Source: Solemya velesiana gill symbiont (lineage in GTDB: Bacteria > Pseudomonadota > Gammaproteobacteria > Chromatiales > Chromatiaceae). From it: a DNA stretch of 63,042 bases. Location of the stretch: positions 1 through 63,042 of the forward strand of contig NZ_MPRJ01000002.1 in the NCBI RefSeq assembly GCF_002020805.1, read 5' to 3'. The notes beneath the pieces were generated by a model. That model made no database searches, was not told where the DNA came from, and saw only the letters and a list, made by a program, of their open reading frames with translations. This document shows positions 1 to 63,042 of this stretch, piece after piece (the stretch's first letter is position 1; the number at the start of each line of letters is the position of its first letter). Made by a program: the position numbers and the translations under genes.

Positions 1-129
<129 letters not shown>

Positions 130-188
130 TTATATACAAATGATAATAAAGACCAATTCGTGCGCCGATCCGCACGCCACCTAATATT

Positions 189-264
189 TGGAGCCCATGA
201 GCAGATTTGAACTGCTGACCTCACCCTTACCAAGGGTGTGCTCTACCAACTGAGCTACATGGGC
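189..264 (-). tRNA. tRNA-Thr (anticodon GGT)
   Basis: The minus strand folds as a 76-nt cloverleaf with acceptor GCCCATG pairing with CATGGGC, an encoded CCA end (TGGA at 189-192 on the plus strand) and anticodon GGT in CTTGGTAA. It is the tRNA nearest to tuf. Confidence 0.96.
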
Positions 265-304
265 AAAACTTCTTCAACACCTTTTAGATATACAATCTAA
301 AAGT

Positions 305-378
305 TGGAGCGGGTGATGGGAATCGAACCCACGTAGTCAGCTTGGAAGGCTGAAGTTCTACCATTGAACTACACCCGC
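305..378 (-). tRNA. tRNA-Gly (anticodon TCC)
   Basis: 74-nt tRNA on the minus strand with acceptor GCGGGTG/CACCCGC, T-arm GGGTTCGATTCC, encoded CCA and anticodon TCC within CCTTCCAAG. It is the middle gene of the Tyr-Gly-Thr-tuf cluster. Confidence 0.96.
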
Positions 379-416
379 GCAGGTCATGCGAACGCCCATC
401 GCGTCGCGCCTTTAAC

Positions 417-501
417 TGGTGGAGGGGGGAGGATTCGAACCTCCGAAGGCGGAACCGTCAGATTTACAGTCTGATCCCTTTGGCCACTCGGGAACCCCTC
501 C
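417..501 (-). tRNA. tRNA-Tyr (anticodon GTA)
   Basis: 85-nt class II tRNA with a long variable arm on the minus strand. Acceptor is GGAGGGG/CCCCTCC, anticodon GTA lies in CTGTAAATC, and CCA is encoded. First gene of the tRNA-tuf operon; the promoter lies just upstream. Confidence 0.96.
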
Positions 502-513
502 AGAAAGCCCGCT

Positions 514-542
514 ATTCTGCTTCAGTAAGAACAGGCTGTCAA
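514..542 (-). promoter_or_regulatory. Sigma-70 promoter of the tRNA-tuf operon
   Basis: On the minus strand a perfect -35 TTGACA (537-542) is separated by 17 nt from CAGAAT (514-519). It is followed by a GC-rich discriminator (GCGGGC), the form usual for stable-RNA promoters under stringent control. The tRNA-Tyr 5' end is only 13 nt beyond the -10 box. Confidence 0.7.
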
Positions 543-851
543 CAACTTTTCAGGTTAAATAAAACAACATTGAAATCATACGCATCCGGAAGTATTGTTG
601 CTTAAATACCACGACCATAAAATGCAACAATCCTGGAGCCAGAACACCCCTGGATTCAGTCACAAATGCCCGGATATATTAGACATTTCATACATTTAAC
701 CCATCTTATATAGCGGAAAACCCTGATTGACACTGGATAACATATGTACAATTATTAGCGAAATAAAGAATTAACATTAACTAATCAATGCAACATAAAA
801 ACCACATGCCCGGGATTTAAGGGAATTAAGGCACCGGACGGAGGACTAAAG
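543..851. other. Intergenic region between tRNA operon and fadL-like gene
   Basis: AT-rich intergenic stretch without a convincing gene on either strand. It contains a candidate promoter for the downstream gene (727-755) and a strong Shine-Dalgarno GGAGGA at 840-845. Nothing else was recognised. Confidence 0.6.
727..755 (+). promoter_or_regulatory. Candidate sigma-70 promoter for the FadL-like gene
   Basis: TTGACA at 727-732, a 17-nt spacer and AATTAT at 750-755 (four of six consensus bases). It would leave a leader of about 90 nt before the start codon at 852. Seen in sequence only. Confidence 0.45.
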
Positions 852-2054
852 ATGAATTTTAAAAAGCAGTTACTGGCAGTCGCCATCTCTATCCTCGCCG
901 CATCCCCGGCCTGGGCAACCAACGGTTACTTCATGCACGGTGTTGGCCAGAAGGCCAAGGGCATGGGCGGTGCAGGTGTGGCATTCTCACAGGACGCCCT
1001 AGCAGGCGGAGTCAACCCAGCCGGCATGGTTCACCAGGGTAATCGCCTTGAAGTCGGCGCAGATCTCTTCCGCCCGACCCGCAGCTCTACCCACCCTTCA
1101 TACCCTGGAGTGGACGTTGATGGAAACCAGAAGCAGAACTTCCTAATTCCCGAGATCGGCTATAACCGCATGCTCAACGACAACCTCTCCCTCGGCGTCT
1201 CCATCTTTGGTAATGGCGGTATGAATACCAGTTACGATCGCCCCATGTTTAGCTTGGTTGGCCGAAACTCTGGTATTGATATGGTGCAAGCCTATATCGT
1301 ACCCACCCTCTCATGGAAAATGAACGAAGACCACAGCTTCGGCGTGGGCCTCAACCTAGTCTCCCAGAGCTTCTCAGCCAAGGGTATCGACCAATTTGCC
1401 GGCCTGTCCTCAAACCCTGGACTGATGACCGACAGAGGCAAAGACTGGGCCACTGGTTACGGACTGCGTCTGGGCTGGCAGGGCAAGATAAGCGACACCG
1501 TGACCCTGGGTGCCACTTACCAGTCCAAGACCCGCATGGAAGAATTTGAAGGCTATGCCGGCCTCTTCGCTGAGCAGGGTGACTTTGATATTCCAGAGAA
1601 CTATGCCTTAGGTATCGCCGTCGCAGCCACGCCCGAACTGACTGTTGCATTCGACGTCATGCGCATCAACTATGGCGACGTACGATCTATCGCTAACCTT
1701 GAAACTGAAGGCGGTCCCCTTGGTGCAGATAATAGCGCCGGTTTTGGCTGGAAGAATCAGACCGTCTACAAGCTCGGTCTTGCCTACGACTACAGTGACG
1801 ACCTCACACTCCGGGCCGGCATCAATCACGCCAAGAGTCCGATTCCTTCATCACAGACTCAATTTAACGTATTGGCACCTGCAACGGTTGAAAACCACCT
1901 GACCCTGGGTGCCACCTGGAAGATGGACAGCGGCATGGAAGTGTCTGCTCACTATATGCACGCCTTTGAAAAGGAAATCAGAGGCACTGCCGCACCTTTT
2001 GATATCAAGATGCACCAGGATTCCTTCGGCGTATCCGTCGCCTGGGAGATGTAA
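852..2054 (+). CDS. OmpP1/FadL/TodX family outer-membrane transporter
   Basis: 400-residue protein with a clear signal peptide (about 1-22, cleavage after AWA) followed by the FadL-type N-terminus NGYFMHGVGQKAKGMGGAGVAF and NPAGM. The rest is alternating amphipathic strands ending in a C-terminal aromatic/Met residue, as in outer-membrane beta-barrels. Proteins of this family carry long-chain fatty acids or other hydrophobic compounds across the outer membrane; the substrate here cannot be told. The start is fixed by GGAGGA six bases upstream. It stands alone, with its own candidate promoter and a strong terminator. Confidence 0.88.
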   Translation: MNFKKQLLAVAISILAASPAWATNGYFMHGVGQKAKGMGGAGVAFSQDALAGGVNPAGMVHQGNRLEVGADLFRPTRSSTHPSYPGVDVDGNQKQNFLIPEIGYNRMLNDNLSLGVSIFGNGGMNTSYDRPMFSLVGRNSGIDMVQAYIVPTLSWKMNEDHSFGVGLNLVSQSFSAKGIDQFAGLSSNPGLMTDRGKDWATGYGLRLGWQGKISDTVTLGATYQSKTRMEEFEGYAGLFAEQGDFDIPENYALGIAVAATPELTVAFDVMRINYGDVRSIANLETEGGPLGADNSAGFGWKNQTVYKLGLAYDYSDDLTLRAGINHAKSPIPSSQTQFNVLAPATVENHLTLGATWKMDSGMEVSAHYMHAFEKEIRGTAAPFDIKMHQDSFGVSVAWEM

Positions 2055-2072
2055 TCAACACCTGGCAAAACC

Positions 2073-2103
2073 AAAAAGCCCCGCACATGCGGGGCTTTTT
2101 TAT
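2073..2103 (+). terminator. Rho-independent terminator after fadL-like gene
   Basis: GC-rich hairpin AAGCCCCGCA/TGCGGGGCTT followed by a run of T, starting about 20 nt after the stop codon at 2054. Confidence 0.9.
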
Positions 2104-2195
2104 TGCCTCCAGATAACCGGTTCAATGAAATTTGCCTTCAACAGGCAGGTAGCTCAATACTACTCACAACGGTTTTCGAAATTGCAGGGTTAGAC

Positions 2196-3119
2196 ATGGC
2201 AGTAAACTGGGGAAAGATTGGCGTATTTTTCGGCTTCGCAGCGCTCAGCCTGGCAATCCAGGCAGATCAAAAAGCTGACCAGGTCCAGAATGGCGCATAC
2301 ATCGCCAAGATCGCCGGCTGTGTCACCTGCCATACAGACTCCGAGAATAACGGACAACCGCTTTCCGGTGACAGGGAACTGAAAAGCCGCTTCGGCACCT
2401 TCTACTCCCCCAATATCACGCCTGATCCCGAAACAGGCATCGGCAACTGGAGTAACGAAGATTTCCTACGCGCCCTGCAGCACGGTATTTCACCCAAGAA
2501 CGAACACTACTATCCCGCCTTTCCCTACACCTCGTTCACACGAATGAACCGGGAAGACATGCTCTCCATCAAGGCTTACCTGGACTCTCTCCCCCCGGTA
2601 AAGAAGGGACAGCGCCAACATATCCTCAGTTGGCCGGCCAGAAACCGCGATCTGCTCGGTTTCTGGAAAAGGAACAGTTTCCAGCCCGGCACAATGAGGG
2701 AGAACCCGATGATGTCACCGGAGTGGAACCGTGGGGCCTACCTGGTAGAGGCAGTACTTCACTGCGGGGAGTGCCACACCCCGCGTTATTCAGCCGGCGA
2801 CCCCATGAGACACCGGCATCTTGCAGGCACTTACCATGGCGCAAAGAATGAACACGTGCCCAATATCAGCAGCCACAGGCGTGATGGCATCGGATCCTGG
2901 ACAAAATCACAAGTAATCGCCTTCCTGGCGAGCGGCATGACTCCCAAGATGCAACCCATAACAGGCTCAATGGCCGAAGTCGTGAGGGACAGCACCAGCA
3001 AACTCACTGCTGAGGACATGGTTGCAATTGCCGAATACCTCGCCACAGTGCCCGCCATACCCAGCTTTGAACGACTCCAACACCCCCGGGGACTCTGGTG
3101 GCAAGAACCCTCGAATTAA
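2196..3119 (+). CDS. Secreted dihaem cytochrome c
   Basis: 307 residues with an N-terminal hydrophobic segment (about 8-21) that should export it to the periplasm. Two CxxCH haem-binding motifs are present: CVTCH at about 42-46 and CGECH at about 190-194. Each is followed by cytochrome c-type sequence including NITPDPETGIG and Met candidates for axial ligands (for example M117). The layout resembles the dihaem electron-acceptor subunits of membrane-bound alcohol/sugar dehydrogenases, but no dehydrogenase gene is adjacent. An in-frame ATG exists upstream at 2103, but it lies in the terminator region; ATG 2196 is preceded by AGGG and gives a proper leader. Physiological partner unknown. Confidence 0.85.
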   Translation: MAVNWGKIGVFFGFAALSLAIQADQKADQVQNGAYIAKIAGCVTCHTDSENNGQPLSGDRELKSRFGTFYSPNITPDPETGIGNWSNEDFLRALQHGISPKNEHYYPAFPYTSFTRMNREDMLSIKAYLDSLPPVKKGQRQHILSWPARNRDLLGFWKRNSFQPGTMRENPMMSPEWNRGAYLVEAVLHCGECHTPRYSAGDPMRHRHLAGTYHGAKNEHVPNISSHRRDGIGSWTKSQVIAFLASGMTPKMQPITGSMAEVVRDSTSKLTAEDMVAIAEYLATVPAIPSFERLQHPRGLWWQEPSN

Positions 3120-3322
3120 TCAAGAACTCGCAAAATATTAGCTTGGAAATCAATAGGGTAGGATAAGGAACACATCCAAACCCATTCCCCCTGCCCCATT
3201 CAGGAATATCAGTACTACCAATAAGTCGATTAGTACGATTGACAAGCATTAGGGAAAGTACTATCTTACGCGATAACAGCTTATTTGCATTTTCTAATGT
3301 ATTGACATACATGAGAAGTACC

Positions 3323-4003
3323 ATGAATATCTGGAAGTCGTTTTCGAAAGGAATCTTTTTCGCGGTAATTTTGCTGGGTTTCTCTACCCTTGGAGCGGAA
3401 AACCGCCCACAGCTCTGCGCCCCCTTCAAGCAGAGCAATGCAGTTGACCCGCATCTTGTCTCCCTGATGCTCGAGGCGGCAGAAGATGGAGAACTCTACC
3501 TGCTCCAGCCCTCCAACTTCGGCTTTGGCGTTCAGACCGTGACCGGACGAGTCGAAGTTGAATTTACCGATTTTCAGGGTGGCATCTCTCTCAATGAAAA
3601 TGAGAAAAGCGGCCAGGGCCCTGCCCTCGTGCGCATCGAAACCGGCAGCCTGAAAACCAGCGGTTTCCTGGTCAGGCAGATGCTCAAGGGTGATGATTTC
3701 TTCGATGTGGATAATTACCCGGAAGTCTTTTTCGTAAGCAAGCATCTCCACTGGGAGAGCCCATCCAAGGGCATTCTTGAAGGTGAACTGACCCTGCGCG
3801 GCGTCACCCGGCCTGTCGCCTTTCATGTCGATTTAGCCAAAGCCGATACAATGGAAATCGATACTGCAGACCAGATCCGGATGAAGGCCACTACGACTAT
3901 CCAGCGCTCAGACTTCGGCATGGATGCGTTTCCCAACCTGGCCGAGGATAAGGTTGATCTCTCTATCCAGATGGTTGCGGCACGCTATGCCAACCATATC
4001 TAA
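3323..4003 (+). CDS. YceI-like periplasmic protein, copy 1
   Basis: 226 residues from ATG 3323 (GAGAAG five bases upstream; ATG 3311 is an alternative). A signal peptide (about 1-24) is followed by a domain with YceI hallmarks: EFTDFQGGISL, the DVDNYPEVFF element, LTLRGVTRPV and the C-terminal QRSDFGMDAF. YceI-family proteins are lipocalin-like barrels that bind isoprenoid or other lipophilic molecules in the periplasm. A Cys just after the signal peptide (LCAPF) is shared with the next gene. The gene is one of a tandem pair, and a long hairpin separates the two. Ligand unknown. Confidence 0.82.
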   Translation: MNIWKSFSKGIFFAVILLGFSTLGAENRPQLCAPFKQSNAVDPHLVSLMLEAAEDGELYLLQPSNFGFGVQTVTGRVEVEFTDFQGGISLNENEKSGQGPALVRIETGSLKTSGFLVRQMLKGDDFFDVDNYPEVFFVSKHLHWESPSKGILEGELTLRGVTRPVAFHVDLAKADTMEIDTADQIRMKATTTIQRSDFGMDAFPNLAEDKVDLSIQMVAARYANHI

Positions 4004-4044
4004 GGGCAGATAAGCCACGCAACCAGGGAGCAAGCCCCCCATTC

Positions 4045-4096
4045 GAAGAATAAAACCCCGCAGCCTGATTAATGGCTCCCGGGGTCTTTATTCTTC
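4045..4096. terminator. Long hairpin between the two yceI-like genes
   Basis: Near-complete inverted repeat: GAAGAATAAAACCCCG-AGCC, loop TGATTAAT, GGCT-CCGGGGTCTTTATTCTTC. The AT-rich outer stem supplies a T-rich 3' side, so it can act as a terminator after copy 1 and separates the transcription of the pair. Confidence 0.7.
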
Positions 4097-4296
4097 AAGA
4101 ATTCATTATTAATCTACACGATAGATAGTACTTTAAAGCGCATAATCGTGCCCTATCAATAAAATCGCAGATTGTCAAATATTTCCATTAGAATTTTGTG
4201 GTTTTAAAAACTACTGATTTAAAGAGGGGTGTCACCACTCTTTTTTACTTGCAGATATTCGGTAGGTACCCCTAATCAACATGGAAGAGAGTAGCT

Positions 4297-5067
4297 ATGG
4301 ACATGCAGAAGCAGTTAATGAATGCATTCGTGCTTTTTGTAGCGCTCCTGGGGACAACTGGGGGGTCGTTTGCAGAATCTTCAAGACCCTGCGCGCCATT
4401 CATAGAGAACAGCCTTATCGATCAAACCCTCGTATCAACGATGCTTGGCGCTGCAGAGAGCGGGCACCTCTACCGGCTTCAGCCAACTTTCTCCAGTTTC
4501 GGATTTGTCATCGATAGCATCATCGGGCCTATCGAGGCAGAATTCACCTCCTTCCAGGGCGGCATTTCACTTCAACCCTCCATCGACACCGGAGACGGCC
4601 CCGCTCTCGTACGAATAGAGGCTGAAAGTCTCCATACCAGGGGATTTTTTGTCAGGGGTCTGCTGAAGAGCAGCACCTTCTTTGATGTGAAAAATTGTCC
4701 GGATGTGTACTTTGCCAGCAAAAGCCTGCAGCGAATCAACCCAGATGAAGGCCTATTGGCGGGGGATCTGACCCTTCGCGGTATAACAAGACCTGTAGTA
4801 TTCAACGTGGATCTTGGGGCCTTTCATGACCAGCACATTGAAAGTGATGGATCGATCAGGATGAAGGCTGTCACAAGCATCCAGCGCTCGGATTTTGGAA
4901 TGGATGCCTTTCCAAGCCTGGCGGAAGACAGGGTGGATCTTTCAGTTGAGCTTGTTGCAGAACGCTACTGTAACGAACCAACTCAACCAGAGGAGCCGGC
5001 ACTACCTCACCGCGTGCAACAGGTTCATCACCCGCTGAACCTCTCCGGCAACGATTTTTGGCAGTAA
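4297..5067 (+). CDS. YceI-like periplasmic protein, copy 2
   Basis: 256 residues, clearly paralogous to the preceding gene: signal peptide (1 to about 26), RPCAPF near the mature N-terminus, EFTSFQGGISLQ, LTLRGITRPV and QRSDFGMDAF. Start ATG 4297 has AGAGAG upstream. Two differences stand out. A Cys (KNCPDVYF) replaces the conserved Tyr of copy 1. After the barrel the protein carries about 30 extra residues whose last 22 codons lie antisense to the 3' end of pth (5002-5067). The extra tail suggests loss of an earlier stop codon. Function presumed to be binding of a lipophilic ligand in the periplasm. Confidence 0.8.
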   Translation: MDMQKQLMNAFVLFVALLGTTGGSFAESSRPCAPFIENSLIDQTLVSTMLGAAESGHLYRLQPTFSSFGFVIDSIIGPIEAEFTSFQGGISLQPSIDTGDGPALVRIEAESLHTRGFFVRGLLKSSTFFDVKNCPDVYFASKSLQRINPDEGLLAGDLTLRGITRPVVFNVDLGAFHDQHIESDGSIRMKAVTSIQRSDFGMDAFPSLAEDRVDLSVELVAERYCNEPTQPEEPALPHRVQQVHHPLNLSGNDFWQ

Positions 5068-5595
5068 CGCTTCGGCCCTGGCAATCTCCTGCTCGATCGC
5101 ATCGGCATCGTCCCTCGACGGGCGACCGAGCACATAGTCCACCACCTGCCTGGAATTTCCGGGATGATCGATACCGATACGTAACCGCCAGAAGTCCTTG
5201 CCCCCCAGGGTACTGACGATATCCCTCAAACCGTTATGCCCACCGTGGCCACCACCCTTCTTGAGACGGATCGCACCAGCCGGAATATCAAGCTCATCAT
5301 GGGCAACCAGGATCTCCTCCATGGGGATCTTGAAGTACTTGGACAGCGCAGAGACGGCCTGGCCGCTTCGATTCATGAAGGTAGACGGCTTCAGTAACCA
5401 GCACTCTTGACCATCGATACGCACCCGACAGGTCTGCCCGTGAAACTTGCTTTCACTTTTAAACATGCCCCCGTGACGCCGTGCCACCAGGCCCACGAAC
5501 CAGAAGCCGGCATTGTGGCGTGTGTCTTCGTACTGAGCGCCGGGATTTCCCAGCCCAACGATCATGCGAATTGGTGTTGAGTCCTTAGCACTCAT
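5002..5595 (-). CDS. pth: Peptidyl-tRNA hydrolase
   Basis: 197 residues with the Pth signatures: MIVGLGNPGAQYEDTRHNAGFW (catalytic His in RHNAG, Asn in GNPG), FMNRSGQAV, LVAHDELDIP and KKGGGHGGHNGLRDI. The enzyme recycles tRNA by hydrolysing the ester bond of drop-off peptidyl-tRNAs in the cytosol. Length is normal for bacteria. It follows rplY on the same strand, the usual gammaproteobacterial order, but a terminator-like hairpin sits between them. Its 3' end overlaps the end of the convergent yceI copy 2 by 66 bp. Confidence 0.97.
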   Translation of the reverse strand: MSAKDSTPIRMIVGLGNPGAQYEDTRHNAGFWFVGLVARRHGGMFKSESKFHGQTCRVRIDGQECWLLKPSTFMNRSGQAVSALSKYFKIPMEEILVAHDELDIPAGAIRLKKGGGHGGHNGLRDIVSTLGGKDFWRLRIGIDHPGNSRQVVDYVLGRPSRDDADAIEQEIARAEALLPKIVAGEVQRVMNLLHAVR

Positions 5596-5670
5596 AAAGA
5601 TTCCAAATATTCATCAACTTATGCGCAAACTATCAAAAGCCGAACGCAGAGTACATGGAGAAACAAGCAT

Positions 5671-5715
5671 AAAAAAACCGGGGACCGGGTAATAACACCC
5701 GATCCCCGGTTTTTA
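5671..5715 (-). terminator. Rho-independent terminator between rplY and pth
   Basis: On the minus strand: AACCGGGGATCGGGTG, short loop, ACCCGGTCCCCGG, then a run of seven T. It lies downstream of rplY and should limit read-through into pth. Confidence 0.85.
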
Positions 5716-5726
5716 TTCGGCAAGAA

Positions 5727-6365
5727 TTACTCTTCGCCTTCAGCCTCGCCTTCTGCTGCGCCCATTTCCTCTTCTTCCTCGACGGCGTGTGCACCGTGAA
5801 CGGAAACGACAGGCAGATCATGCTCGGGTGCTCCACTTGCCAGTGCAGGCAGCTCGACACCTTCGGGCAGGGCAACGCCGGACATCAGGATGATGTCGCC
5901 AATCTCCATGCCGTCCATATCCACCTCGATGAACTCGGGCAGATCCTTGGGCAGACAGCTCACCTCCAGGTCGGTGATGTGGTGGGAAACCGCACCACCC
6001 ATCTTCACACCAGGGGCTGTGTCTTCGTTGATGAAGTGGACCGGAACGTGGGTCTTGATCTTCTCATCGGCACTGACACGCAGAAAATCCACGTGGGTAA
6101 CGAAAGGCTTGGCGGGATGGCGCTGCAGGTCCTTCAGGATCACCTGCTGCTCCTTGCCGTCCAGCTTCAGGCTCAGGATATGAGAGTAGAAGACCTCGTG
6201 CTCCAGGTGCTGGATCAGCTCGTTATGGCCTACCGAGATCATTTCAGGGTCCTGGTGGGCACCATATAGGATACCTGGAACCTGGCCGGTACGACGCAGA
6301 CGGCGGCTCGCACCCTTCCCTGCATCACTACGCGGCTGCGCTTCAATTTCAAAAAGGTCACTCAT
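5727..6365 (-). CDS. rplY: Ribosomal protein bL25, long (CTC) form
   Basis: 212 residues starting MSDLFEIEAQPRSDAGKGASRR, the usual bL25/CTC N-terminus that binds 5S rRNA (about 1-95). The TL5/CTC C-terminal beta domain follows (KTHVPVHFIN to LPVVSVHG). The protein ends in a strongly acidic tail (EEEEE...EGEAEGEE). ATG 6363-6365 is chosen because the family N-terminus begins there; an upstream in-frame ATG adds unrelated residues. Located between prs and pth as in many gammaproteobacteria. Confidence 0.96.
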   Translation of the reverse strand: MSDLFEIEAQPRSDAGKGASRRLRRTGQVPGILYGAHQDPEMISVGHNELIQHLEHEVFYSHILSLKLDGKEQQVILKDLQRHPAKPFVTHVDFLRVSADEKIKTHVPVHFINEDTAPGVKMGGAVSHHITDLEVSCLPKDLPEFIEVDMDGMEIGDIILMSGVALPEGVELPALASGAPEHDLPVVSVHGAHAVEEEEEMGAAEGEAEGEE

Positions 6366-6470
6366 GATTTTCTCCAAATCATTACTGTTGAAAAAATCGC
6401 CAGCACGCCGCGACCAGTGTGCTGGCAATGGTTAAGCCCAAATCACCTGATTCAGGCTGGAATTCACTTA

Positions 6471-7424
6471 TCAGTCCAGAAAAAGCGAACTGACCGATTC
6501 GTCGTTGGCGATCCGACGCATGGTCTCGGCCAACAACTCCGCGATACTTACCTGGCGGATCTTCCCGCAATCACGGGCTGCCCCATTCAGCGCAATACTG
6601 TTGGAGACCACCAACTCATCGAGCTTCGACTCGGTGATATTGCTCACTGCCGGCCCTGAAAGCACAGGGTGAGTACAGTAAGCCACCACCCGCTCAGCGC
6701 CATGATCCTTCAGTGCCGCCGCGGCCTTGCAGAGGGTACCGGCAGTGTCGACCAGGTCATCGACCAACACGCAAGTGCGCCCTTCGACATCACCGATGAT
6801 GTTCATCACCTGGGCCACGTTGGCCGCGGGACGACGCTTGTCGATGATGGCAAGGCCTGCGTCATCCAACTGCTTCGCCAATGCCCTGGCCCGAACCACG
6901 CCGCCGACATCCGGGGATACGACGATCAGGTCGTTGTACTCCTGCCGCCACACATCTGCCAGCAGGGTGGGCAAGGCGTAAATATTGTCCACCGGAATAT
7001 CGAAAAAGCCCTGGATCTGATCTGCATGCAGATCCACGGTGACTACCCGGTCCGCGCCTGCTGCCGCTATCTGCTTGGCAACCAGCCGCGCCGTGATCGG
7101 CACCCTTGCCGAGCGAGGACGGCGATCCTGGCGAGCATAACCAAAATAGGGCATCACGGCAGTGATACGCCCGGCCGATGCCCAACGCAGTGCGTCGATC
7201 AGCACCAGCAATTCCATCAAGTGGTCGTTTGTTGGCTGGGTGGTGGACTGCACGATGTACACATCGCGCCCACGCACACTCTCCTGCACTTCGGCCATCA
7301 CCTCGCCGTCACTGAACTGCCCCACGATCGCCTTACCCAGGCGAATGTTCAAACGCCCGGTGATCTCGGAAACGAGTTCGGGATTGGCGTTACCCGAAAA
7401 AACCATCATTCCGCTGGCTGGCAC
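6471..7424 (-). CDS. prs: Ribose-phosphate pyrophosphokinase
   Basis: 317 residues. Makes PRPP from ribose 5-phosphate and ATP for purine, pyrimidine, His and Trp synthesis. Visible motifs are the ATP-binding [17 protein letters not shown], the [15 protein letters not shown] metal/PRPP region, and the PRPP loop [14 protein letters not shown]. The best start is GTG at 7422-7424 ([18 protein letters not shown]); nearby ATG codons at residues 6-7 are alternatives. Standard position between tRNA-Gln/ispE and rplY. Confidence 0.97.
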
Positions 7425-7567
7425 CGTTAAGCCCTCTCTTCGCTCAACATTGATTGGAGCAGGGACTGAGGGGAGCTGTAATTATGCCCACTCATTCCAT
7501 GCGAAAATCGTATCGCCGGAGCGCCGGGGATGAGTTGATCATCCAGCGCTGACATCACAGCAAAATA

Positions 7568-7642
7568 TGGCTGGGGCGGCAGGATTCGAACCTACGAATG
7601 CTGGGATCAAAACCCAGTGCCTTACCGCTTGGCGACGCCCCA
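7568..7642 (-). tRNA. tRNA-Gln (anticodon TTG)
   Basis: 75-nt minus-strand tRNA: TGGGGCG acceptor with CGCCCCA, anticodon TTG in TTTTGATC, T-arm GGTTCGAATCC and encoded CCA. It lies between ispE and prs as in other gammaproteobacteria. Confidence 0.95.
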
Positions 7643-7662
7643 ATAAACCTTCACAGCCCAGG

Positions 7663-8529
7663 CTATTGCTCTACCATCTTCAGCAGGGGTGAGTGATTTA
7701 CCCCCCTTGCCACAAATGCCTGGTAGCGCCCGGCAGCCGCCTCTTTCACCCGCAAAGCATCCGCTTCTGAAGCAAAGACCGCGAACACGCAGGCGCCAGT
7801 GCCGGTTAGTCTCGGTTGCGCAAGCCAATCCATCGCCTCGGCCACTTCCGGGAAACGGCGGCAAACGACTGGAATACAATCATTTTCCACCCTGCCAGCG
7901 AGGAAGTCGCGTATTGTGATGCGGGGAGAGTCCCGTGTCAAATCAGGATCGCCGAAAATATCAGCCGTGGGCACCTCGCAACCAGGCACCAAAACCAGAA
8001 ACCAGGGCTCCGGGAGTTCCACGGGCGTCAGGTGCTCACCTACACCCTCTCCCCAGGCTGAGACCCCCCGTACGAAAACCGGAACATCAGCCCCCAGCGT
8101 CAAGCCGAGTTCCGCCAGGTGCTCGGTGGACAGACCTGCACGCCATATCTTATTTAATACAACCAGGGTCGTAGCCGCATCTGAACTCCCACCTCCCAGG
8201 CCACCCCCCATGGGCAGGCGCTTGTCCAGTTCGATATCAGCGCCAAGGGTGATTCCCGCCTCTTCCTGAAGCAGACGCGCAGCCCGCACCACCAGGTCCC
8301 GGGCTTCTGGCACGCCAGCCAACTCGACGAGGCGCCGAACCTGGCCATCATCGCGCAGCCGAAAACGAAGCCGGTCGCCGAAATCGAGAAATTGGAAAAC
8401 GGTTTGAAGCAGGTGATAGCCATCCTGGCGACGCCCGACGACCCGCAACAACAGGTTGAGTTTTGCTGGAGCAGGCCACCAGGTATCACCGATCGGCCCC
8501 ATGCCTGTAGACAGTGGCGCTTGAGTCAT
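7663..8529 (-). CDS. ispE: 4-diphosphocytidyl-2-C-methyl-D-erythritol kinase
   Basis: 288-residue GHMP-family kinase that phosphorylates CDP-ME in the MEP isoprenoid pathway. Recognisable are the N-terminal PAKLNLLLRVVGRRQDGYHLLQT, the ATP-binding loop LPMGGGLGGGSSDAA and the C-terminal LTGTGACVFAVF motif. It starts at ATG 8527-8529, only 12 bp after the stop of the upstream TPR lipoprotein gene, so the two are probably one operon. In many relatives lolB sits here; it is absent from this gap. Confidence 0.96.
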   Translation of the reverse strand: MTQAPLSTGMGPIGDTWWPAPAKLNLLLRVVGRRQDGYHLLQTVFQFLDFGDRLRFRLRDDGQVRRLVELAGVPEARDLVVRAARLLQEEAGITLGADIELDKRLPMGGGLGGGSSDAATTLVVLNKIWRAGLSTEHLAELGLTLGADVPVFVRGVSAWGEGVGEHLTPVELPEPWFLVLVPGCEVPTADIFGDPDLTRDSPRITIRDFLAGRVENDCIPVVCRRFPEVAEAMDWLAQPRLTGTGACVFAVFASEADALRVKEAAAGRYQAFVARGVNHSPLLKMVEQ

Positions 8530-8541
8530 GACATTCGAATA

Positions 8542-10284
8542 TTACTTGGTAAGCCGCTGCATGGTCTCGAGAATGTGCTTGCTCTCGGGCTCCTCTTTCA
8601 GTGCTTTCTTCCACACTGCTCTCGCCTCAGCCTGCTCTCCCATGACCCAGAGCACCTCACCCAGGTGGGCTGCAAACTCCGAATCCGGAAGCATGCTCAT
8701 CGCCTTTTTCAGATAACCAAGGGCCTTCTCCAGATTGCCCAGGCGATACTGGATCCAACCCATGCTATCAATAATTGCCGGCGCCTCGGGTTTCAGCTCC
8801 AATGCCCTGGTAATGAGCTCCAATGCCTCATCGAAACGTGTCGTCTGATCCGCCAGCGTGTAACCCAGGGCATTGAGAGCATTGGCATTTTCGGGATTGG
8901 CAGCAAGTACTTTGCGAAGATCGCGTTCGAGAATATCGATTCTGTCGAGAGTCCCCGCATAGAGCGCGCGGGAGTAGAGAATATCCTGGTCATCAGAGTG
9001 TGCCCGCAAGGCTTCATCGTACAGAGACATGACCTGGGCCGATGAACCGTGTTCGCGAACAACTTCAACCTCTTCCAGGTACAGGCGGACAGATTGATTC
9101 GGTATGCGGATACGCATATTTTTCAGCCAGTCCCTGGCCTCCACCAGCCGACCATCGCCGGCCATGAGCTTTGCAATTCGCACCTGTGCGTAATAAGACA
9201 CATCGCCCTTCTGGACCTTGCGATACCACTCAATCGCCTTTTCCGCTCTCCCCTGACTCTCATCAATACGACCAAGGTAGTAGGCCGCCTCATCCATTCT
9301 CAGCTCCAGCTTGCGGAGCTGCTGGAAATGCCTCCGCGCTTCCCTGAAGCGCTCCATATCCAGCGCCAGCACGCCGAGGGGGAACAGCACATCTCCATCG
9401 TCCGGGGTTTGCCTGCTGATCTGCTGAAACTGCTGATAAGACAGCTCTTTTTCCCCAAACTCCAGGAGTATCCGGCCGTAAGCCGAACGCAGAAGCTTCT
9501 CCTCCGGGTACTGCTCTACGGCCCGCGCCAGCAGGTCGCGGGCTGCATCGTTGCCGTTTAGTGCAACGTGGATACGGCTCAATAGCACATAGCCTTTGAC
9601 CCACCCGGGGTGTCGCTCGATTAGCTGAGAAGCTCTCTCCTGCGCCAAATCATACGATTTACCCATCAGGGCCGAGAGTGACACCACGTACAGTCCCATG
9701 GGTTCATCCGGATAGTCGGCAGCAAGGCGCTCCAGCAGCCCAACGGCACCCTTGTGGTTTTTCTCCCGACTCACCGCCGCCATTGCGTAGAGAAAACCGC
9801 CCTGCCCCTTGGCAACACTGATCGCAACAACCGCCTTCAACTGACTGTAAGCCTGTTCCAGCTCACCACTGCGCAGGGCCAGTGCGGCGCCCAGCTGGCG
9901 TGCCGACAAATCGTTGGGCGCCAATTCGACCCACCGGCCAACAGCCTCCAGAGCCAAATCGTCGCGTTTGAGGAAAATTGCAAGGCGTGCTGCCCGCTCC
10001 GCAGCCTTTGCATCACCCGACAGGGCTGCCGCCTTCAGGAGATGCTCATATGCCAGGCTCAACTCGTGGCGTTGTGCGGCTACCTCACCAGCCAGGGCAT
10101 TGAAGACAATCTCTGAATCCAGTTGATCTACGGGCGTCGGCGGCTGATCAAAGGGTTGAACAACAGTATCCGCCCCCTCTCCCTCCTGGGCACCCTCAAC
10201 CGTCACATCTTTTTCAGGCACAGCTGCACAACCAACCAGCAGCAGCAGAAACAATACAGTAGCTTTCGACAAAACCAGCTTCAT
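8542..10284 (-). CDS. TPR-repeat lipoprotein
   Basis: 580 residues from ATG 10282-10284, chosen because GGGAG precedes it and because it gives a lipoprotein signal (KATVLFLLLLVGC, lipobox LLVGC, Cys about 18). The rest is helical repeat sequence with many TPR-like units (for example ANALNALGYTLADQ, PAIIDSMGWIQYRLGNLEKALGYLKKA). It is expected to be anchored in the outer membrane facing the periplasm and to act as a protein-binding scaffold; partner unknown. It sits between hemA (divergent) and ispE. Confidence 0.85.
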   Translation of the reverse strand: MKLVLSKATVLFLLLLVGCAAVPEKDVTVEGAQEGEGADTVVQPFDQPPTPVDQLDSEIVFNALAGEVAAQRHELSLAYEHLLKAAALSGDAKAAERAARLAIFLKRDDLALEAVGRWVELAPNDLSARQLGAALALRSGELEQAYSQLKAVVAISVAKGQGGFLYAMAAVSREKNHKGAVGLLERLAADYPDEPMGLYVVSLSALMGKSYDLAQERASQLIERHPGWVKGYVLLSRIHVALNGNDAARDLLARAVEQYPEEKLLRSAYGRILLEFGEKELSYQQFQQISRQTPDDGDVLFPLGVLALDMERFREARRHFQQLRKLELRMDEAAYYLGRIDESQGRAEKAIEWYRKVQKGDVSYYAQVRIAKLMAGDGRLVEARDWLKNMRIRIPNQSVRLYLEEVEVVREHGSSAQVMSLYDEALRAHSDDQDILYSRALYAGTLDRIDILERDLRKVLAANPENANALNALGYTLADQTTRFDEALELITRALELKPEAPAIIDSMGWIQYRLGNLEKALGYLKKAMSMLPDSEFAAHLGEVLWVMGEQAEARAVWKKALKEEPESKHILETMQRLTK

Positions 10285-10555
10285 TACTCCCTTTCCCACC
10301 GGTAATCCCGGCAATGCACACGCTCCGGGGGGAGCGCATGCCATCAAATGGCTTTACATTGGAGCTGAGAATCAAGTATCACCCAGACGACCCATAGGCA
10401 GGATAGTAGCCTGTTAAACCCATCAAAAGCCACCAAACAGATCATTCAGCCTGTACAAAATCTACAAGCACCAGCACCTCTTCTGAACACATAACTTGAA
10501 TTTAAGCAATTGATAATACAAAATTTCGGGTTCAAGACATCCTAAAACAAAACAT

Positions 10556-11824
10556 ATGGCACTCCTGACGCTCGGCCTTAACCATAAAACTGCCCCTCTC
10601 GATATACGGGAACGAATCACCTTCGGCCCCGATATCATCGTGGCTGCCCTGCGCAGCCTCTCCGAGCGGCCGGGCGTCGATGAGGCGACAATTCTTTCCA
10701 CCTGCAACCGCACAGAGATCTACTGCGCACTCAACCAAGGTGGGCGCCAGGAGATCTGCCAGTGGCTCAGTGACTTCCACGGCGTGGAGCCTGAAACAGT
10801 CTCGCCCTATCTCTACGACCACGAGAACAGGGAGAGCGTTCGCCACCTGCTGAGAGTGGCCAGCGGACTCGACTCCATGGTCCTGGGCGAGCCCCAGATT
10901 CTTGGCCAGGTGAAGTCCGCCTTTCAGACCGCATGCGATGCGACCACCACGGGAAAACTCCTGGGCCGGCTGTTTCAGCACACTTTTTCCGTGGCCAAGC
11001 AGGTACGCACGGACACCGCCATCGGGCACAGCCCGGTTTCGGTAGCCTTTGCAGCGGTAAGCCTTGCAAGACAGATATTCAGCGACCTGACCAATCAGAC
11101 TGCACTGCTCATCGGTGCCGGCGAAACCATTGAACTGGCCGCCCGACACCTGCACCAGCACGGCATTGGCCGCATCATCGTCGCCAACCGTACACTGGAG
11201 CGCGCCCACACCCTGGCCAACCAGTTCGACGGCTACGCCATCGCACTGACCGAAATACCCTCCCATCTCGCAGAGGCCGATATCGTCATCTCCTCCACCG
11301 CCAGCCCCCTGCCGGTACTGGGCAAGGGCACCGTGGAGAGCGCCCTGAAAAAACGCAAACACCAGCCGATGTTCATGGTGGACATTGCGGTACCCAGGGA
11401 TATCGAAAGCGAAGTCGGCAACCTGAATGACGCCTACCTCTATACCGTAGACGACCTGCAGGAGGTCATCGATGAAAACCTCCGCTCTCGCCTGGAGGCC
11501 GCGGAGCAGGCCCAGGAGATCATTGACTTCCACACCGAAGAGTTCATGGGCTGGCTTCGCTCCCTTGATGCAGTCGGCATGATCCAGGACTACCGTCGCC
11601 AGGCCGAATGCATGCGTGACGAGGCCCTCGACAGGGCAATGAAGCAGCTGACAAACGGCAAATCACCTGAAGAGGCCCTGCAGTTCCTGGCCCACACCAT
11701 CACAAACAAACTGCTGCACACCCCAAGCACCCAGATCAGGCAGGCTGGCTTCGACGGTCATATCGAACTGCTGGAAGCGGCCAACACCCTGTTCCAAATC
11801 AAAGATGGCGACAGCAGTAAATGA
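10556..11824 (+). CDS. hemA: Glutamyl-tRNA reductase
   Basis: 422 residues, first committed enzyme of the C5 haem pathway; it reduces Glu-tRNA to glutamate-1-semialdehyde with NADPH. N-terminal catalytic domain has [16 protein letters not shown] and the active-site Cys in [11 protein letters not shown]. The NADPH-binding domain has [16 protein letters not shown] and the C-terminal dimerisation helices follow. The divergent TPR lipoprotein gene lies upstream. The stop overlaps the prfA start by ATGA, so translation is coupled. Confidence 0.97.
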
Positions 11825-12906
11825 AGGATTCCATCCGCAGTAAACTGGACCACATTTCAGAACGCTTCGAAGAGATTACCGCCCTGCTGGCAGACCCCGA
11901 TGTTCAGGGGAATCAAAATCAATTCCGCAGTCTGAGCCAGGAGCATTCACAGCTCGAGCCGGTGGTGGGGTGCTATAACCGCTACCTCGGAATCGAGGAT
12001 GATATAGAAAGCGCCAACGAGATGCTCACCGACCCGGAGATGGCCGACCTGGCGAAAGAAGAGCTGAGAGAGGCAGAAAACCAGAAGGATGAACTGGAGC
12101 CCCAACTGCAGTTGCTGCTGATCCCCGCCGACCCCAACGATGAGCGCAACATCTTCCTGGAGGTCCGCGCAGGCACCGGCGGTGCCGAAGCGGCACTGTT
12201 TGCGGGCGATCTTCATCGCATGTACCTGCGCTATGCCGAAACCCAGGGCTGGCAGACCGAGACAATCAGCGAGAGCGCCGGCGAACAGGGAGGCTACAAG
12301 GAGGTGGTCAGCCGCATCACCGGCCGTAACGTCTATTCGCGGCTCAAGTTCGAATCCGGCACCCACCGGGTGCAGCGGGTCCCGGAGACCGAGTCCCAGG
12401 GACGCATTCACACCTCTGCCTGCACCGTTGCCATCATGCCGGAGGCTGACGAGGTCGACGAGGTCGATATCGACAACAACGACCTGCGCATCGACACCTA
12501 CCGCGCTTCCGGCGCCGGCGGCCAGCACGTAAACAAGACCGACTCGGCTGTGCGCATTACCCACATGCCAACGGGTATTGTTGTGGAGTGTCAGGACGAA
12601 CGCTCCCAGCACAAAAACAAGGCCCGTGCGCTTTCTCTGCTTCAGGCAAAACTGCTCGCAAGTATCCAGGAGAAACAGAGCAGTGAACAGGCCGCCGCGC
12701 GCAAACTGCAGGTAGGCAGCGGCGACCGGTCCGAGCGGATTCGCACATACAACTTTCCCCAGAACCGTGTTACGGACCACAGGATCAATCTCACGCTATA
12801 CAAGCTGGATGAGATCATGACCGGCGCGGTGGATCAGGTCATCGACCCCCTGACCCATGAATACCAGGCGGAACTCCTCGCTTCCCTGTCTGAAGAGAAC
12901 GGCTGA
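11821..12906 (+). CDS. prfA: Peptide chain release factor 1
   Basis: 361 residues, the normal RF1 length. It reads UAG and UAA stop codons and triggers peptide release. The catalytic GGQ is visible in [17 protein letters not shown], preceded by [11 protein letters not shown]. Start ATG 11821 overlaps the hemA stop. prmC, which methylates the GGQ glutamine, follows after 18 bp; the hemA-prfA-prmC order is conserved in gammaproteobacteria. Confidence 0.97.
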
Positions 12907-12924
12907 GCCCCAAGCCAAAGCACC

Positions 12925-13782
12925 ATGACGGCATCTCAGTCCACCCTTGCAGAGGCCCTCAACCAGGCCATCGGGCAACTCGCCAAGCGCACGGACTGCG
13001 AACCCAGAATCGAGGCCGAGGTTTTGCTCTGCTTTGCCCTTGGCAAACCACGATCCCACCTCGCGGCATGGCCGGATAAAATCCTCACCCGGGAACAACA
13101 ACAGCGGTTTGCCGAACTGTTGTCACGTCGACTCGAGGGTGAGCCCGTGGCCTACATAACCGGACAACGGGAATTCTGGTCACTGAATCTCGATGTCACC
13201 CCTGCCACCCTGATTCCCCGGCCCGAGACCGAACTATTGGTGGAGCGCGCGCTTGAACTGATCCCCCTGGATACCACCTGGACCATCGCCGACCTCGGGA
13301 CCGGCAGTGGCGCCATCGCCCTGGCCCTGGCCAGCGAACGCCCAAACAGCCGAATACTTGCAGTCGAGCAATCGCCCCAGGCCCTTGAGGTTGCAACACG
13401 CAACACCAAGAACTGCGGGATAGTGAATGTAGAGTTTCTCGCCGGCTCCTGGTGTGATGCATTTCCTCCCGGGACGCGGCTGGATCTCATTCTGAGCAAT
13501 CCCCCCTATGTCGCGGAAGGCGACCCTCATCTCGAGCGCGGGGATCTTCCCTGGGAACCCAGCACGGCCCTCACATCCGGAACAGACGGCCTGAACGATA
13601 TTCGCCTGATCGCTGCCCAGGCCCACAGTCACCTGAAAACCGGAGGTGGACTACTCCTAGAGCACGGACTGGACCAGGGCGAAAGCGTGCGCAACATACT
13701 GAAGGAAAACGGGTTTCACAAGACACAGACACTGCAGGACCTGGAGCGGCGCGAACGTGTGACCGAAGGATTCAGGGCCTGA
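12925..13782 (+). CDS. prmC: Release factor glutamine N5-methyltransferase
   Basis: 285 residues. The N-terminal helical domain is followed by a SAM-dependent fold with IADLGTGSGAIALALA (motif I) and the catalytic NPPYVAEGD. Just before it is RPETELLVERAL, also typical of PrmC. The enzyme methylates the GGQ Gln of RF1 and RF2. Operon with prfA. Confidence 0.96.
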   Translation: MTASQSTLAEALNQAIGQLAKRTDCEPRIEAEVLLCFALGKPRSHLAAWPDKILTREQQQRFAELLSRRLEGEPVAYITGQREFWSLNLDVTPATLIPRPETELLVERALELIPLDTTWTIADLGTGSGAIALALASERPNSRILAVEQSPQALEVATRNTKNCGIVNVEFLAGSWCDAFPPGTRLDLILSNPPYVAEGDPHLERGDLPWEPSTALTSGTDGLNDIRLIAAQAHSHLKTGGGLLLEHGLDQGESVRNILKENGFHKTQTLQDLERRERVTEGFRA

Positions 13783-13889
13783 TAACGCTGACAACCCAGC
13801 TCCTTTTGGTTATGCTCTAATCCACGGAGAGGGATAAAGCTGCACCCTCTCTCATGCCTCTCAACACGGCAAGCGATTAGGACCCAACC

Positions 13890-14300
13890 ATGGATAACCA
13901 GGCGTCTGACTCCATAAAGCAGCGCGAAATAGTGTTCGTCGAGATGCACCCTGATCCAAATCAGGCGCAGACTGCTGCCGAACACCTGTCGCAGATCGAC
14001 GGCATCCTGGACGCACATGCGGAGTCGCCAACCCAACTGCGAATCCGCTATCACGTCCTCGAGATTACCCTCGAGCAGATCGAGAGCGCCTTGACTGAAG
14101 CCGGATTTCACATCAGCAGCCGACTCATCCACAAGCTGCGCCGCGCGCTTTTCTACTACACAGAAGAGATCCAACGCGCCAACAACGGTTGTCCCCAAGG
14201 CGAATCCAAATGCACCCGCCAGATATTCATTAACCGATATCAGCAGATCAACCACAGCTGCCGCGACGGCCGACCGGGCCACTGGCGCAAATACCAATAA
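13890..14300 (+). CDS. Conserved-looking unknown with Cys-rich C-terminus
   Basis: 136 residues, no signal peptide. The first 80 residues have a beta-alpha-beta pattern (REIVFVEMHPD, LRIRYHVLEITLEQIESALTEAGF) reminiscent of ferredoxin-like or HMA-like folds, but without the CxxC of metal-transport HMA domains. The C-terminus has three Cys and a His in NNGCPQGESKCTR and QQINHSC, which could bind a metal. It lies 107 bp after prmC and 56 bp before the moeB-like gene on the same strand, which may make it part of that operon. Function not recognised. Confidence 0.6.
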   Translation: MDNQASDSIKQREIVFVEMHPDPNQAQTAAEHLSQIDGILDAHAESPTQLRIRYHVLEITLEQIESALTEAGFHISSRLIHKLRRALFYYTEEIQRANNGCPQGESKCTRQIFINRYQQINHSCRDGRPGHWRKYQ

Positions 14301-14356
14301 ACCCGTTCCGGTGTTAGGATTGGCACCCTCATTAACCGGCTCACATCCTTCACCCG

Positions 14357-15109
14357 ATGAACGACGACCAACTGCTGCGCTACAGCCGACAAATCATGCT
14401 GCCCTCCATTGGCATCGAGGGACAGGAGAAACTGCTCAATGCCCGTGTTCTGATCATTGGCATGGGCGGCCTCGGTTCACCGGTTGCCATGTACCTTGCA
14501 GCGGCAGGCATCGGCCACCTTACCCTTGTGGACTTCGACAAGGTCGACCTCAGCAACCTTCAGCGCCAGATCACCCATTTCACAGGGGACATCGGCACAC
14601 CCAAGGTGGAGTCCGCCAAACAGACCCTTGAGCAGATCAACCCGGAGTGTGACATCGAAACCATCAACCGGGCACTCATGGACAACGACCTTGCCGAACA
14701 GGCCGCCAAAGCCGACCTGGTTCTCGACTGCTGCGACAATTTCGCTACCCGGTTTGCCATCAATGAAGCCTGTGTCGCCACTTCAACCCCCCTGGTCTCG
14801 GGTGCAGCGATACGCCTGGAGGGCCACATATCGGTCTTCGTTCCCGGCCCCAATGAACCCTGCTACCGCTGCCTCTATGGCGGCGAAGGCGAGATCGAAG
14901 AGACCTGTTCGGAAAATGGCGTGCTCGCCTCCGTGGTCGGCATCATCGGCAGCATCCAGGCAACCGAGGCAATCAAGGTGCTCACCGGCGCAGGCACCCC
15001 TCTCAATGGCAAGCTGATGATACTGGACGCACTGGAGATGCAGTGGCGTACACTGAAACTGAAAGCGGACCTGCAATGTCCGGTCTGCAGCGGCAGAGAA
15101 CAACCATGA
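14357..15109 (+). CDS. MoeB/ThiF/HesA family adenylyltransferase
   Basis: 250 residues, the length of MoeB. It has the E1-like nucleotide fold: LIIGMGGLGSPVAMYLAAAGIG, then DFDKVDLSNLQRQ, and the zinc Cys pairs CYRC and CPVC at about 173-176 and 243-246. Such enzymes adenylate the C-terminal Gly-Gly of a ubiquitin-like sulfur carrier (MoaD for molybdopterin or ThiS for thiamine). Which carrier is used cannot be read from the sequence, and none is adjacent. Next to prmC/prfA as in E. coli-like moeB contexts is not seen. The stop overlaps the next start by ATGA. Confidence 0.88.
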   Translation: MNDDQLLRYSRQIMLPSIGIEGQEKLLNARVLIIGMGGLGSPVAMYLAAAGIGHLTLVDFDKVDLSNLQRQITHFTGDIGTPKVESAKQTLEQINPECDIETINRALMDNDLAEQAAKADLVLDCCDNFATRFAINEACVATSTPLVSGAAIRLEGHISVFVPGPNEPCYRCLYGGEGEIEETCSENGVLASVVGIIGSIQATEAIKVLTGAGTPLNGKLMILDALEMQWRTLKLKADLQCPVCSGREQP

Positions 15110-15714
15110 ATCAAAAGAGACTCGACGCAGACACGACTGCCTACCTGGACAAGCTGCGCCAGGATATAGTGTTCACCGAGACGGTCTGCAACCAGCAGCT
15201 GACCTACCACACCACATGGGGACTGTTTTCACCAAAGAATGTCGACGAGGGCAGCCGTTTGTTGCTGGATCACCTGGAGATCAACGAAACCGACGACACC
15301 CTGGACCTCGGATGTGGCTACGGCCCCCTGGGCCTGACCATGGCACGCCTTGCCCCAAAAGGTACCAGCGTACTGGTGGACAAGGATTTCATGGCTGTGG
15401 AGTACAGCAAGAAAAACGCCCGGCTCAACAATATCGACAATGCAGAGGTATTTCTGAGCAACGGATTCGACCAGGTAGGTGATCGCCAATTCGACCTGAT
15501 CGTCTCCAATCTTCCTGCAAAAACCGGGAAGGAGCTCTACTACCTCTATTTTTACGATGCACTGGTTCGCATGAAACCTGGGGCACGATTTTATGTTGTC
15601 ACCATCTCCGGCCTGAGAAAATTCGTTCAGAAGGCTTTCATGGAAGTCTTCGGCAACTATAAAAAAATAAAGCAGGGGAAGACCTATACTGTTGCGATGG
15701 GCCGTGTGGAGTAA
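15106..15714 (+). CDS. Small class I SAM methyltransferase (RsmC/MTS-like)
   Basis: 202 residues from ATG 15106, which overlaps the stop of the preceding gene. The domain shows DTLDLGCGYGPLGLTMA (SAM motif I), LVDKDFMAVEYSKKNA, and DLIVSNLPAKTGKE (an NLPA version of the NPP(Y/F) catalytic motif). The layout matches the MTS family that includes the rRNA guanine methyltransferases RsmC/RlmG, lacking their N-terminal half. Target unknown; a nucleic-acid base is likely. Confidence 0.8.
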   Translation: MNQKRLDADTTAYLDKLRQDIVFTETVCNQQLTYHTTWGLFSPKNVDEGSRLLLDHLEINETDDTLDLGCGYGPLGLTMARLAPKGTSVLVDKDFMAVEYSKKNARLNNIDNAEVFLSNGFDQVGDRQFDLIVSNLPAKTGKELYYLYFYDALVRMKPGARFYVVTISGLRKFVQKAFMEVFGNYKKIKQGKTYTVAMGRVE

Positions 15715-15759
15715 GCCTGGGCCGAATCAAACCACCGTGAAATTGACCAACACTTCAAC

Positions 15760-15787
15760 TTGAACCCCGGAAATTACGCCCTATAAT
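15760..15787 (+). promoter_or_regulatory. Sigma-70 promoter for the response regulator gene
   Basis: TTGAAC at 15760-15765, a 16-nt spacer and a perfect TATAAT at 15782-15787, about 50 nt before the start codon at 15837. Confidence 0.6.
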
Positions 15788-15836
15788 TTGGGATTCTTTT
15801 GACTAGAAAAGGCAGTTTGCCAGAGCACCCTGGTAT

Positions 15837-16283
15837 ATGAGCAATAATAAAATCCTTGTCGCCGATGACGATGAACTGATCCTCTCCATCATCTCCAGGG
15901 GTCTCGAGAGCTCGGGTTACGAGATCATCTCGGCAACCGACGGTAAGCAGGCTGTAGAACTGGGCATCAAAACGGTGCCCGATCTTGCTGTGCTCGACAT
16001 ACGCATGCCCGGCATGGACGGACTGGAAGTGGCAAGAGAGCTTCGAAAACGTGCGGACATCGACTCCATATTTCTAACCGCCTACTCCGACAAGGAACTG
16101 GTCGAAACCGCGATCAAGGAAGGCGCACTTGGCTACCTGGTCAAGCCGATTGACACCCACCAGTTGGTCCCCTCAATCGAAGCGGGACTTGAACGATCGG
16201 CGGAATTGCGCCGGCTGCACAAGAAAGCGCACGCTCACACTTCCAGTAGACCCTCTTTTTCTCTACCATACGTTGCATACTAA
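15837..16283 (+). CDS. Single-domain response regulator
   Basis: 148 residues. The receiver domain (about 4-120) has the acidic pair DDDE, phospho-acceptor Asp at about 54 in LAVLDIRMPGMDG, the switch Thr in FLTAYSD and the Lys in YLVKPID. There is no output domain after it: the last 25 residues are low in structure. Its likely partner is the diguanylate cyclase next door, but that gene is damaged. An inverted repeat follows the end (16266-16300), overlapping the last codons. Confidence 0.88.
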   Translation: MSNNKILVADDDELILSIISRGLESSGYEIISATDGKQAVELGIKTVPDLAVLDIRMPGMDGLEVARELRKRADIDSIFLTAYSDKELVETAIKEGALGYLVKPIDTHQLVPSIEAGLERSAELRRLHKKAHAHTSSRPSFSLPYVAY

Positions 16284-16300
16284 AAATGTAAAACGTATGG
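16266..16300. repeat. Inverted repeat at end of response regulator gene
   Basis: CCATACGTT (16266-16274) and its complement AACGTATGG (16292-16300) flank a 17-nt AT-rich loop. No T-run follows, so it is not a standard terminator; it could be a protein-binding palindrome or an mRNA stem. Confidence 0.45.
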
Positions 16301-16336
16301 AGACCCTCGATCTTGAACTCGGCCAACGAAAACTAG

Positions 16337-17262
16337 GCGCTTCAGGAGAATGCTGAAAGACTCAGGCTGGTCCTGCCATACATGTCTCAGCACAAGATTC
16401 CGGTTACCCCTGAAAACTATGCCGTCTGGTACCACTATGTCGCGGGCGACAATCATCTGCTGAGTGACAAAATCGACTCACTGCTGAAACAGGAAACCGA
16501 ATTTACCGATAGCCTCAACGGATCTCTCTACAAGGACTATGTAGCAGAAGGCAACCGTGAGCGGCTCGAGCAGGTGAGTCGTCAGTTGCAGGAGATTCTG
16601 AAAGAGACCTCCGGCTCTCTCACCTCGACAGAGAGCCAAGCTGCGAGCTACGGCAAGGCACTGACCCAACTCAACGAATCAATAGAGCGGGATCAGAGTG
16701 CAGATCCGATGACCCTGCTCAGGCAGATGCTGGAAGAGACCAACTCGATGCGCCAGTCGGTTGAGCAGATGCGAGAGGATTTCGAATCCAAGACTTCCGA
16801 AATGGATCTGCTGAAACAGGAGCTCGAACAGGTTCGCAAACAGGCCATCACCGATCCACTGACCGGTCTCGCCAACCGCACCGCCTTCTTCGACTCACTG
16901 GATGCGGCAATCACTACCACCTACGACAACCCGACGCCGATCTGCCTGATCATGCTGGACATCGACCATTTCAAAAGAGTCAACGACACCCACGGCCACA
17001 TTATTGGCGACAAGGTGATCCGTTTCGTAGCGGACACACTGCACAAAAGCATCAAGGGACAGGACACGGCAGCCCGCTACGGTGGCGAGGAGTTCGCCGT
17101 AATACTGCCGGAAACCTCCCACGAAGGCGCAGAAAAACTTGCCAATCACATCCACGAAATCATTGCCGACACCAACCTGGTGAAAACCGGCAGCCGCGAA
17201 TCCCTGGGGCAGATCACCATCTCTGGTGGCGTCGCCCTCTACCGCGAAGGTGAAGAATCCTG
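16337..17262 (+). pseudogene. Diguanylate cyclase (GGDEF), damaged at both ends
   Basis: The open frame runs from ATG 16382 to 17446. Recognisable content is an N-terminal sensor-like region (KIPVTPENYAVWYHYVAGDN), a coiled-coil and a GGDEF domain with DPLTGLANRTAFFD and the catalytic GGEEF at about 234-238; the I-site position reads KGQD instead of RxxD. Family-like sequence ends at about 17260 (YREGEES); the last GGDEF helix is missing and the remaining codons read antisense through gatB. Family-like residues also extend upstream of ATG 16382 to about 16337 (QENAERLRLVLPYM), with no in-frame start codon. If intact it would make cyclic di-GMP. Probably inactive. Confidence 0.75.
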
Positions 17263-18689
17263 CGAAGCAACTTGTTCACCTGTTGGGGATTCGCCTTACC
17301 CTGGGAGGCCTTCATCACCTGGCCCACGAAGAAGCCGAGCATCTTGCCGCGCTTCTTCTCCTCTGCGGAGCGGTAGTTCTCCACCTGGTCGGGATTGGCG
17401 GCAATCACGTCGTCGACGATCTTCTCGATGGCACCGGAGTCGGTGATCTGCTTCAGCCCCTTGGCCTCGATCACCTCGTCGGCACTGCCCTCACCGGCCC
17501 ACATCGCCTCGAACACCTGCTTGGCGATCTTGCCGGAGATGGCGTTGTCTGCGATACGTTGCAGCATGCCGCCCAACTGCTCAGCGGAAACCGGGGACTG
17601 GGTAATATCCAGCCCCTCCTTGTTCAGTGCGCCGGAGAGTTCGCCCATGACCCAGTTGGCGGCCACCTTGGCGTCACCGCCAACCTTTGCTGCCGCTTCG
17701 AAATAGTCGGCCAGGGCGCGACTGCTGGTCAACACTTCGCTGTCATAGGCACTGAGGCCATATTCACTACTGAAACGGTGGCGCTTGGCATCCGGCAACT
17801 CGGGCATATCCGAGGCTACTGACTCGATGAACTGGTCATCCAACTCCACCGGCAGCAGGTCGGGATCAGGGAAATAGCGATAGTCGTTGGCCTCCTCCTT
17901 GGAGCGCATGGAGCGGGTTTCATCCTTGTTGGCGTCGTAGAGGCGGGTCTCCTGGACCACTTCGCCTCCAGACTCCACCACGTCGATCTGGCGCTCCACC
18001 TCGAAATTAATGGCGCGCTCAAGAAAACGGAAAGAGTTGATGTTCTTCAGCTCCGCACGGGTGCCGAACGCCTCCTGGCCCATGGGACGAACGGAAACGT
18101 TGGCGTCCACCCGGAACGAACCCTCCTGCATGTTGCCGTCGCAGATACCCAGGTACTGAACCACCTGGTGAATCTTGCGGGCATAGGCCACTGCCTCCTT
18201 GGCCGAACGCATATCAGGCTCGGAGACGATCTCCAGCAACGGGGTACCCGCCCTGTTCAGATCGATACCGGTCATGCCGTGAAAATCCTCATGCAGTGAT
18301 TTTCCGGCGTCCTCTTCCAGGTGAGCACGGGTTACACCAACGGTTTTGGTCTCATCGTCCTCCAGCACGATCTCCACGTGGCCCTTGCCGACGATGGGCA
18401 GTTCGAACTGACTGATCTGGTAACCCTTGGGCAGGTCTGGGTAGAAGTAGTTCTTTCGTGCAAAGACAGAGCGGCGGCCCAGTTCTGCATCGATGGCAGC
18501 ACCGAACTTGACCGCCATTTTCACCACGTTGCGGTTGAGCACCGGCAATACACCGGGAAGTCCCAGGTCGACGTTGCAGGCCTGGGTGTTTGGCTCCGCG
18601 CCAAATGCCGTGGAGGCGCCGGAGAAAATCTTGGATTTGGTAGCCAGCTGGGCATGAATCTCAAGCCCGATGACGGTTTCCCATTGCAT
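17214..18689 (-). CDS. gatB: Asp-tRNA(Asn)/Glu-tRNA(Gln) amidotransferase subunit B
   Basis: 491 residues. GatB recruits and phosphorylates misacylated Glu-tRNA(Gln) or Asp-tRNA(Asn) for transamidation. Seen are the N-terminal METV-like [47 protein letters not shown] and the C-terminal YqeY-like domain ending [12 protein letters not shown]. After that (about residue 476) the family sequence stops, and about a dozen basic residues follow that are encoded opposite the GGDEF domain. The natural stop codon appears lost, probably by the same event that truncated the cyclase. The core enzyme should still work. Operon gatC-gatA-gatB. Confidence 0.93.
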
Positions 18690-18720
18690 GTTAAACCTCG
18701 GTTCCTATAAAAAACGCCCG

Positions 18721-20175
18721 TTACTCGTAATCGGCCGGAAAAGTCTGGTGCCAGCTGGTGGCCTGCTGGTAGCGATGAGCCACGTTCAACAGCTTGGCCT
18801 CCTGGAAGTAGTTGCCGATGATCTGCAGCCCCACCGGCTTGCCTGCAACCGGTTCCACCGGAATGGACATGCCGGGCAAACCCGCCAAGTTGACGGCGAT
18901 GGTGTAGATGTCCGACAGGTACATGCTCACCGGATCGTCCGCCTTCTCGCCCAGGCCGAAGGCCGTGCTCGGCGCGGTGGGCCCCATGATCACATCCACC
19001 TGCTCGAAGGCCTTGGCGAAATCATCGGATACCAGGTGCCGGATCTGCTGGGCTTTCAGGTAATAGGCGTCGTAATAACCGGCCGAGAGCGCATAGGTGC
19101 CGATCATGATGCGCCGTTTGACCTCGGCGCCGAAACCCTCGGCCCTGGAGCACTTGTAGAGATCCTCGAGATCACCGGGCGCATCGCAACGGTGGCCATA
19201 GCGCACACCATCGAAACGGGCCAGGTTCGAGGAGCACTCTGCCGGCGCCACCACGTAGTAGGCCGGTACGGCCAGGCCGGTGTTGGGAAGGCTTATCTCG
19301 ACTACCTCGGCACCCAGTTGTCTGTACTCATTGATGGCAGCCTCTACGGATGCTGCAACACCGGAATCCAATCCCTCGTCGAAATACTCCTTGGGCAAAC
19401 CGATTATCAGACCCTGCAGATCATCGTTGAGCGATGCGGCGTAGTCTGGCACAGGCTCCTGGGCACTGGTGGAGTCACGCTGATCGAAACCGGCCATCAC
19501 CTGCAGCATGGCGGCAGCATCCTCGGCGCTGCGGGTCATCGGCCCACTCTGGTCAAGGGAAGAGGCGAAGGCGATCATGCCATAGCGGGAGACCCGGCCG
19601 TAGGTGGGCTTGAGCCCGGCAATACCGCACAACGCTGCGGGCTGGCGAATGGAGCCGCCGGTATCTGTCCCGGTAGCTGCCACGCAGAGTCCCGACGCCA
19701 CAGCAGCCGCGGAACCGCCAGAGGAACCGCCGGGAACGCTCTGCCTGTCCCAGGGGTTGCGCACCGGGCCGAAAAAACTGGTCTCGTTGGATGAGCCCAT
19801 GGCGAACTCGTCCATGTTGGTCTTGCCCAACAGCACCGCACCAGCCTCCTTGAAACGGCTCACCACCGTCGCGTCGTAGGGAGCAATGAAATTATCGAGC
19901 ATACGGGACCCACAGGTGGTCTTGATGCCGTTGGTGCAGAAAATGTCCTTATGGGCGATGGGAACGCCGGTCAGGGCAGTTCCGTTACCCGCCCGGATAC
20001 GGGCGTCCGCCGCCTCGGCGGCTTCCATTGCAGCCTGCTCCGAAACCGTGACATAGGCGTTCAATTCACCGTTATGTGCCTTGATCCGCTCCAGATAAGC
20101 TTTTGTCAATTCAACACTGGAGAACTCCCCGGCACCCAGGCCGGCGGACAGCTGCGCAATACTTTTGCTATACAT
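18721..20175 (-). CDS. gatA: Asp/Glu-tRNA amidotransferase subunit A (amidase)
   Basis: 484 residues of the amidase-signature family. It hydrolyses glutamine and channels ammonia to GatB. The Ser-Ser-Lys catalytic elements are present: Lys in [12 protein letters not shown], and Ser in [15 protein letters not shown] and [16 protein letters not shown]. Normal length. It sits between gatC and gatB. Confidence 0.97.
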
Positions 20176-20220
20176 GCAACAAACTCTTCAAAGAAAAGGT
20201 TAAAACCGCTGATCAGCGAA

Positions 20221-20508
20221 TTATTCGATTACCTTGGGAACCAGGTAGAGGCCGTCTTCCGTCAGGGGCGCTACGGACTGGAAGTGGTCCCGCTGGTCCA
20301 CCTCGGTCACCGCATCCTCGCGCAACCGCTGAACCATGTGCAGGGGATGGGCCATGGGCACTACGCCATCGGTATCCACCGCGTTCATCTGCTCTACCAG
20401 GTCGAGAATATTTGAGAGATCACTGGCCATTGAGTCCAGCTCATCCTCGCTCACCGCCAGCCGGGCCAGGTGAGCGATCTTTTCCACATCGGTTCTTTCC
20501 AGAGACAT
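20221..20508 (-). CDS. gatC: Asp/Glu-tRNA amidotransferase subunit C
   Basis: 95 residues, start [23 protein letters not shown], typical of GatC, which belts the A and B subunits together. First gene of gatCAB, divergent from mreB as in Pseudomonas. Confidence 0.95.
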
Positions 20509-20646
20509 TATTGCCCTCGACTCAGGGAAAAAAGGGTAAAGTTATCATATTTGGCCATTGGGTTGCAGTTAAAAAGACAGGACCGGCGCGATGAATTGCG
20601 CATTTTGGTAAAATTTGACCTTGCCCCAACCCCATGTGATTGCTAG

Positions 20647-21786
<1,140 letters not shown>

Positions 21787-21832
21787 CTGCTTCCGGCGAC
21801 ACCGCAACCTGTTTTGCTAAGGCTGAGCATCC

Positions 21833-22726
21833 ATCAAACCGATCTTCACACAGGGACCGTCCGTCACCACCCGCGTTGTCATCGCGGTCATGGTGTCGCT
21901 CGCCCTGATGGTTGTCGATCACCGCTATCACCACCTTGAAACGGTAAGGTCCGCGCTCTCGGTCGCCACCTACCCGCTGCACTTCATTGCCGACCTGCCG
22001 GTTTCTGCAACCAACTGGGTAACGGAAGTCTTCGCTACACGCAATCATCTGGAGAGCGAAAACCAGCGGCTGCACAAGGAGAACCTCCATTTCAGGGCAC
22101 GCCAGCAGAAATTCGCCGCCCTCGAAGAAGAGAACATGCGGCTGCGCAACCTGCTCGAGTCCTCGTTCAAAGTGGGCGAACGGATCCTGATTGCCGAACT
22201 CATCGCCGTCGACCTCGACCCCTACCGGCAGCAGGTACTGATCAACAAGGGCAATACCTCCGGCGCCTACAAGGGACAACCGGTACTGGATGCCGATGCG
22301 GTCATGGGCCAGGTGGTCCATGTCAACCGCTACAACTCCACCGTACTGATGATCACCGACGCCAGCCACGCCCTTCCGGTTCAGGTCAACCGGAACGGTC
22401 TGCGCACCATTGCCATGGGCACCGGCCGAATCAACGAGCTTGAACTGCCCCACCTGCCCAACAACGCAGACATCGAGGTCGGCGACCTGCTGGTCACTTC
22501 AGGCCTGGGTGGACGCTTTCCGCCGGGATACCCCGTTGCCGAGGTCGTCTCGGTGGAGCGGGAACCCCAGCAGCCCTTTGCCGTCATCAAGGCACAGCCC
22601 AGCGCGCACCTGGACCGCACCCGGGAAGCCCTCCTGGTCTGGACACTGACACCACCCGAAGCGCGCAGCGAGATTGCCAACGCCAACCCAGACGATCCAG
22701 ATACAACCCAGGGAGCGGAACAATGA
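21833..22726 (+). CDS. mreC: Rod-shape protein MreC, probable AUC start
   Basis: 297 residues if read from ATC 21833. The family-typical N-terminus IKPIFTQGPSVTTR and the full transmembrane helix (RVVIAVMVSLALMVVD) precede the first ATG at 21890, and an in-frame TGA lies just upstream at 21824. No ATG, GTG or TTG exists between. AAGG at 21819-21822 is placed suitably for ATC. Starting at 21890 would cut the membrane helix. The rest is a normal coiled coil (LESENQRLHKENLHFRARQQKFA) and beta-domain. MreC links MreB to PBP2 in the periplasm. Overlaps mreD by ATGA. Confidence 0.88.
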   Translation: MKPIFTQGPSVTTRVVIAVMVSLALMVVDHRYHHLETVRSALSVATYPLHFIADLPVSATNWVTEVFATRNHLESENQRLHKENLHFRARQQKFAALEEENMRLRNLLESSFKVGERILIAELIAVDLDPYRQQVLINKGNTSGAYKGQPVLDADAVMGQVVHVNRYNSTVLMITDASHALPVQVNRNGLRTIAMGTGRINELELPHLPNNADIEVGDLLVTSGLGGRFPPGYPVAEVVSVEREPQQPFAVIKAQPSAHLDRTREALLVWTLTPPEARSEIANANPDDPDTTQGAEQ

Positions 22727-23211
22727 CCCTGGCACCGAAACGCGGCGGCATTGTCATTGCACTGACCATCCTAGTTGCCCTGCTGCTGACCATTCTGCCC
22801 CTGCCTGAATGGGCTCAGCCCTTCCGCCCCCAGTGGCACACCCTGGTACTGATTTACTGGACCCTGGCCCTACCCCAACGGGTCGGCGTCGCCATAGGAT
22901 GGATGATCGGCCTTTCCATCGACGTGATGACTGGCACACTGCTGGGCCAGCATGCACTCTCCCTATCACTGATCGCCTTTCTTACTTACAAGATGCATCA
23001 GCGTGTTCGCCTGTTTCCTCTCTGGCAGCAATCGCTGACCGTGCTGGTACTGCTGCTGCTCGAAAAGCTGCTCTCACTTTGGGTGATGGGTGTTGCGGAC
23101 CGCCCTACACCACCCCTGCTCTACTGGGCGCCGCCACTGGTGGGGATGTTTCTTTGGCCGTGGGTCTATATCATTCTTCGTGACCTGCGCAGGAAATTCC
23201 AGGTCAGTTGA
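22723..23211 (+). CDS. mreD: Rod-shape protein MreD
   Basis: 162 residues, mostly hydrophobic with about five membrane helices. It begins MTLAPKRGGIVIALTILVALLLT and has the LTYWTLALP-like LIYWTLALPQRVGVAIGWMIGL typical of MreD. Integral inner-membrane partner of MreC. Its start overlaps mreC by four bases. Confidence 0.93.
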   Translation: MTLAPKRGGIVIALTILVALLLTILPLPEWAQPFRPQWHTLVLIYWTLALPQRVGVAIGWMIGLSIDVMTGTLLGQHALSLSLIAFLTYKMHQRVRLFPLWQQSLTVLVLLLLEKLLSLWVMGVADRPTPPLLYWAPPLVGMFLWPWVYIILRDLRRKFQVS

Positions 23212-23229
23212 TGTAGGCCGCTTTAGACA

Positions 23230-25074
23230 ATGCCACAAATCACACTGAAGGACTATTTACGTGAAAGCCGGCTGTTCCAGCACCGGGCGATCACCGCCGC
23301 CGCCGCAGTGATCCTGCTTCTTGGCTTCCTCATGCTGCGCCTGGTGGATCTACAGATCATCGACCACACCCACTTCACTACGCTCTCTAGGGACAACCGG
23401 GTAAAGGTACAGCCTATCCCGCCTACCCGCGGACTGATCTATGACCGTAACGGCATCATCCTGGCCCAGAACCTCCCTGCACACAGTCTTGAGATCACAC
23501 CTGAACAGGTAAAGGACCTGGACAAAACCATTGAGTCGCTCTCACAGATCATTCACATCAGCGAGAAGGACCTGAAGCGTTTTCAGCGTCTGCGCAAACA
23601 GCGCCGCCGTTTCGACAGCATACCCATCAGGGTACGCCTTGAAGAGGACGAAGTTGCCCGGTTCGCCATCAACCGCCACCGCTTCCCGGGCGTGGACATC
23701 AATGCCAAGTTGCTGCGCGACTACCCGATGAGCTATGAAACAGCCCATGTTCTTGGCTACGTGGGACGGATCAACGAGAGTGAACTTCAGATCATCGACA
23801 CCTCGAACTACTCCGGCACCTCCCATATCGGCAAGACCGGTATCGAGAAGACCTACGAGGACGACCTGCACGGACAGGTCGGTCTGCGCCAGGTGGAGGT
23901 CAACGCCCTCGGACGGGTAATCCGCACACTGGAGAGCACCCCACCCATGCCGGGGAAAGATCTCTATCTCTCCCTCGATGCCGAACTCCAGCAAGTGGCG
24001 ATGGGGGCATTCGGCGAGGAGAACGGCGCAGCCGTGGCCATTGATCCGCAAACTGGCGACATCCTGGCACTGGCCAGCAAGCCTGGATTCGACCCCAACC
24101 TGTTCGTGGAGGGTATCAGCCCGAGTGATTACAAGGACCTGCAGTCCTCAGAGCACAAACCGCTGTTCAACCGGGCACTGCGCGGGCAGTACCCCCCCGG
24201 CTCCACGGTAAAACCCTTCATCGGCCTGGCAGGACTTGAAACCGGCACCGTGAACTTCACCCAGAAAAAATACTGCCCCGGCTTTTACCAGCTACCCAAT
24301 CACAGCCACAAGTACCGCGACTGGAAAAAGACCGGCCATGGACCGATAAACCTGAGCGACGCCGTCACCCAGTCATGCGACGTCTACTTCTACGACCTCG
24401 CACACCAGATGGGCATAGACAAACTTCACGGCTTCCTGAAACTGTTCGGTTTCGGCAGCAAAACCCAAATCGACATCACCGGCGAACTGGGCGGCCTGCT
24501 GCCATCACGGGAGTGGAAAAAAAGGGCTCGCCGAACCTCCTGGTATCCCGGCGAGACGCTGATCATGGGTATCGGACAGGGCTATTTCCTCACCACGCCA
24601 CTGCAGTTGGCAAGCGCCACGGCAACCCTGGCCACCCGTGGTCTGAAGAACCGCCCAAAGGTGGTGAGCGCCATAAAGGAGAATGGCTCGGAGACCCCGA
24701 CACGGCTCCCAGCCTGGCCGGCTGAGACGCTGCCCCACGAATCGGACCACAACTGGGATGACATCATCCACTCCATGACCCAGGTGATCGAGGGACTGAG
24801 GGGCACTGCCAAGCGGATTCGCACTCCCGAGTACCGCATTGCGGGCAAGACCGGCACTGCACAGGTCTTCACTGTAAAACAGGAAGAGGAGTACGATGAG
24901 GAGAAGATCGCCAAAAAGATGCGGGACCACGCCCTCTTCGTCGCCTTCGCACCGGTAGAGAATCCCCGGATTGCGGTTGCAGTGATCGTGGAGAACGGCG
25001 GCCATGGCGGATCGGTTGCCGCGCCCATTGCTCGCCGCATCATGGATAAATATCTCACAGAGGAGCCGATGTGA
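23230..25074 (+). CDS. mrdA: Penicillin-binding protein 2 (elongasome transpeptidase)
   Basis: 614 residues, class B PBP. An N-terminal membrane anchor (about 20-42) is followed by the dimerisation/pedestal domain (RVKVQPIPPTRGLIYDRNG). The transpeptidase domain has STVK (Ser about 325), SCD (SxN motif position) and KTGTAQ. It cross-links new peptidoglycan along the side wall with RodA. Follows mreD by 18 bp and overlaps rodA by ATG-A, so mreBCD-mrdAB is probably one transcript. Confidence 0.97.
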   Translation: MPQITLKDYLRESRLFQHRAITAAAAVILLLGFLMLRLVDLQIIDHTHFTTLSRDNRVKVQPIPPTRGLIYDRNGIILAQNLPAHSLEITPEQVKDLDKTIESLSQIIHISEKDLKRFQRLRKQRRRFDSIPIRVRLEEDEVARFAINRHRFPGVDINAKLLRDYPMSYETAHVLGYVGRINESELQIIDTSNYSGTSHIGKTGIEKTYEDDLHGQVGLRQVEVNALGRVIRTLESTPPMPGKDLYLSLDAELQQVAMGAFGEENGAAVAIDPQTGDILALASKPGFDPNLFVEGISPSDYKDLQSSEHKPLFNRALRGQYPPGSTVKPFIGLAGLETGTVNFTQKKYCPGFYQLPNHSHKYRDWKKTGHGPINLSDAVTQSCDVYFYDLAHQMGIDKLHGFLKLFGFGSKTQIDITGELGGLLPSREWKKRARRTSWYPGETLIMGIGQGYFLTTPLQLASATATLATRGLKNRPKVVSAIKENGSETPTRLPAWPAETLPHESDHNWDDIIHSMTQVIEGLRGTAKRIRTPEYRIAGKTGTAQVFTVKQEEEYDEEKIAKKMRDHALFVAFAPVENPRIAVAVIVENGGHGGSVAAPIARRIMDKYLTEEPM

Positions 25075-26210
25075 ACCGCGCATTCCAACCCAGCGGCCTC
25101 CGTGAGTCCAATCCGACCAAGGCTGAAGGCCTGCTGGCAGATCTTCACCTCGACCTGCCACTGCTGACCGGCCTGGTACTACTGTGCGGACTGGGGGTGA
25201 TTGTGCTCTACAGTGCCAGCGGCCAGGACATGGCTCAGGTCCAGCGCCAGGCCATTCGCCTGGCACTGGCATTCGGCGTCATGGTAGTGATGGCCCAAAT
25301 CCCGACCAGCGTATTACGCCGCTGGTCACCCTGGCTGTTCGGCATCGGTATCCTGCTGCTGATTGCAGTCCTGGCCGTGGGCCAGGTAGGGAAAGGCGCC
25401 CAGCGCTGGCTGGACCTCGGCTTCTTCCGCTTCCAGCCCTCGGAACTGCTCAAGCTGGCGGTACCCATGATGATCGCCTGGTTCCTGGCCGAGAAGTCGC
25501 TGCCACCCAAGTGGAAGCGCCTTGCCACCGCCGGATTCCTGATCCTTGTGCCGGTGCTGCTGATCGCCAAGCAACCGGATCTTGGCACCTCCCTGCTGGT
25601 GGCAAGTGCCGGCATTTTCGTTCTCTTCCTGGCAGGTCTGAGCTGGCGTTTTATTGGCGGTATGATCCTGACCGCAATCCCGGCAGCCTGGGCACTCTGG
25701 CAATGGGGCATGCATGAGTACCAGCGCAACCGGGTACTCACCTTTCTCGACCCGGAGCGCGATCCCCTGGGCACCGGATACCACATCATTCAATCGAAGA
25801 TCGCCATCGGCTCGGGTGGCCTCTACGGCAAGGGCTGGCTCAACGGCACCCAATCCCACCTGGAGTTTCTTCCTGAGAGGACCACCGACTTTATCTTTGC
25901 GGTCATCGCCGAAGAGTTCGGGTTCACCGGCATTGCCACCCTGCTCCTGCTCTACATCTTCATCATTCTCAGGGGGCTCTATATCGCCAGCCAGGCCCAG
26001 GACACCTACAGCCGACTCCTTGGCGGGGCACTAACCCTGGTGTTTTTTGTCTATCTTTTCGTTAACACCGGCATGGTGAGCGGTATCCTGCCGGTGGTGG
26101 GTGTGCCACTGCCCCTGATCAGCTATGGGGGTACATCCCTAGTGACCATCATGGCCGGGTTCGGTATCCTGATGTCCATACATACGCACCGCAAACTGCT
26201 ACCGACCTGA
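25071..26210 (+). CDS. mrdB: RodA peptidoglycan glycosyltransferase
   Basis: 379 residues, SEDS family with about ten membrane helices. Typical elements are GAQRWLDLGFFRFQPSELLKLAVPM, QPDLGTSLLV and the C-terminal GVPLPLISYGGTSL. It polymerises lipid II together with PBP2. The start overlaps the mrdA stop. Confidence 0.97.
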   Translation: MNRAFQPSGLRESNPTKAEGLLADLHLDLPLLTGLVLLCGLGVIVLYSASGQDMAQVQRQAIRLALAFGVMVVMAQIPTSVLRRWSPWLFGIGILLLIAVLAVGQVGKGAQRWLDLGFFRFQPSELLKLAVPMMIAWFLAEKSLPPKWKRLATAGFLILVPVLLIAKQPDLGTSLLVASAGIFVLFLAGLSWRFIGGMILTAIPAAWALWQWGMHEYQRNRVLTFLDPERDPLGTGYHIIQSKIAIGSGGLYGKGWLNGTQSHLEFLPERTTDFIFAVIAEEFGFTGIATLLLLYIFIILRGLYIASQAQDTYSRLLGGALTLVFFVYLFVNTGMVSGILPVVGVPLPLISYGGTSLVTIMAGFGILMSIHTHRKLLPT

Positions 26211-26238
26211 GGGAGATACCGGAAGGCCTGTAAACAAA

Positions 26239-27252
26239 ATGCGGAGAACCATCGCACTATTTTCAATACTGCTTGCAGGCTCTTGCCACTGGGCCACGGC
26301 CAACGCTGCACCGCCTCCGGACTTTCAGTCGCAAATCCTTGCATTCGCCAAGGAGACGAGCAAAAAGCATAAATTCGATCCTGCAGAGCTCACCGCGCTG
26401 CTGAAGAAGGCACGGTATCGGCAGAGCATCATCGATGCCATCACCCGGCCGGCAGAGGCCAAGCCCTGGCACAAGTACAGACCCATTTTCGTCACCGACA
26501 GCCGCGCCAGGGAGGGAGTCCGCTTCTGCCGGGAGAACCAGGCGCTGCTGGAACAAGCTGAAGCTCGCTATGGCGTACCGGCAGAGACCATCGTAGCGAT
26601 CATCGGTGTCGAGACACGGTATGGCCGCCACGCAGGCAAGTACCCGGTGATCGATGCCCTTGCCACCCTCTCCTTCGGCTACCCCAGGCGCAGTGCCTTT
26701 TTCAAACGCCAACTCGAGGAGTTCCTGCTGCTAGCAAGAGAGGAGGAGGTCGACGCACTGTCCCTGAAAGGCTCCTACGCAGGCGCCATGGGTAAACCCC
26801 AGTTCATCCCGAGCAGCTACCGCGCCTACGCCGTTGATTTCGATAACGACGGCAAGCGGGACATCTGGTCGAACAACGCCGACGCCATCGGCAGTGTAGC
26901 CGCCTATTTCAAGCGCCACGGCTGGACCAAGGATGCGCCGGTCACCGTGAAAGCGGAAGGAGCAGGCAAGGACCACAGCAAGTACGTCAAGGCGGGCATG
27001 AAGCCCAGCATCCGCCTCTCTGAACTGAGCGCAGCCGGCATTACCGTTCCTGCAGAACTGAAGCAGGATTCACTCAGTAGCCTGGTCCGCCTGAGAGTCA
27101 AGAACGGCAACGAGTACTGGCTCGGCCTTCCCAACTTCTATGTCATTACCCGCTACAATCACAGCAACCTCTACGCGATGGCGGTCTATCAACTGAGCCG
27201 GAAAATAGTAGAACTGCGCAAAGCCGGAGAGCAGCACGTTGATAACTCCTGA
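26239..27252 (+). CDS. mltB: Membrane-bound lytic murein transglycosylase B
   Basis: 337 residues with a signal peptide (1 to about 25). The catalytic Glu lies in IIGVETRYGRHAGKYPVIDAL, followed by GAMGKPQFIPSSYRAYAVDFDNDGKRDIW. It cleaves glycan strands to 1,6-anhydro-MurNAc ends. No lipobox Cys is obvious where E. coli MltB has one; the GSCHWATANA region contains a Cys (about 17) that could serve. In the elongasome operon, overlapping rlpA. Confidence 0.92.
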   Translation: MRRTIALFSILLAGSCHWATANAAPPPDFQSQILAFAKETSKKHKFDPAELTALLKKARYRQSIIDAITRPAEAKPWHKYRPIFVTDSRAREGVRFCRENQALLEQAEARYGVPAETIVAIIGVETRYGRHAGKYPVIDALATLSFGYPRRSAFFKRQLEEFLLLAREEEVDALSLKGSYAGAMGKPQFIPSSYRAYAVDFDNDGKRDIWSNNADAIGSVAAYFKRHGWTKDAPVTVKAEGAGKDHSKYVKAGMKPSIRLSELSAAGITVPAELKQDSLSSLVRLRVKNGNEYWLGLPNFYVITRYNHSNLYAMAVYQLSRKIVELRKAGEQHVDNS

Positions 27253-28066
27253 TCGTAACCGCCTCTTCATTGTACTTGCCGTGCTTCTGCTGGCAGGCTG
27301 TTCGGTTCGCCCGCCCTCCATTCCGGGCCTTCCTGAAACCACCGACAGCGCACCGAGCCGCAAGCTGGACCCAAGCACCATTGCCGATGCCACCCCGCGG
27401 TATGAACCGCGCAGCAGGTACGGCAACCCTGACACCTACGTGGTCTTCGGCAAGCGTTATTACGTCATGGACAGCAGCAAGGGATACGTGGAACGGGGCG
27501 TGGCCTCCTGGTACGGCACCAAGTTTCACGGCCGCCGGACCAGCAGCGGCGAGCCATACAACATGTACGCCATGACCGCGGCGCACAAAAGCCTCCCCCT
27601 GCCGACCTATGTTCAGGTCACCAATCTGCGCAATGGCCGCAGCACCGTGGTCAAGGTGAATGATCGCGGACCATTCCACGACAACCGCATCATCGACCTC
27701 TCCTATGCCGCAGCTACCAAGCTGGGCATCCTGGGACAAGGAACAGGCCTGGTGGAGGTCCGGGCACTGGAACCGGGCCAGTCTGCACCAAAGCGGCGTT
27801 ATGCCGCCCCTGAACCCTCCCTGCCCTCAAAGCCGGGGATATTCGTCCAGGTCGGCGCCTTCTCCAGCCAATACAACGCCGATCGCCTGCGTGAGCGGCT
27901 GACTGACGAGCTCAACCGCAGCATTCGCATCCAGCGCACAGAGCGACAGGGACAACAACTTTACCGGGTACAGGTGGGACCATTGACAGGCGTCGAGCAG
28001 GCGGATGCTCTTACAATCAGGCTGACGCAACTGGGCCTGGGAGAATCCCGTATCATCATCGATTAG
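27239..28066 (+). CDS. rlpA: RlpA septal-ring lytic transglycosylase, lipoprotein
   Basis: 275 residues from TTG 27239, which overlaps the end of mltB by 14 bp. The lipobox is LLLAGC (Cys about 21). A double-psi beta-barrel (GVASWYGTKFHGRRTSSGEPYNMYAMTAAHKSLP to VKVNDRGPFHDNRIIDLSYAAA) is followed by a C-terminal SPOR domain (FVQVGAFSSQYNADRLRERL, LYRVQVGPL). SPOR binds denuded glycans and the barrel cleaves them. Usual position before dacA. Confidence 0.94.
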   Translation: MITPDRNRLFIVLAVLLLAGCSVRPPSIPGLPETTDSAPSRKLDPSTIADATPRYEPRSRYGNPDTYVVFGKRYYVMDSSKGYVERGVASWYGTKFHGRRTSSGEPYNMYAMTAAHKSLPLPTYVQVTNLRNGRSTVVKVNDRGPFHDNRIIDLSYAAATKLGILGQGTGLVEVRALEPGQSAPKRRYAAPEPSLPSKPGIFVQVGAFSSQYNADRLRERLTDELNRSIRIQRTERQGQQLYRVQVGPLTGVEQADALTIRLTQLGLGESRIIID

Positions 28067-28072
28067 TTATTG

Positions 28073-28099
28073 ACCCGGCGACCAAATAGGTGACCGGGT
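28073..28099 (+). other. Stem-loop after rlpA
   Basis: ACCCGGCGACC and GGTGACCGGGT form an imperfect GC-rich stem six bases after the rlpA stop. No T-run follows, so it is a weak terminator candidate or an mRNA-stabilising stem before dacA. Confidence 0.4.
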
Positions 28100-28229
28100 T
28101 AATAAAGGCGGGAATACCTCCATACCACCCGTAACACAGTCGGGTTAAAATATCGCCACGAGCCGGCGAACCCAGCGGTGCGTCCGTTGTCTCTATTCAG
28201 GATTTCAGCTAACCGGAAACAGGATCATC

Positions 28230-29387
28230 ATGCTAGCAGTGTTTGCCTCACTCTTCAGAAACACGGTTTTCTCAGTACTTCTGCTTGGCGCGTTCAGTGC
28301 AATAACCCTTGCCGCACTGCCGGTTCCTGCCCCCCCGAAAGTCGCAGCCTCCGGCCACCTGCTGCTGGATTACGACAGCGGCACCATCCTGGCCGAGAAC
28401 AATGCGGACGAACGCCTCGAGCCGGCCAGCCTGACCAAGATCATGACTGCCTACGCGGTTCTGCGTGAGCTCAAGGAGGGCAATATCAAGCTGGACGAGA
28501 AGGTCATGATCAGCAAAAAGGCTTGGCGTGCTCCCGGCTCACGCATGTTCATCGAGGTGGGGAAACAGATATCCGTGGAACTGCTGCTCAAGGGCATGAT
28601 CATCCAATCCGGCAATGACGCCAGCATCGCCCTGGCGGAGCACGTCGCGGGCAGCGAAGAGACCTTCGCCAACCTGATGAACCAGCATGCCCGGCGCCTT
28701 GGCATGACAAATACCAACTTCGTCAACAGTACCGGCCTGCCTGCCGAAGACCACTACACCACGGCCCGCGACATGGCCATCGTTTCTGCCGCGACCATCA
28801 GGGAGTTCCCGGATTTCTACGGTTGGTATGCCGTCAGAGAGTTCACTTTCAACGACATCAAGCAGCACAACCGCAACAAGCTGCTGTGGCGGGACGACTC
28901 GGTGGACGGGGTTAAAACCGGCCACACCGAAGCGGCCGGCTACTGCCTTGTCGCATCTGCCAAGCGCAACGGCATGCGCCTGATATCGGTAGTGATGGGC
29001 ACTTCCAGCGAAAATGCCCGGGCCAAGGAGAGCCAGGCACTGCTCAACTACGGCTTCCGTTTCTTCGAGACCCACCGGCTCTATGGTGCGGGTGAAGCAC
29101 TGACCAATGTGCGGGTCTGGAAGGGGGCGTCGGAACAGCTCCGTCTCGGCCTGAAAGAGGACCTTGTTGTCACCATACCCAGGCGCCAATACAAGAACCT
29201 GAAACCCAGCATGAGCATCCCACCGAAGATCATTGCCCCCCTGCAGAAGGGCCAGGAAATCGGCTCCGTCAAGGTCATGCTCGGCGATAAGACGATTTCT
29301 GAGAATCCACTGGTGGCACTTGAAACGATTGAAGAGGGCGGCATCTGGCGAACCATCAAGGACAGCGCCCTGCTGATGTTCGAGTGA
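28230..29387 (+). CDS. dacA: D-alanyl-D-alanine carboxypeptidase (PBP5/6 type)
   Basis: 385 residues with a signal peptide (about 1-30). Low-molecular-mass PBP motifs are in order: SLTK (ASLTKIMTAY), SGN (IQSGNDASIA) and KTG (VDGVKTGHTEAAGY). The PBP5-type C-terminal domain and a final amphipathic anchor (IWRTIKDSALLMFE) follow. It trims terminal D-Ala from pentapeptides in the periplasm. The stop overlaps the GTG start of the next gene. Confidence 0.96.
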   Translation: MLAVFASLFRNTVFSVLLLGAFSAITLAALPVPAPPKVAASGHLLLDYDSGTILAENNADERLEPASLTKIMTAYAVLRELKEGNIKLDEKVMISKKAWRAPGSRMFIEVGKQISVELLLKGMIIQSGNDASIALAEHVAGSEETFANLMNQHARRLGMTNTNFVNSTGLPAEDHYTTARDMAIVSAATIREFPDFYGWYAVREFTFNDIKQHNRNKLLWRDDSVDGVKTGHTEAAGYCLVASAKRNGMRLISVVMGTSSENARAKESQALLNYGFRFFETHRLYGAGEALTNVRVWKGASEQLRLGLKEDLVVTIPRRQYKNLKPSMSIPPKIIAPLQKGQEIGSVKVMLGDKTISENPLVALETIEEGGIWRTIKDSALLMFE

Positions 29388-30274
29388 GGACCCCTGCATT
29401 GACCGAGCAGAACAGCGTATTTCTGAACGGGGAGTTCCTGCCCCGTGAGCAGGCGCAAATATCCGTAATGGACCGCGGCTTCCTGTTCGGCGACGGCGTC
29501 TATGAAGTAATCCCCTGTTACAGCGGCAAGCTGTTCAGGCTCGAGCACCATCTCAACCGGCTCAACGACAGCCTGCTGGCCATCCACATGGAGAACCCAC
29601 ACACCCGTGGAGAGTGGCGCGAGATCCTGGAGGAACTCGTAGCCAGGCGACCCGGAGAGGACCAGGCCGTCTACCTCCAGGTCACCCGAGGGGCAGCGGA
29701 GAAACGCGACCACCTGATCCCCGAGCAGGCGACCCCCACGGTGTTCGCCATGAGCAACCCCATTGCACCGGTAAACCCCGAACTGGCTGAAAAGGGGATC
29801 TCTGCAATCACCCTGCAGGACATCCGCTGGCACCGCTGCAACATCAAGGCGATTACCCTGCTGGCCAATGTGCTGCTACGGGAAGAGGCAGGTGACAATG
29901 ACGCCAGCGAGGCGATCCTGCTGCGTGACGGTTTTGCCATCGAGGGCACCGCCAGCAACCTGTTCATCGTCTCGGGCGGCATCATTCGAACGCCCCCCAA
30001 GAGCGAACGACTGCTGCCGGGCATCACCAGGGACCTGGTGCTTGAACTGGCTTCCACCGAGAAGATCCCTTTCCTCGAAGAGGATATCAGTGAACGGGCC
30101 CTCCTGGAGGCGGACGAGGTCTGGATCACCAGCTCCACCCGCGAGATCGTACCGGTGGTGGAATTGAACGGAAAAAAGGTTGGAAACGGCCAACCCGGCC
30201 CCATGTTCAGGACCATGCACGGCATCTATGCCGACTACAAACAGCAAAGAGAGCGCGGCGCAGCTGAAAGCTGA
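29384..30274 (+). CDS. dat: D-amino-acid (D-alanine) aminotransferase
   Basis: 296 residues, class IV PLP enzyme. It begins at GTG 29384, overlapping dacA by four bases. Seen are FLFGDGVYEVIPCYSGKLFRLEHHLNRL, the PLP-lysine region RCNIKAITLLANVL, and EAILLRDGFAIEGTASNLFIV. It interconverts D-Ala and 2-oxoglutarate with D-Glu and pyruvate, supplying D-amino acids for peptidoglycan. A branched-chain or ADC-lyase role is less likely given the neighbours dacA and rlpA. Confidence 0.9.
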   Translation: MRTPALTEQNSVFLNGEFLPREQAQISVMDRGFLFGDGVYEVIPCYSGKLFRLEHHLNRLNDSLLAIHMENPHTRGEWREILEELVARRPGEDQAVYLQVTRGAAEKRDHLIPEQATPTVFAMSNPIAPVNPELAEKGISAITLQDIRWHRCNIKAITLLANVLLREEAGDNDASEAILLRDGFAIEGTASNLFIVSGGIIRTPPKSERLLPGITRDLVLELASTEKIPFLEEDISERALLEADEVWITSSTREIVPVVELNGKKVGNGQPGPMFRTMHGIYADYKQQRERGAAES

Positions 30275-30292
30275 TCCCAAACGACTGAGTCA

Positions 30293-30562
30293 ATGAGCGA
30301 AGAGAAAGAGACACTCCTGGAATTCCCATGCCAGTTTTCCGTAAAGGCAATGGGATACGCCACCCCGGACTTCGATGCCCTGGTTGCCGAGATCGTGGGC
30401 CGTCATGTGCCCAACCTGGGTAAAGGGGCAGTCAAGAGCCGGGCCAGTAACGGCGGCAAATACCTGTCAGTGACGGTCACCTTCGAGGCCACCAGCAAGC
30501 AACAGCTCAACAATATCTACCAGGCCCTGACCGACCACGACAAGGTCCTCATGAGCCTCTAG
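30293..30562 (+). CDS. ybeD: YbeD family protein (DUF493)
   Basis: 89 residues, the normal length. [19 protein letters not shown], then [38 protein letters not shown], match the YbeD/DUF493 family. It has an ACT-like alpha-beta fold, probably regulatory; the exact role is unknown. It is typically found between dacA and lipB, as here. Confidence 0.94.
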
Positions 30563-30600
30563 GACAACTGCAGTCCGAGGCCGGCACTCCAGCCCGACAA

Positions 30601-31275
30601 ATGGCCACCCCGACAAAAAACCACAAAATCCACCTTCGCCAACTGGGACAACAGGATTACGCCCCTGTGTGGGACCAGATGCGAGCGTTCACCGATGGCC
30701 GGGACAGGGATACCAAGGATGAGATCTGGCTGGTTGAGCACACCCCGGTCTATACCCTGGGGCAGGCCGGCAAACCGGAGCATCTGCTCAACCCCGGAGA
30801 GATCCCCGTAATCAAGACCGACCGCGGGGGGCAGGTGACCTATCACGGCCCCGGGCAATTGGTCTGCTATGTCCTGCTCGATCTCCGCCGGGCCAACCTG
30901 GGTGTCAGGCAACTGGTCAGCCTGATCGAACAGAGCATAGTCGACCTCCTGGCAGGCTACGGCATCGATGCCGAGACAAGACCCGACGCACCCGGCGTCT
31001 ATATCAATGGCAGCAAGATCGCCTCTCTCGGCCTGCGCGTGCGCCGCGGCTGCAGTTTCCACGGTTTGAGCTTCAACGTCGACATGGACCTGGAGCCCTT
31101 TTCAAGAATCAATCCCTGCGGCTTTCCGGGGCTGCAGGTAACCCAGCTCGCAGAGCTGGGAGGCCCCACGGACATGGAAACGGTTGCCGCCGACCTGGTC
31201 GGCCACATCAGTCGCAGGCTCGGCTACACTCTCATGAACGACACCACCCCGGCACAACACTTGGCACGACAATGA
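30601..31275 (+). CDS. lipB: Octanoyl-(acyl-carrier-protein) transferase
   Basis: 224 residues. Transfers octanoate from ACP to lipoyl domains. Motifs: [35 protein letters not shown], the catalytic Lys in [21 protein letters not shown] and the catalytic Cys in NPCGFPGL. Its stop overlaps the lipA start. Confidence 0.97.
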
Positions 31276-32240
31276 GCAAAGCAGACGACGTCAACGCACC
31301 ATCAAGAAGCACACCCGAAACCCACCAGCGCGGCGAGCAGAAGGTTTCACGCATTCCGATGAAGGTGGAACCCACCCTAGAGATGCCCCGCAAACCCAGC
31401 TGGATTCGAGTCAAGGTGCCTCAGGGTCAGAAAATATCCCGCATCAAGCGCATCCTGAGAGAGACAAAACTCAGTTCGGTCTGCGAAGAGGCAGCCTGCC
31501 CCAACCTGGGCGAGTGCTTCAACCACGAAACCGCCACCTTCATGATCATGGGGGACATCTGCACTCGCCGCTGCCCCTTCTGCGACGTGGCCCACGGTAA
31601 ACCAAAACCCCTGGACCCGGAAGAACCCCGCAACCTGGCAGCCGCCGTGAAGGAGATGGGGCTCAAATACGTGGTCATCACCTCGGTGGATCGTGACGAC
31701 CTGCGCGATGGCGGAGCAGCTCACTACGCCGACTGTATCCGCGAAATACGGAACACCACTCCTGACACCCGGATCGAAATACTGGTACCGGACTTCCGGG
31801 GTCGCATGGATATTGCTCTCGACCAATTCACAGAGATCCAACCCGACGTCTTCAACCACAACATGGAGACGGTCCCCGCCCTCTACCGCAAGGCGAGGCC
31901 AGGCGCGGACTATGAGGGTTCGCTGCAACTGCTCAAGCGCTTCAAGCAGCCGCATCCCGAGGTACAGACCAAGTCAGGACTGATGCTGGGCCTTGGGGAA
32001 TCAATGGAGGAGGTAAAGCAGGTCATGACCGACCTCAGAGAACACGACTGCAACATGCTCACCCTGGGCCAATACCTGCAACCCAGCCGTGAGCACCTGC
32101 CGGTGGCACGTTTCGTGACCCCCGAGGAGTTTGATCAGTTGCGGGAGCTTGGAGAGGCGATGGGATTCTCCAACGTCGCCAGCGGCCCCATGGTCCGCTC
32201 ATCCTACCATGCAGACCTGCAGGCAAATCCGCTACTATAA
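31272..32240 (+). CDS. lipA: Lipoyl synthase
   Basis: 322-residue radical-SAM enzyme that inserts two sulfurs into octanoyl domains. Both iron-sulfur sites are present: [12 protein letters not shown] (auxiliary cluster) and [10 protein letters not shown] (radical-SAM CxxxCxxC). The C-terminal RSSYHAD supplies the Ser ligand of the auxiliary cluster. Translationally coupled to lipB. Confidence 0.98.
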
Positions 32241-32267
32241 TTAACCCGGCAACCCAAGGACAAAGCT

Positions 32268-33038
32268 ATGAACCAGGAAGCAATATGGTTTCTTAAAAGC
32301 CTCATCATTCCGCCAGGGGGACTGGTCATCCTGGGGCTCCTGGGCCTGATGCTGAGCCGGCGCTTTTTCGGCAAACTATTACTGCTCGTAACCCTGGCTT
32401 CGCTCTATTTGCTCAGCACACCTTTCATCTCACGCCAATTGATCAGCAGTATTGAAACCGTGCCACCCATCAACCTGGCACGGCTGGCGAACCACCAGCC
32501 CCAGGCCATCGTGGTGCTGGGGGGCGGAAGACACACCGGCGCCCCCGAATACGGTAGCAAAGACACCGTAAACAGCAACCTGCTGGAACGCCTGCGTTAT
32601 GCCGCCTGGCTCTCCCGGGACACCGGGCTCCCGATTATCCCCAGTGGAGGCAGTGGCCTTGACGAGGGTGAGCCCGAAGCTGATATGTCCAGGCGGATCC
32701 TGGAGAAAGAGTTCGGCCGCAAGGTACTCGCAGTAGAGAACAAGAGCCGCACCACGCAGGAGAATGCACAGCTGACCAAAGCACTCCTGGACAAGCTGAT
32801 GATAAAGCAAGTTTTGCTGGTCACCCACGCCTGGCACATGCCCAGGGCCCTGGAGGTGTTCGAACAGGCTGGCATTCAGGCTATCCCCGCACCTACCGGC
32901 TTCAACCGGCGGGCCATGTTCGAACCAACCCTCAAGGATTGGCGCCCTGAAGCAGTCAGCCTGGGACGGAGTTCAACCGCAATTCATGAGCGCCTGGGAA
33001 AGATCTGGTATCAGCTGAAGGACTGGACTGATATCTAG
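32268..33038 (+). CDS. YdcF/ElyC family membrane protein (DUF218)
   Basis: 256 residues with two N-terminal membrane helices (about 13-55), then a DUF218 domain: QAIVVLGGGRH, LPIIPSGGSG, ENKSRTTQENAQLTKALL and LLVTHAWHMPRALEVFEQAGI. The nearest known relative is ElyC, which affects undecaprenyl-phosphate use and envelope integrity. Position next to peptidoglycan and lipoate genes is compatible with an envelope role, but this is inference. Confidence 0.88.
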   Translation: MNQEAIWFLKSLIIPPGGLVILGLLGLMLSRRFFGKLLLLVTLASLYLLSTPFISRQLISSIETVPPINLARLANHQPQAIVVLGGGRHTGAPEYGSKDTVNSNLLERLRYAAWLSRDTGLPIIPSGGSGLDEGEPEADMSRRILEKEFGRKVLAVENKSRTTQENAQLTKALLDKLMIKQVLLVTHAWHMPRALEVFEQAGIQAIPAPTGFNRRAMFEPTLKDWRPEAVSLGRSSTAIHERLGKIWYQLKDWTDI

Positions 33039-33062
33039 GGTCTATTGACAGACCTTATTTTT
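33039..33062 (+). terminator. Terminator between convergent ydcF-like gene and fxsA
   Basis: GGTCT-ATTGAC-AGACC hairpin directly after the ydcF-like stop codon, followed by TTATTTTT. It extends into the last bases of convergent fxsA. Confidence 0.7.
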
Positions 33063-33510
33063 CATCCCGCTTGAACTCACCCTCGATAACCCGACCACTC
33101 CGGGCCGGCTGGTCATCCTGTTGCTGGCCTCCACCGTGAACGGGCTGGATGATCTGTGAGCGTTTCAGCACCCATAGGATCAGGCCGCGACGGGCCTGGG
33201 GAATCAAGCAGACGAAGCCGAAGGCATCGGTAAAAAAGCCCGGCAGCAACAGCAGAATGCCGCACACCAGCAACATCACGCCCTCCATCATCTCCACCGC
33301 GGGCACCTCGCCCCGCTCCATGGCATCGCGCACACGCAGGGCAGTGGTAAACCCCTGCATTCTGACCAGAAAACCACCAAGCACTGCAGTAAATATTGTA
33401 AAAAAGATGGTCGGAAGCGCCCCTATCTCTGAACCGACCTCTATCAGAAAATAGAGCTCGAAAAGGGGAATCCCGACGAATAACAACAAGAATATTAATA
33501 ACGAATTCAT
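33055..33510 (-). CDS. fxsA: FxsA family membrane protein
   Basis: 151 residues from ATG 33508-33510, where the family N-terminus begins (MNSLLIFLLLFVGIPLFELYFLIEVGS). Four hydrophobic segments and a charged tail follow. FxsA of E. coli is known for relieving phage T7 exclusion by the F plasmid; its normal function is unclear. Convergent with the ydcF-like gene and divergent from cutA. Confidence 0.92.
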   Translation of the reverse strand: MNSLLIFLLLFVGIPLFELYFLIEVGSEIGALPTIFFTIFTAVLGGFLVRMQGFTTALRVRDAMERGEVPAVEMMEGVMLLVCGILLLLPGFFTDAFGFVCLIPQARRGLILWVLKRSQIIQPVHGGGQQQDDQPARSGRVIEGEFKRDEK

Positions 33511-33651
33511 AGCCTGATGCTTGGGTTTTAGGGGAGACAGTGTCAATAGGTTACCCCATTAATACCTGATTTTGGGACGAAATACGTGGAAATCAATAGC
33601 GCGCCCAAGAACAAATTGATCCTTGGCTGACAGTTCCTGTATCTTTGCCCG

Positions 33652-33978
33652 ATGCCTGCAGATACACTTTTGATCTACTGCACCTGCCCTGACCTCAAGA
33701 CTGCCGAAGAGATTGCCGGACAGCTTGTGGACGATGGTCTGGCCGCCTGCGTCAACCTGGTCCCAGGTATCGTCTCCATCTATCAGTGGCAGGGAGAGCG
33801 TGACCGCGCAGAGGAGAGCCTGCTTCTGATCAAGACAAGCCAACCACGCTATCGTGAACTAGAGAAGAAGATCGTCACCCTGCATCCTTATGAACTTCCC
33901 GAAATCATCGTTGTCCCTGTAGAACAGGGACTTCCAGGCTATCTCGACTGGGTAAAACAATGCACAACAGAAAAATGA
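33652..33978 (+). CDS. cutA: CutA1 divalent-cation tolerance protein
   Basis: 108 residues. LLIYCTCPDLKTAEEIAGQLVDDGLAACVNLVPGIVSIYQWQG and ELPEIIVVPVEQGLPGYLDWV are CutA1 signatures. CutA1 is a very stable trimer with a ferredoxin-like fold, linked to copper tolerance. Its stop overlaps ATG 33975 of dsbD, as in the E. coli cutA-dsbD pair. Confidence 0.94.
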   Translation: MPADTLLIYCTCPDLKTAEEIAGQLVDDGLAACVNLVPGIVSIYQWQGERDRAEESLLLIKTSQPRYRELEKKIVTLHPYELPEIIVVPVEQGLPGYLDWVKQCTTEK

Positions 33979-36239
33979 ACCCTCTAAAACTACTGTCAGG
34001 CCTGCTCCTGATCCTGATCGCCGGCCTCGCCATGGCCCAGGGCGACGATGACTACCTGCTGCCGGATGACGCCTTCAGGATCTCCGCTAAGAGCGATACA
34101 CCCGATGCCATGCAAGTCACCTGGGACATCGCAGATGGCTACTACCTTTACCAGAAAAAGTTCAAATTCAGCACGGATGATCCAGGCTTTGAACTGGGGA
34201 GTCCGGTTTTCCCTCCTGCCACAATCAAGGACGACGAGTTCTTCGGCAAGGTAGAGATCTACCGCAAACGGGTAAGTATCCAGGTGCCGCTGATAAAGCG
34301 TCCAGCCAGTGCCACAACGCTCAACCTCACCACTAAATCCCAGGGCTGCGCTGATGCAGGTCTCTGCTACCCGCCCCACACCCAGAAAGTCGCCATAGCA
34401 CTTCCTGCAGCCGCAGAAAAACCGCCAGTCTCTCCATTTGGTGCGCTTACTGCGCTAAACGAAGAGCTCGGCCTGGAAGATGAAGAGGACGAGATACTGC
34501 CCCCGGAAGCTGCCTTCATCTTCAACAGCGAAGTCGAAGACGGCAAAAACCTGAGACTGAACTGGAAGATCGCAAAGGGCACCTATCTCTACCAGGACAA
34601 GATCAAACTGCTGCTGACCAAGGCGGACGGGGTCAGCCTCGGCGAATATACCTTGCCCAAGGCCGACATCAAGAAGGATGCCATCCGCCCAGACGGCACA
34701 ACAGGCGACCTGCCGGTCTACCATGACGGGATCGACCTCGCCGTCACCCTGCTCAGAAGCAACATCGCAGCCACAGACATCACACTCCAGATCAAATACC
34801 AGGGTTGCGCCGAGGCCAGTGTCTGCTACCCGCCCATCACCCAAACCAATGTTCTGAACCTGCCAGGCATCAGTTCCGCTGAAGCAGCACCTGAAGCGAC
34901 AAAGCCCGCCGCTGAAGAACCGGTATCAGAGCAGGACCAGATCGCCGCAACCATAAAGAGCGGCAACACCTGGCTTATCATCCTCACATTCTTCGGTTTC
35001 GGTCTGCTGCTTGCATTGACGCCCTGCGTATTCCCCATGATTCCAATCCTCTCCGGCATCATTGCAGGCCACGGCACCAACATTTCGGCGAAAAAGGGCT
35101 TCATTCTCTCCATGGTCTATGTGCAGGCCATGGCGCTGACCTACACCGTGGTCGGCATTATCGCCGGCCTGACCGGGGCCAACCTTCAGGCGGCATTCCA
35201 GGACCCCTGGATACTCTCCGCCTTCGCACTCGTATTTGTGCTGCTGGCACTCTCCATGTTCGGTTTCTACGACCTGCAACTGCCGAGCAAGTGGCAGAGC
35301 AAACTGACCGAGGTAAGCAACAAGCAGCAGGGAGGCAGCCTGAAAGGTGTCGCCATCATGGGCCTGCTCTCCGCGCTCATCGTGGGCCCCTGTGTGGCAC
35401 CGCCCCTGTTTGGCGCACTGATCTACATCGGCCAAACAGAGGATGCCATGCTGGGCGGAGTAGCCCTATATGCCCTCTCCATGGGCATGGGCGCCCCGCT
35501 CCTGGCCATCGGCACTTCAGCAGGCAAGCTGCTGCCACGGGCCGGCGCATGGATGGACACCATCAAGGCGGTCTTCGGCGTTGGCCTGCTGGCCGTGGGC
35601 ATCATTATGCTTGTGCGCATTGTGCCTCCGGCTGTAGCCATGATCCTGTGGGGCGTGCTACTCATAAGCAGTGCGGTCTACATGGGGGCTCTTCAACAAC
35701 TGCCTGTTGAAGCATCGGGTTGGGATCGCCTCTGGAAGAGTCTAGGCGTGGTATTGCTGGTCTACGGCGCACTGATGCTGGTGGGCGCTGCCGCAGGCGG
35801 CAAGGACACGGTACAGCCCTTGCGCGGCCTGGGCTTCGCATCAGCAGGAGGAACTGCAGGTGAAGCCCAGCACCTTGCATTCAAACGCATCAAATCCGTC
35901 GATGACCTGAACCGGGAACTGGCGGCTGCCAGCAAGGCGGGCAAACCCGTAATGCTGGACTTCTACGCCGACTGGTGTGTCTCCTGCAAGGAGATGGAGC
36001 GCTACACATTTTCTGATCCCAAGGTCATCGATGCCCTGGGTGACTTCGTTTTACTGCAGGCAGATGTGACTGCAAATGACGAAACCGACCAGGCATTGAT
36101 GCAGGGACACTTCGGTCTTCCCGGCCCCCCAAGCATCATGTTCTACGGCACTGACGGCATCGAAAAGAAAAACTATCGCGTGGTAGGCTTCATACCCGCA
36201 GACGAGTTTGAAGCCCACGTCAGAAAGGCCATGAGATGA
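33975..36239 (+). CDS. dsbD: Thiol:disulfide interchange protein DsbD with two N-terminal alpha domains
   Basis: 754 residues from ATG 33975 (ATGA overlap with cutA; ATG 33960 is an alternative). A signal peptide is followed by two DsbD-alpha domains in tandem, each ending in the active-site pair GCADAGLCYPP and GCAEASVCYPP. Then comes the eight-helix membrane domain (about 335-600; cysteines in LALTPCVFPMIPILSG and IVGPCVAPPL), and a C-terminal thioredoxin-like domain with DWCVSCKEME. It carries electrons from cytosolic thioredoxin to the periplasm for disulfide isomerases and cytochrome c maturation. E. coli DsbD has one alpha domain, so the duplication is notable. Confidence 0.95.
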   Translation: MNPLKLLSGLLLILIAGLAMAQGDDDYLLPDDAFRISAKSDTPDAMQVTWDIADGYYLYQKKFKFSTDDPGFELGSPVFPPATIKDDEFFGKVEIYRKRVSIQVPLIKRPASATTLNLTTKSQGCADAGLCYPPHTQKVAIALPAAAEKPPVSPFGALTALNEELGLEDEEDEILPPEAAFIFNSEVEDGKNLRLNWKIAKGTYLYQDKIKLLLTKADGVSLGEYTLPKADIKKDAIRPDGTTGDLPVYHDGIDLAVTLLRSNIAATDITLQIKYQGCAEASVCYPPITQTNVLNLPGISSAEAAPEATKPAAEEPVSEQDQIAATIKSGNTWLIILTFFGFGLLLALTPCVFPMIPILSGIIAGHGTNISAKKGFILSMVYVQAMALTYTVVGIIAGLTGANLQAAFQDPWILSAFALVFVLLALSMFGFYDLQLPSKWQSKLTEVSNKQQGGSLKGVAIMGLLSALIVGPCVAPPLFGALIYIGQTEDAMLGGVALYALSMGMGAPLLAIGTSAGKLLPRAGAWMDTIKAVFGVGLLAVGIIMLVRIVPPAVAMILWGVLLISSAVYMGALQQLPVEASGWDRLWKSLGVVLLVYGALMLVGAAAGGKDTVQPLRGLGFASAGGTAGEAQHLAFKRIKSVDDLNRELAAASKAGKPVMLDFYADWCVSCKEMERYTFSDPKVIDALGDFVLLQADVTANDETDQALMQGHFGLPGPPSIMFYGTDGIEKKNYRVVGFIPADEFEAHVRKAMR

Positions 36240-36775
36240 GCAGTAACCAATTATTACTCGGCGTAGTGCTGATCGGCGTTCTTGCCGCCGGCGCATGGTT
36301 CACCAACGAAGCGATACAGCAACCCGGCCCATCGAAAATACAACTTGCCGGTAAAGGGGTGAAAACCCTGCCGAAATTTGCCTTCACCGACCTTGAAGGA
36401 ACCCTGCGCCAGCAGAGCGAGTGGAAGGATAAGGTGCTGGTAGTCAACTTCTGGGCCACCTGGTGCCCCCCCTGTAGGCAGGAAATGCCGATGTTCATCG
36501 AGATGCAGGAGAAGCACGCCGCCAAGGGGCTGCAGTTCGTGGGCATTGCCATAGACAGCCCGAACTTGGTTCAGGACTTCAATGATGTCTATGGCATCAA
36601 CTTTCCGGTTCTGATCGCGGGCGCAGACGCCATCCAGCTATCCAACAGGCTGGGCAATCGTTTCGAATCCCTCCCTTTCACGGCCATTTTTGACCGGGAA
36701 GGCACAACCCGCTATGTCCACGCTGGCCTGATGACCGAAATTATCCTCGAAGAACAGCTAAAACCCCTTCTATAG
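36236..36775 (+). CDS. TlpA-like membrane-anchored thioredoxin
   Basis: 179 residues with one N-terminal membrane helix (about 6-24), then a thioredoxin fold with VVNFWATWCPPCRQEMPMF (active site WCPPC), GIAIDS and ESLPFTAIFDREG (cis-Pro). Members of this family reduce periplasmic thiols, often in cytochrome c maturation. The start overlaps the dsbD stop, so DsbD is the probable electron donor. Confidence 0.9.
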   Translation: MSSNQLLLGVVLIGVLAAGAWFTNEAIQQPGPSKIQLAGKGVKTLPKFAFTDLEGTLRQQSEWKDKVLVVNFWATWCPPCRQEMPMFIEMQEKHAAKGLQFVGIAIDSPNLVQDFNDVYGINFPVLIAGADAIQLSNRLGNRFESLPFTAIFDREGTTRYVHAGLMTEIILEEQLKPLL

Positions 36776-36816
36776 CGCCATGCAAAGCAGTCGGGAAGCG
36801 TACAAGTTTCACGAAA

Positions 36817-36845
36817 TTGACAGAAAAAGGCGCAAAATCTAGACA
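36817..36845 (+). promoter_or_regulatory. Candidate promoter for aroQ-accBC
   Basis: TTGACA at 36817-36822, 17-nt spacer and a poor -10 (TAGACA, 36840-36845). The -35 is perfect but the -10 weak, so the call is tentative. Confidence 0.35.
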
Positions 36846-36907
36846 ATTTCGCTGATTTCAGGCAAAATCCAAGCCCTGAACCCAATCACCGAGAAAGGCC
36901 TGGGCCA

Positions 36908-36976
36908 ATGAGCGTATTACCCTTTTTCGGCTGGATAACAGCACCCCTGGACAGACCCATTCGGCTTGGAAAATAA
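36908..36976 (+). CDS. Possible 22-residue leader ORF before aroQ
   Basis: ATG 36908 begins [20 protein letters not shown] and stops at 36974-36976, four bases before the aroQ ATG. GAAAGG lies nine bases upstream of the ATG. It is hydrophobic and contains one Trp but no run of regulatory codons. It could be a coupled leader peptide or chance; no family was recognised. Confidence 0.25.
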
Positions 36977-36980
36977 AAAA

Positions 36981-37421
36981 ATGGCGACCATCCTGGTACT
37001 CAACGGCCCCAATCTGAACCTACTGGGCAGCCGAGACCCCGAACATTACGGCAGCGACACCCTGCAGAGTATCCTGGAGCGGCTGGAAGCCCTGGCAGCG
37101 GACGCCGGTCATCAATTGGTTTTCACCCAGAGCAACGCAGAACATGAACTGGTCGATCGGGTTCACTCAGCCCAGGAAAACGGAACCGCTTTCATTATTA
37201 TCAACCCCGCAGCGTTCACTCATACGAGCGTGGCGCTACGAGATGCACTGGCGGGCGTCAGGATCCCCTTTATCGAGGTACACCTGTCCAACGTTTATGC
37301 CCGCGAACCATTCAGGAAACACTCCTATTTTTCAGACATTGCCGAAGGCGTGATCAGCGGCCTTGGCGCCCAATGTTATGAATTGGCCCTGCAGGCCGCA
37401 GTGAAACGACTCAACGGCTAG
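36981..37421 (+). CDS. aroQ: 3-dehydroquinate dehydratase, type II
   Basis: 146 residues. [21 protein letters not shown], then [35 protein letters not shown] and [33 protein letters not shown], give all type II dehydroquinase motifs (catalytic Tyr and His). Third step of the shikimate pathway. ATG 36981 matches the family start; an in-frame TTG 15 bases earlier is less likely. Standard neighbour of accB. Confidence 0.97.
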
Positions 37422-37445
37422 CCACAGCACTAGAGACATAAAAAC

Positions 37446-37898
37446 ATGGATATCAGAAAAGTAAAAAAATTGATCGAGCTGATCGAAGAATCAGATGTTG
37501 CGGAGATCGAGATTCACGAAGGTGAAGAGTCCGTTCGCATCAGCCGTACCAGCTCCATCGTAACCACAGCTGTTGCCGCGACACCTGCCCCGGTCGCCGC
37601 ACCCGCAGCTGCACCGGCAGCCGAGGCTGCGCCTGCAGCAGAACCACAAGCTGAAGAGATCAGTGGTCACAAGATCCTCTCTCCCATGGTCGGTACCTTC
37701 TACCAGGCGCCCTCACCCGGCGCAAAAGCCTTCGTTGAAGAGGGCCAGCAGGTCAGCGCCGGGGACACCCTGTGCATCATCGAGGCGATGAAGATCCTCA
37801 ACCAGATCGAAAACGACAAGTCAGGTACTGTGAAAAAGATCCTGGTCGAAAACGGCCAACCGGTCGAGTACAACGAACCCCTGTTCGTCATCGAGTAA
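37446..37898 (+). CDS. accB: Biotin carboxyl carrier protein of acetyl-CoA carboxylase
   Basis: 150 residues. N-terminal [23 protein letters not shown], an Ala/Pro-rich linker (about 40-75), then the biotinyl domain with the biotin Lys in [13 protein letters not shown]. Carries carboxybiotin between AccC and AccAD in fatty-acid synthesis. Confidence 0.97.
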
Positions 37899-37913
37899 GG
37901 ACGACAGCACGCC

Positions 37914-39254
37914 ATGATTGAAAAAATCGTCATTGCCAACCGGGGTGAGATCGCCCTGCGCATCCTGCGCGCCTGCCGTGAACTCGGCATCAAGACTGTC
38001 GCCGTACACTCTGAGGCGGATCGTGACCTGAAGCATGTACGCCTTGCAGACGAATCGGTCTGCATTGGACCTGCGCCATCAGCGGACAGCTACCTGCAGA
38101 TCCCATCCATTATCAGCGCTGCCGAAGTAACCGATGCCGTGGGTATCCATCCCGGTTACGGCTTTCTGTCAGAGAATGCCGACTTCGCAGAACGCGTGGA
38201 AGAGAGCGGCTTCACCTTCATCGGCCCAAAGTCGGACACCATTCGCCTCATGGGCGACAAAATCACCGCCATCGAAGCCATGAAGGCTGCCGGCGTACCC
38301 TGTGTACCCGGCTCCGACGGTCCCCTCGACGAAGACAATGAGCGCACCATAAAGCTGGCCCGCGAAATCGGCTACCCGGTAATCGTCAAGGCTGCCGGTG
38401 GTGGTGGCGGTCGTGGCATGCGCGTGGTCAACTCCGAAGCCGCATTGCTCAACGCAATATCCCTGACCAAGGCAGAAGCCGGCGCAGCTTTTGGCAACGA
38501 TACCGTTTACATGGAGAAGTTCCTGGAGAACCCGCGCCACGTTGAGTTCCAGGTACTGGCTGACACACACGGCAACGCCATTCACCTGGGCGAACGTGAC
38601 TGCTCCATGCAGCGCCGCCACCAGAAGGTGGTGGAAGAGGCCCCGGCGCCCGGCATCACTGAAGAGCTCCGCAGCAAGATCGGCGAACGTTGCGCCGAAG
38701 CCTGCAGGCAGATCGGCTACCGTGGCGCAGGCACCTTCGAGTTCCTGTACGAGAACGGCGAGTTCTACTTCATCGAGATGAACACCCGCGTGCAGGTTGA
38801 GCACCCGGTCACCGAGATGATCACCGGTGTCGACATCGTCAAGGAGCAACTGCGTATCGCCTCCGGCATGGAACTCTCCTACAAGCAGGAAGACATTGAG
38901 ATTCGCGGACACGCCATAGAATGCCGCATCAACGCGGAAGACCCGACCAACTTCATGCCCAGCCCCGGCGATATCAAGCACCTGCACATACCGGGAGGCC
39001 CAGGCATCCGTGTCGACACCCACATCTATTCGGGTTACCGGGTTCCACCCCACTACGACTCCATGATCGGCAAGCTCGTCGCCCATGGTGAAACCCGTGA
39101 CGCAGCCCTCGCCAGAATGCGCACCGCGCTCAGCGAGGCGATCATCGACGGCATCAAGACCAACATCCCACTGCACCAGCAGATCATGAAAGACGCTGCC
39201 TTCATCGCCGGCGGCGCAAACATCCACTACCTGGAAAAGATGCTGGGAATCTGA
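37914..39254 (+). CDS. accC: Biotin carboxylase subunit of acetyl-CoA carboxylase
   Basis: 446-residue ATP-grasp enzyme. Motifs: [36 protein letters not shown], the ATP-binding Gly loop [12 protein letters not shown] and the catalytic [14 protein letters not shown]. Full length. Operon with accB. Confidence 0.98.
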
Positions 39255-39270
39255 TCCATACTCCAAACAC

Positions 39271-39298
39271 CCGCCCCAGGCCTTCCTGCCTGGGGCGG
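39271..39298 (+). other. Strong stem-loop between accC and prmA
   Basis: An 11-bp perfect GC stem CCGCCCCAGGC/GCCTGGGGCGG with a six-base loop. It is not followed by a T-run, so it more likely affects mRNA stability or partial termination between accBC and the prmA group. Confidence 0.6.
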
Positions 39299-39314
39299 TC
39301 CCATAGGACGAGCT

Positions 39315-40199
39315 ATGCCCTGGCTACAAGCCCATCTCATCACCGGCAAGGAGAACGCCCCCCTCATCGAACTGCTGTTCGATAACCTGGGCGCACTCTC
39401 GGTCACCCTGGGCGACGCTGCCGACGAGCCCCTGCTGGAACCGAAACCGGGGGAATCACCGCTTTGGCAGCAGACACGGGTGACCGGACTGTTCAGTGGC
39501 GACACCGACTCTGACAACCTGCGAACCGCGATCAACCAGGCACTCAACGATGATGTGAGCCAGGGGTTGCGACTGGAGACACTCAAGGACCAGGAGTGGG
39601 AACGGGCCTGGCTGGATGCATTTCACCCCATGCGCTTTGGGGACAGGTTGTGGATCTGTCCCAATGGACAACTGCCCGATGACCGGGAGGCGATAGTCGT
39701 CGAACTGGATCCGGGACTGGCCTTTGGAACAGGCACCCACCCAACCACTGCACTCTGTCTCAAGTGACTGGACAAGCAACCGCTACAAGAGGCCACCGTT
39801 ATCGACTTCGGTTGCGGCTCCGGCATCCTGGCGGTTGCCGCCCTGCGCCTCGGTGCCCGGAAGGCCATCGCGATTGATCATGACCCCCAAGCCCTGGAAG
39901 CCACTCGCGCCAACGCCGAGAAGAACGGCGTACTGGATGAACTCGAGATCTACAGCAACACAGAGGCCCCCGAGCTGAAGGCAGACATACTGTTGGCCAA
40001 TATTCTGGCAGGCGCATTGATCTCTCTCGAACCCATATTGGCAGACCACCTCAAGCCCTGCGGCAGGCTTGCACTATCGGGTATACTCGCAGAGCAGGCT
40101 GCAGATGTGAGCGCAGCCTACAGCACACACTTCCAGCTCAACCCGCCGGAACAGCTCAAGGATTGGGTTCTGCTGGAAGGCGTTAGAAAAGAAAACTAG
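39315..40199 (+). pseudogene. prmA: Ribosomal protein L11 methyltransferase, interrupted by an in-frame TGA
   Basis: The frame starts at ATG 39315 (GGACGAG upstream) with the PrmA N-domain and ELDPGLAFGTGTHPTTALCLK, then meets TGA at 39765-39767 (codon 151). The same frame continues without further stops to TAG 40197-40199 with LDKQPLQEATVIDFGCGSGILAVAALRLGA (SAM site) and LLANILAGALI. Homologues carry Trp (TGG) at this point, so a single G-to-A change explains it. PrmA trimethylates L11 and is dispensable in E. coli. Either a fresh pseudogene, read-through, or a base error. Confidence 0.9.
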
Positions 40200-40222
40200 G
40201 AAACGCCTGATACCTTTACGCC

Positions 40223-41941
40223 GTGCATACACAATGCCCACACTGCCAAACGGTTTTCAGAATCAGCGCTGAGCAGTTGCGCGCTGCAAATGGACAGGCG
40301 CACTGCTGTCATTGCGACAACGTCTTCAATGCCCTTGGTAACCTGAGGGATAGCGGTGCAACGTTATCCCACCCAACGAAAGACGACGCCCCCCTCCCTC
40401 TCCCACACAGAGACGTGACCGACAGCCTTTCGCGGCTGCTGGAGGAGCTGCAAACCGACAGCTTCGCACCCCATGACGAGGTGGCTGTAAATTCGCCTCC
40501 AACGCCAGACACGGACACCACCCCGCACGCTCAACCCCTGAATGGCGATGAGCCAACTGCCGAGACACCCACCGTGTTCAGTGGCTACCTTGCTGAGCTT
40601 GGCGATGAAGAGAGTGAAGAGACGGGATCGACAAGGGACCAGGAGCCACGCTTCGACGCTTTCACACTGTACGACCAGGATGAACACCTCGCCATCCCAT
40701 CCCTGGACAGCGAACAGGAGAACACCACCGATTCCCCCGGCCACTCCCAATTGAGTTTTCACATTCTGGAGGACGGCCAGGAATCCGCTGAACCCTCGGC
40801 AGAGCAGCTACCATGGGCCAGCGAGTGGAACCAGGAGTGTGAAACAGCCCCGGAAGAAGAGCCTGATGACGGCTTCACCAGCATCTATTCCGGACTTGAT
40901 GCCGATAGCGAGGAGATCGATGCCGCTTACCTCGAGCAAGAGGATCAAGCGACGTTTGATGAGCCGGAGAAAAACCTCGAACAGGAACCTGACGCCTCCC
41001 CTCAGTTTGCAGTGGAAGAGGCAGCGCCCCCCCCTGCGGACGAACCCCAGGAGACGGACGCCCTCTATTCAGGGCAACAGGGCGAAACCGTTTCAGAAGA
41101 AGAGAATCTCTACGGCGAACCTGACTCCACCCACCCGCAGTTTGCCCTGGAAGAGGCCGCCACCTCCTCAATGGTCGAGTTACCGGAACCCGAGCCCCCA
41201 TATTCAGAACCCCATGACGAGGCCTCACCGGAAGAAGAAGAGGGCTTCTACGACGAACCCGACACCATCCCCTCCCACTTCGCACTGAATGAGACCGAGA
41301 TGACCTCTTCAGGCGATACAGAAGAACCGGACACTGCTGCACTGCCTGAAGCGATCGAAGAAGCGGAGCAGACGCTGCCATTCTCTGTTCCCGACAACCT
41401 GCCGGATATCGAACCCAGCGAATCCAGCCCTCCGGATCTGGACGAACTTGTAGCCGTAAAGCGCAAACGCAATAAAGGAACTGTCGGCTGGGCAGCGGTG
41501 ATCATACTGCTCGTACTGGTCGCACAATTCCAGCTTGCCTGGTTCGGACGTGAGCACCTCGCAAGCTACCCTGGCATGCTTAACGTTGTTGAGCAGTTTT
41601 GTGATTTTGCAGGATGCGAATTGAAACCCAAGCACGAACCTGGGAAATTCAAGGTCATCAGCCGGATGATGGCGAGCCATCCGCAGCAGGAAAACGCATT
41701 GATACTGCTCATGAACTTCACCAACCAGGCCCGCCACCCCCAACCATACCCCCGTCTTCAACTCAGCCTCTATGACATCAACGAAAACCTGACGGCGCGA
41801 CGCCTCTTCTCACCGGACGAATACATGGGCCGCAAAATCGACCGGTCGGAGGTCATCGCCGCTGGAGGCAACGTGAGTATCGAGCTACCCCTGGAGGATC
41901 CGGGCAGCAGCGTAACCGGATTTCAGTTCGATTTTTTCTAG
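40223..41941 (+). CDS. Zinc-ribbon/DUF3426 membrane protein with acidic repeats
   Basis: 572 residues from GTG 40223. An MJ0042-type zinc ribbon is at the N-terminus (C5xxC8 and C28xxC31), then about 390 residues of acidic, Pro/Glu-rich, low-complexity sequence. That stretch includes at least three degenerate repeats of about 40-45 residues (EEAAPPPADEP, EEAATSSMVELP, and FYDEPDTIPSHFAL units). A single membrane helix (about 420-440) and a periplasmic DUF3426 domain (about 450-572) end the protein. The gene lies between prmA and dusB as in relatives, where the acidic part is usually shorter. Role unknown. Confidence 0.85.
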   Translation: MHTQCPHCQTVFRISAEQLRAANGQAHCCHCDNVFNALGNLRDSGATLSHPTKDDAPLPLPHRDVTDSLSRLLEELQTDSFAPHDEVAVNSPPTPDTDTTPHAQPLNGDEPTAETPTVFSGYLAELGDEESEETGSTRDQEPRFDAFTLYDQDEHLAIPSLDSEQENTTDSPGHSQLSFHILEDGQESAEPSAEQLPWASEWNQECETAPEEEPDDGFTSIYSGLDADSEEIDAAYLEQEDQATFDEPEKNLEQEPDASPQFAVEEAAPPPADEPQETDALYSGQQGETVSEEENLYGEPDSTHPQFALEEAATSSMVELPEPEPPYSEPHDEASPEEEEGFYDEPDTIPSHFALNETEMTSSGDTEEPDTAALPEAIEEAEQTLPFSVPDNLPDIEPSESSPPDLDELVAVKRKRNKGTVGWAAVIILLVLVAQFQLAWFGREHLASYPGMLNVVEQFCDFAGCELKPKHEPGKFKVISRMMASHPQQENALILLMNFTNQARHPQPYPRLQLSLYDINENLTARRLFSPDEYMGRKIDRSEVIAAGGNVSIELPLEDPGSSVTGFQFDFF

Positions 41942-42203
41942 GGTCTGATGACAGGCCCTGACACGCCTACCGGACAAATCGAAGTTGGCAGGTACTTCAC
42001 GTCCATTCGAGATCATTTATCGACAGATATTAACAACTAAAAGAAATCACCTGGAAGTTTTTCCCACTTAATGGAAAGGCGCCCAGGAATAACACTCCCC
42101 TACATTTCCCTCATCTATGAAATCAGGGCTTGCCTGCTCCCGGTTTCGGCGTAAAATATTCCGCCCTTCCCTTGTGAATAATTGGATCCGGAACAGGCTC
42201 GGG

Positions 42204-43182
42204 ATGCAGATCGGACCCTATAAATTGAATAACAACCTGGTGGTTGCACCCATGGCCGGCGTCACCGACCGACCGTTCCGCCAGCTCTGCCGCAGGATGG
42301 GCGCAGGCATGGCGGTCTCGGAGATGGTTTCGGCCAACTCTGCTTTACGGGGCACTACCAAGACAGTCCGCAGACTGGACTTCGCAGGGGAGCCGGGACC
42401 GATATCGGTTCAGATCCTTAGTGCGGATCCCAAGGCAATGGCGGAAGCAGCTAAGGTCAACGTCGACCTCGGCGCCCAGATTATCGATATGGGCTGCCCG
42501 GCAAAAAAAGTTTGCAAAGTTTCCGCCGGCTCGGCACTCATGAAAAATGAGCGCCTGGTAGGGGAGATACTGGAAGCCGTGGTTGGTGCCACCGAAGTGC
42601 CGGTAACATTGAAGATACGCACCGGGTGGGACCACGAGAACCGAAACGGCACAGCCATCGCCAGAATTGCAGAGGCGTGCGGCATACAGGCGCTGGCCGT
42701 GCATGGCCGCACCCGGGCCGACGGTTTCTCTGGCGAGGCGGAATATGGCACGATCCGGCAGATCAAGCAGTGCATCGGAATTCCCGTTATCGCCAACGGC
42801 GATATCGACAACCCGCAGAAGGCCAGGCAGGTACTGGAACTGAGCGGGGCCGACGCCGTCATGATCGGCAGAGCGGCCCAGGGACGCCCCTGGATCTTCA
42901 GGGAGATCGCTCACTACCTGGAGACGGGAGACCTGCTTGAGCCGCCCGAAACGGACTGGATCAGGGATGTACTGTTCGAACACCTGGAGAACCTCTACGC
43001 CTTTTACGGGGAGTACATGGGAGTACGTAGCAAGGAAACACATCGCCTGGTACAGCAAGACACAGCCCGGCGGAGCAGCATTTAGAAAAACAATTAATCA
43101 GACAGATAGCGCCGAAAAACAGCTGGCAGAGATTGCCGCGTTTTTCGGACGAATAACGACAAAGAAGGAGCTGGTAGCATGA
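42204..43182 (+). pseudogene. dusB: tRNA-dihydrouridine synthase B, frameshifted near the 3' end
   Basis: From ATG 42204 the frame gives DusB: VVAPMAGVTDRPFRQLCRRMGAGMAVSEM, DMGCPAKKVCK with the catalytic Cys, IPVIANGDI and GRAAQGRPWIFRE. At 43029 the reading slips: the first frame ends at 43085 with unrelated residues. The family C-terminus ARKHIAWYSKTQPGGAAFR continues in the +1-shifted frame from 43030 to TGA 43180-43182. One extra or two missing bases account for it. The restored stop overlaps the fis start by ATGA, confirming the original frame. The catalytic core is intact; only about 50 C-terminal residues are lost. Confidence 0.9.
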
Positions 43183-43475
43183 CACTGGAAGCAGCGCGCA
43201 TCGACGAAGAGAAGGTGATCGGTTTTACCGTCTCGAAGAACAAATCAACAGAGCCGCTGCGCGAGTGCGTTCGTGATGCCATGACCAGTTATTTCCGTCA
43301 ACTCGACGGCCACACCACCTCCGACCTCTACCAGATGGTCATCTCCGAGGTGGAGAAACCCCTGCTCGAAACCGTTATGCACCACACCGAGGGCAACCAG
43401 ACCAAGGCCGCCACCGTGTTGGGCATAAGCCGTAGTACCCTGCGCAAGAAACTGGCCCTTTACGGCCTGGACTGA
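43179..43475 (+). CDS. fis: DNA-binding protein Fis
   Basis: 98 residues. EPLRECVRDAMTSYF, DLYQMVISEVEKPLLETVMHHTEGNQTKAATVLGISRSTLRKKLALYGLD contains the Fis HTH. Nucleoid protein that bends DNA and activates stable-RNA promoters. Forms the conserved dusB-fis operon; the start overlaps the dusB (restored-frame) stop. Confidence 0.97.
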   Translation: MTLEAARIDEEKVIGFTVSKNKSTEPLRECVRDAMTSYFRQLDGHTTSDLYQMVISEVEKPLLETVMHHTEGNQTKAATVLGISRSTLRKKLALYGLD

Positions 43476-43500
43476 GCACCTGGACAGAATTCATGTTTTG

Positions 43501-43523
43501 CGCGGCCTCATGGCCGCGTTTGT
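43501..43523 (+). terminator. Hairpin after fis
   Basis: CGCGGCC-TCAT-GGCCGCG followed by TTTGT, between fis and purH; short T-run, so termination may be partial. Confidence 0.6.
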
Positions 43524-43549
43524 ATTAAACAGAGACCAGAGAGAGCGAT

Positions 43550-45109
43550 ATGGCAGCCATTACCCGAGCCCTTATCAGCGTATCCGACAAAACCGGAATC
43601 GTGGAATTTGCACGTGCACTACATGAACGGGGCATCGTGATCCTCTCAACCGGAGGCACCGCCCGCCTGCTTACCGAGCAATCGATCCCTGTCACCGAAG
43701 TATCCGAGCACACCGATTTCCCCGAGATGATGGACGGCCGGGTCAAAACCCTGCACCCGAAAATCCATTGCGGCATTCTTGGCCGACGCGGTACCGATGA
43801 CCAGGTGATGGCAGACAACGGCATCGCTCCCATCGATATGATCGTGGTCAACCTCTACCCCTTCGAGCAGACCGTGGCCAATCCCGATTGCGACCTGCCG
43901 ACTGCCATCGAGAACATCGACATCGGCGGCCCCACCATGCTGCGTGCCGCGGCCAAGAACCATACCGACGTCACCGTCGTGGTGGATGCCACGGACTACG
44001 AGCGCATCCTCGAAGAGATGTTCGAGAACAATGGCGAGGTCACCGCCGCTACCCGCTTCGACCTGGCCGTGAAGACCTTTGAGCACACTTCCAACTACGA
44101 CGGCGCCATCGCCAACTACCTGGGCGCACGACTGGACGACGAGCCGAGCGACTTCCCGCGCACCATCAACCTGCAGTACCGCCAGGTACAGACCATGCGC
44201 TACGGCGAAAACCCTCACCAGAAGGCAGCCTTCTTCGTGGAGTGCGATCAGCCCGAGGCCTGCATTTCCACTGCCCGCCAACTGCAGGGCAAGGAACTCT
44301 CATACAACAACATCGCCGATACCGACGCGGCCCTGGAGTGCGTGAAGCAGTTCGCCGAAGGTCCGGCCTGCGTCATCGTAAAGCATGCCAACCCCTGCGG
44401 TGTCGCCTTCGGTGACAACCTGCTGTACGCCTACGACCGCGCCTACAGCACCGACCCAGAATCCGCTTTCGGCGGCATCATCGCCTTCAACCAGGAGCTC
44501 GACGCCGAGACCGCCCAGGCCATCGTCGACCGCCAGTTTGTCGAGGTGATCATCGCACCCAAGATCTCAGCCGCTGCAGTCGAAGCAGTGAGCAGCAAGA
44601 AGAACGTGCGCCTGCTCGAGTGTGGCGAATGGACCTCCGAGCAGATCCACCGCCTCGACTTCAAGCGGATCAACGGCGGCCTGCTGGTGCAGGACGCAGA
44701 CCTGCTCATCAACAACGAGCTCAAAGTGGTCACCAAGCGTACCCCTACCGAGCGGGAGATGAACGACCTCATCTTCACCTGGCAGGTGGCAAAATTCGTC
44801 AAGTCCAACGCCATCGTCTACGGCAAGGATGGCATGACCATCGGTGTGGGTGCCGGCCAGATGAGCCGCGTGAACTCCGCACGCATCGCCGGCATCAAGG
44901 CGGAGCATGCCGGACTCGAAGTCCCGGGCTCCGTAATGGCATCCGACGCCTTCTTCCCCTTCAGGGACGGCCTGGACAATGCTGCCGAAGCGGGCATCCG
45001 TGCCGTGATCCAGCCCGGAGGCTCCATGCGTGATGAAGAGGTGATCGCCGCCGCCGATGAACATGACATCGCCATGGTATTCACCGGCATGCGCCACTTC
45101 CGCCACTGA
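43550..45109 (+). CDS. purH: Bifunctional AICAR transformylase / IMP cyclohydrolase
   Basis: 519 residues. The cyclohydrolase domain (1 to about 195) starts [22 protein letters not shown] and has [16 protein letters not shown]. The transformylase domain follows, with [12 protein letters not shown] (catalytic KH) and [12 protein letters not shown]. Last two steps of IMP synthesis. Usually followed by purD; here the LpxA-like gene lies between. Confidence 0.98.
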
Positions 45110-45131
45110 TCAAAAATGACTGCACAGGAAC

Positions 45132-45181
45132 ACCGGGTTCACAAAGAAAATGCGCTCTCGACCGCTTTGTGATCTCCGGGT
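45132..45181 (+). other. Imperfect hairpin between purH and the lpxA-like gene
   Basis: ACCGGGTTCACAAAG pairs imperfectly with CTTTGTGATCTCCGGGT over a 18-nt loop, followed by TTCTCTCTG. Possible weak terminator or mRNA stem separating the genes. Confidence 0.4.
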
Positions 45182-45234
45182 TTCTCTCTGAATACCCTGT
45201 CATTCTGAAGACCATTGGCACCACATAACAATCC

Positions 45235-46056
45235 ATGCCCGACATTCATCCCACCGCAATAATAGAAGAGGGCGCAACACTGCACGACACGGTGCAGGTG
45301 GGGCCCTACTCAATCATTGAGGCCGGCGCGGTCATTGGCGAAGGTTGCGTTATCGAAAGCGGCGTACGCATCTTCGGACTCATCCGGCTCGGCAAGAACA
45401 ACCGCGTCTATCACGGCGCCACCCTCGGCTGCGAACCTCAGGACCTGAGCTTCACCCCCGAGAAGAGTACCCCCCTGACCTTCGGAGACGATAACCACAT
45501 CAAGGAAGGCGTCAACTTCAGCCGCGGGGTAAAAACCGAAGCGGGTTCAGTTGTCGGCAACGGCAACTACTTCATGTGCGGCTTCCATGCCGGGCACGAC
45601 ATAATCTTCGGCGACAACAACGTCTTTGGTCCCAATTCCACCATTGGTGGCCATGCGGAGGTAGGTGACCGCGCTTTCATCTCCGCACTGGTGGGGATTC
45701 ACCAGTTCTGCCGGGTGGGCGACAACGCCATGTTGGGCGGCGTGCTGAAAATCGCGAAGGATGTACCGCCTTACACTATGGTGGACGGCAGCCCGGCCAG
45801 GGTCTGCGGCCTCAACGTGGTCGGCTTGAGAAGGTCGGACTTCCGTGCCGAGGCACGCAGTGCTATCAAGCGGGCATACAAAGTCATCTATCACTCGGAC
45901 CTCAACACAAGCCAGGCACTGGCCGAACTGAAGCGTGGCACAATGACCCCCGAGACGGAAAAGATCGTCCGCTTTTTCGAGCAGAGCGAGCGTGGCGTTA
46001 TCACGCATCGTACAATCAAATCGAAGACAAAACCGGCCGAGGCTGGCCCGGAATAG
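45235..46056 (+). CDS. LpxA-like UDP-sugar acyltransferase
   Basis: 273 residues of left-handed beta-helix hexapeptides (IHPTAIIEEGATL, VGPYSIIEAGAVIGEGCVI), ending in LpxA's helical C-terminus (EARSAIKRAYKVIYHSDL). LpxA's catalytic His is present at about 121 (CGFHAGHD) and HQFC at about 156. The Lys of the LpxA QDLK motif is Ser here (QDLSF, about 72). LpxA moves an R-3-hydroxyacyl chain from ACP to a UDP-sugar in lipid A synthesis. Location between purH and purD, away from lpxD-fabZ-lpxB, suggests a second copy with altered substrate. See the GnnA/GnnB-like pair at 57710-59880. Confidence 0.8.
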   Translation: MPDIHPTAIIEEGATLHDTVQVGPYSIIEAGAVIGEGCVIESGVRIFGLIRLGKNNRVYHGATLGCEPQDLSFTPEKSTPLTFGDDNHIKEGVNFSRGVKTEAGSVVGNGNYFMCGFHAGHDIIFGDNNVFGPNSTIGGHAEVGDRAFISALVGIHQFCRVGDNAMLGGVLKIAKDVPPYTMVDGSPARVCGLNVVGLRRSDFRAEARSAIKRAYKVIYHSDLNTSQALAELKRGTMTPETEKIVRFFEQSERGVITHRTIKSKTKPAEAGPE

Positions 46057-46084
46057 AACTCACTATCTTTCAAGGCATACAGAC

Positions 46085-47377
<1,293 letters not shown>

Positions 47378-47425
47378 TCTGAAGCGATATCGATTAGTAT
47401 CAAGCCACGGAAGCATAACTAAGCG

Positions 47426-49900
47426 ATGAGTAATTTCGACCCGGATACCTTCAAGCACGACTACCTCGGCACCGAGCCCGACGATATCCAGCTCTCGATA
47501 AACAACCGCCTAGTCTACACCATCGGCAAGGACCCCTATACCGCGGTTGCCCACGACTGGCTGCAGGCCCTCTCCTATATCACGCGGGACCGCCTGATCG
47601 AGCGCTGGATGGAGACCCACCGCAGCTACTACCGCACAGGGGCAAAGCGGGTCTACTACCTCTCCATGGAGTTCCTGATCGGGCGCAGCCTCAATAACGC
47701 ATTGCTCAACATCGGCTTCCGGGAGAACTGTGAAGAGGCGCTGAAGCAACTCGGGTTGGACCTGGAGGAGCTCCAGCAACTGGAATACGATGCAGCACTG
47801 GGCAACGGCGGCCTCGGCAGGCTAGCCGCCTGCATCATGGACTCCATCTCCACCCTGGACCTGCCGGGAACCGGCTACGGCATCCGCTACGAGTACGGCA
47901 TGTTCCGCCAGGCCATTGAAGACGGAAAGCAAATAGAGCTGCCCGAGAACTGGCTGGCCGCCGGCAACCCCTGGGAGTTCCCCCGACCCGAGGTGGTCTA
48001 CAAGGTCCGTTTCGGCGGCCAGGTAATGGAGTACCAGGCACCGGATGGGCAGCGTCGCCACAGCTGGATAGAGGGTGACGAGGTGCTCGCCATGGCTTAC
48101 GACACCCCGATACCGGGCTTTCACACCGAGACCGTGAACAACCTGCGGCTCTGGTCAGCCAAGGCCTCCCACGACTTCGACCTGGAGTGTTTCAACCAGG
48201 GCGACTACATCAGGGCAGTGGCGGACAAGACCATCTCGGAAAACCTGTCGAAGGTACTCTACCCGGACGACCGCTCCAGCGAAAACCAGGAGCTGCGCCT
48301 GCGCCAGCAGTACTTCTTCGTCAGCGCTTCCTTGCAGGACATCCTGCGCCGTTTCCTGCAGATCAACAGCGACTTCCAGGACTTGCCCGAGAAGATCGCC
48401 ATCCAGCTCAACGACACCCATCCGGCGATCTCCATCCCGGAGCTGATGCGCCTCTTGCTGGACGAATACCACTTGCAGTGGCGTGACGCCTGGGACATCA
48501 CCACACGAACCTTCAGCTACACCAACCACACCCTCCTTCCCGAGGCACTGGAGAGTTGGCCCGTGGGACTGCTCGAACGCCTGCTGCCCCGCCACATGCA
48601 AATCATCTACGAGATCAACCGGCGCTTCCTGCTCACCGTTACCCACCTGCACCCCGATGACATCACCCTGCTGCAACGCATGTCGCTGATCGAGGAAGAG
48701 GGTGGCAAGAAGGTACGCATGGCCCACCTGGCCATTGTGGGCAGCCACAAGGTCAACGGCGTATCCGAACTGCACAGCAACCTGCTGCAGGAGAAGACCT
48801 TCTCGGACTTTCACGAGTTCTTTCCCGACCGCTTCATCAACATCACTAATGGCGTGACGCCAAGGCGCTGGCTCAACGAGGCAAACCCGATCCTGTCACA
48901 GCTGATCAGTGGTGCTATCGGCTCGGAGTGGATCAAAGACCTGGGGCAACTGGAACGGCTGCAACCCCTTGCTGACGACAGCGAGTTTCAACAGCGGTTC
49001 CTGGAAGCCAAGCGCGCCAACAAGGCGAGGCTGGCCGACCTGATCATGTTCTACATGAGAGTGACCGTTGACCCTGACTCGCTGTTCGATGTACAGATCA
49101 AGCGCATCCACGAATACAAGCGCCAAATGCTCAATGTGCTCAGAATCATTGCCCTCTACCTCAGGATCTGCGAAAACCCGGACTACGATGCGCCTGCACG
49201 CACCGTAATCCTGGCTGGCAAATCTGCACCGGGTTACCAGATGGCCAAGCTGACCATCCGGCTGATCAACGATGTGGCATCGATTATCGATAGCGACCCT
49301 GCGGTTGCCGGACGGCTGAAGCTGGTTTTCATCCCCAACTACGATGTCTCTACCGCATGCGACATCATTCCCGCTGCGGAACTGTCCCAGCAGATCTCCA
49401 CCGCCGGCATGGAGGCATCGGGCACTGGCAACATGAAGCTGGCCCTCAACGGCGCCCTGACCATGGGCACCCTGGATGGAGCCAACATCGAGATCAGGGA
49501 GCGTGTCGGACCGGAGAACTTCTTCACCTTCGGCCTCACTGCAGAGGAGATCCAGAAAAAACGCCGGCTGGGCTATGATCCCCACCAAGTTTACGAAAGC
49601 GATCCTGAGCTGAAACGGATCATCGACATGATAGGACAGGGTTACTTCTCACCGGAAGAGCCGAAACGTTACCACACCATTGTCGACAACCTGCTCCACA
49701 AGGGCGACCACTTCATGGTACTTGCGGACTACCACTCATACATGGAGAGCGATGCGCAAATGTGCGCCCTTTACCGTGATCAAAAGGCCTGGGCAAAGGC
49801 GGCCATCCTCAATACAGCCAACATGAGCCACTTCTCCTGCGACCGTACGGTCCAGGAGTATGCAGAGAAGGTTTGGAGCATCAAGCCGCCTATCCGCTGA
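47426..49900 (+). CDS. glgP: Glycogen/alpha-glucan phosphorylase
   Basis: 824 residues, normal length. Releases glucose 1-phosphate from storage glucan. Visible: YYLSMEFLIGRSLNNALLNIG, ALGNGGLGRLAACIMDS, NITNGVTPRRWLNEANP, and the PLP Lys region EASGTGNMKLALNGALTMGTLDGANIEI. It is monocistronic after purD, followed by a REP pair. Confidence 0.98.
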   Translation: MSNFDPDTFKHDYLGTEPDDIQLSINNRLVYTIGKDPYTAVAHDWLQALSYITRDRLIERWMETHRSYYRTGAKRVYYLSMEFLIGRSLNNALLNIGFRENCEEALKQLGLDLEELQQLEYDAALGNGGLGRLAACIMDSISTLDLPGTGYGIRYEYGMFRQAIEDGKQIELPENWLAAGNPWEFPRPEVVYKVRFGGQVMEYQAPDGQRRHSWIEGDEVLAMAYDTPIPGFHTETVNNLRLWSAKASHDFDLECFNQGDYIRAVADKTISENLSKVLYPDDRSSENQELRLRQQYFFVSASLQDILRRFLQINSDFQDLPEKIAIQLNDTHPAISIPELMRLLLDEYHLQWRDAWDITTRTFSYTNHTLLPEALESWPVGLLERLLPRHMQIIYEINRRFLLTVTHLHPDDITLLQRMSLIEEEGGKKVRMAHLAIVGSHKVNGVSELHSNLLQEKTFSDFHEFFPDRFINITNGVTPRRWLNEANPILSQLISGAIGSEWIKDLGQLERLQPLADDSEFQQRFLEAKRANKARLADLIMFYMRVTVDPDSLFDVQIKRIHEYKRQMLNVLRIIALYLRICENPDYDAPARTVILAGKSAPGYQMAKLTIRLINDVASIIDSDPAVAGRLKLVFIPNYDVSTACDIIPAAELSQQISTAGMEASGTGNMKLALNGALTMGTLDGANIEIRERVGPENFFTFGLTAEEIQKKRRLGYDPHQVYESDPELKRIIDMIGQGYFSPEEPKRYHTIVDNLLHKGDHFMVLADYHSYMESDAQMCALYRDQKAWAKAAILNTANMSHFSCDRTVQEYAEKVWSIKPPIR

Positions 49901-49927
49901 TGCGGTGAGTGCACTAAATCCATACCC

Positions 49928-49997
49928 GTAGGAGCCCGCCCCCACCCGGGCGAAAAGAAAGCGCATGACAATATCACCCGGGGAACCGGGCTCCTAC
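49928..49997. repeat. Inverted pair of REP-like palindromic elements
   Basis: GTAGGAGCCCGCCCCCACCCGGGCGA and, about 30 bp on, the inverted CACCCGGGGAACCGGGCTCCTAC. The GTAGGAGC start and internal GC palindrome are typical of gammaproteobacterial REP/BIME units. It lies between convergent glgP and amgK, and its right end supplies the amgK stop codon. No second copy was noticed in the window. Confidence 0.75.
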
Positions 49998-50992
49998 CCT
50001 GCAAATGCTTCAACCCGCGGTATCACCCGCTGAGCCAATAACTCACCAAAGCAATTCAGCTCCGGATAGCGACCGGCCACCTCAACCACGTAACCCAGTG
50101 TCCGGGGAATATCCTTGAGGTAACCCGGTTTTCCATCCCGCTGATTGAGCCTGGCGAAGATACCGCTGGCCTTAAGGTGACGCTGCATACCCATCAGATC
50201 GAACCAGCGTATGAAACGGGCCTCATGCTCCTGCCGCAACACCCCAGACTGTACGGCAAGGGCAAAACAATCCATGGCCCAGGCCTCCACCCGCTCCCTG
50301 GGCCAGCTTATGTAGCAGTCTCTCAACAGCGAAGCGAGGTCGTAGGTAACGGGACCCACCACGGCATCCTGAAAATCAAGCACGCCTGGATTGCGCTCAG
50401 CGGTTACAAGCAGGTTGCGTGAGTGGTAGTCGCGGTGAACGCACACCTGCGGCTGCTCCAAGGCGTTGTCCACCAGCAGATCGAATGCAGCATCAAGCAG
50501 CGCCTGTTCACCTGTATCCAGAACGATAGCCAATTGCTTCTCCAGCAGCCACTCCGGAAACAGCGCCATCTCCCTGCGCAGCATGGGCTCGTCGTAACTG
50601 GGCAGACCTTCCCGGGGACCCCGTGCCTGGATGATTGCCAGCGAGTCAAGAGCATCGCCATAGAGCCTGCCCATCGACGCCTCGTCCAGTGCGTCCAGAT
50701 AGTGAAGCGAACCGAAATCCTCAAGCAGCAGAAAACCCTGCTCCAGGTTCTCTGCGTGTATCTTCGGCACATGCACCCCGAGCGCCTCGAGCTGCCTCGC
50801 CATAGCGACATAAGGCCGGCAATCCTCCTGCTCTGGAGGCGCATCCATGGCGACATAGTTCTGCCCTCCAGGCAGAGTCACTCGAAAATAGCGGCGAAAG
50901 CTGGCATCTGCCGAGGCGGGCGCCAGATCGAACGCCTCCAACCCCACCGAGCTGGATAGCCACACCTCCAGGGCACGCATACGTTCAGGCAT
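49994..50992 (-). CDS. amgK: APH-family sugar kinase, AmgK-like
   Basis: 332 residues with the aminoglycoside phosphotransferase fold: SFRRYFRVTLPGGQNYVAMDAPPE near the N-terminus, catalytic VCVHRDYHSRNLLV and VLDFQDAVVGPVTYDLASLLRD. AmgK phosphorylates MurNAc/GlcNAc at the anomeric carbon in peptidoglycan recycling. The divergent neighbour lptD is the same as in Pseudomonas, supporting the name. MurU, which usually follows, is not here. The last codons and stop lie in a REP element. Confidence 0.88.
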   Translation of the reverse strand: MPERMRALEVWLSSSVGLEAFDLAPASADASFRRYFRVTLPGGQNYVAMDAPPEQEDCRPYVAMARQLEALGVHVPKIHAENLEQGFLLLEDFGSLHYLDALDEASMGRLYGDALDSLAIIQARGPREGLPSYDEPMLRREMALFPEWLLEKQLAIVLDTGEQALLDAAFDLLVDNALEQPQVCVHRDYHSRNLLVTAERNPGVLDFQDAVVGPVTYDLASLLRDCYISWPRERVEAWAMDCFALAVQSGVLRQEHEARFIRWFDLMGMQRHLKASGIFARLNQRDGKPGYLKDIPRTLGYVVEVAGRYPELNCFGELLAQRVIPRVEAFAG

Positions 50993-51246
50993 TGATGAGC
51001 ACCATTCAGACTCTGTTTCTATGTCGGTTCCGGCGACCTTTATCGACGGTTCACCATTGAAGAAATGGCGATTCTATGCGATTTTATGCGCTTCCCGCCA
51101 ATGGCAGGGAAAATAACATCAACCCGGCAGCCTACATGTACCGGGTTAACAATGAGTTGCCCCCTGCAGCGGGGAGAGAATAGTACTGCAGTGGCGCCCT
51201 CGATCCGCCCTAACAGGCCAAAATAACGAATAACCAGAGAGTTGCC

Positions 51247-53970
51247 GTGCCAGGTAAAAGAAGGATTCTGCCCATCGCCATCAGCAGCCTGCTGCTGGCG
51301 CCCGGCGTCGAAGCTGCCCCCCAGTGGGATTGTCGACCCAGCCCCGATGGGGGATGGGACTGCTTCAAGGAAGGGGTTTGGGTACCACCCGAGCCGGCAG
51401 CCCTCGCACCTGCTGCTGAACCTGCTGTTACAGAGACACGGGAACCGGCAACCGAACCTGAATCGGCCAAAGAGTCGGTCCGTGAGGCTGAAATACCCCA
51501 GCCGGAACAGCAGCTGGCAGACGAACCACCCAAGCCCGAACCGGCACCTGAGCCTGAGCCGGCAGAACGGCAACCCGTAGCGCAGCCCCAGACCGCCCAG
51601 GAAACCGCCCCTGCCGAAGACCGGGTCGAGACAAAAGAAGCGCCTGAACCGGAGCCGGCGGTTGAAGAGGCACCCCAAATAGCAGAAGCTGTCGAGAGCG
51701 AACCGGCGCCGGAACAGGCACCTGAAGAAGCAAGAGAAGAGGCCGCACCCGGCCAGGTCACTGCAGAACCACCAGCCCAGGCTGAGGTTGCAGCCGTCGA
51801 TTCCCGCCCGCTCAGCCAGCAAGGCATCCCACGCATCGACCAGGGTCTGAACTGGGAGCAGTGCTCCCCTGACAAGGGCTTCGACGTACCGCCACTCTCA
51901 CCCCTGCCAGACAACCTGACCCACGCGAGCGCCGACGGACTTGAGTTCCAGCGCGACAACGAAATCGCAATCTTCACCGGCAATGTCGTGGTACGAGAAG
52001 GGGATCAGCTGGTTGAGGCGGAGCACATCCGCTACGACAAGACCAGCGATACCCTGGAAGCGAAGGAAGGCATCTACTTCGAGCAACCCGGTCTGCGAAT
52101 TACGGGACAAAAAGCGACCATGCAGCTCGAAGAACACTCAGGTGAAATCGAAGAGCTGGAGTACAGGCTCCTGGACAAGAGCGCCCGCGGCAGTGCAAAA
52201 CTGGCACAGCTCGAGAACAGCGACCGCTCCCATTTCCAACAGGTCAACTACACCACCTGCCGTCCCGGCAACAGTGACTGGCTGATCGAGGCGGAAGAGC
52301 TCCACGTAGACAAGGCCACCGGCGTTGGCAGCGCGAAGGATGCGAAACTCACTTCCAAGGGAGTCCCCCTGTTCTACGTCCCCACCATCACCTTCCCGGT
52401 GGACAACCGAAGAAAATCGGGCTTCCTGATCCCCTCCGCAGGTTACGGCGACAAGACCGGCCTGGATGTGGAAATACCCTACTACTTCAACATCGCACCC
52501 AACATGGATGCCACCCTCACACCCCGTATCATGACCGACCGCGGCCTGATGTTGGGTGGGGAGTTCAGATACCTGGCCGAATGGCACGAGGGTGAGATCA
52601 AGGCAGAGATTCTGCCTGGCGATCAGAATGTGTCTCCCGGCATCGACGAAAACAGAGGATCATTCTCCTACCAGGCCAAGGGAGCCCCGGCAGACCACTG
52701 GAGCTTTGACGTGGATATCAACCACGTTTCCGATGACGAGTATTTAAATGACCTGGGCAAGAGCCTGGCGGTAAGCAGCCAGAAAAAACTGGAGCGCAGG
52801 GGTGACCTCAAGTACAACGGTGATGGGTGGTTTGCGAGACTCCGGCTACATGACTACCAGATCGTGGGAGACGACCCCAAGCCATACGCAAAGCTGCCAC
52901 AACTGCTGATCGAACTGGACAAGCCAAACCAGGCGGCAGGCCTGACGTATCACCTCCATGCGGAGTATGTCTATTTCGACAAGTCCGACGCTGTGCACGG
53001 TTCGCGCCTCGATCTCCAGCCCGGCATCAGCCTGCCCATGCGCAGACCCTGGGGCTACCTGACACCTAAGCTCAGTGCACGCTACACGAGCTACAGCCTG
53101 GAAGACCACACCGGCCCGAATGACATCCCCAGCCGCACCCTGCCCACCTTCAGCCTGGATGGCGGCCTGTTCTATGAACGCACAACCAGCTGGTTTGGCA
53201 ATGCCACCATCCAGACACTGGAGCCCCGACTCTTCTACCTCTATACCCCCGAAGAGGACCAGAGCAGCCTACCCGACTTCGACACATCCGAGTACGACTT
53301 CAGCTTTGCCAGCCTGTTTCGGGAGAACCGCTTCAGTGGCTCTGACCGGGTTGGCGACGCCAACCAACTGACCCTGGCCCTGACCAGCCGCCAGTTCAGT
53401 GACGAGAGTGGCGAAGAGCTGTTCCGTGCAAGCATCGGGCAGATCTACTACTTCCGCGACCGGGAAGTGCAGCTCTCCGGCCCGACACAGACCGATGACA
53501 GTTCTGCGCTGGTAGCCGAGGTGGACACCAAGCTGGGGCAGAATTGGCGCGCACGGGCTGCTGTACAGTGGAATCCGCACAACGATGAAGAGGTGGAGAA
53601 GAGCGCCCTTTCATTTCATTACAATGATGAAAATGAGCGTATTTTCAATTTCGCCTACCGCTTCAGCGAGGACCTAATCGAGCAAACCGACCTCTCCGCG
53701 CGCTGGGCCGTGGGCAGCCACACCCACCTGGTCGGCCGCTGGAACTACTCCCTGCGGGACAACACCACCATGGAGGTATTCGGTGGTCTCGAGTACGACA
53801 GCTGCTGCTGGAATACCCGCGTCGTGCTCAGGCAACACCGCACCGACGCCGATGAAGAGCCGGATCTCGGTATCTTTCTGCAGCTGGAACTCAAGGGCCT
53901 GACCGGTTTTGGCGAAAAGATCGACGAATTCCTGGAACGTGGTATCCTCGGCTACCAGGCAGACAACTGA
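51247..53970 (+). CDS. lptD: LPS-assembly protein LptD with long acidic N-terminal linker
   Basis: 907 residues from GTG 51247 (AGAGAG upstream). After the signal peptide (about 1-23) come two Cys (29, 39), then about 130 residues (48-178) of Pro/Glu/Ala-rich sequence. The LptA-like periplasmic domain (ADGLEFQRDNEIAIFTGNVVV) and a large beta-barrel follow. Disulfide cysteines are seen at 206 and 338 and as the CC pair 853-854 (SCCW). It inserts LPS into the outer leaflet with LptE. Linker is longer than in E. coli LptD, which is about 784 residues in total. First of lptD-surA-pdxA. Confidence 0.96.
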   Translation: MPGKRRILPIAISSLLLAPGVEAAPQWDCRPSPDGGWDCFKEGVWVPPEPAALAPAAEPAVTETREPATEPESAKESVREAEIPQPEQQLADEPPKPEPAPEPEPAERQPVAQPQTAQETAPAEDRVETKEAPEPEPAVEEAPQIAEAVESEPAPEQAPEEAREEAAPGQVTAEPPAQAEVAAVDSRPLSQQGIPRIDQGLNWEQCSPDKGFDVPPLSPLPDNLTHASADGLEFQRDNEIAIFTGNVVVREGDQLVEAEHIRYDKTSDTLEAKEGIYFEQPGLRITGQKATMQLEEHSGEIEELEYRLLDKSARGSAKLAQLENSDRSHFQQVNYTTCRPGNSDWLIEAEELHVDKATGVGSAKDAKLTSKGVPLFYVPTITFPVDNRRKSGFLIPSAGYGDKTGLDVEIPYYFNIAPNMDATLTPRIMTDRGLMLGGEFRYLAEWHEGEIKAEILPGDQNVSPGIDENRGSFSYQAKGAPADHWSFDVDINHVSDDEYLNDLGKSLAVSSQKKLERRGDLKYNGDGWFARLRLHDYQIVGDDPKPYAKLPQLLIELDKPNQAAGLTYHLHAEYVYFDKSDAVHGSRLDLQPGISLPMRRPWGYLTPKLSARYTSYSLEDHTGPNDIPSRTLPTFSLDGGLFYERTTSWFGNATIQTLEPRLFYLYTPEEDQSSLPDFDTSEYDFSFASLFRENRFSGSDRVGDANQLTLALTSRQFSDESGEELFRASIGQIYYFRDREVQLSGPTQTDDSSALVAEVDTKLGQNWRARAAVQWNPHNDEEVEKSALSFHYNDENERIFNFAYRFSEDLIEQTDLSARWAVGSHTHLVGRWNYSLRDNTTMEVFGGLEYDSCCWNTRVVLRQHRTDADEEPDLGIFLQLELKGLTGFGEKIDEFLERGILGYQADN

Positions 53971-53986
53971 CAGCTAGACACTATTC

Positions 53987-55300
53987 ATGACCTTTCGATT
54001 GTTCAAATCCGGCCTGGGAGCCATGCTCCTGGGCCTTGCGCTCTTCTCCGTTTTTCAAACCCCATTTGCCGCCCAGGTTGAGGCCGTTGACCGCATCGTG
54101 GCCGTTGTCGACGACGACGTGGTAGTAAAGAGTGAACTGGAACGGGAGTTCGCAACTATCGTCTCCCAGCTCAGGCAACAAACCACCAAACTGCCACCTC
54201 GCAATGTTCTCGAGCGCCAGGTGCTGGAGCGACTGATCCTCAAGAAGTTGCAACTGGCCGCCGCAGAACGGGCCGGCATTACCATAGGTGAAGATTTACT
54301 GGCCCAGACAGTGGGCAACATTGCCCGCAACAACGATCTTACCCTGCGTGAGTTTCGCCAGGTCCTAGAGCAGGGTGGCATCAGCTTTGCCAGCTATCGC
54401 GAAGGTGTGCGCAATGAAATGATCATACGCCGTTTGCGGGAACAGGAGATCCGCCGCCGCATCCGCATCACCGACCAGGAAGTGGCCGCCTTTATCGCCC
54501 GCCTGGGCAGCACACTCTCAGAGCGCTCAGCCTATCGCCTGTTCCATATTCTGATATCGACCCCTGAAGGCGCATCTGCTGAACAACTTGGCAGCGCCAG
54601 GAATAAGGCAGCGGGACTCGTGCAACAACTGCGAAGCGGCAACGACTTCCGCACCCTGGCCCTCACCGAGTCAGACGGCAGGCAGGCCCTGGAGGGAGGG
54701 GACCTGGGGTGGCGGCCCGCCAACCAGCTACCGACCCTGTTCGTCGACCGGGTACAAACAATGGAGAAGGGTGAGATAAGCGATCCCATCCGCACCCCGA
54801 GCGGCTATCACATCATCAAGCTCGAAGACTACAAGGGCGGAGACAGGCACATCATCGAGCAGTCCCACGTGCGCCACATTCTCATCAACACCAACGAGAT
54901 CACCTCGGACCAGAACGCACGCATTCGCCTGGAACAACTCAAGCAGCGCATAGACGGCGGTGACGATTTCGCCGCCTTGGCCCGCTCCCACTCCGATGAC
55001 AAATCTTCCGCCATCAAGGGTGGGGACCTGGGCTGGACCTCCCCGGGAGACCTGCTGCCGCGCTTTGAAGAGGAGATCAACAAGCTGCCTCCCAAGCAGG
55101 TCAGCGAACCCTTCCGCACAGAATTCGGCTGGCACCTTGCCGAAGTGCTCGATCGCAGGCAGCACGACAGCACCAGGGAAGTGCAGAAAGCCGAAGCCCG
55201 TAAAGCGATCCAGAAGCGCAAGATGTCAGAAGAGACCGAACTCTACCTGCGGCGTCTCAGAGATGAGGCCTACGTCGACATTCGCCTGGAAGATCTGTAG
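53987..55300 (+). CDS. surA: Periplasmic chaperone/PPIase SurA
   Basis: 437 residues with signal peptide. N-domain (VDRIVAVVDDDVVVKSELE, QVLERLILKKLQLAAAERAGITI), two parvulin domains (YRLFHILISTP to IKLEDYKG, and VRHILINTNE to HLAEVLDRR), then the C-terminal helix. Escorts outer-membrane proteins, including LptD, to the BAM complex. Confidence 0.97.
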   Translation: MTFRLFKSGLGAMLLGLALFSVFQTPFAAQVEAVDRIVAVVDDDVVVKSELEREFATIVSQLRQQTTKLPPRNVLERQVLERLILKKLQLAAAERAGITIGEDLLAQTVGNIARNNDLTLREFRQVLEQGGISFASYREGVRNEMIIRRLREQEIRRRIRITDQEVAAFIARLGSTLSERSAYRLFHILISTPEGASAEQLGSARNKAAGLVQQLRSGNDFRTLALTESDGRQALEGGDLGWRPANQLPTLFVDRVQTMEKGEISDPIRTPSGYHIIKLEDYKGGDRHIIEQSHVRHILINTNEITSDQNARIRLEQLKQRIDGGDDFAALARSHSDDKSSAIKGGDLGWTSPGDLLPRFEEEINKLPPKQVSEPFRTEFGWHLAEVLDRRQHDSTREVQKAEARKAIQKRKMSEETELYLRRLRDEAYVDIRLEDL

Positions 55301-55339
55301 TACAAAGAACACTGATTCAACCACTACAGAGTCTGCCCG

Positions 55340-56335
55340 ATGCCACAGGATCCACTGTTAGCCGTCACCCCGGGTGAGCCCACCGGTATAGGCCCCGACC
55401 TGCTTGTCCAGTACGTACAGCAGCCACGGGAGGCATCCCTGGTCGCCGTCTGCGATCCCGGTTTACTGACCCAGCGGGCCGAGCAGCTGAAACTGCCCCT
55501 GGCAATCCGCCTGTTTGACCCGGCCAACCCCGTGGTACATCACGAAGCGGGCACCATCAGCGTAATGCCTGTCGAGATGGAGCAACCGGCAAGGCCTGGC
55601 GCATTGAACAGTGCCAACGCCGGCTATGTGGTCAAGACCCTGGAGGTCGCCACCAAGGGCTGCGTCGACGGCCTGTTTGCCGCCCTGGTCACCGGCCCGG
55701 TACACAAAGGCATTATCAACGAAGCCGGACTCCCCTTCACCGGCCACACCGAACTTCTGGCGGAATTGACCGGCGGAGGCCGTCCGGTAATGATGCTGGC
55801 CTGCCCGGAGCTACGCGTCGCGCTGGCCACAACCCACCTGCCCCTGAAGGATGTGAGCGCCGCCATCACCCGGGACTCCCTGGAAGAGGTGATACGCATT
55901 CTGCACCGAGACCTTACAAACCGTTTCGGCATCGACCGCCCAAACATACTGGTCTGTGGACTCAACCCCCACGCCGGCGAGGGAGGTCATCTTGGCAGGG
56001 AAGAGATCGAGACCATCGAGCCCGTCCTTGAAATGCTCAGAGGGGAAGGCATGACGCTGAACGGCCCGTTGCCGGCGGACACCCTGTTCACACCCCGCTA
56101 CCTGGAACAGGCGGATGCAGTACTGGCCATGTATCACGACCAGGGTTTACCGGTGCTCAAACACCTGGGCTTTGGCCATGCGGTCAACATTACCCTCGGC
56201 CTGCCCATCATCCGCACATCCGTGGACCACGGCACGGCGCTGGATCTTGCGGGCACAGGCAATGCTGAAACCGGCAGCCTCAAAGCTGCCATCGAGTCAG
56301 CGCTGTTACTGGCCAGGGCCAGCAAAAAAACCTGA
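55340..56335 (+). CDS. pdxA: 4-hydroxythreonine-4-phosphate dehydrogenase
   Basis: 331 residues. Vitamin B6 pathway. [42 protein letters not shown] (metal His), [16 protein letters not shown] and [16 protein letters not shown] (metal His/Asp) are the PdxA signatures. Conserved order surA-pdxA; rsmA/apaGH, usual next genes, are separated by the minus-strand block. Confidence 0.97.
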
Positions 56336-56374
56336 CTTCGCAAACCGGGCACGCCCACCCTGACGCCCGAGAGT

Positions 56375-56791
56375 CTAGCTGCTGGCTTCAACTTCGATAA
56401 ACCACTTTGGCTTCATCCTGCCAAAATCGGTCCGCACCTTGTTCTTGAGCGTCGCCTTTGAGTCGAGCACATACTGCCGCCCGTCTTCACGTATGAAAAC
56501 CACCCTGTGCCAAAATGGCTTGCCCTTTTCCAGATGCCACTTGATTGCAAGCAGCGCACAATCCGGCAGAGTCTCCCAGCCCGTAAACGGCTTCTCTTTC
56601 TCTTCTGAAGGAAAACCAAGCCTGTTCAACAGACGACGAACATGTGCCGTCTCCGACCACAGTGAAGGATCATCCGCGCGGATAGCCATTTCATTGGCCA
56701 CCGCCTTGACGACTTCATAGGACAGACCGGCAATCGCTGCAGCACTTGCTATAGCGCAACCTGTCGTTTCTTTCTGGATAACCGGTTTCAC
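56375..56791 (-). CDS. Small C39-like cysteine peptidase fold protein
   Basis: 138 residues from GTG 56789-56791 (TTGGAG upstream). TTGCAIASAAAIAGLSYEVV resembles the catalytic-Cys helix of peptidase C39-like proteins. A His (FWHRVVFI, about 94) and an Asp (YVLDSKA, about 108) are in suitable order for a Cys-His-Asp triad. No signal peptide. It is 15 bp after the ABM-type gene in the same direction. Activity not known. Confidence 0.6.
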   Translation of the reverse strand: MKPVIQKETTGCAIASAAAIAGLSYEVVKAVANEMAIRADDPSLWSETAHVRRLLNRLGFPSEEKEKPFTGWETLPDCALLAIKWHLEKGKPFWHRVVFIREDGRQYVLDSKATLKNKVRTDFGRMKPKWFIEVEASS

Positions 56792-56806
56792 GCTGCTCCA
56801 AGGACC

Positions 56807-57136
56807 CTATTCAGCCTCGAACCTGTTATCACGCTCAACCCTGGCCACCCTGAGCCGATAGGCCGAATACCATTTCTCCCTGCCCATTTTCTGAGCCATC
56901 CTGTGATCAAGGTGATCCCGCCATTGGCGAATGGACGCTTCATCAGGCCAATAGGAGACGGATATGCCAAAGCCATCTTCACGTGCAGACTCAAATCCCA
57001 AAAAGCCCGGCCGCTTTCTTGCCAGGGCAACCATGTGCTCAGCCATTTTAGCGTAACCATCACTGTCCCGGGAAAGCATGGATGAAAAGATCACGGCATA
57101 AAATGGGGGTTCAGGGGTGTCAGCGAACAGATCCAT
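56807..57136 (-). CDS. Antibiotic-biosynthesis-monooxygenase (ABM) fold protein
   Basis: 109 residues. FYAVIFSSMLSRDSDGYAKMAEHMVALARKRPGFLGFESAREDGFGISVSYWPDEASIRQW, with EKWYSAYRLRVARVER at the end, is the ABM dimeric ferredoxin-like fold. Members include haem-degrading and quinol monooxygenases; here no specific substrate is indicated. It lies in a minus-strand run with the C39-like gene. Confidence 0.85.
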   Translation of the reverse strand: MDLFADTPEPPFYAVIFSSMLSRDSDGYAKMAEHMVALARKRPGFLGFESAREDGFGISVSYWPDEASIRQWRDHLDHRMAQKMGREKWYSAYRLRVARVERDNRFEAE

Positions 57137-57188
57137 ATCCCTATACCTCTGGCTGAAATAAGAGATGTTCTACGCCCGGGCGGGCAAA

Positions 57189-57710
57189 TCACAATGTTTT
57201 GAGTATACGCCTGTTCTGCGCAGCGCGGACAGGATCGGGATCCGGTACAGAGGGCATTACTTCAAGAGAAGCGATATAGTGCGTCGTGAGCTGATGATGC
57301 CTTGCTCCGGTGACCACAAAGTCCTTGTACCAGTCGAAGGGCTGCAAGTCAGCATCGATCATCTCGGGCAAGGCGCAATAGGTCAGCGCAGTGACCTTGC
57401 CATCCAGCGTCACTATCTGCACCTGGCGATCATTATAACCCCTGCCGAGGTCCTCGGCCTGATCGAGCGCTACCCGCTCTTCGTGGGCAAGGGAATAGAG
57501 TACACCCTCGACCAGGTCTGTTTGAGCGCCAGTATGAAAAGCGTCGCACTTTGCAGAGCCGTCCCTGCCTATCTTGTGAAAACTGAGCCGGTGACCTGTC
57601 AGTACGCCTGCACCTATGACGCGGCAGGAGGGCGCGCGTGCCCGCAATCGGGGCACGCACATGTTTGAACCATATGCGAAATAAAGCAGATGCCCGGCCG
57701 GGACCTGCAT
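57189..57710 (-). CDS. Gamma-glutamylcyclotransferase-like protein
   Basis: 173 residues from ATG 57708-57710, which overlaps the upstream stop by one base (TGATG). YFAYGSNM near the N-terminus and LVEGVLYSL with the catalytic-type Glu are GGCT signatures, followed by the usual YNDRQVQIVTLDGK and DWYKDFVVTGARHH. GGCT proteins form 5-oxoproline from gamma-glutamyl amines. Coupled to the aminotransferase gene upstream. Substrate unknown. Confidence 0.82.
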   Translation of the reverse strand: MQVPAGHLLYFAYGSNMCVPRLRARAPSCRVIGAGVLTGHRLSFHKIGRDGSAKCDAFHTGAQTDLVEGVLYSLAHEERVALDQAEDLGRGYNDRQVQIVTLDGKVTALTYCALPEMIDADLQPFDWYKDFVVTGARHHQLTTHYIASLEVMPSVPDPDPVRAAQNRRILKTL

Positions 57711-58822
57711 CAGATCTCCGCCACCAGTTGGCATACCCTCTCCACCTGGGCCTCGCTCATGGCAGGGAAGATCGGCAATGAGAGGGTCTCGTTACAGAGG
57801 CGGTCCACCACCGGAAGATCTCCGGGCTTATACCCCAGGGACTTGTAGATATCCTGCAGGTGCAGCCCAAGGGGATAGCACTGGCTGTTACCCACCTTGT
57901 GCTCATTGAGGTGAGCACGCAGGGCATCCCGACGGAGGTGACGTATGGTGTAGAGATTGAAGGCGTGACGTCCATCACCAGGGCGAACAGGAGTCGCCAG
58001 GTCCAGGTCAGCGAGGCGCTCGTCATACCAGCAGGCAACGCGAAGTCGCGCCTCAACATCCTCTTCGAACTTCCGCAGCTTGATACGCAGCAGTGCTGCC
58101 TGCACTTCGTCGAGACGGCTGTTGTAGCCCAACTCGTCGTGGGTAAAAGGTGCCGTGGCGCCATGATTGCGCAGCTTGAGCAGGCGTGCCTTGATCTCAT
58201 CGCTGCTTGTGGTGATCAACCCCCCGTCTCCGTAACAGCCCAGAACCTTGGTGGGATAGAAACTGAAGCAGCCGGTATCGCCGTGGCTCCCCACGACACC
58301 CGCACCGTACCTGGCGCCAAATGCCTGGGCACCGTCTTCCACCACTGAAAGGCCATGCTCCTCAGCGATGGACTTTATCGCCGTCATGTCCGCCGGGTTA
58401 CCGAAAATGTGTACCGGCAGGATCGCCCTAGTATTGGGTGTCACCTTGGCGCGGACACTCTCCGGGTCAATATTGAAACTCGCCTCATCGATATCAGCGA
58501 ACACGGGAGTCGCACCGACCATGGAGATCGCCTCGGCCGTGGCAAAAAAGGTGAAGGGCGAGGTGATCACTTCATCGCCCGGACCGATATCCAGCGCCCT
58601 GAGAGACAGCACCAAAGCATCCGTACCATTGGCCACGGCAATGGCATGACGCGAACCCACATACTCGGCAGCCTCCTCTTCGAAGGCGCGCACATTGGGT
58701 CCGAGAATGAATGCACCGCTAGCGCCGATATCACTGAGGTTGCTGAACCACTCTTCGCGCAGCGATTCGAACTCGGCCTGAAGGCTCAGGTAGGGGACAC
58801 CCTGGATGGGCTGGTCTGTCAT
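57710..58822 (-). CDS. DegT/DnrJ/EryC1 sugar aminotransferase, GnnB-like
   Basis: 370 residues from ATG 58820-58822; an earlier in-frame ATG adds unrelated residues. PLP type I fold: VANGTDALVLSLRAL, DEVITSPFTFFATAEAI, VVEDGAQAFGA and the PLP Lys in FSFYPTKVLGCYGDGG. Such enzymes transaminate keto-sugars on UDP. With the adjacent Gfo/Idh/MocA oxidoreductase, the best reading is the GnnB step that makes UDP-GlcNAc3N for lipid A; WlbC/WbpE-type O-antigen sugar synthesis is the alternative. Translationally coupled to the GGCT-like gene. Confidence 0.85.
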   Translation of the reverse strand: MTDQPIQGVPYLSLQAEFESLREEWFSNLSDIGASGAFILGPNVRAFEEEAAEYVGSRHAIAVANGTDALVLSLRALDIGPGDEVITSPFTFFATAEAISMVGATPVFADIDEASFNIDPESVRAKVTPNTRAILPVHIFGNPADMTAIKSIAEEHGLSVVEDGAQAFGARYGAGVVGSHGDTGCFSFYPTKVLGCYGDGGLITTSSDEIKARLLKLRNHGATAPFTHDELGYNSRLDEVQAALLRIKLRKFEEDVEARLRVACWYDERLADLDLATPVRPGDGRHAFNLYTIRHLRRDALRAHLNEHKVGNSQCYPLGLHLQDIYKSLGYKPGDLPVVDRLCNETLSLPIFPAMSEAQVERVCQLVAEI

Positions 58823-58932
58823 GTTATTGTCCTGCCGGTAAATGAGTTTTGAGTTTAATGATAAGTGATTTCTCGGCGCGCGAAAGGGTCGCTGCATTGC
58901 ATCCAGAGCGGCAGCGCCTTAAAACCGCGGAA

Positions 58933-59880
58933 TCATGCGTCGAGCCGCCCCATGATCTCGGCCTTGACCCGCATGGCAACCTCCAGTGCCTCCTGTCCCG
59001 TATGGCCGTCCACCAGTGGCTTGATGCCCTCGTTCACGCAATCGACGAAAGCGGCAAGCTCGGCATCCAGTGGCTTCACAGGCTCCACTTCCAACTGCTC
59101 CACAACCACCTCGGGCCACTCTTCGCCGGGCTTCGACTTGGGATAGGCGGTTTCGATGCGCTGAGCAATAAAATCCAGGGATTCGTAGCGGTTCTCTTCA
59201 AACACGCGAATTCGGCGTGTCTGCTTCTCCGATACGCGGCTGGCAATGACATTGGCCACAGTGCCGTTGGCGAACTCCAGGCGGACATTGGCGATATCCA
59301 CGTGGGCGGTGAGGACGGGCGTGCCCACGGCGGATATCGAAGTAATTTCTGATTTGACCAGTGAGAGGATGATGTCGATGTCGTGGATCATCAGGTCGGA
59401 GACCACATCCACGTCAGTGGCCCGGGCCACAAAGCCACCCATACGATGGGCTTCGATAAAGCGGGGGCGTACGATGCGATCCGCCAGCGCCATGACCCCG
59501 GCGTTGAAACGCTCAAGATGACCCACCTGCAGCACCACCCCGGCCTCTTCGGCCAGGCGCACGATTTCGCGACCCTCCTCCACTGTGGCCGCTATGGGCT
59601 TCTCAAGCAGCATGTGGACGCCATTCTCGAGAAACGGCTGAGCCTCATCCAGGTGGTGCGTGGTGGGTACGACGATACTGACTGCATCCACCTTGCCGAG
59701 CAAATCCTTGCCCAGTTCAAAAGCCTCGCAGCCGCACTCCTCCGCAACACTTCGCGCGACGTCCCGGTTGATATCCGCCACGCCGACCAACTCCACGTTT
59801 GACATACGTGAGTAGATCAATGCATGAAAACGACCGAGATAACCGACACCTACGACGCCTACGCGCAGTTTTTCACTCAC
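58933..59880 (-). CDS. Gfo/Idh/MocA oxidoreductase, GnnA-like
   Basis: 315 residues. Rossmann start LRVGVVGVGYLGRFHALIYSRM, then DAVSIVVPTTHHLDEA, LLEKPIAATVEEGREIVRLA and LQVGHLERFNAGVMAL. The YLGRFHA and VGHLERFN elements are those of the subfamily found beside lpxA in several bacteria (GnnA), which oxidises the 3-OH of UDP-GlcNAc. It is followed after 110 bp by the GnnB-like gene. The specific role is inferred from subfamily likeness and pairing. Confidence 0.85.
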   Translation of the reverse strand: MSEKLRVGVVGVGYLGRFHALIYSRMSNVELVGVADINRDVARSVAEECGCEAFELGKDLLGKVDAVSIVVPTTHHLDEAQPFLENGVHMLLEKPIAATVEEGREIVRLAEEAGVVLQVGHLERFNAGVMALADRIVRPRFIEAHRMGGFVARATDVDVVSDLMIHDIDIILSLVKSEITSISAVGTPVLTAHVDIANVRLEFANGTVANVIASRVSEKQTRRIRVFEENRYESLDFIAQRIETAYPKSKPGEEWPEVVVEQLEVEPVKPLDAELAAFVDCVNEGIKPLVDGHTGQEALEVAMRVKAEIMGRLDA

Positions 59881-59964
59881 TTTGCACCCGCAATGCTCTT
59901 GAAAAAGGGGGGATTTTAAACCATCCCCACCCCACGAGCCATGCGGATAGCCGTCCCGGCCCGC

Positions 59965-60114
59965 TCAGCGGTGCAATACGGTGGTGATCGGGACCTTGTC
60001 TCCTGCGAGATGCAGATGAAAACTCAGTGTTACGGCGGTAGCGATACCGACCACGGCCACAAGAATAAAGAGGATATCCGGTTTGCGATGTCTCTGGTGA
60101 TAGCTTCTGTACAT
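59965..60114 (-). CDS. 49-residue single-span membrane protein
   Basis: A short frame from ATG 60112-60114 to TGA 59965-59967: basic N-terminus (MYRSYHQRHRKPD), a hydrophobic helix (about 14-31, ILFILVAVVGIATAVTLS), and a short periplasmic tail ending TTVLHR. GGGAGGGGG stands immediately upstream at ideal spacing. Positive-inside topology predicts N-in. It lies between the ankyrin gene and the GnnA-like gene, all on the minus strand. No family recognised; the good ribosome site and topology argue for a real gene. Confidence 0.6.
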   Translation of the reverse strand: MYRSYHQRHRKPDILFILVAVVGIATAVTLSFHLHLAGDKVPITTVLHR

Positions 60115-60264
60115 ACCCCCTCCCGTGGATGTTTCTCAAGGGGAATGAAGCAGATCATGGCCTATAGGAGGGAAAATTACCTTGCAGCAGTTCACATGCC
60201 GGAACGTTACGATGGGAACAGGTGTACCGCTATTTAAAGAATTGTCGCCTTGTTCTCAGTTCAA

Positions 60265-60711
60265 CTATTCTGAGCCGGCGCCCGACTCCTGCAGCAGCTT
60301 GATCACGTCCTGGTGTTTGCCAAGTTCAGCCCGCTTCATGGCATCGCTGCCCGCTGCATTCTTCAGGTTCATATCCGCGCCGGCATAGATGAGAGCCGCG
60401 ACCGCATCGACATGCCCGAAAGCGGCTGCTTCCATCAGTGCCGAATTACCCCCGCCATCCACGGCGTTAACGTCGGCGCCCGCCCCGATCAGGGCACGCA
60501 GGGTACGCACGTTACCGTTGAACGCGGCCATCACCAGTACCGGGCGACCATTGGCATTCTTGGCATTGGCATCGGCACCCTGGGCCAGCAGATCAGAGAC
60601 CATGCGCTCCAGGCCCTGGCTGGCCGCCATCAGCAGCTGTTGATTCTGATCAGCCCCGTGGGCGGCAGCTGTCACACCTAGCAATATACCGAGCAGTAAT
60701 TGACGCCACAT
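60265..60711 (-). CDS. Secreted ankyrin-repeat protein
   Basis: 148 residues with a signal peptide (1 to about 19, TAAAHGA). Then four ankyrin repeats: QLLMAASQGLERMVSDLLAQ, NGRPVLVMAAFNGNVRTLRALIGAGADVNAVD, GNSALMEAAAFGHVDAVAALIYAGADMN and GSDAMKRAELGKHQDVIKLL. Likely a periplasmic protein-binding module. Divergent from apaG. Partner unknown. Confidence 0.88.
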   Translation of the reverse strand: MWRQLLLGILLGVTAAAHGADQNQQLLMAASQGLERMVSDLLAQGADANAKNANGRPVLVMAAFNGNVRTLRALIGAGADVNAVDGGGNSALMEAAAFGHVDAVAALIYAGADMNLKNAAGSDAMKRAELGKHQDVIKLLQESGAGSE

Positions 60712-60847
60712 GGACGAGTACCTCGAATTATTCTCCGTTAACCGAAATATCGGCCTCTCTCCAATAAACTGAAACTTGCTTTTAGACCCCGGTGACTATA
60801 ACGTGCGCGCAATTCAGTATCCATATTATGGCCTGTTAACAGGCCTT

Positions 60848-61237
60848 ATGACCATGCAACAGAGCAGCCACAATCAAATCAGCGTCGATGTTGAAACCAC
60901 CTACGTGGAAAGCCAGTCCCGCCCCGAGCAGGATCACTACGTCTTCGCCTATACCATTACCATCGCCAACACGGGCGAGACCTCTGCGCGACTGCTGACC
61001 CGGCACTGGATCATCACCGACGCCAACGGCCATACACAGGAGGTCCACGGCGAAGGGGTAGTGGGAGAACAACCGTTCCTGCGCCCGGGTGAGCGCTTTC
61101 GCTACACCAGCGGCACCTCCCTTGAGACCCCTGTGGGAACAATGGAGGGCAGCTACCAGATGCGCAATGAGGAGGGCGAGTTTTTCGACGCCCCTATCGC
61201 TCCCTTCTCCCTGGCTATACCCAAGAGCCTGAATTGA
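60848..61237 (+). CDS. apaG: ApaG protein (Co2+/Mg2+ efflux-linked, DUF525)
   Basis: 129 residues from ATG 60848 (ATG 60854 also fits). QISVDVETTYVESQSRPEQDHYVFAYTITIANTGE, LLTRHWIITDANG, VVGEQPFLRPGERFRYTSGTSLETPVGTMEGSYQM are the ApaG fold. Earlier in-frame start adds non-homologous residues. Usually followed directly by apaH; here a DUF2238 gene is inserted between. Confidence 0.95.
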   Translation: MTMQQSSHNQISVDVETTYVESQSRPEQDHYVFAYTITIANTGETSARLLTRHWIITDANGHTQEVHGEGVVGEQPFLRPGERFRYTSGTSLETPVGTMEGSYQMRNEEGEFFDAPIAPFSLAIPKSLN

Positions 61238-61258
61238 TCACAGAGCCAACGGATCGAG

Positions 61259-61897
61259 ATGAATTCATCACAGACACGAGAACCGGTCATTTTCCTGGCG
61301 GCAATCAGCCTGTTTCTCCTGTTCAGTGGCATCGATCCGGTTGCGGATCGCTACACCTGGTTCCTCGAAACCGTGCCGGTGATGATCGGTATTGCGATCC
61401 TGGTACCCACCTACCGGGATTTTCGTCTGACCCCGCTGCTCTACCGCCTGCTCGCCCTGCATGCACTGATTCTGATGATCGGCGGCCACTACACCTATGC
61501 CGAGGTTCCCCTTTTCAACTGGTTGCGTGACGCGTTCGAATTATCACGCAACCACTACGACCGTATCGGCCACCTGGCCCAGGGGTTCATCCCCGCCATC
61601 CTGGCCAGGGAGATCTTGCTTCGCCGCTCCCCCCTGGAACCGGGGAAGTGGCTCTTCCTGGTGGTCACCAGCATATGCCTGGCCTTTTCCGCCTTCTACG
61701 AAATGATTGAATGGTGGGCGGCACTGGTGAGTGAACAGGCCGCAGAGGCTTTTCTCGGCACCCAGGGCGACCACTGGGACACCCAGTGGGACATGTTCCT
61801 GGCCCTGGTCGGCGCCATCACCTCCCAACTGCTGCTGGCGGGATATCACGATCACCAGCTGAAAACCCTTTCACAACAAGCACACAAAGCAACATAG
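61259..61897 (+). CDS. DUF2238 (YjdF-like) membrane protein
   Basis: 212 residues with about six membrane helices. NHYDRIGHLAQGFIPAILAREI and AFYEMIEWWAA, plus DTQWDMFLALVGA, are the DUF2238 hallmarks with conserved acidic and aromatic residues in the membrane. Function unknown. It sits 21 bp after apaG and 8 bp before apaH, so it is probably in the same transcript. Confidence 0.9.
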   Translation: MNSSQTREPVIFLAAISLFLLFSGIDPVADRYTWFLETVPVMIGIAILVPTYRDFRLTPLLYRLLALHALILMIGGHYTYAEVPLFNWLRDAFELSRNHYDRIGHLAQGFIPAILAREILLRRSPLEPGKWLFLVVTSICLAFSAFYEMIEWWAALVSEQAAEAFLGTQGDHWDTQWDMFLALVGAITSQLLLAGYHDHQLKTLSQQAHKAT

Positions 61898-61905
61898 AGA
61901 GCAAC

Positions 61906-62742
61906 ATGGCAGTATACGCGATTGGTGATGTACAGGGCTGCTACGATGAACTCCAGCGACTGCTGGAGAAGATCAGGTTCGACTACGGGAAGGACAAGCT
62001 CTGGTTCGCCGGGGACCTCGTCAACCGCGGCCCCCACTCCCTGGAGGTGCTGCGTTTCGTAAAAAGCCTTGGCAAGCGTGCCGTCACGGTACTTGGCAAC
62101 CACGACCTCCACCTGCTGGCCATGTCCGAAGGCAACCTCAAGCACAACCGCAAGAACCACACCCTGGACGCCATTCTTTCCGCTAAGGATAGAGACGAAC
62201 TGCTGCACTGGCTGCGCCACCGTCCGATGATGCACTTCAGCAAGAAGCGCAACATCAGCCTGATCCACGCCGGCATGCCCCCCCAGTGGGACATCGAAAC
62301 AGCCCAACGCTGCGCCCGAGGGCTGGAAGCAGCTCTACAAGGTGATGGCTTCCACGACTACTGTCACCAGATGTACGGCAACGAACCCGCCTGCTGGTCC
62401 GACGACCTAAAGGGCATGGAGCGTCTGCGCTTCATCACCAACGCCTTCACCCGCCTTCGCTACTGCGACAGCGAAGGCAACATGGCCCTCAAGGAGAAAG
62501 GACCGCCTGGATCCCAGGGCCCTGGTCTGATGCCGTGGTTCGAAATGCCCAACCGCAGGAGCCGTAACGACCATATCCTGTTCGGCCACTGGTCCACCCT
62601 TGGCTATCTTCATGAAGAGAATATCTGGGCACTGGATACCGGGTGCCTCTGGGGGGGATGCCTGACGGCGCTGAGACTCTACAAAAATAAAGAGTACAAA
62701 CATTGTCAGGTCGATTGTCCTGGTGCAGCCAAGCCGAAATAG
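61906..62742 (+). CDS. apaH: Diadenosine tetraphosphatase (symmetrical)
   Basis: 278 residues from ATG 61906, the family start (MAVYAIGDVQGCYDELQRLL). Metallophosphatase motifs: GDVQG, GDLVNRGPHSLEVLRF, LGNHDLHLLA and a C-terminal GHWSTLG and DTGCLWGGCLTAL. It splits Ap4A into two ADP and removes Np4N RNA caps. Ends before a clear terminator. Confidence 0.96.
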   Translation: MAVYAIGDVQGCYDELQRLLEKIRFDYGKDKLWFAGDLVNRGPHSLEVLRFVKSLGKRAVTVLGNHDLHLLAMSEGNLKHNRKNHTLDAILSAKDRDELLHWLRHRPMMHFSKKRNISLIHAGMPPQWDIETAQRCARGLEAALQGDGFHDYCHQMYGNEPACWSDDLKGMERLRFITNAFTRLRYCDSEGNMALKEKGPPGSQGPGLMPWFEMPNRRSRNDHILFGHWSTLGYLHEENIWALDTGCLWGGCLTALRLYKNKEYKHCQVDCPGAAKPK

Positions 62743-62794
62743 TCACAACGACGTGATTTTAATCTTGCCCATCGGAATTCATGACCAAGACAGC

Positions 62795-62832
62795 CACATA
62801 AAAACAGGGGATTTCACCTGTTTTTTTATGTG
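62795..62832 (+). terminator. Rho-independent terminator after apaH
   Basis: CACATAAAAACAGG, loop GGATTTCA, CCTGTTTTTTTATGTG: a long AT-rich and CAGG stem with a seven-T run on the 3' side. Confidence 0.85.
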
Positions 62833-62869
62833 ATCTGGCCTATCAGTAATTTCTTTTTTAATTCAATAA

Positions 62870-62947
62870 AACTTCTACCTGTTCGGTGACGACGCGTTGG
62901 CAGGCGCTGTCATCATTACCACCAAGCGTGGCGCTAAATACGATTAG
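62870..62947 (+). pseudogene. 3' remnant of an unknown gene, plug-domain-like
   Basis: An in-frame stop (TAA 62867-62869) is followed by 25 codons reading YLFGDDALAGAVIITTKRG and ending KYD before TAG 62945-62947. No start codon fits. ALAG-VIITTKRG resembles the plug domain of TonB-dependent receptors, but the stretch is too short to be sure. It stops one base before the IS-like end, as a gene fragment left by an insertion or rearrangement would. Confidence 0.3.
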
Positions 62948-62948
62948 C

Positions 62949-63042
62949 AGGCTGTTGAAATAGTCCCTTATTTGAGCTCTATTGTACCAGCCGCTTTCAA
63001 TACGGCCTGATTTCCAAGAGACAAACGGCCGCAATCGCTGGA
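62949..63042. mobile_element. Probable terminus of an insertion sequence (runs off right edge)
   Basis: AGGCTGTTGAAATAGTCCC at 62949-62967 resembles the terminal repeats (GGCTGTTGAAAAAGTC type) of IS1182/IS5-like elements. The following 75 bp have no open frame from either side and lower GC than the chromosome. No transposase is in the window, so this remains a likeness only. Confidence 0.4.

Follow-up and report, generated by a model that had tools for sequence, protein, structure and literature searches.

The mreC gene of the Solemya velesiana gill symbiont appears, from its own sequence and those of its homologs, to begin at AUC and not at AUG. Comparison of aligned genes further indicates that a non-canonical mreC start is shared by much of the class Gammaproteobacteria, beyond the single gene copy first described. 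It is considered likely that mreC is read from the AUC at 21833 and that this near-cognate start, in combination with a Shine-Dalgarno site, results in low, IF3-sensitive synthesis of MreC, a reading for which there are no expression data. What can be read directly from the DNA is the position of the start, its homology and conservation, and the pattern of Shine-Dalgarno sites.

The window, the whole stretch of 63,042 nucleotides that was analyzed (contig NZ_MPRJ01000002.1), encodes mreB, mreC, and mreD on its forward strand at 20734-23211, so that the gene order expected for MreC is present. The gene at 21833-22726 (297 codons and a stop) was identified as mreC by profile searches, which gave matches to TIGR00219 (234.8 bits, cut-off 92.75) and PF04085 (141.8 bits, cut-off 28, E 1.8e-41). 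The flanking genes served as controls: mreB (20734-21786; TIGR00904 and PF06723) and mreD (22723-23211; TIGR03426 and PF04093) both start at ATG, that of mreD overlapping the mreC stop. Upstream, the mreC frame is closed by a TGA at 21824-21826, which is followed by GCA TCC ATC AAA CCG ATC TTC ACA CAG GGA CCG TCC, the ATC being the inferred start codon at 21833-21835, where fMet is expected. An earlier note on this DNA had argued that the TGA bounds the start to this ATC, and the frame was confirmed, with only GCA and TCC between the two. From the TGA to position 21890 there was no ATG, GTG, or TTG in the mreC frame; the first canonical in-frame codon is an ATG at 21890-21892, 19 codons past the ATC and within a hydrophobic stretch. 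The AAGG that had been reported ten bases ahead of the ATC was found at 21819-21822. It is a modest Shine-Dalgarno-like site, with an anti-Shine-Dalgarno duplex of -3.6 kcal/mol, which is among the weaker values in comparison with the relatives, most of which have stronger sites. No local mRNA structure beyond chance was detected over the mreC start of the window (z 1.15).

The proposal that the MreC N-terminus extends upstream of the ATG at 21890 also held. In the single E. coli record that was compared, the homologous place in mreC reads ATG AAG CCA ATT TTT AGC CGT GGC CCG TCG, and the ATC at 21833 is homologous to the E. coli ATG. In the 50 sequences of the family that have ATC, ATT, or ATA (ATH) at this place, the number of differences per site at the three codon phases was 0.73/0.74/0.74 from -45 to -19 of the start, with no codon phase, and 0.70/0.58/0.66 from -18 to -1, a partial conservation located where the Shine-Dalgarno site lies, while codons 2-10 gave 0.27/0.17/0.65, which is a coding pattern. 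Because the phase pattern is absent at -45 to -19 and present at codons 2-10, the ATH codon marks the onset of the coding signal. At codon 1, the third base differed in 0.44 of the pairs; the first two bases were invariant by construction, as the 50 rows were selected as ATH.

A canonical start, either at the ATG at 21890 in the hydrophobic stretch or at a codon upstream, via frameshifting or readthrough, has support from the Pseudomonas aeruginosa record CP123788, in which the annotated mreC begins at a GTG that lies 16 codons past an ATC. This explanation is nonetheless considered very improbable. Initiation at 21890 would remove the motif KP[IL]F..GPS..R, which is conserved at the amino acid level with variation at third positions, and would cut off part of the hydrophobic stretch. 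Moreover, 141 of the 153 ATH mreC genes had no in-frame ATG, GTG, or TTG within 25 codons upstream, and in 114 of the 141 a stop was found there; the stops were at varying places, so that no upstream start or frameshift site common to the genes was seen. A canonical upstream start was also considered as a candidate in its own right and was rejected: none was shared, and some canonical in-frame codon within 25 codons upstream was present in 12 of the 153 genes.

The codon that relatives have at this position had been left as a point to check. mreC was detected in 88 of the 92 related genomes searched, and 87 of these were read. Among the 55 genomes of the family, including that of the window, 34 had ATC and 16 had ATT, making 50 in all, four had ATG, and one was unclear. 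The unclear member (L042, genome G052) had ACC at the aligned mreC codon without a clear alternative, which may reflect either an error in the reads or another unusual start. Loci from named GTDB genomes were also compared, and of the 586 available the 80 most similar to an alignment of ten ATH-start genes all had ATC, ATT, or ATA (49, 22, and 9, respectively). These 80 come in part from the same genomes as the relative search, and one of them (L168) was counted as ATT by eye, as the script returned AAG, one codon off, where the preceding codon was ATT. Among these best 80 of 586 were Thiocapsa roseopersicina, Lamprocystis purpurea, Chromatium okenii, Thiocystis violacea, Thiodiazotropha, Sedimenticola, and Candidatus Sedimenticola endophacoides (L108). 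ATG was found at the homologous place in one mreC record each from Klebsiella, Proteus, Aeromonas, and E. coli; an Acinetobacter record had GTG just ahead of the homologous codon, and a Legionella record had canonical codons upstream.

A base-calling or assembly error at 21833-21835 was considered, as the genome of the window is a draft in 128 contigs, and was found to be scarcely credible: ATC, ATT, or ATA was present in 165 of 259 genomes, some of which are single-contig assemblies (G036 and G042). A sequencing error at 21833 was ruled out by the same codon class in relatives.

Neighboring genes were used as controls for these counts. When equal windows of 15 codons around the start were compared, no canonical codon was present in mreC in 131 of 175 genomes, and this was true of mreB in 0 of 175. 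Looser windows, which extended further into the gene for mreB and mreD than for mreC, gave 136 of 192 for mreC, 0 of 192 for mreB, and 0 of 107 for mreD, the mreD set having been taken from L001-L030 and L091-L170. The infC gene was used as a positive control. By eye, an ATH codon was located near the conserved N-terminus in 28 of 30 infC loci (L306 and L322 did not fit), and 16 of the 30 lacked any other, canonical codon in frame within 40 codons. The likeness to infC that had been suggested in the earlier note fits with the infC gene of the window's own genome (L309, on contig 127 of G000), which also appears to start at ATC; an examined stretch of up to 40 codons contained no canonical codon in frame there.

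Across the class, mreC was found in 251 of 276 sampled genomes, 33 of them shared with the 88 of the relative search. There were 306 genomes with a match in total, of which 46 were left out and 260 were fetched; one locus (L073) was incomplete and was dropped, leaving 259 that were classified. The start columns were placed by motif or by extrapolation. Ten loci could not be placed by script and nine, one of which was among these ten, were set aside by eye, which removed four that the script had called ATH and four that it had called canonical. The 259 genomes comprised 165 with ATH, one with GTT, 60 with a canonical codon, and 33 that were unclear, and in the majority of those that could be classified the third base of the start codon was A, C, or T and not G. 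By family code, a non-canonical start was present in 74 of 136 and a canonical start in 42, with both in three, and 23 families were represented only by unclear loci. Together with homology and the upstream stop, this breadth supports the AUC start that had been claimed for the window.

The frequency of the trait was lower among more divergent genes. In 50 more divergent loci, most of them from the lower portion of the score list and all with start offsets set by eye, there were 12 ATH, one GTT, 21 canonical, and 16 unclear starts, so that canonical starts outnumbered non-canonical ones, 21 to 13; a further 100 class loci ranked in the upper portion of that list. Several additional class genomes lie outside these counts: two that were judged Pseudomonas-like (L385 and L386) had ATC, one (L390) had ATT, two codons after a TTG, and three (L384, L391, and L392) had ATG. 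Of 45 genomes from outside the class, 35 gave a match, and all 16 of those viewed as loci (L396-L411) had a canonical codon near the mreC start by eye; the other 19 were left out.

A few loci had other codons. In two (L382 in G269 and L226 in G166), a good Shine-Dalgarno site is followed by GTT at the position aligned with the mreC start codon; in L226 an ATC directly precedes the GTT and was counted as the start. In L218 (G219), the upstream stop is separated from the conserved mreC motif only by GTA GGT TCT, and neither a usual start nor an ATH start is found there.

The history of the codon was examined on a FastTree tree of MreB and MreC from 226 genomes with a classified start codon, from which the first 15 residues of MreC were omitted. 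Interchange among A, C, and T at the third base was frequent, with 52 changes over 166 tips compared to a mean of 67 when shuffled, while G and not-G were exchanged in only 20 changes, compared to a shuffled mean of 53 and minimum of 46. The direction of change could not be read, because the tree was midpoint-rooted.

The Shine-Dalgarno sites differed between the two groups of genes. A duplex of -4 kcal/mol or lower, a line that was the analyst's own choice, was predicted for 157 of the 166 non-canonical mreC starts and for 17 of the 60 canonical starts (p 2e-14), and the same contrast was present in the 50 divergent loci alone (13 of 13 non-canonical, 3 of 21 canonical). In ten independent pairs the comparison was 6.5 to 0, with 3.5 not differing (median p 0.016, range 0.016-0.125). 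The Shine-Dalgarno sites of mreB had a median of -3.5 in both groups, showing no difference, and those of canonical-start mreC genes had a median of -2.6, weaker than mreB, a difference for which there is no statistical test. The four family members with ATG at mreC (L033, L043, L054, and L056) have nearly no Shine-Dalgarno site (0, 0, 0, and -1.1 kcal/mol) and are a natural contrast set for this trade-off. Tight coupling of mreC to the mreB stop was tried as a candidate feature and rejected, as the distances in 154 non-canonical-start genomes ranged from 16 to 232 bases (5th to 95th percentile).

The occurrence of strong sites with non-canonical starts, and seldom with canonical ones, suggests two alternative ways of keeping MreC output low. 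However, low output is not proven, because strong Shine-Dalgarno sites could restore normal output. The start may be a frozen accident, in which AUC is the true start, the strong site fully compensates for it, and MreC output is ordinary and unregulated. Such an accident would account for the association of a weak codon with a strong site, and once the two had become co-adapted a single reversion could be harmful. It is unlikely all the same: ATG is one substitution away, yet interchange between G and not-G is rare, while that among A, C, and T is nearly free, and the canonical-start sites that lie, without a test of the difference, below those of mreB suggest that low output is required in both groups.

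Known examples of bacterial genes that begin at a non-canonical codon are few, and infC is, to our knowledge, the sole one that keeps such a codon over long evolutionary times. If the present reading is true, mreC, an essential morphogenesis gene, is a second broadly kept example. The infC start is ATT in E. coli, ATC in Streptomyces, and AUA in S. aureus (PMC5472188 and PMC13009471), and like that of mreC it is a near-cognate ATH codon behind a Shine-Dalgarno site. However, infC encodes IF3 and is thereby subject to feedback, whereas MreC is a membrane scaffold, so any effect of IF3 on mreC would be one-way. The E. coli pcnB gene has a similarly weak start, an AUU that limits synthesis (Binns and Masters 2002, as cited in PMC1780047, PMC13009471, and PMC9410913). 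In S. aureus, AUU and AUA starts with an extended Shine-Dalgarno site give about 10% of AUG expression, and ccpN up to 30% in rich medium (PMC13009471). As in mreC, the non-canonical start of ccpN (AUA) and cvfC1 (AUU) is conserved, and it is paired with an extended site, where mreC has a strong site in most relatives but a modest one in the window; they encode a staphylococcal repressor and a small protein, not cell-shape proteins, and their starts were demonstrated by Ribo-Ret and reporters, while that of mreC is inferred. In Streptomyces, a GTC start of sigR is repressed by IF3 and sets the sigma/anti-sigma ratio of one operon (PMC5472188); it differs from mreC in its codon, gene, and phylum, GTT being the codon at two mreC loci (L382 and L226). 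The kind of start described here is already known from infC, pcnB, ccpN, and sigR, but mreC as a member, and the breadth of its conservation, were not found in literature searches, which covered only open-licence PMC papers.

By analogy with these systems, the ordinary initiator tRNA would insert fMet at the AUC at 21833, yielding MKPIFTQGPSVTTR ahead of the single membrane helix. The predominance of A, C, or T at the third base makes the start near-cognate, of the sort that IF3 discriminates against, and the Shine-Dalgarno site, strong in most relatives, would bring the ribosome to it. The prediction is that MreC would be synthesized at a low rate, sensitive to IF3, from an mRNA common to MreB and MreD, and lineages with canonical codons, mostly without a good Shine-Dalgarno site, may arrive at low output by another route. 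Actual use of the AUC, low output, IF3 sensitivity, and a benefit for the balance of MreC:MreB:MreD are all inferred. Low or IF3-sensitive MreC is inferred to be the best reading of the start, and the weak start probably keeps the amount of MreC low, in both cases without expression data. The IF3 sensitivity of mreC is inferred because it is known for such starts, as described in PMC5472188 and PMC13009471. MreC self-associates, and its accumulation past a threshold has been suggested as a signal for wall synthesis (Martins et al., PMC8137920), from which it can be inferred that the dose of MreC would matter. More tentatively, and with less than even confidence, mreC may be IF3-controlled in much of the Gammaproteobacteria, such that the ratio of IF3 to ribosomes, through growth rate or stress, would shift MreC relative to MreB and MreD and tie activation of the elongasome to the state of initiation, while lineages without this link would keep MreC low by poor Shine-Dalgarno sites. 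If true, the mreC start would link control of cell shape to the fidelity of initiation.

The start also bears on annotation. In P. aeruginosa CP123788.1 (L330) there is an ATC at 219, three codons past an in-frame stop, with AGGAG ahead of it; the preceding codon is also ATC, and the annotated mreC start is the GTG at 267. The MreC residues named in PMC8137920 (P114, F115, R175, E188, and R190) correspond, by alignment and hand count from the ATC, to P130, F131, R191, E204, and R206. The offset is constant at 16 for all five and equals that of the annotated GTG start. Judging from the sequence, at least one annotated P. aeruginosa record probably lacks the first 16 codons of mreC. The published numbering follows the cut at all five of these residues, so that the cytoplasmic tail and part of the membrane helix may be missing from constructs described as full-length.
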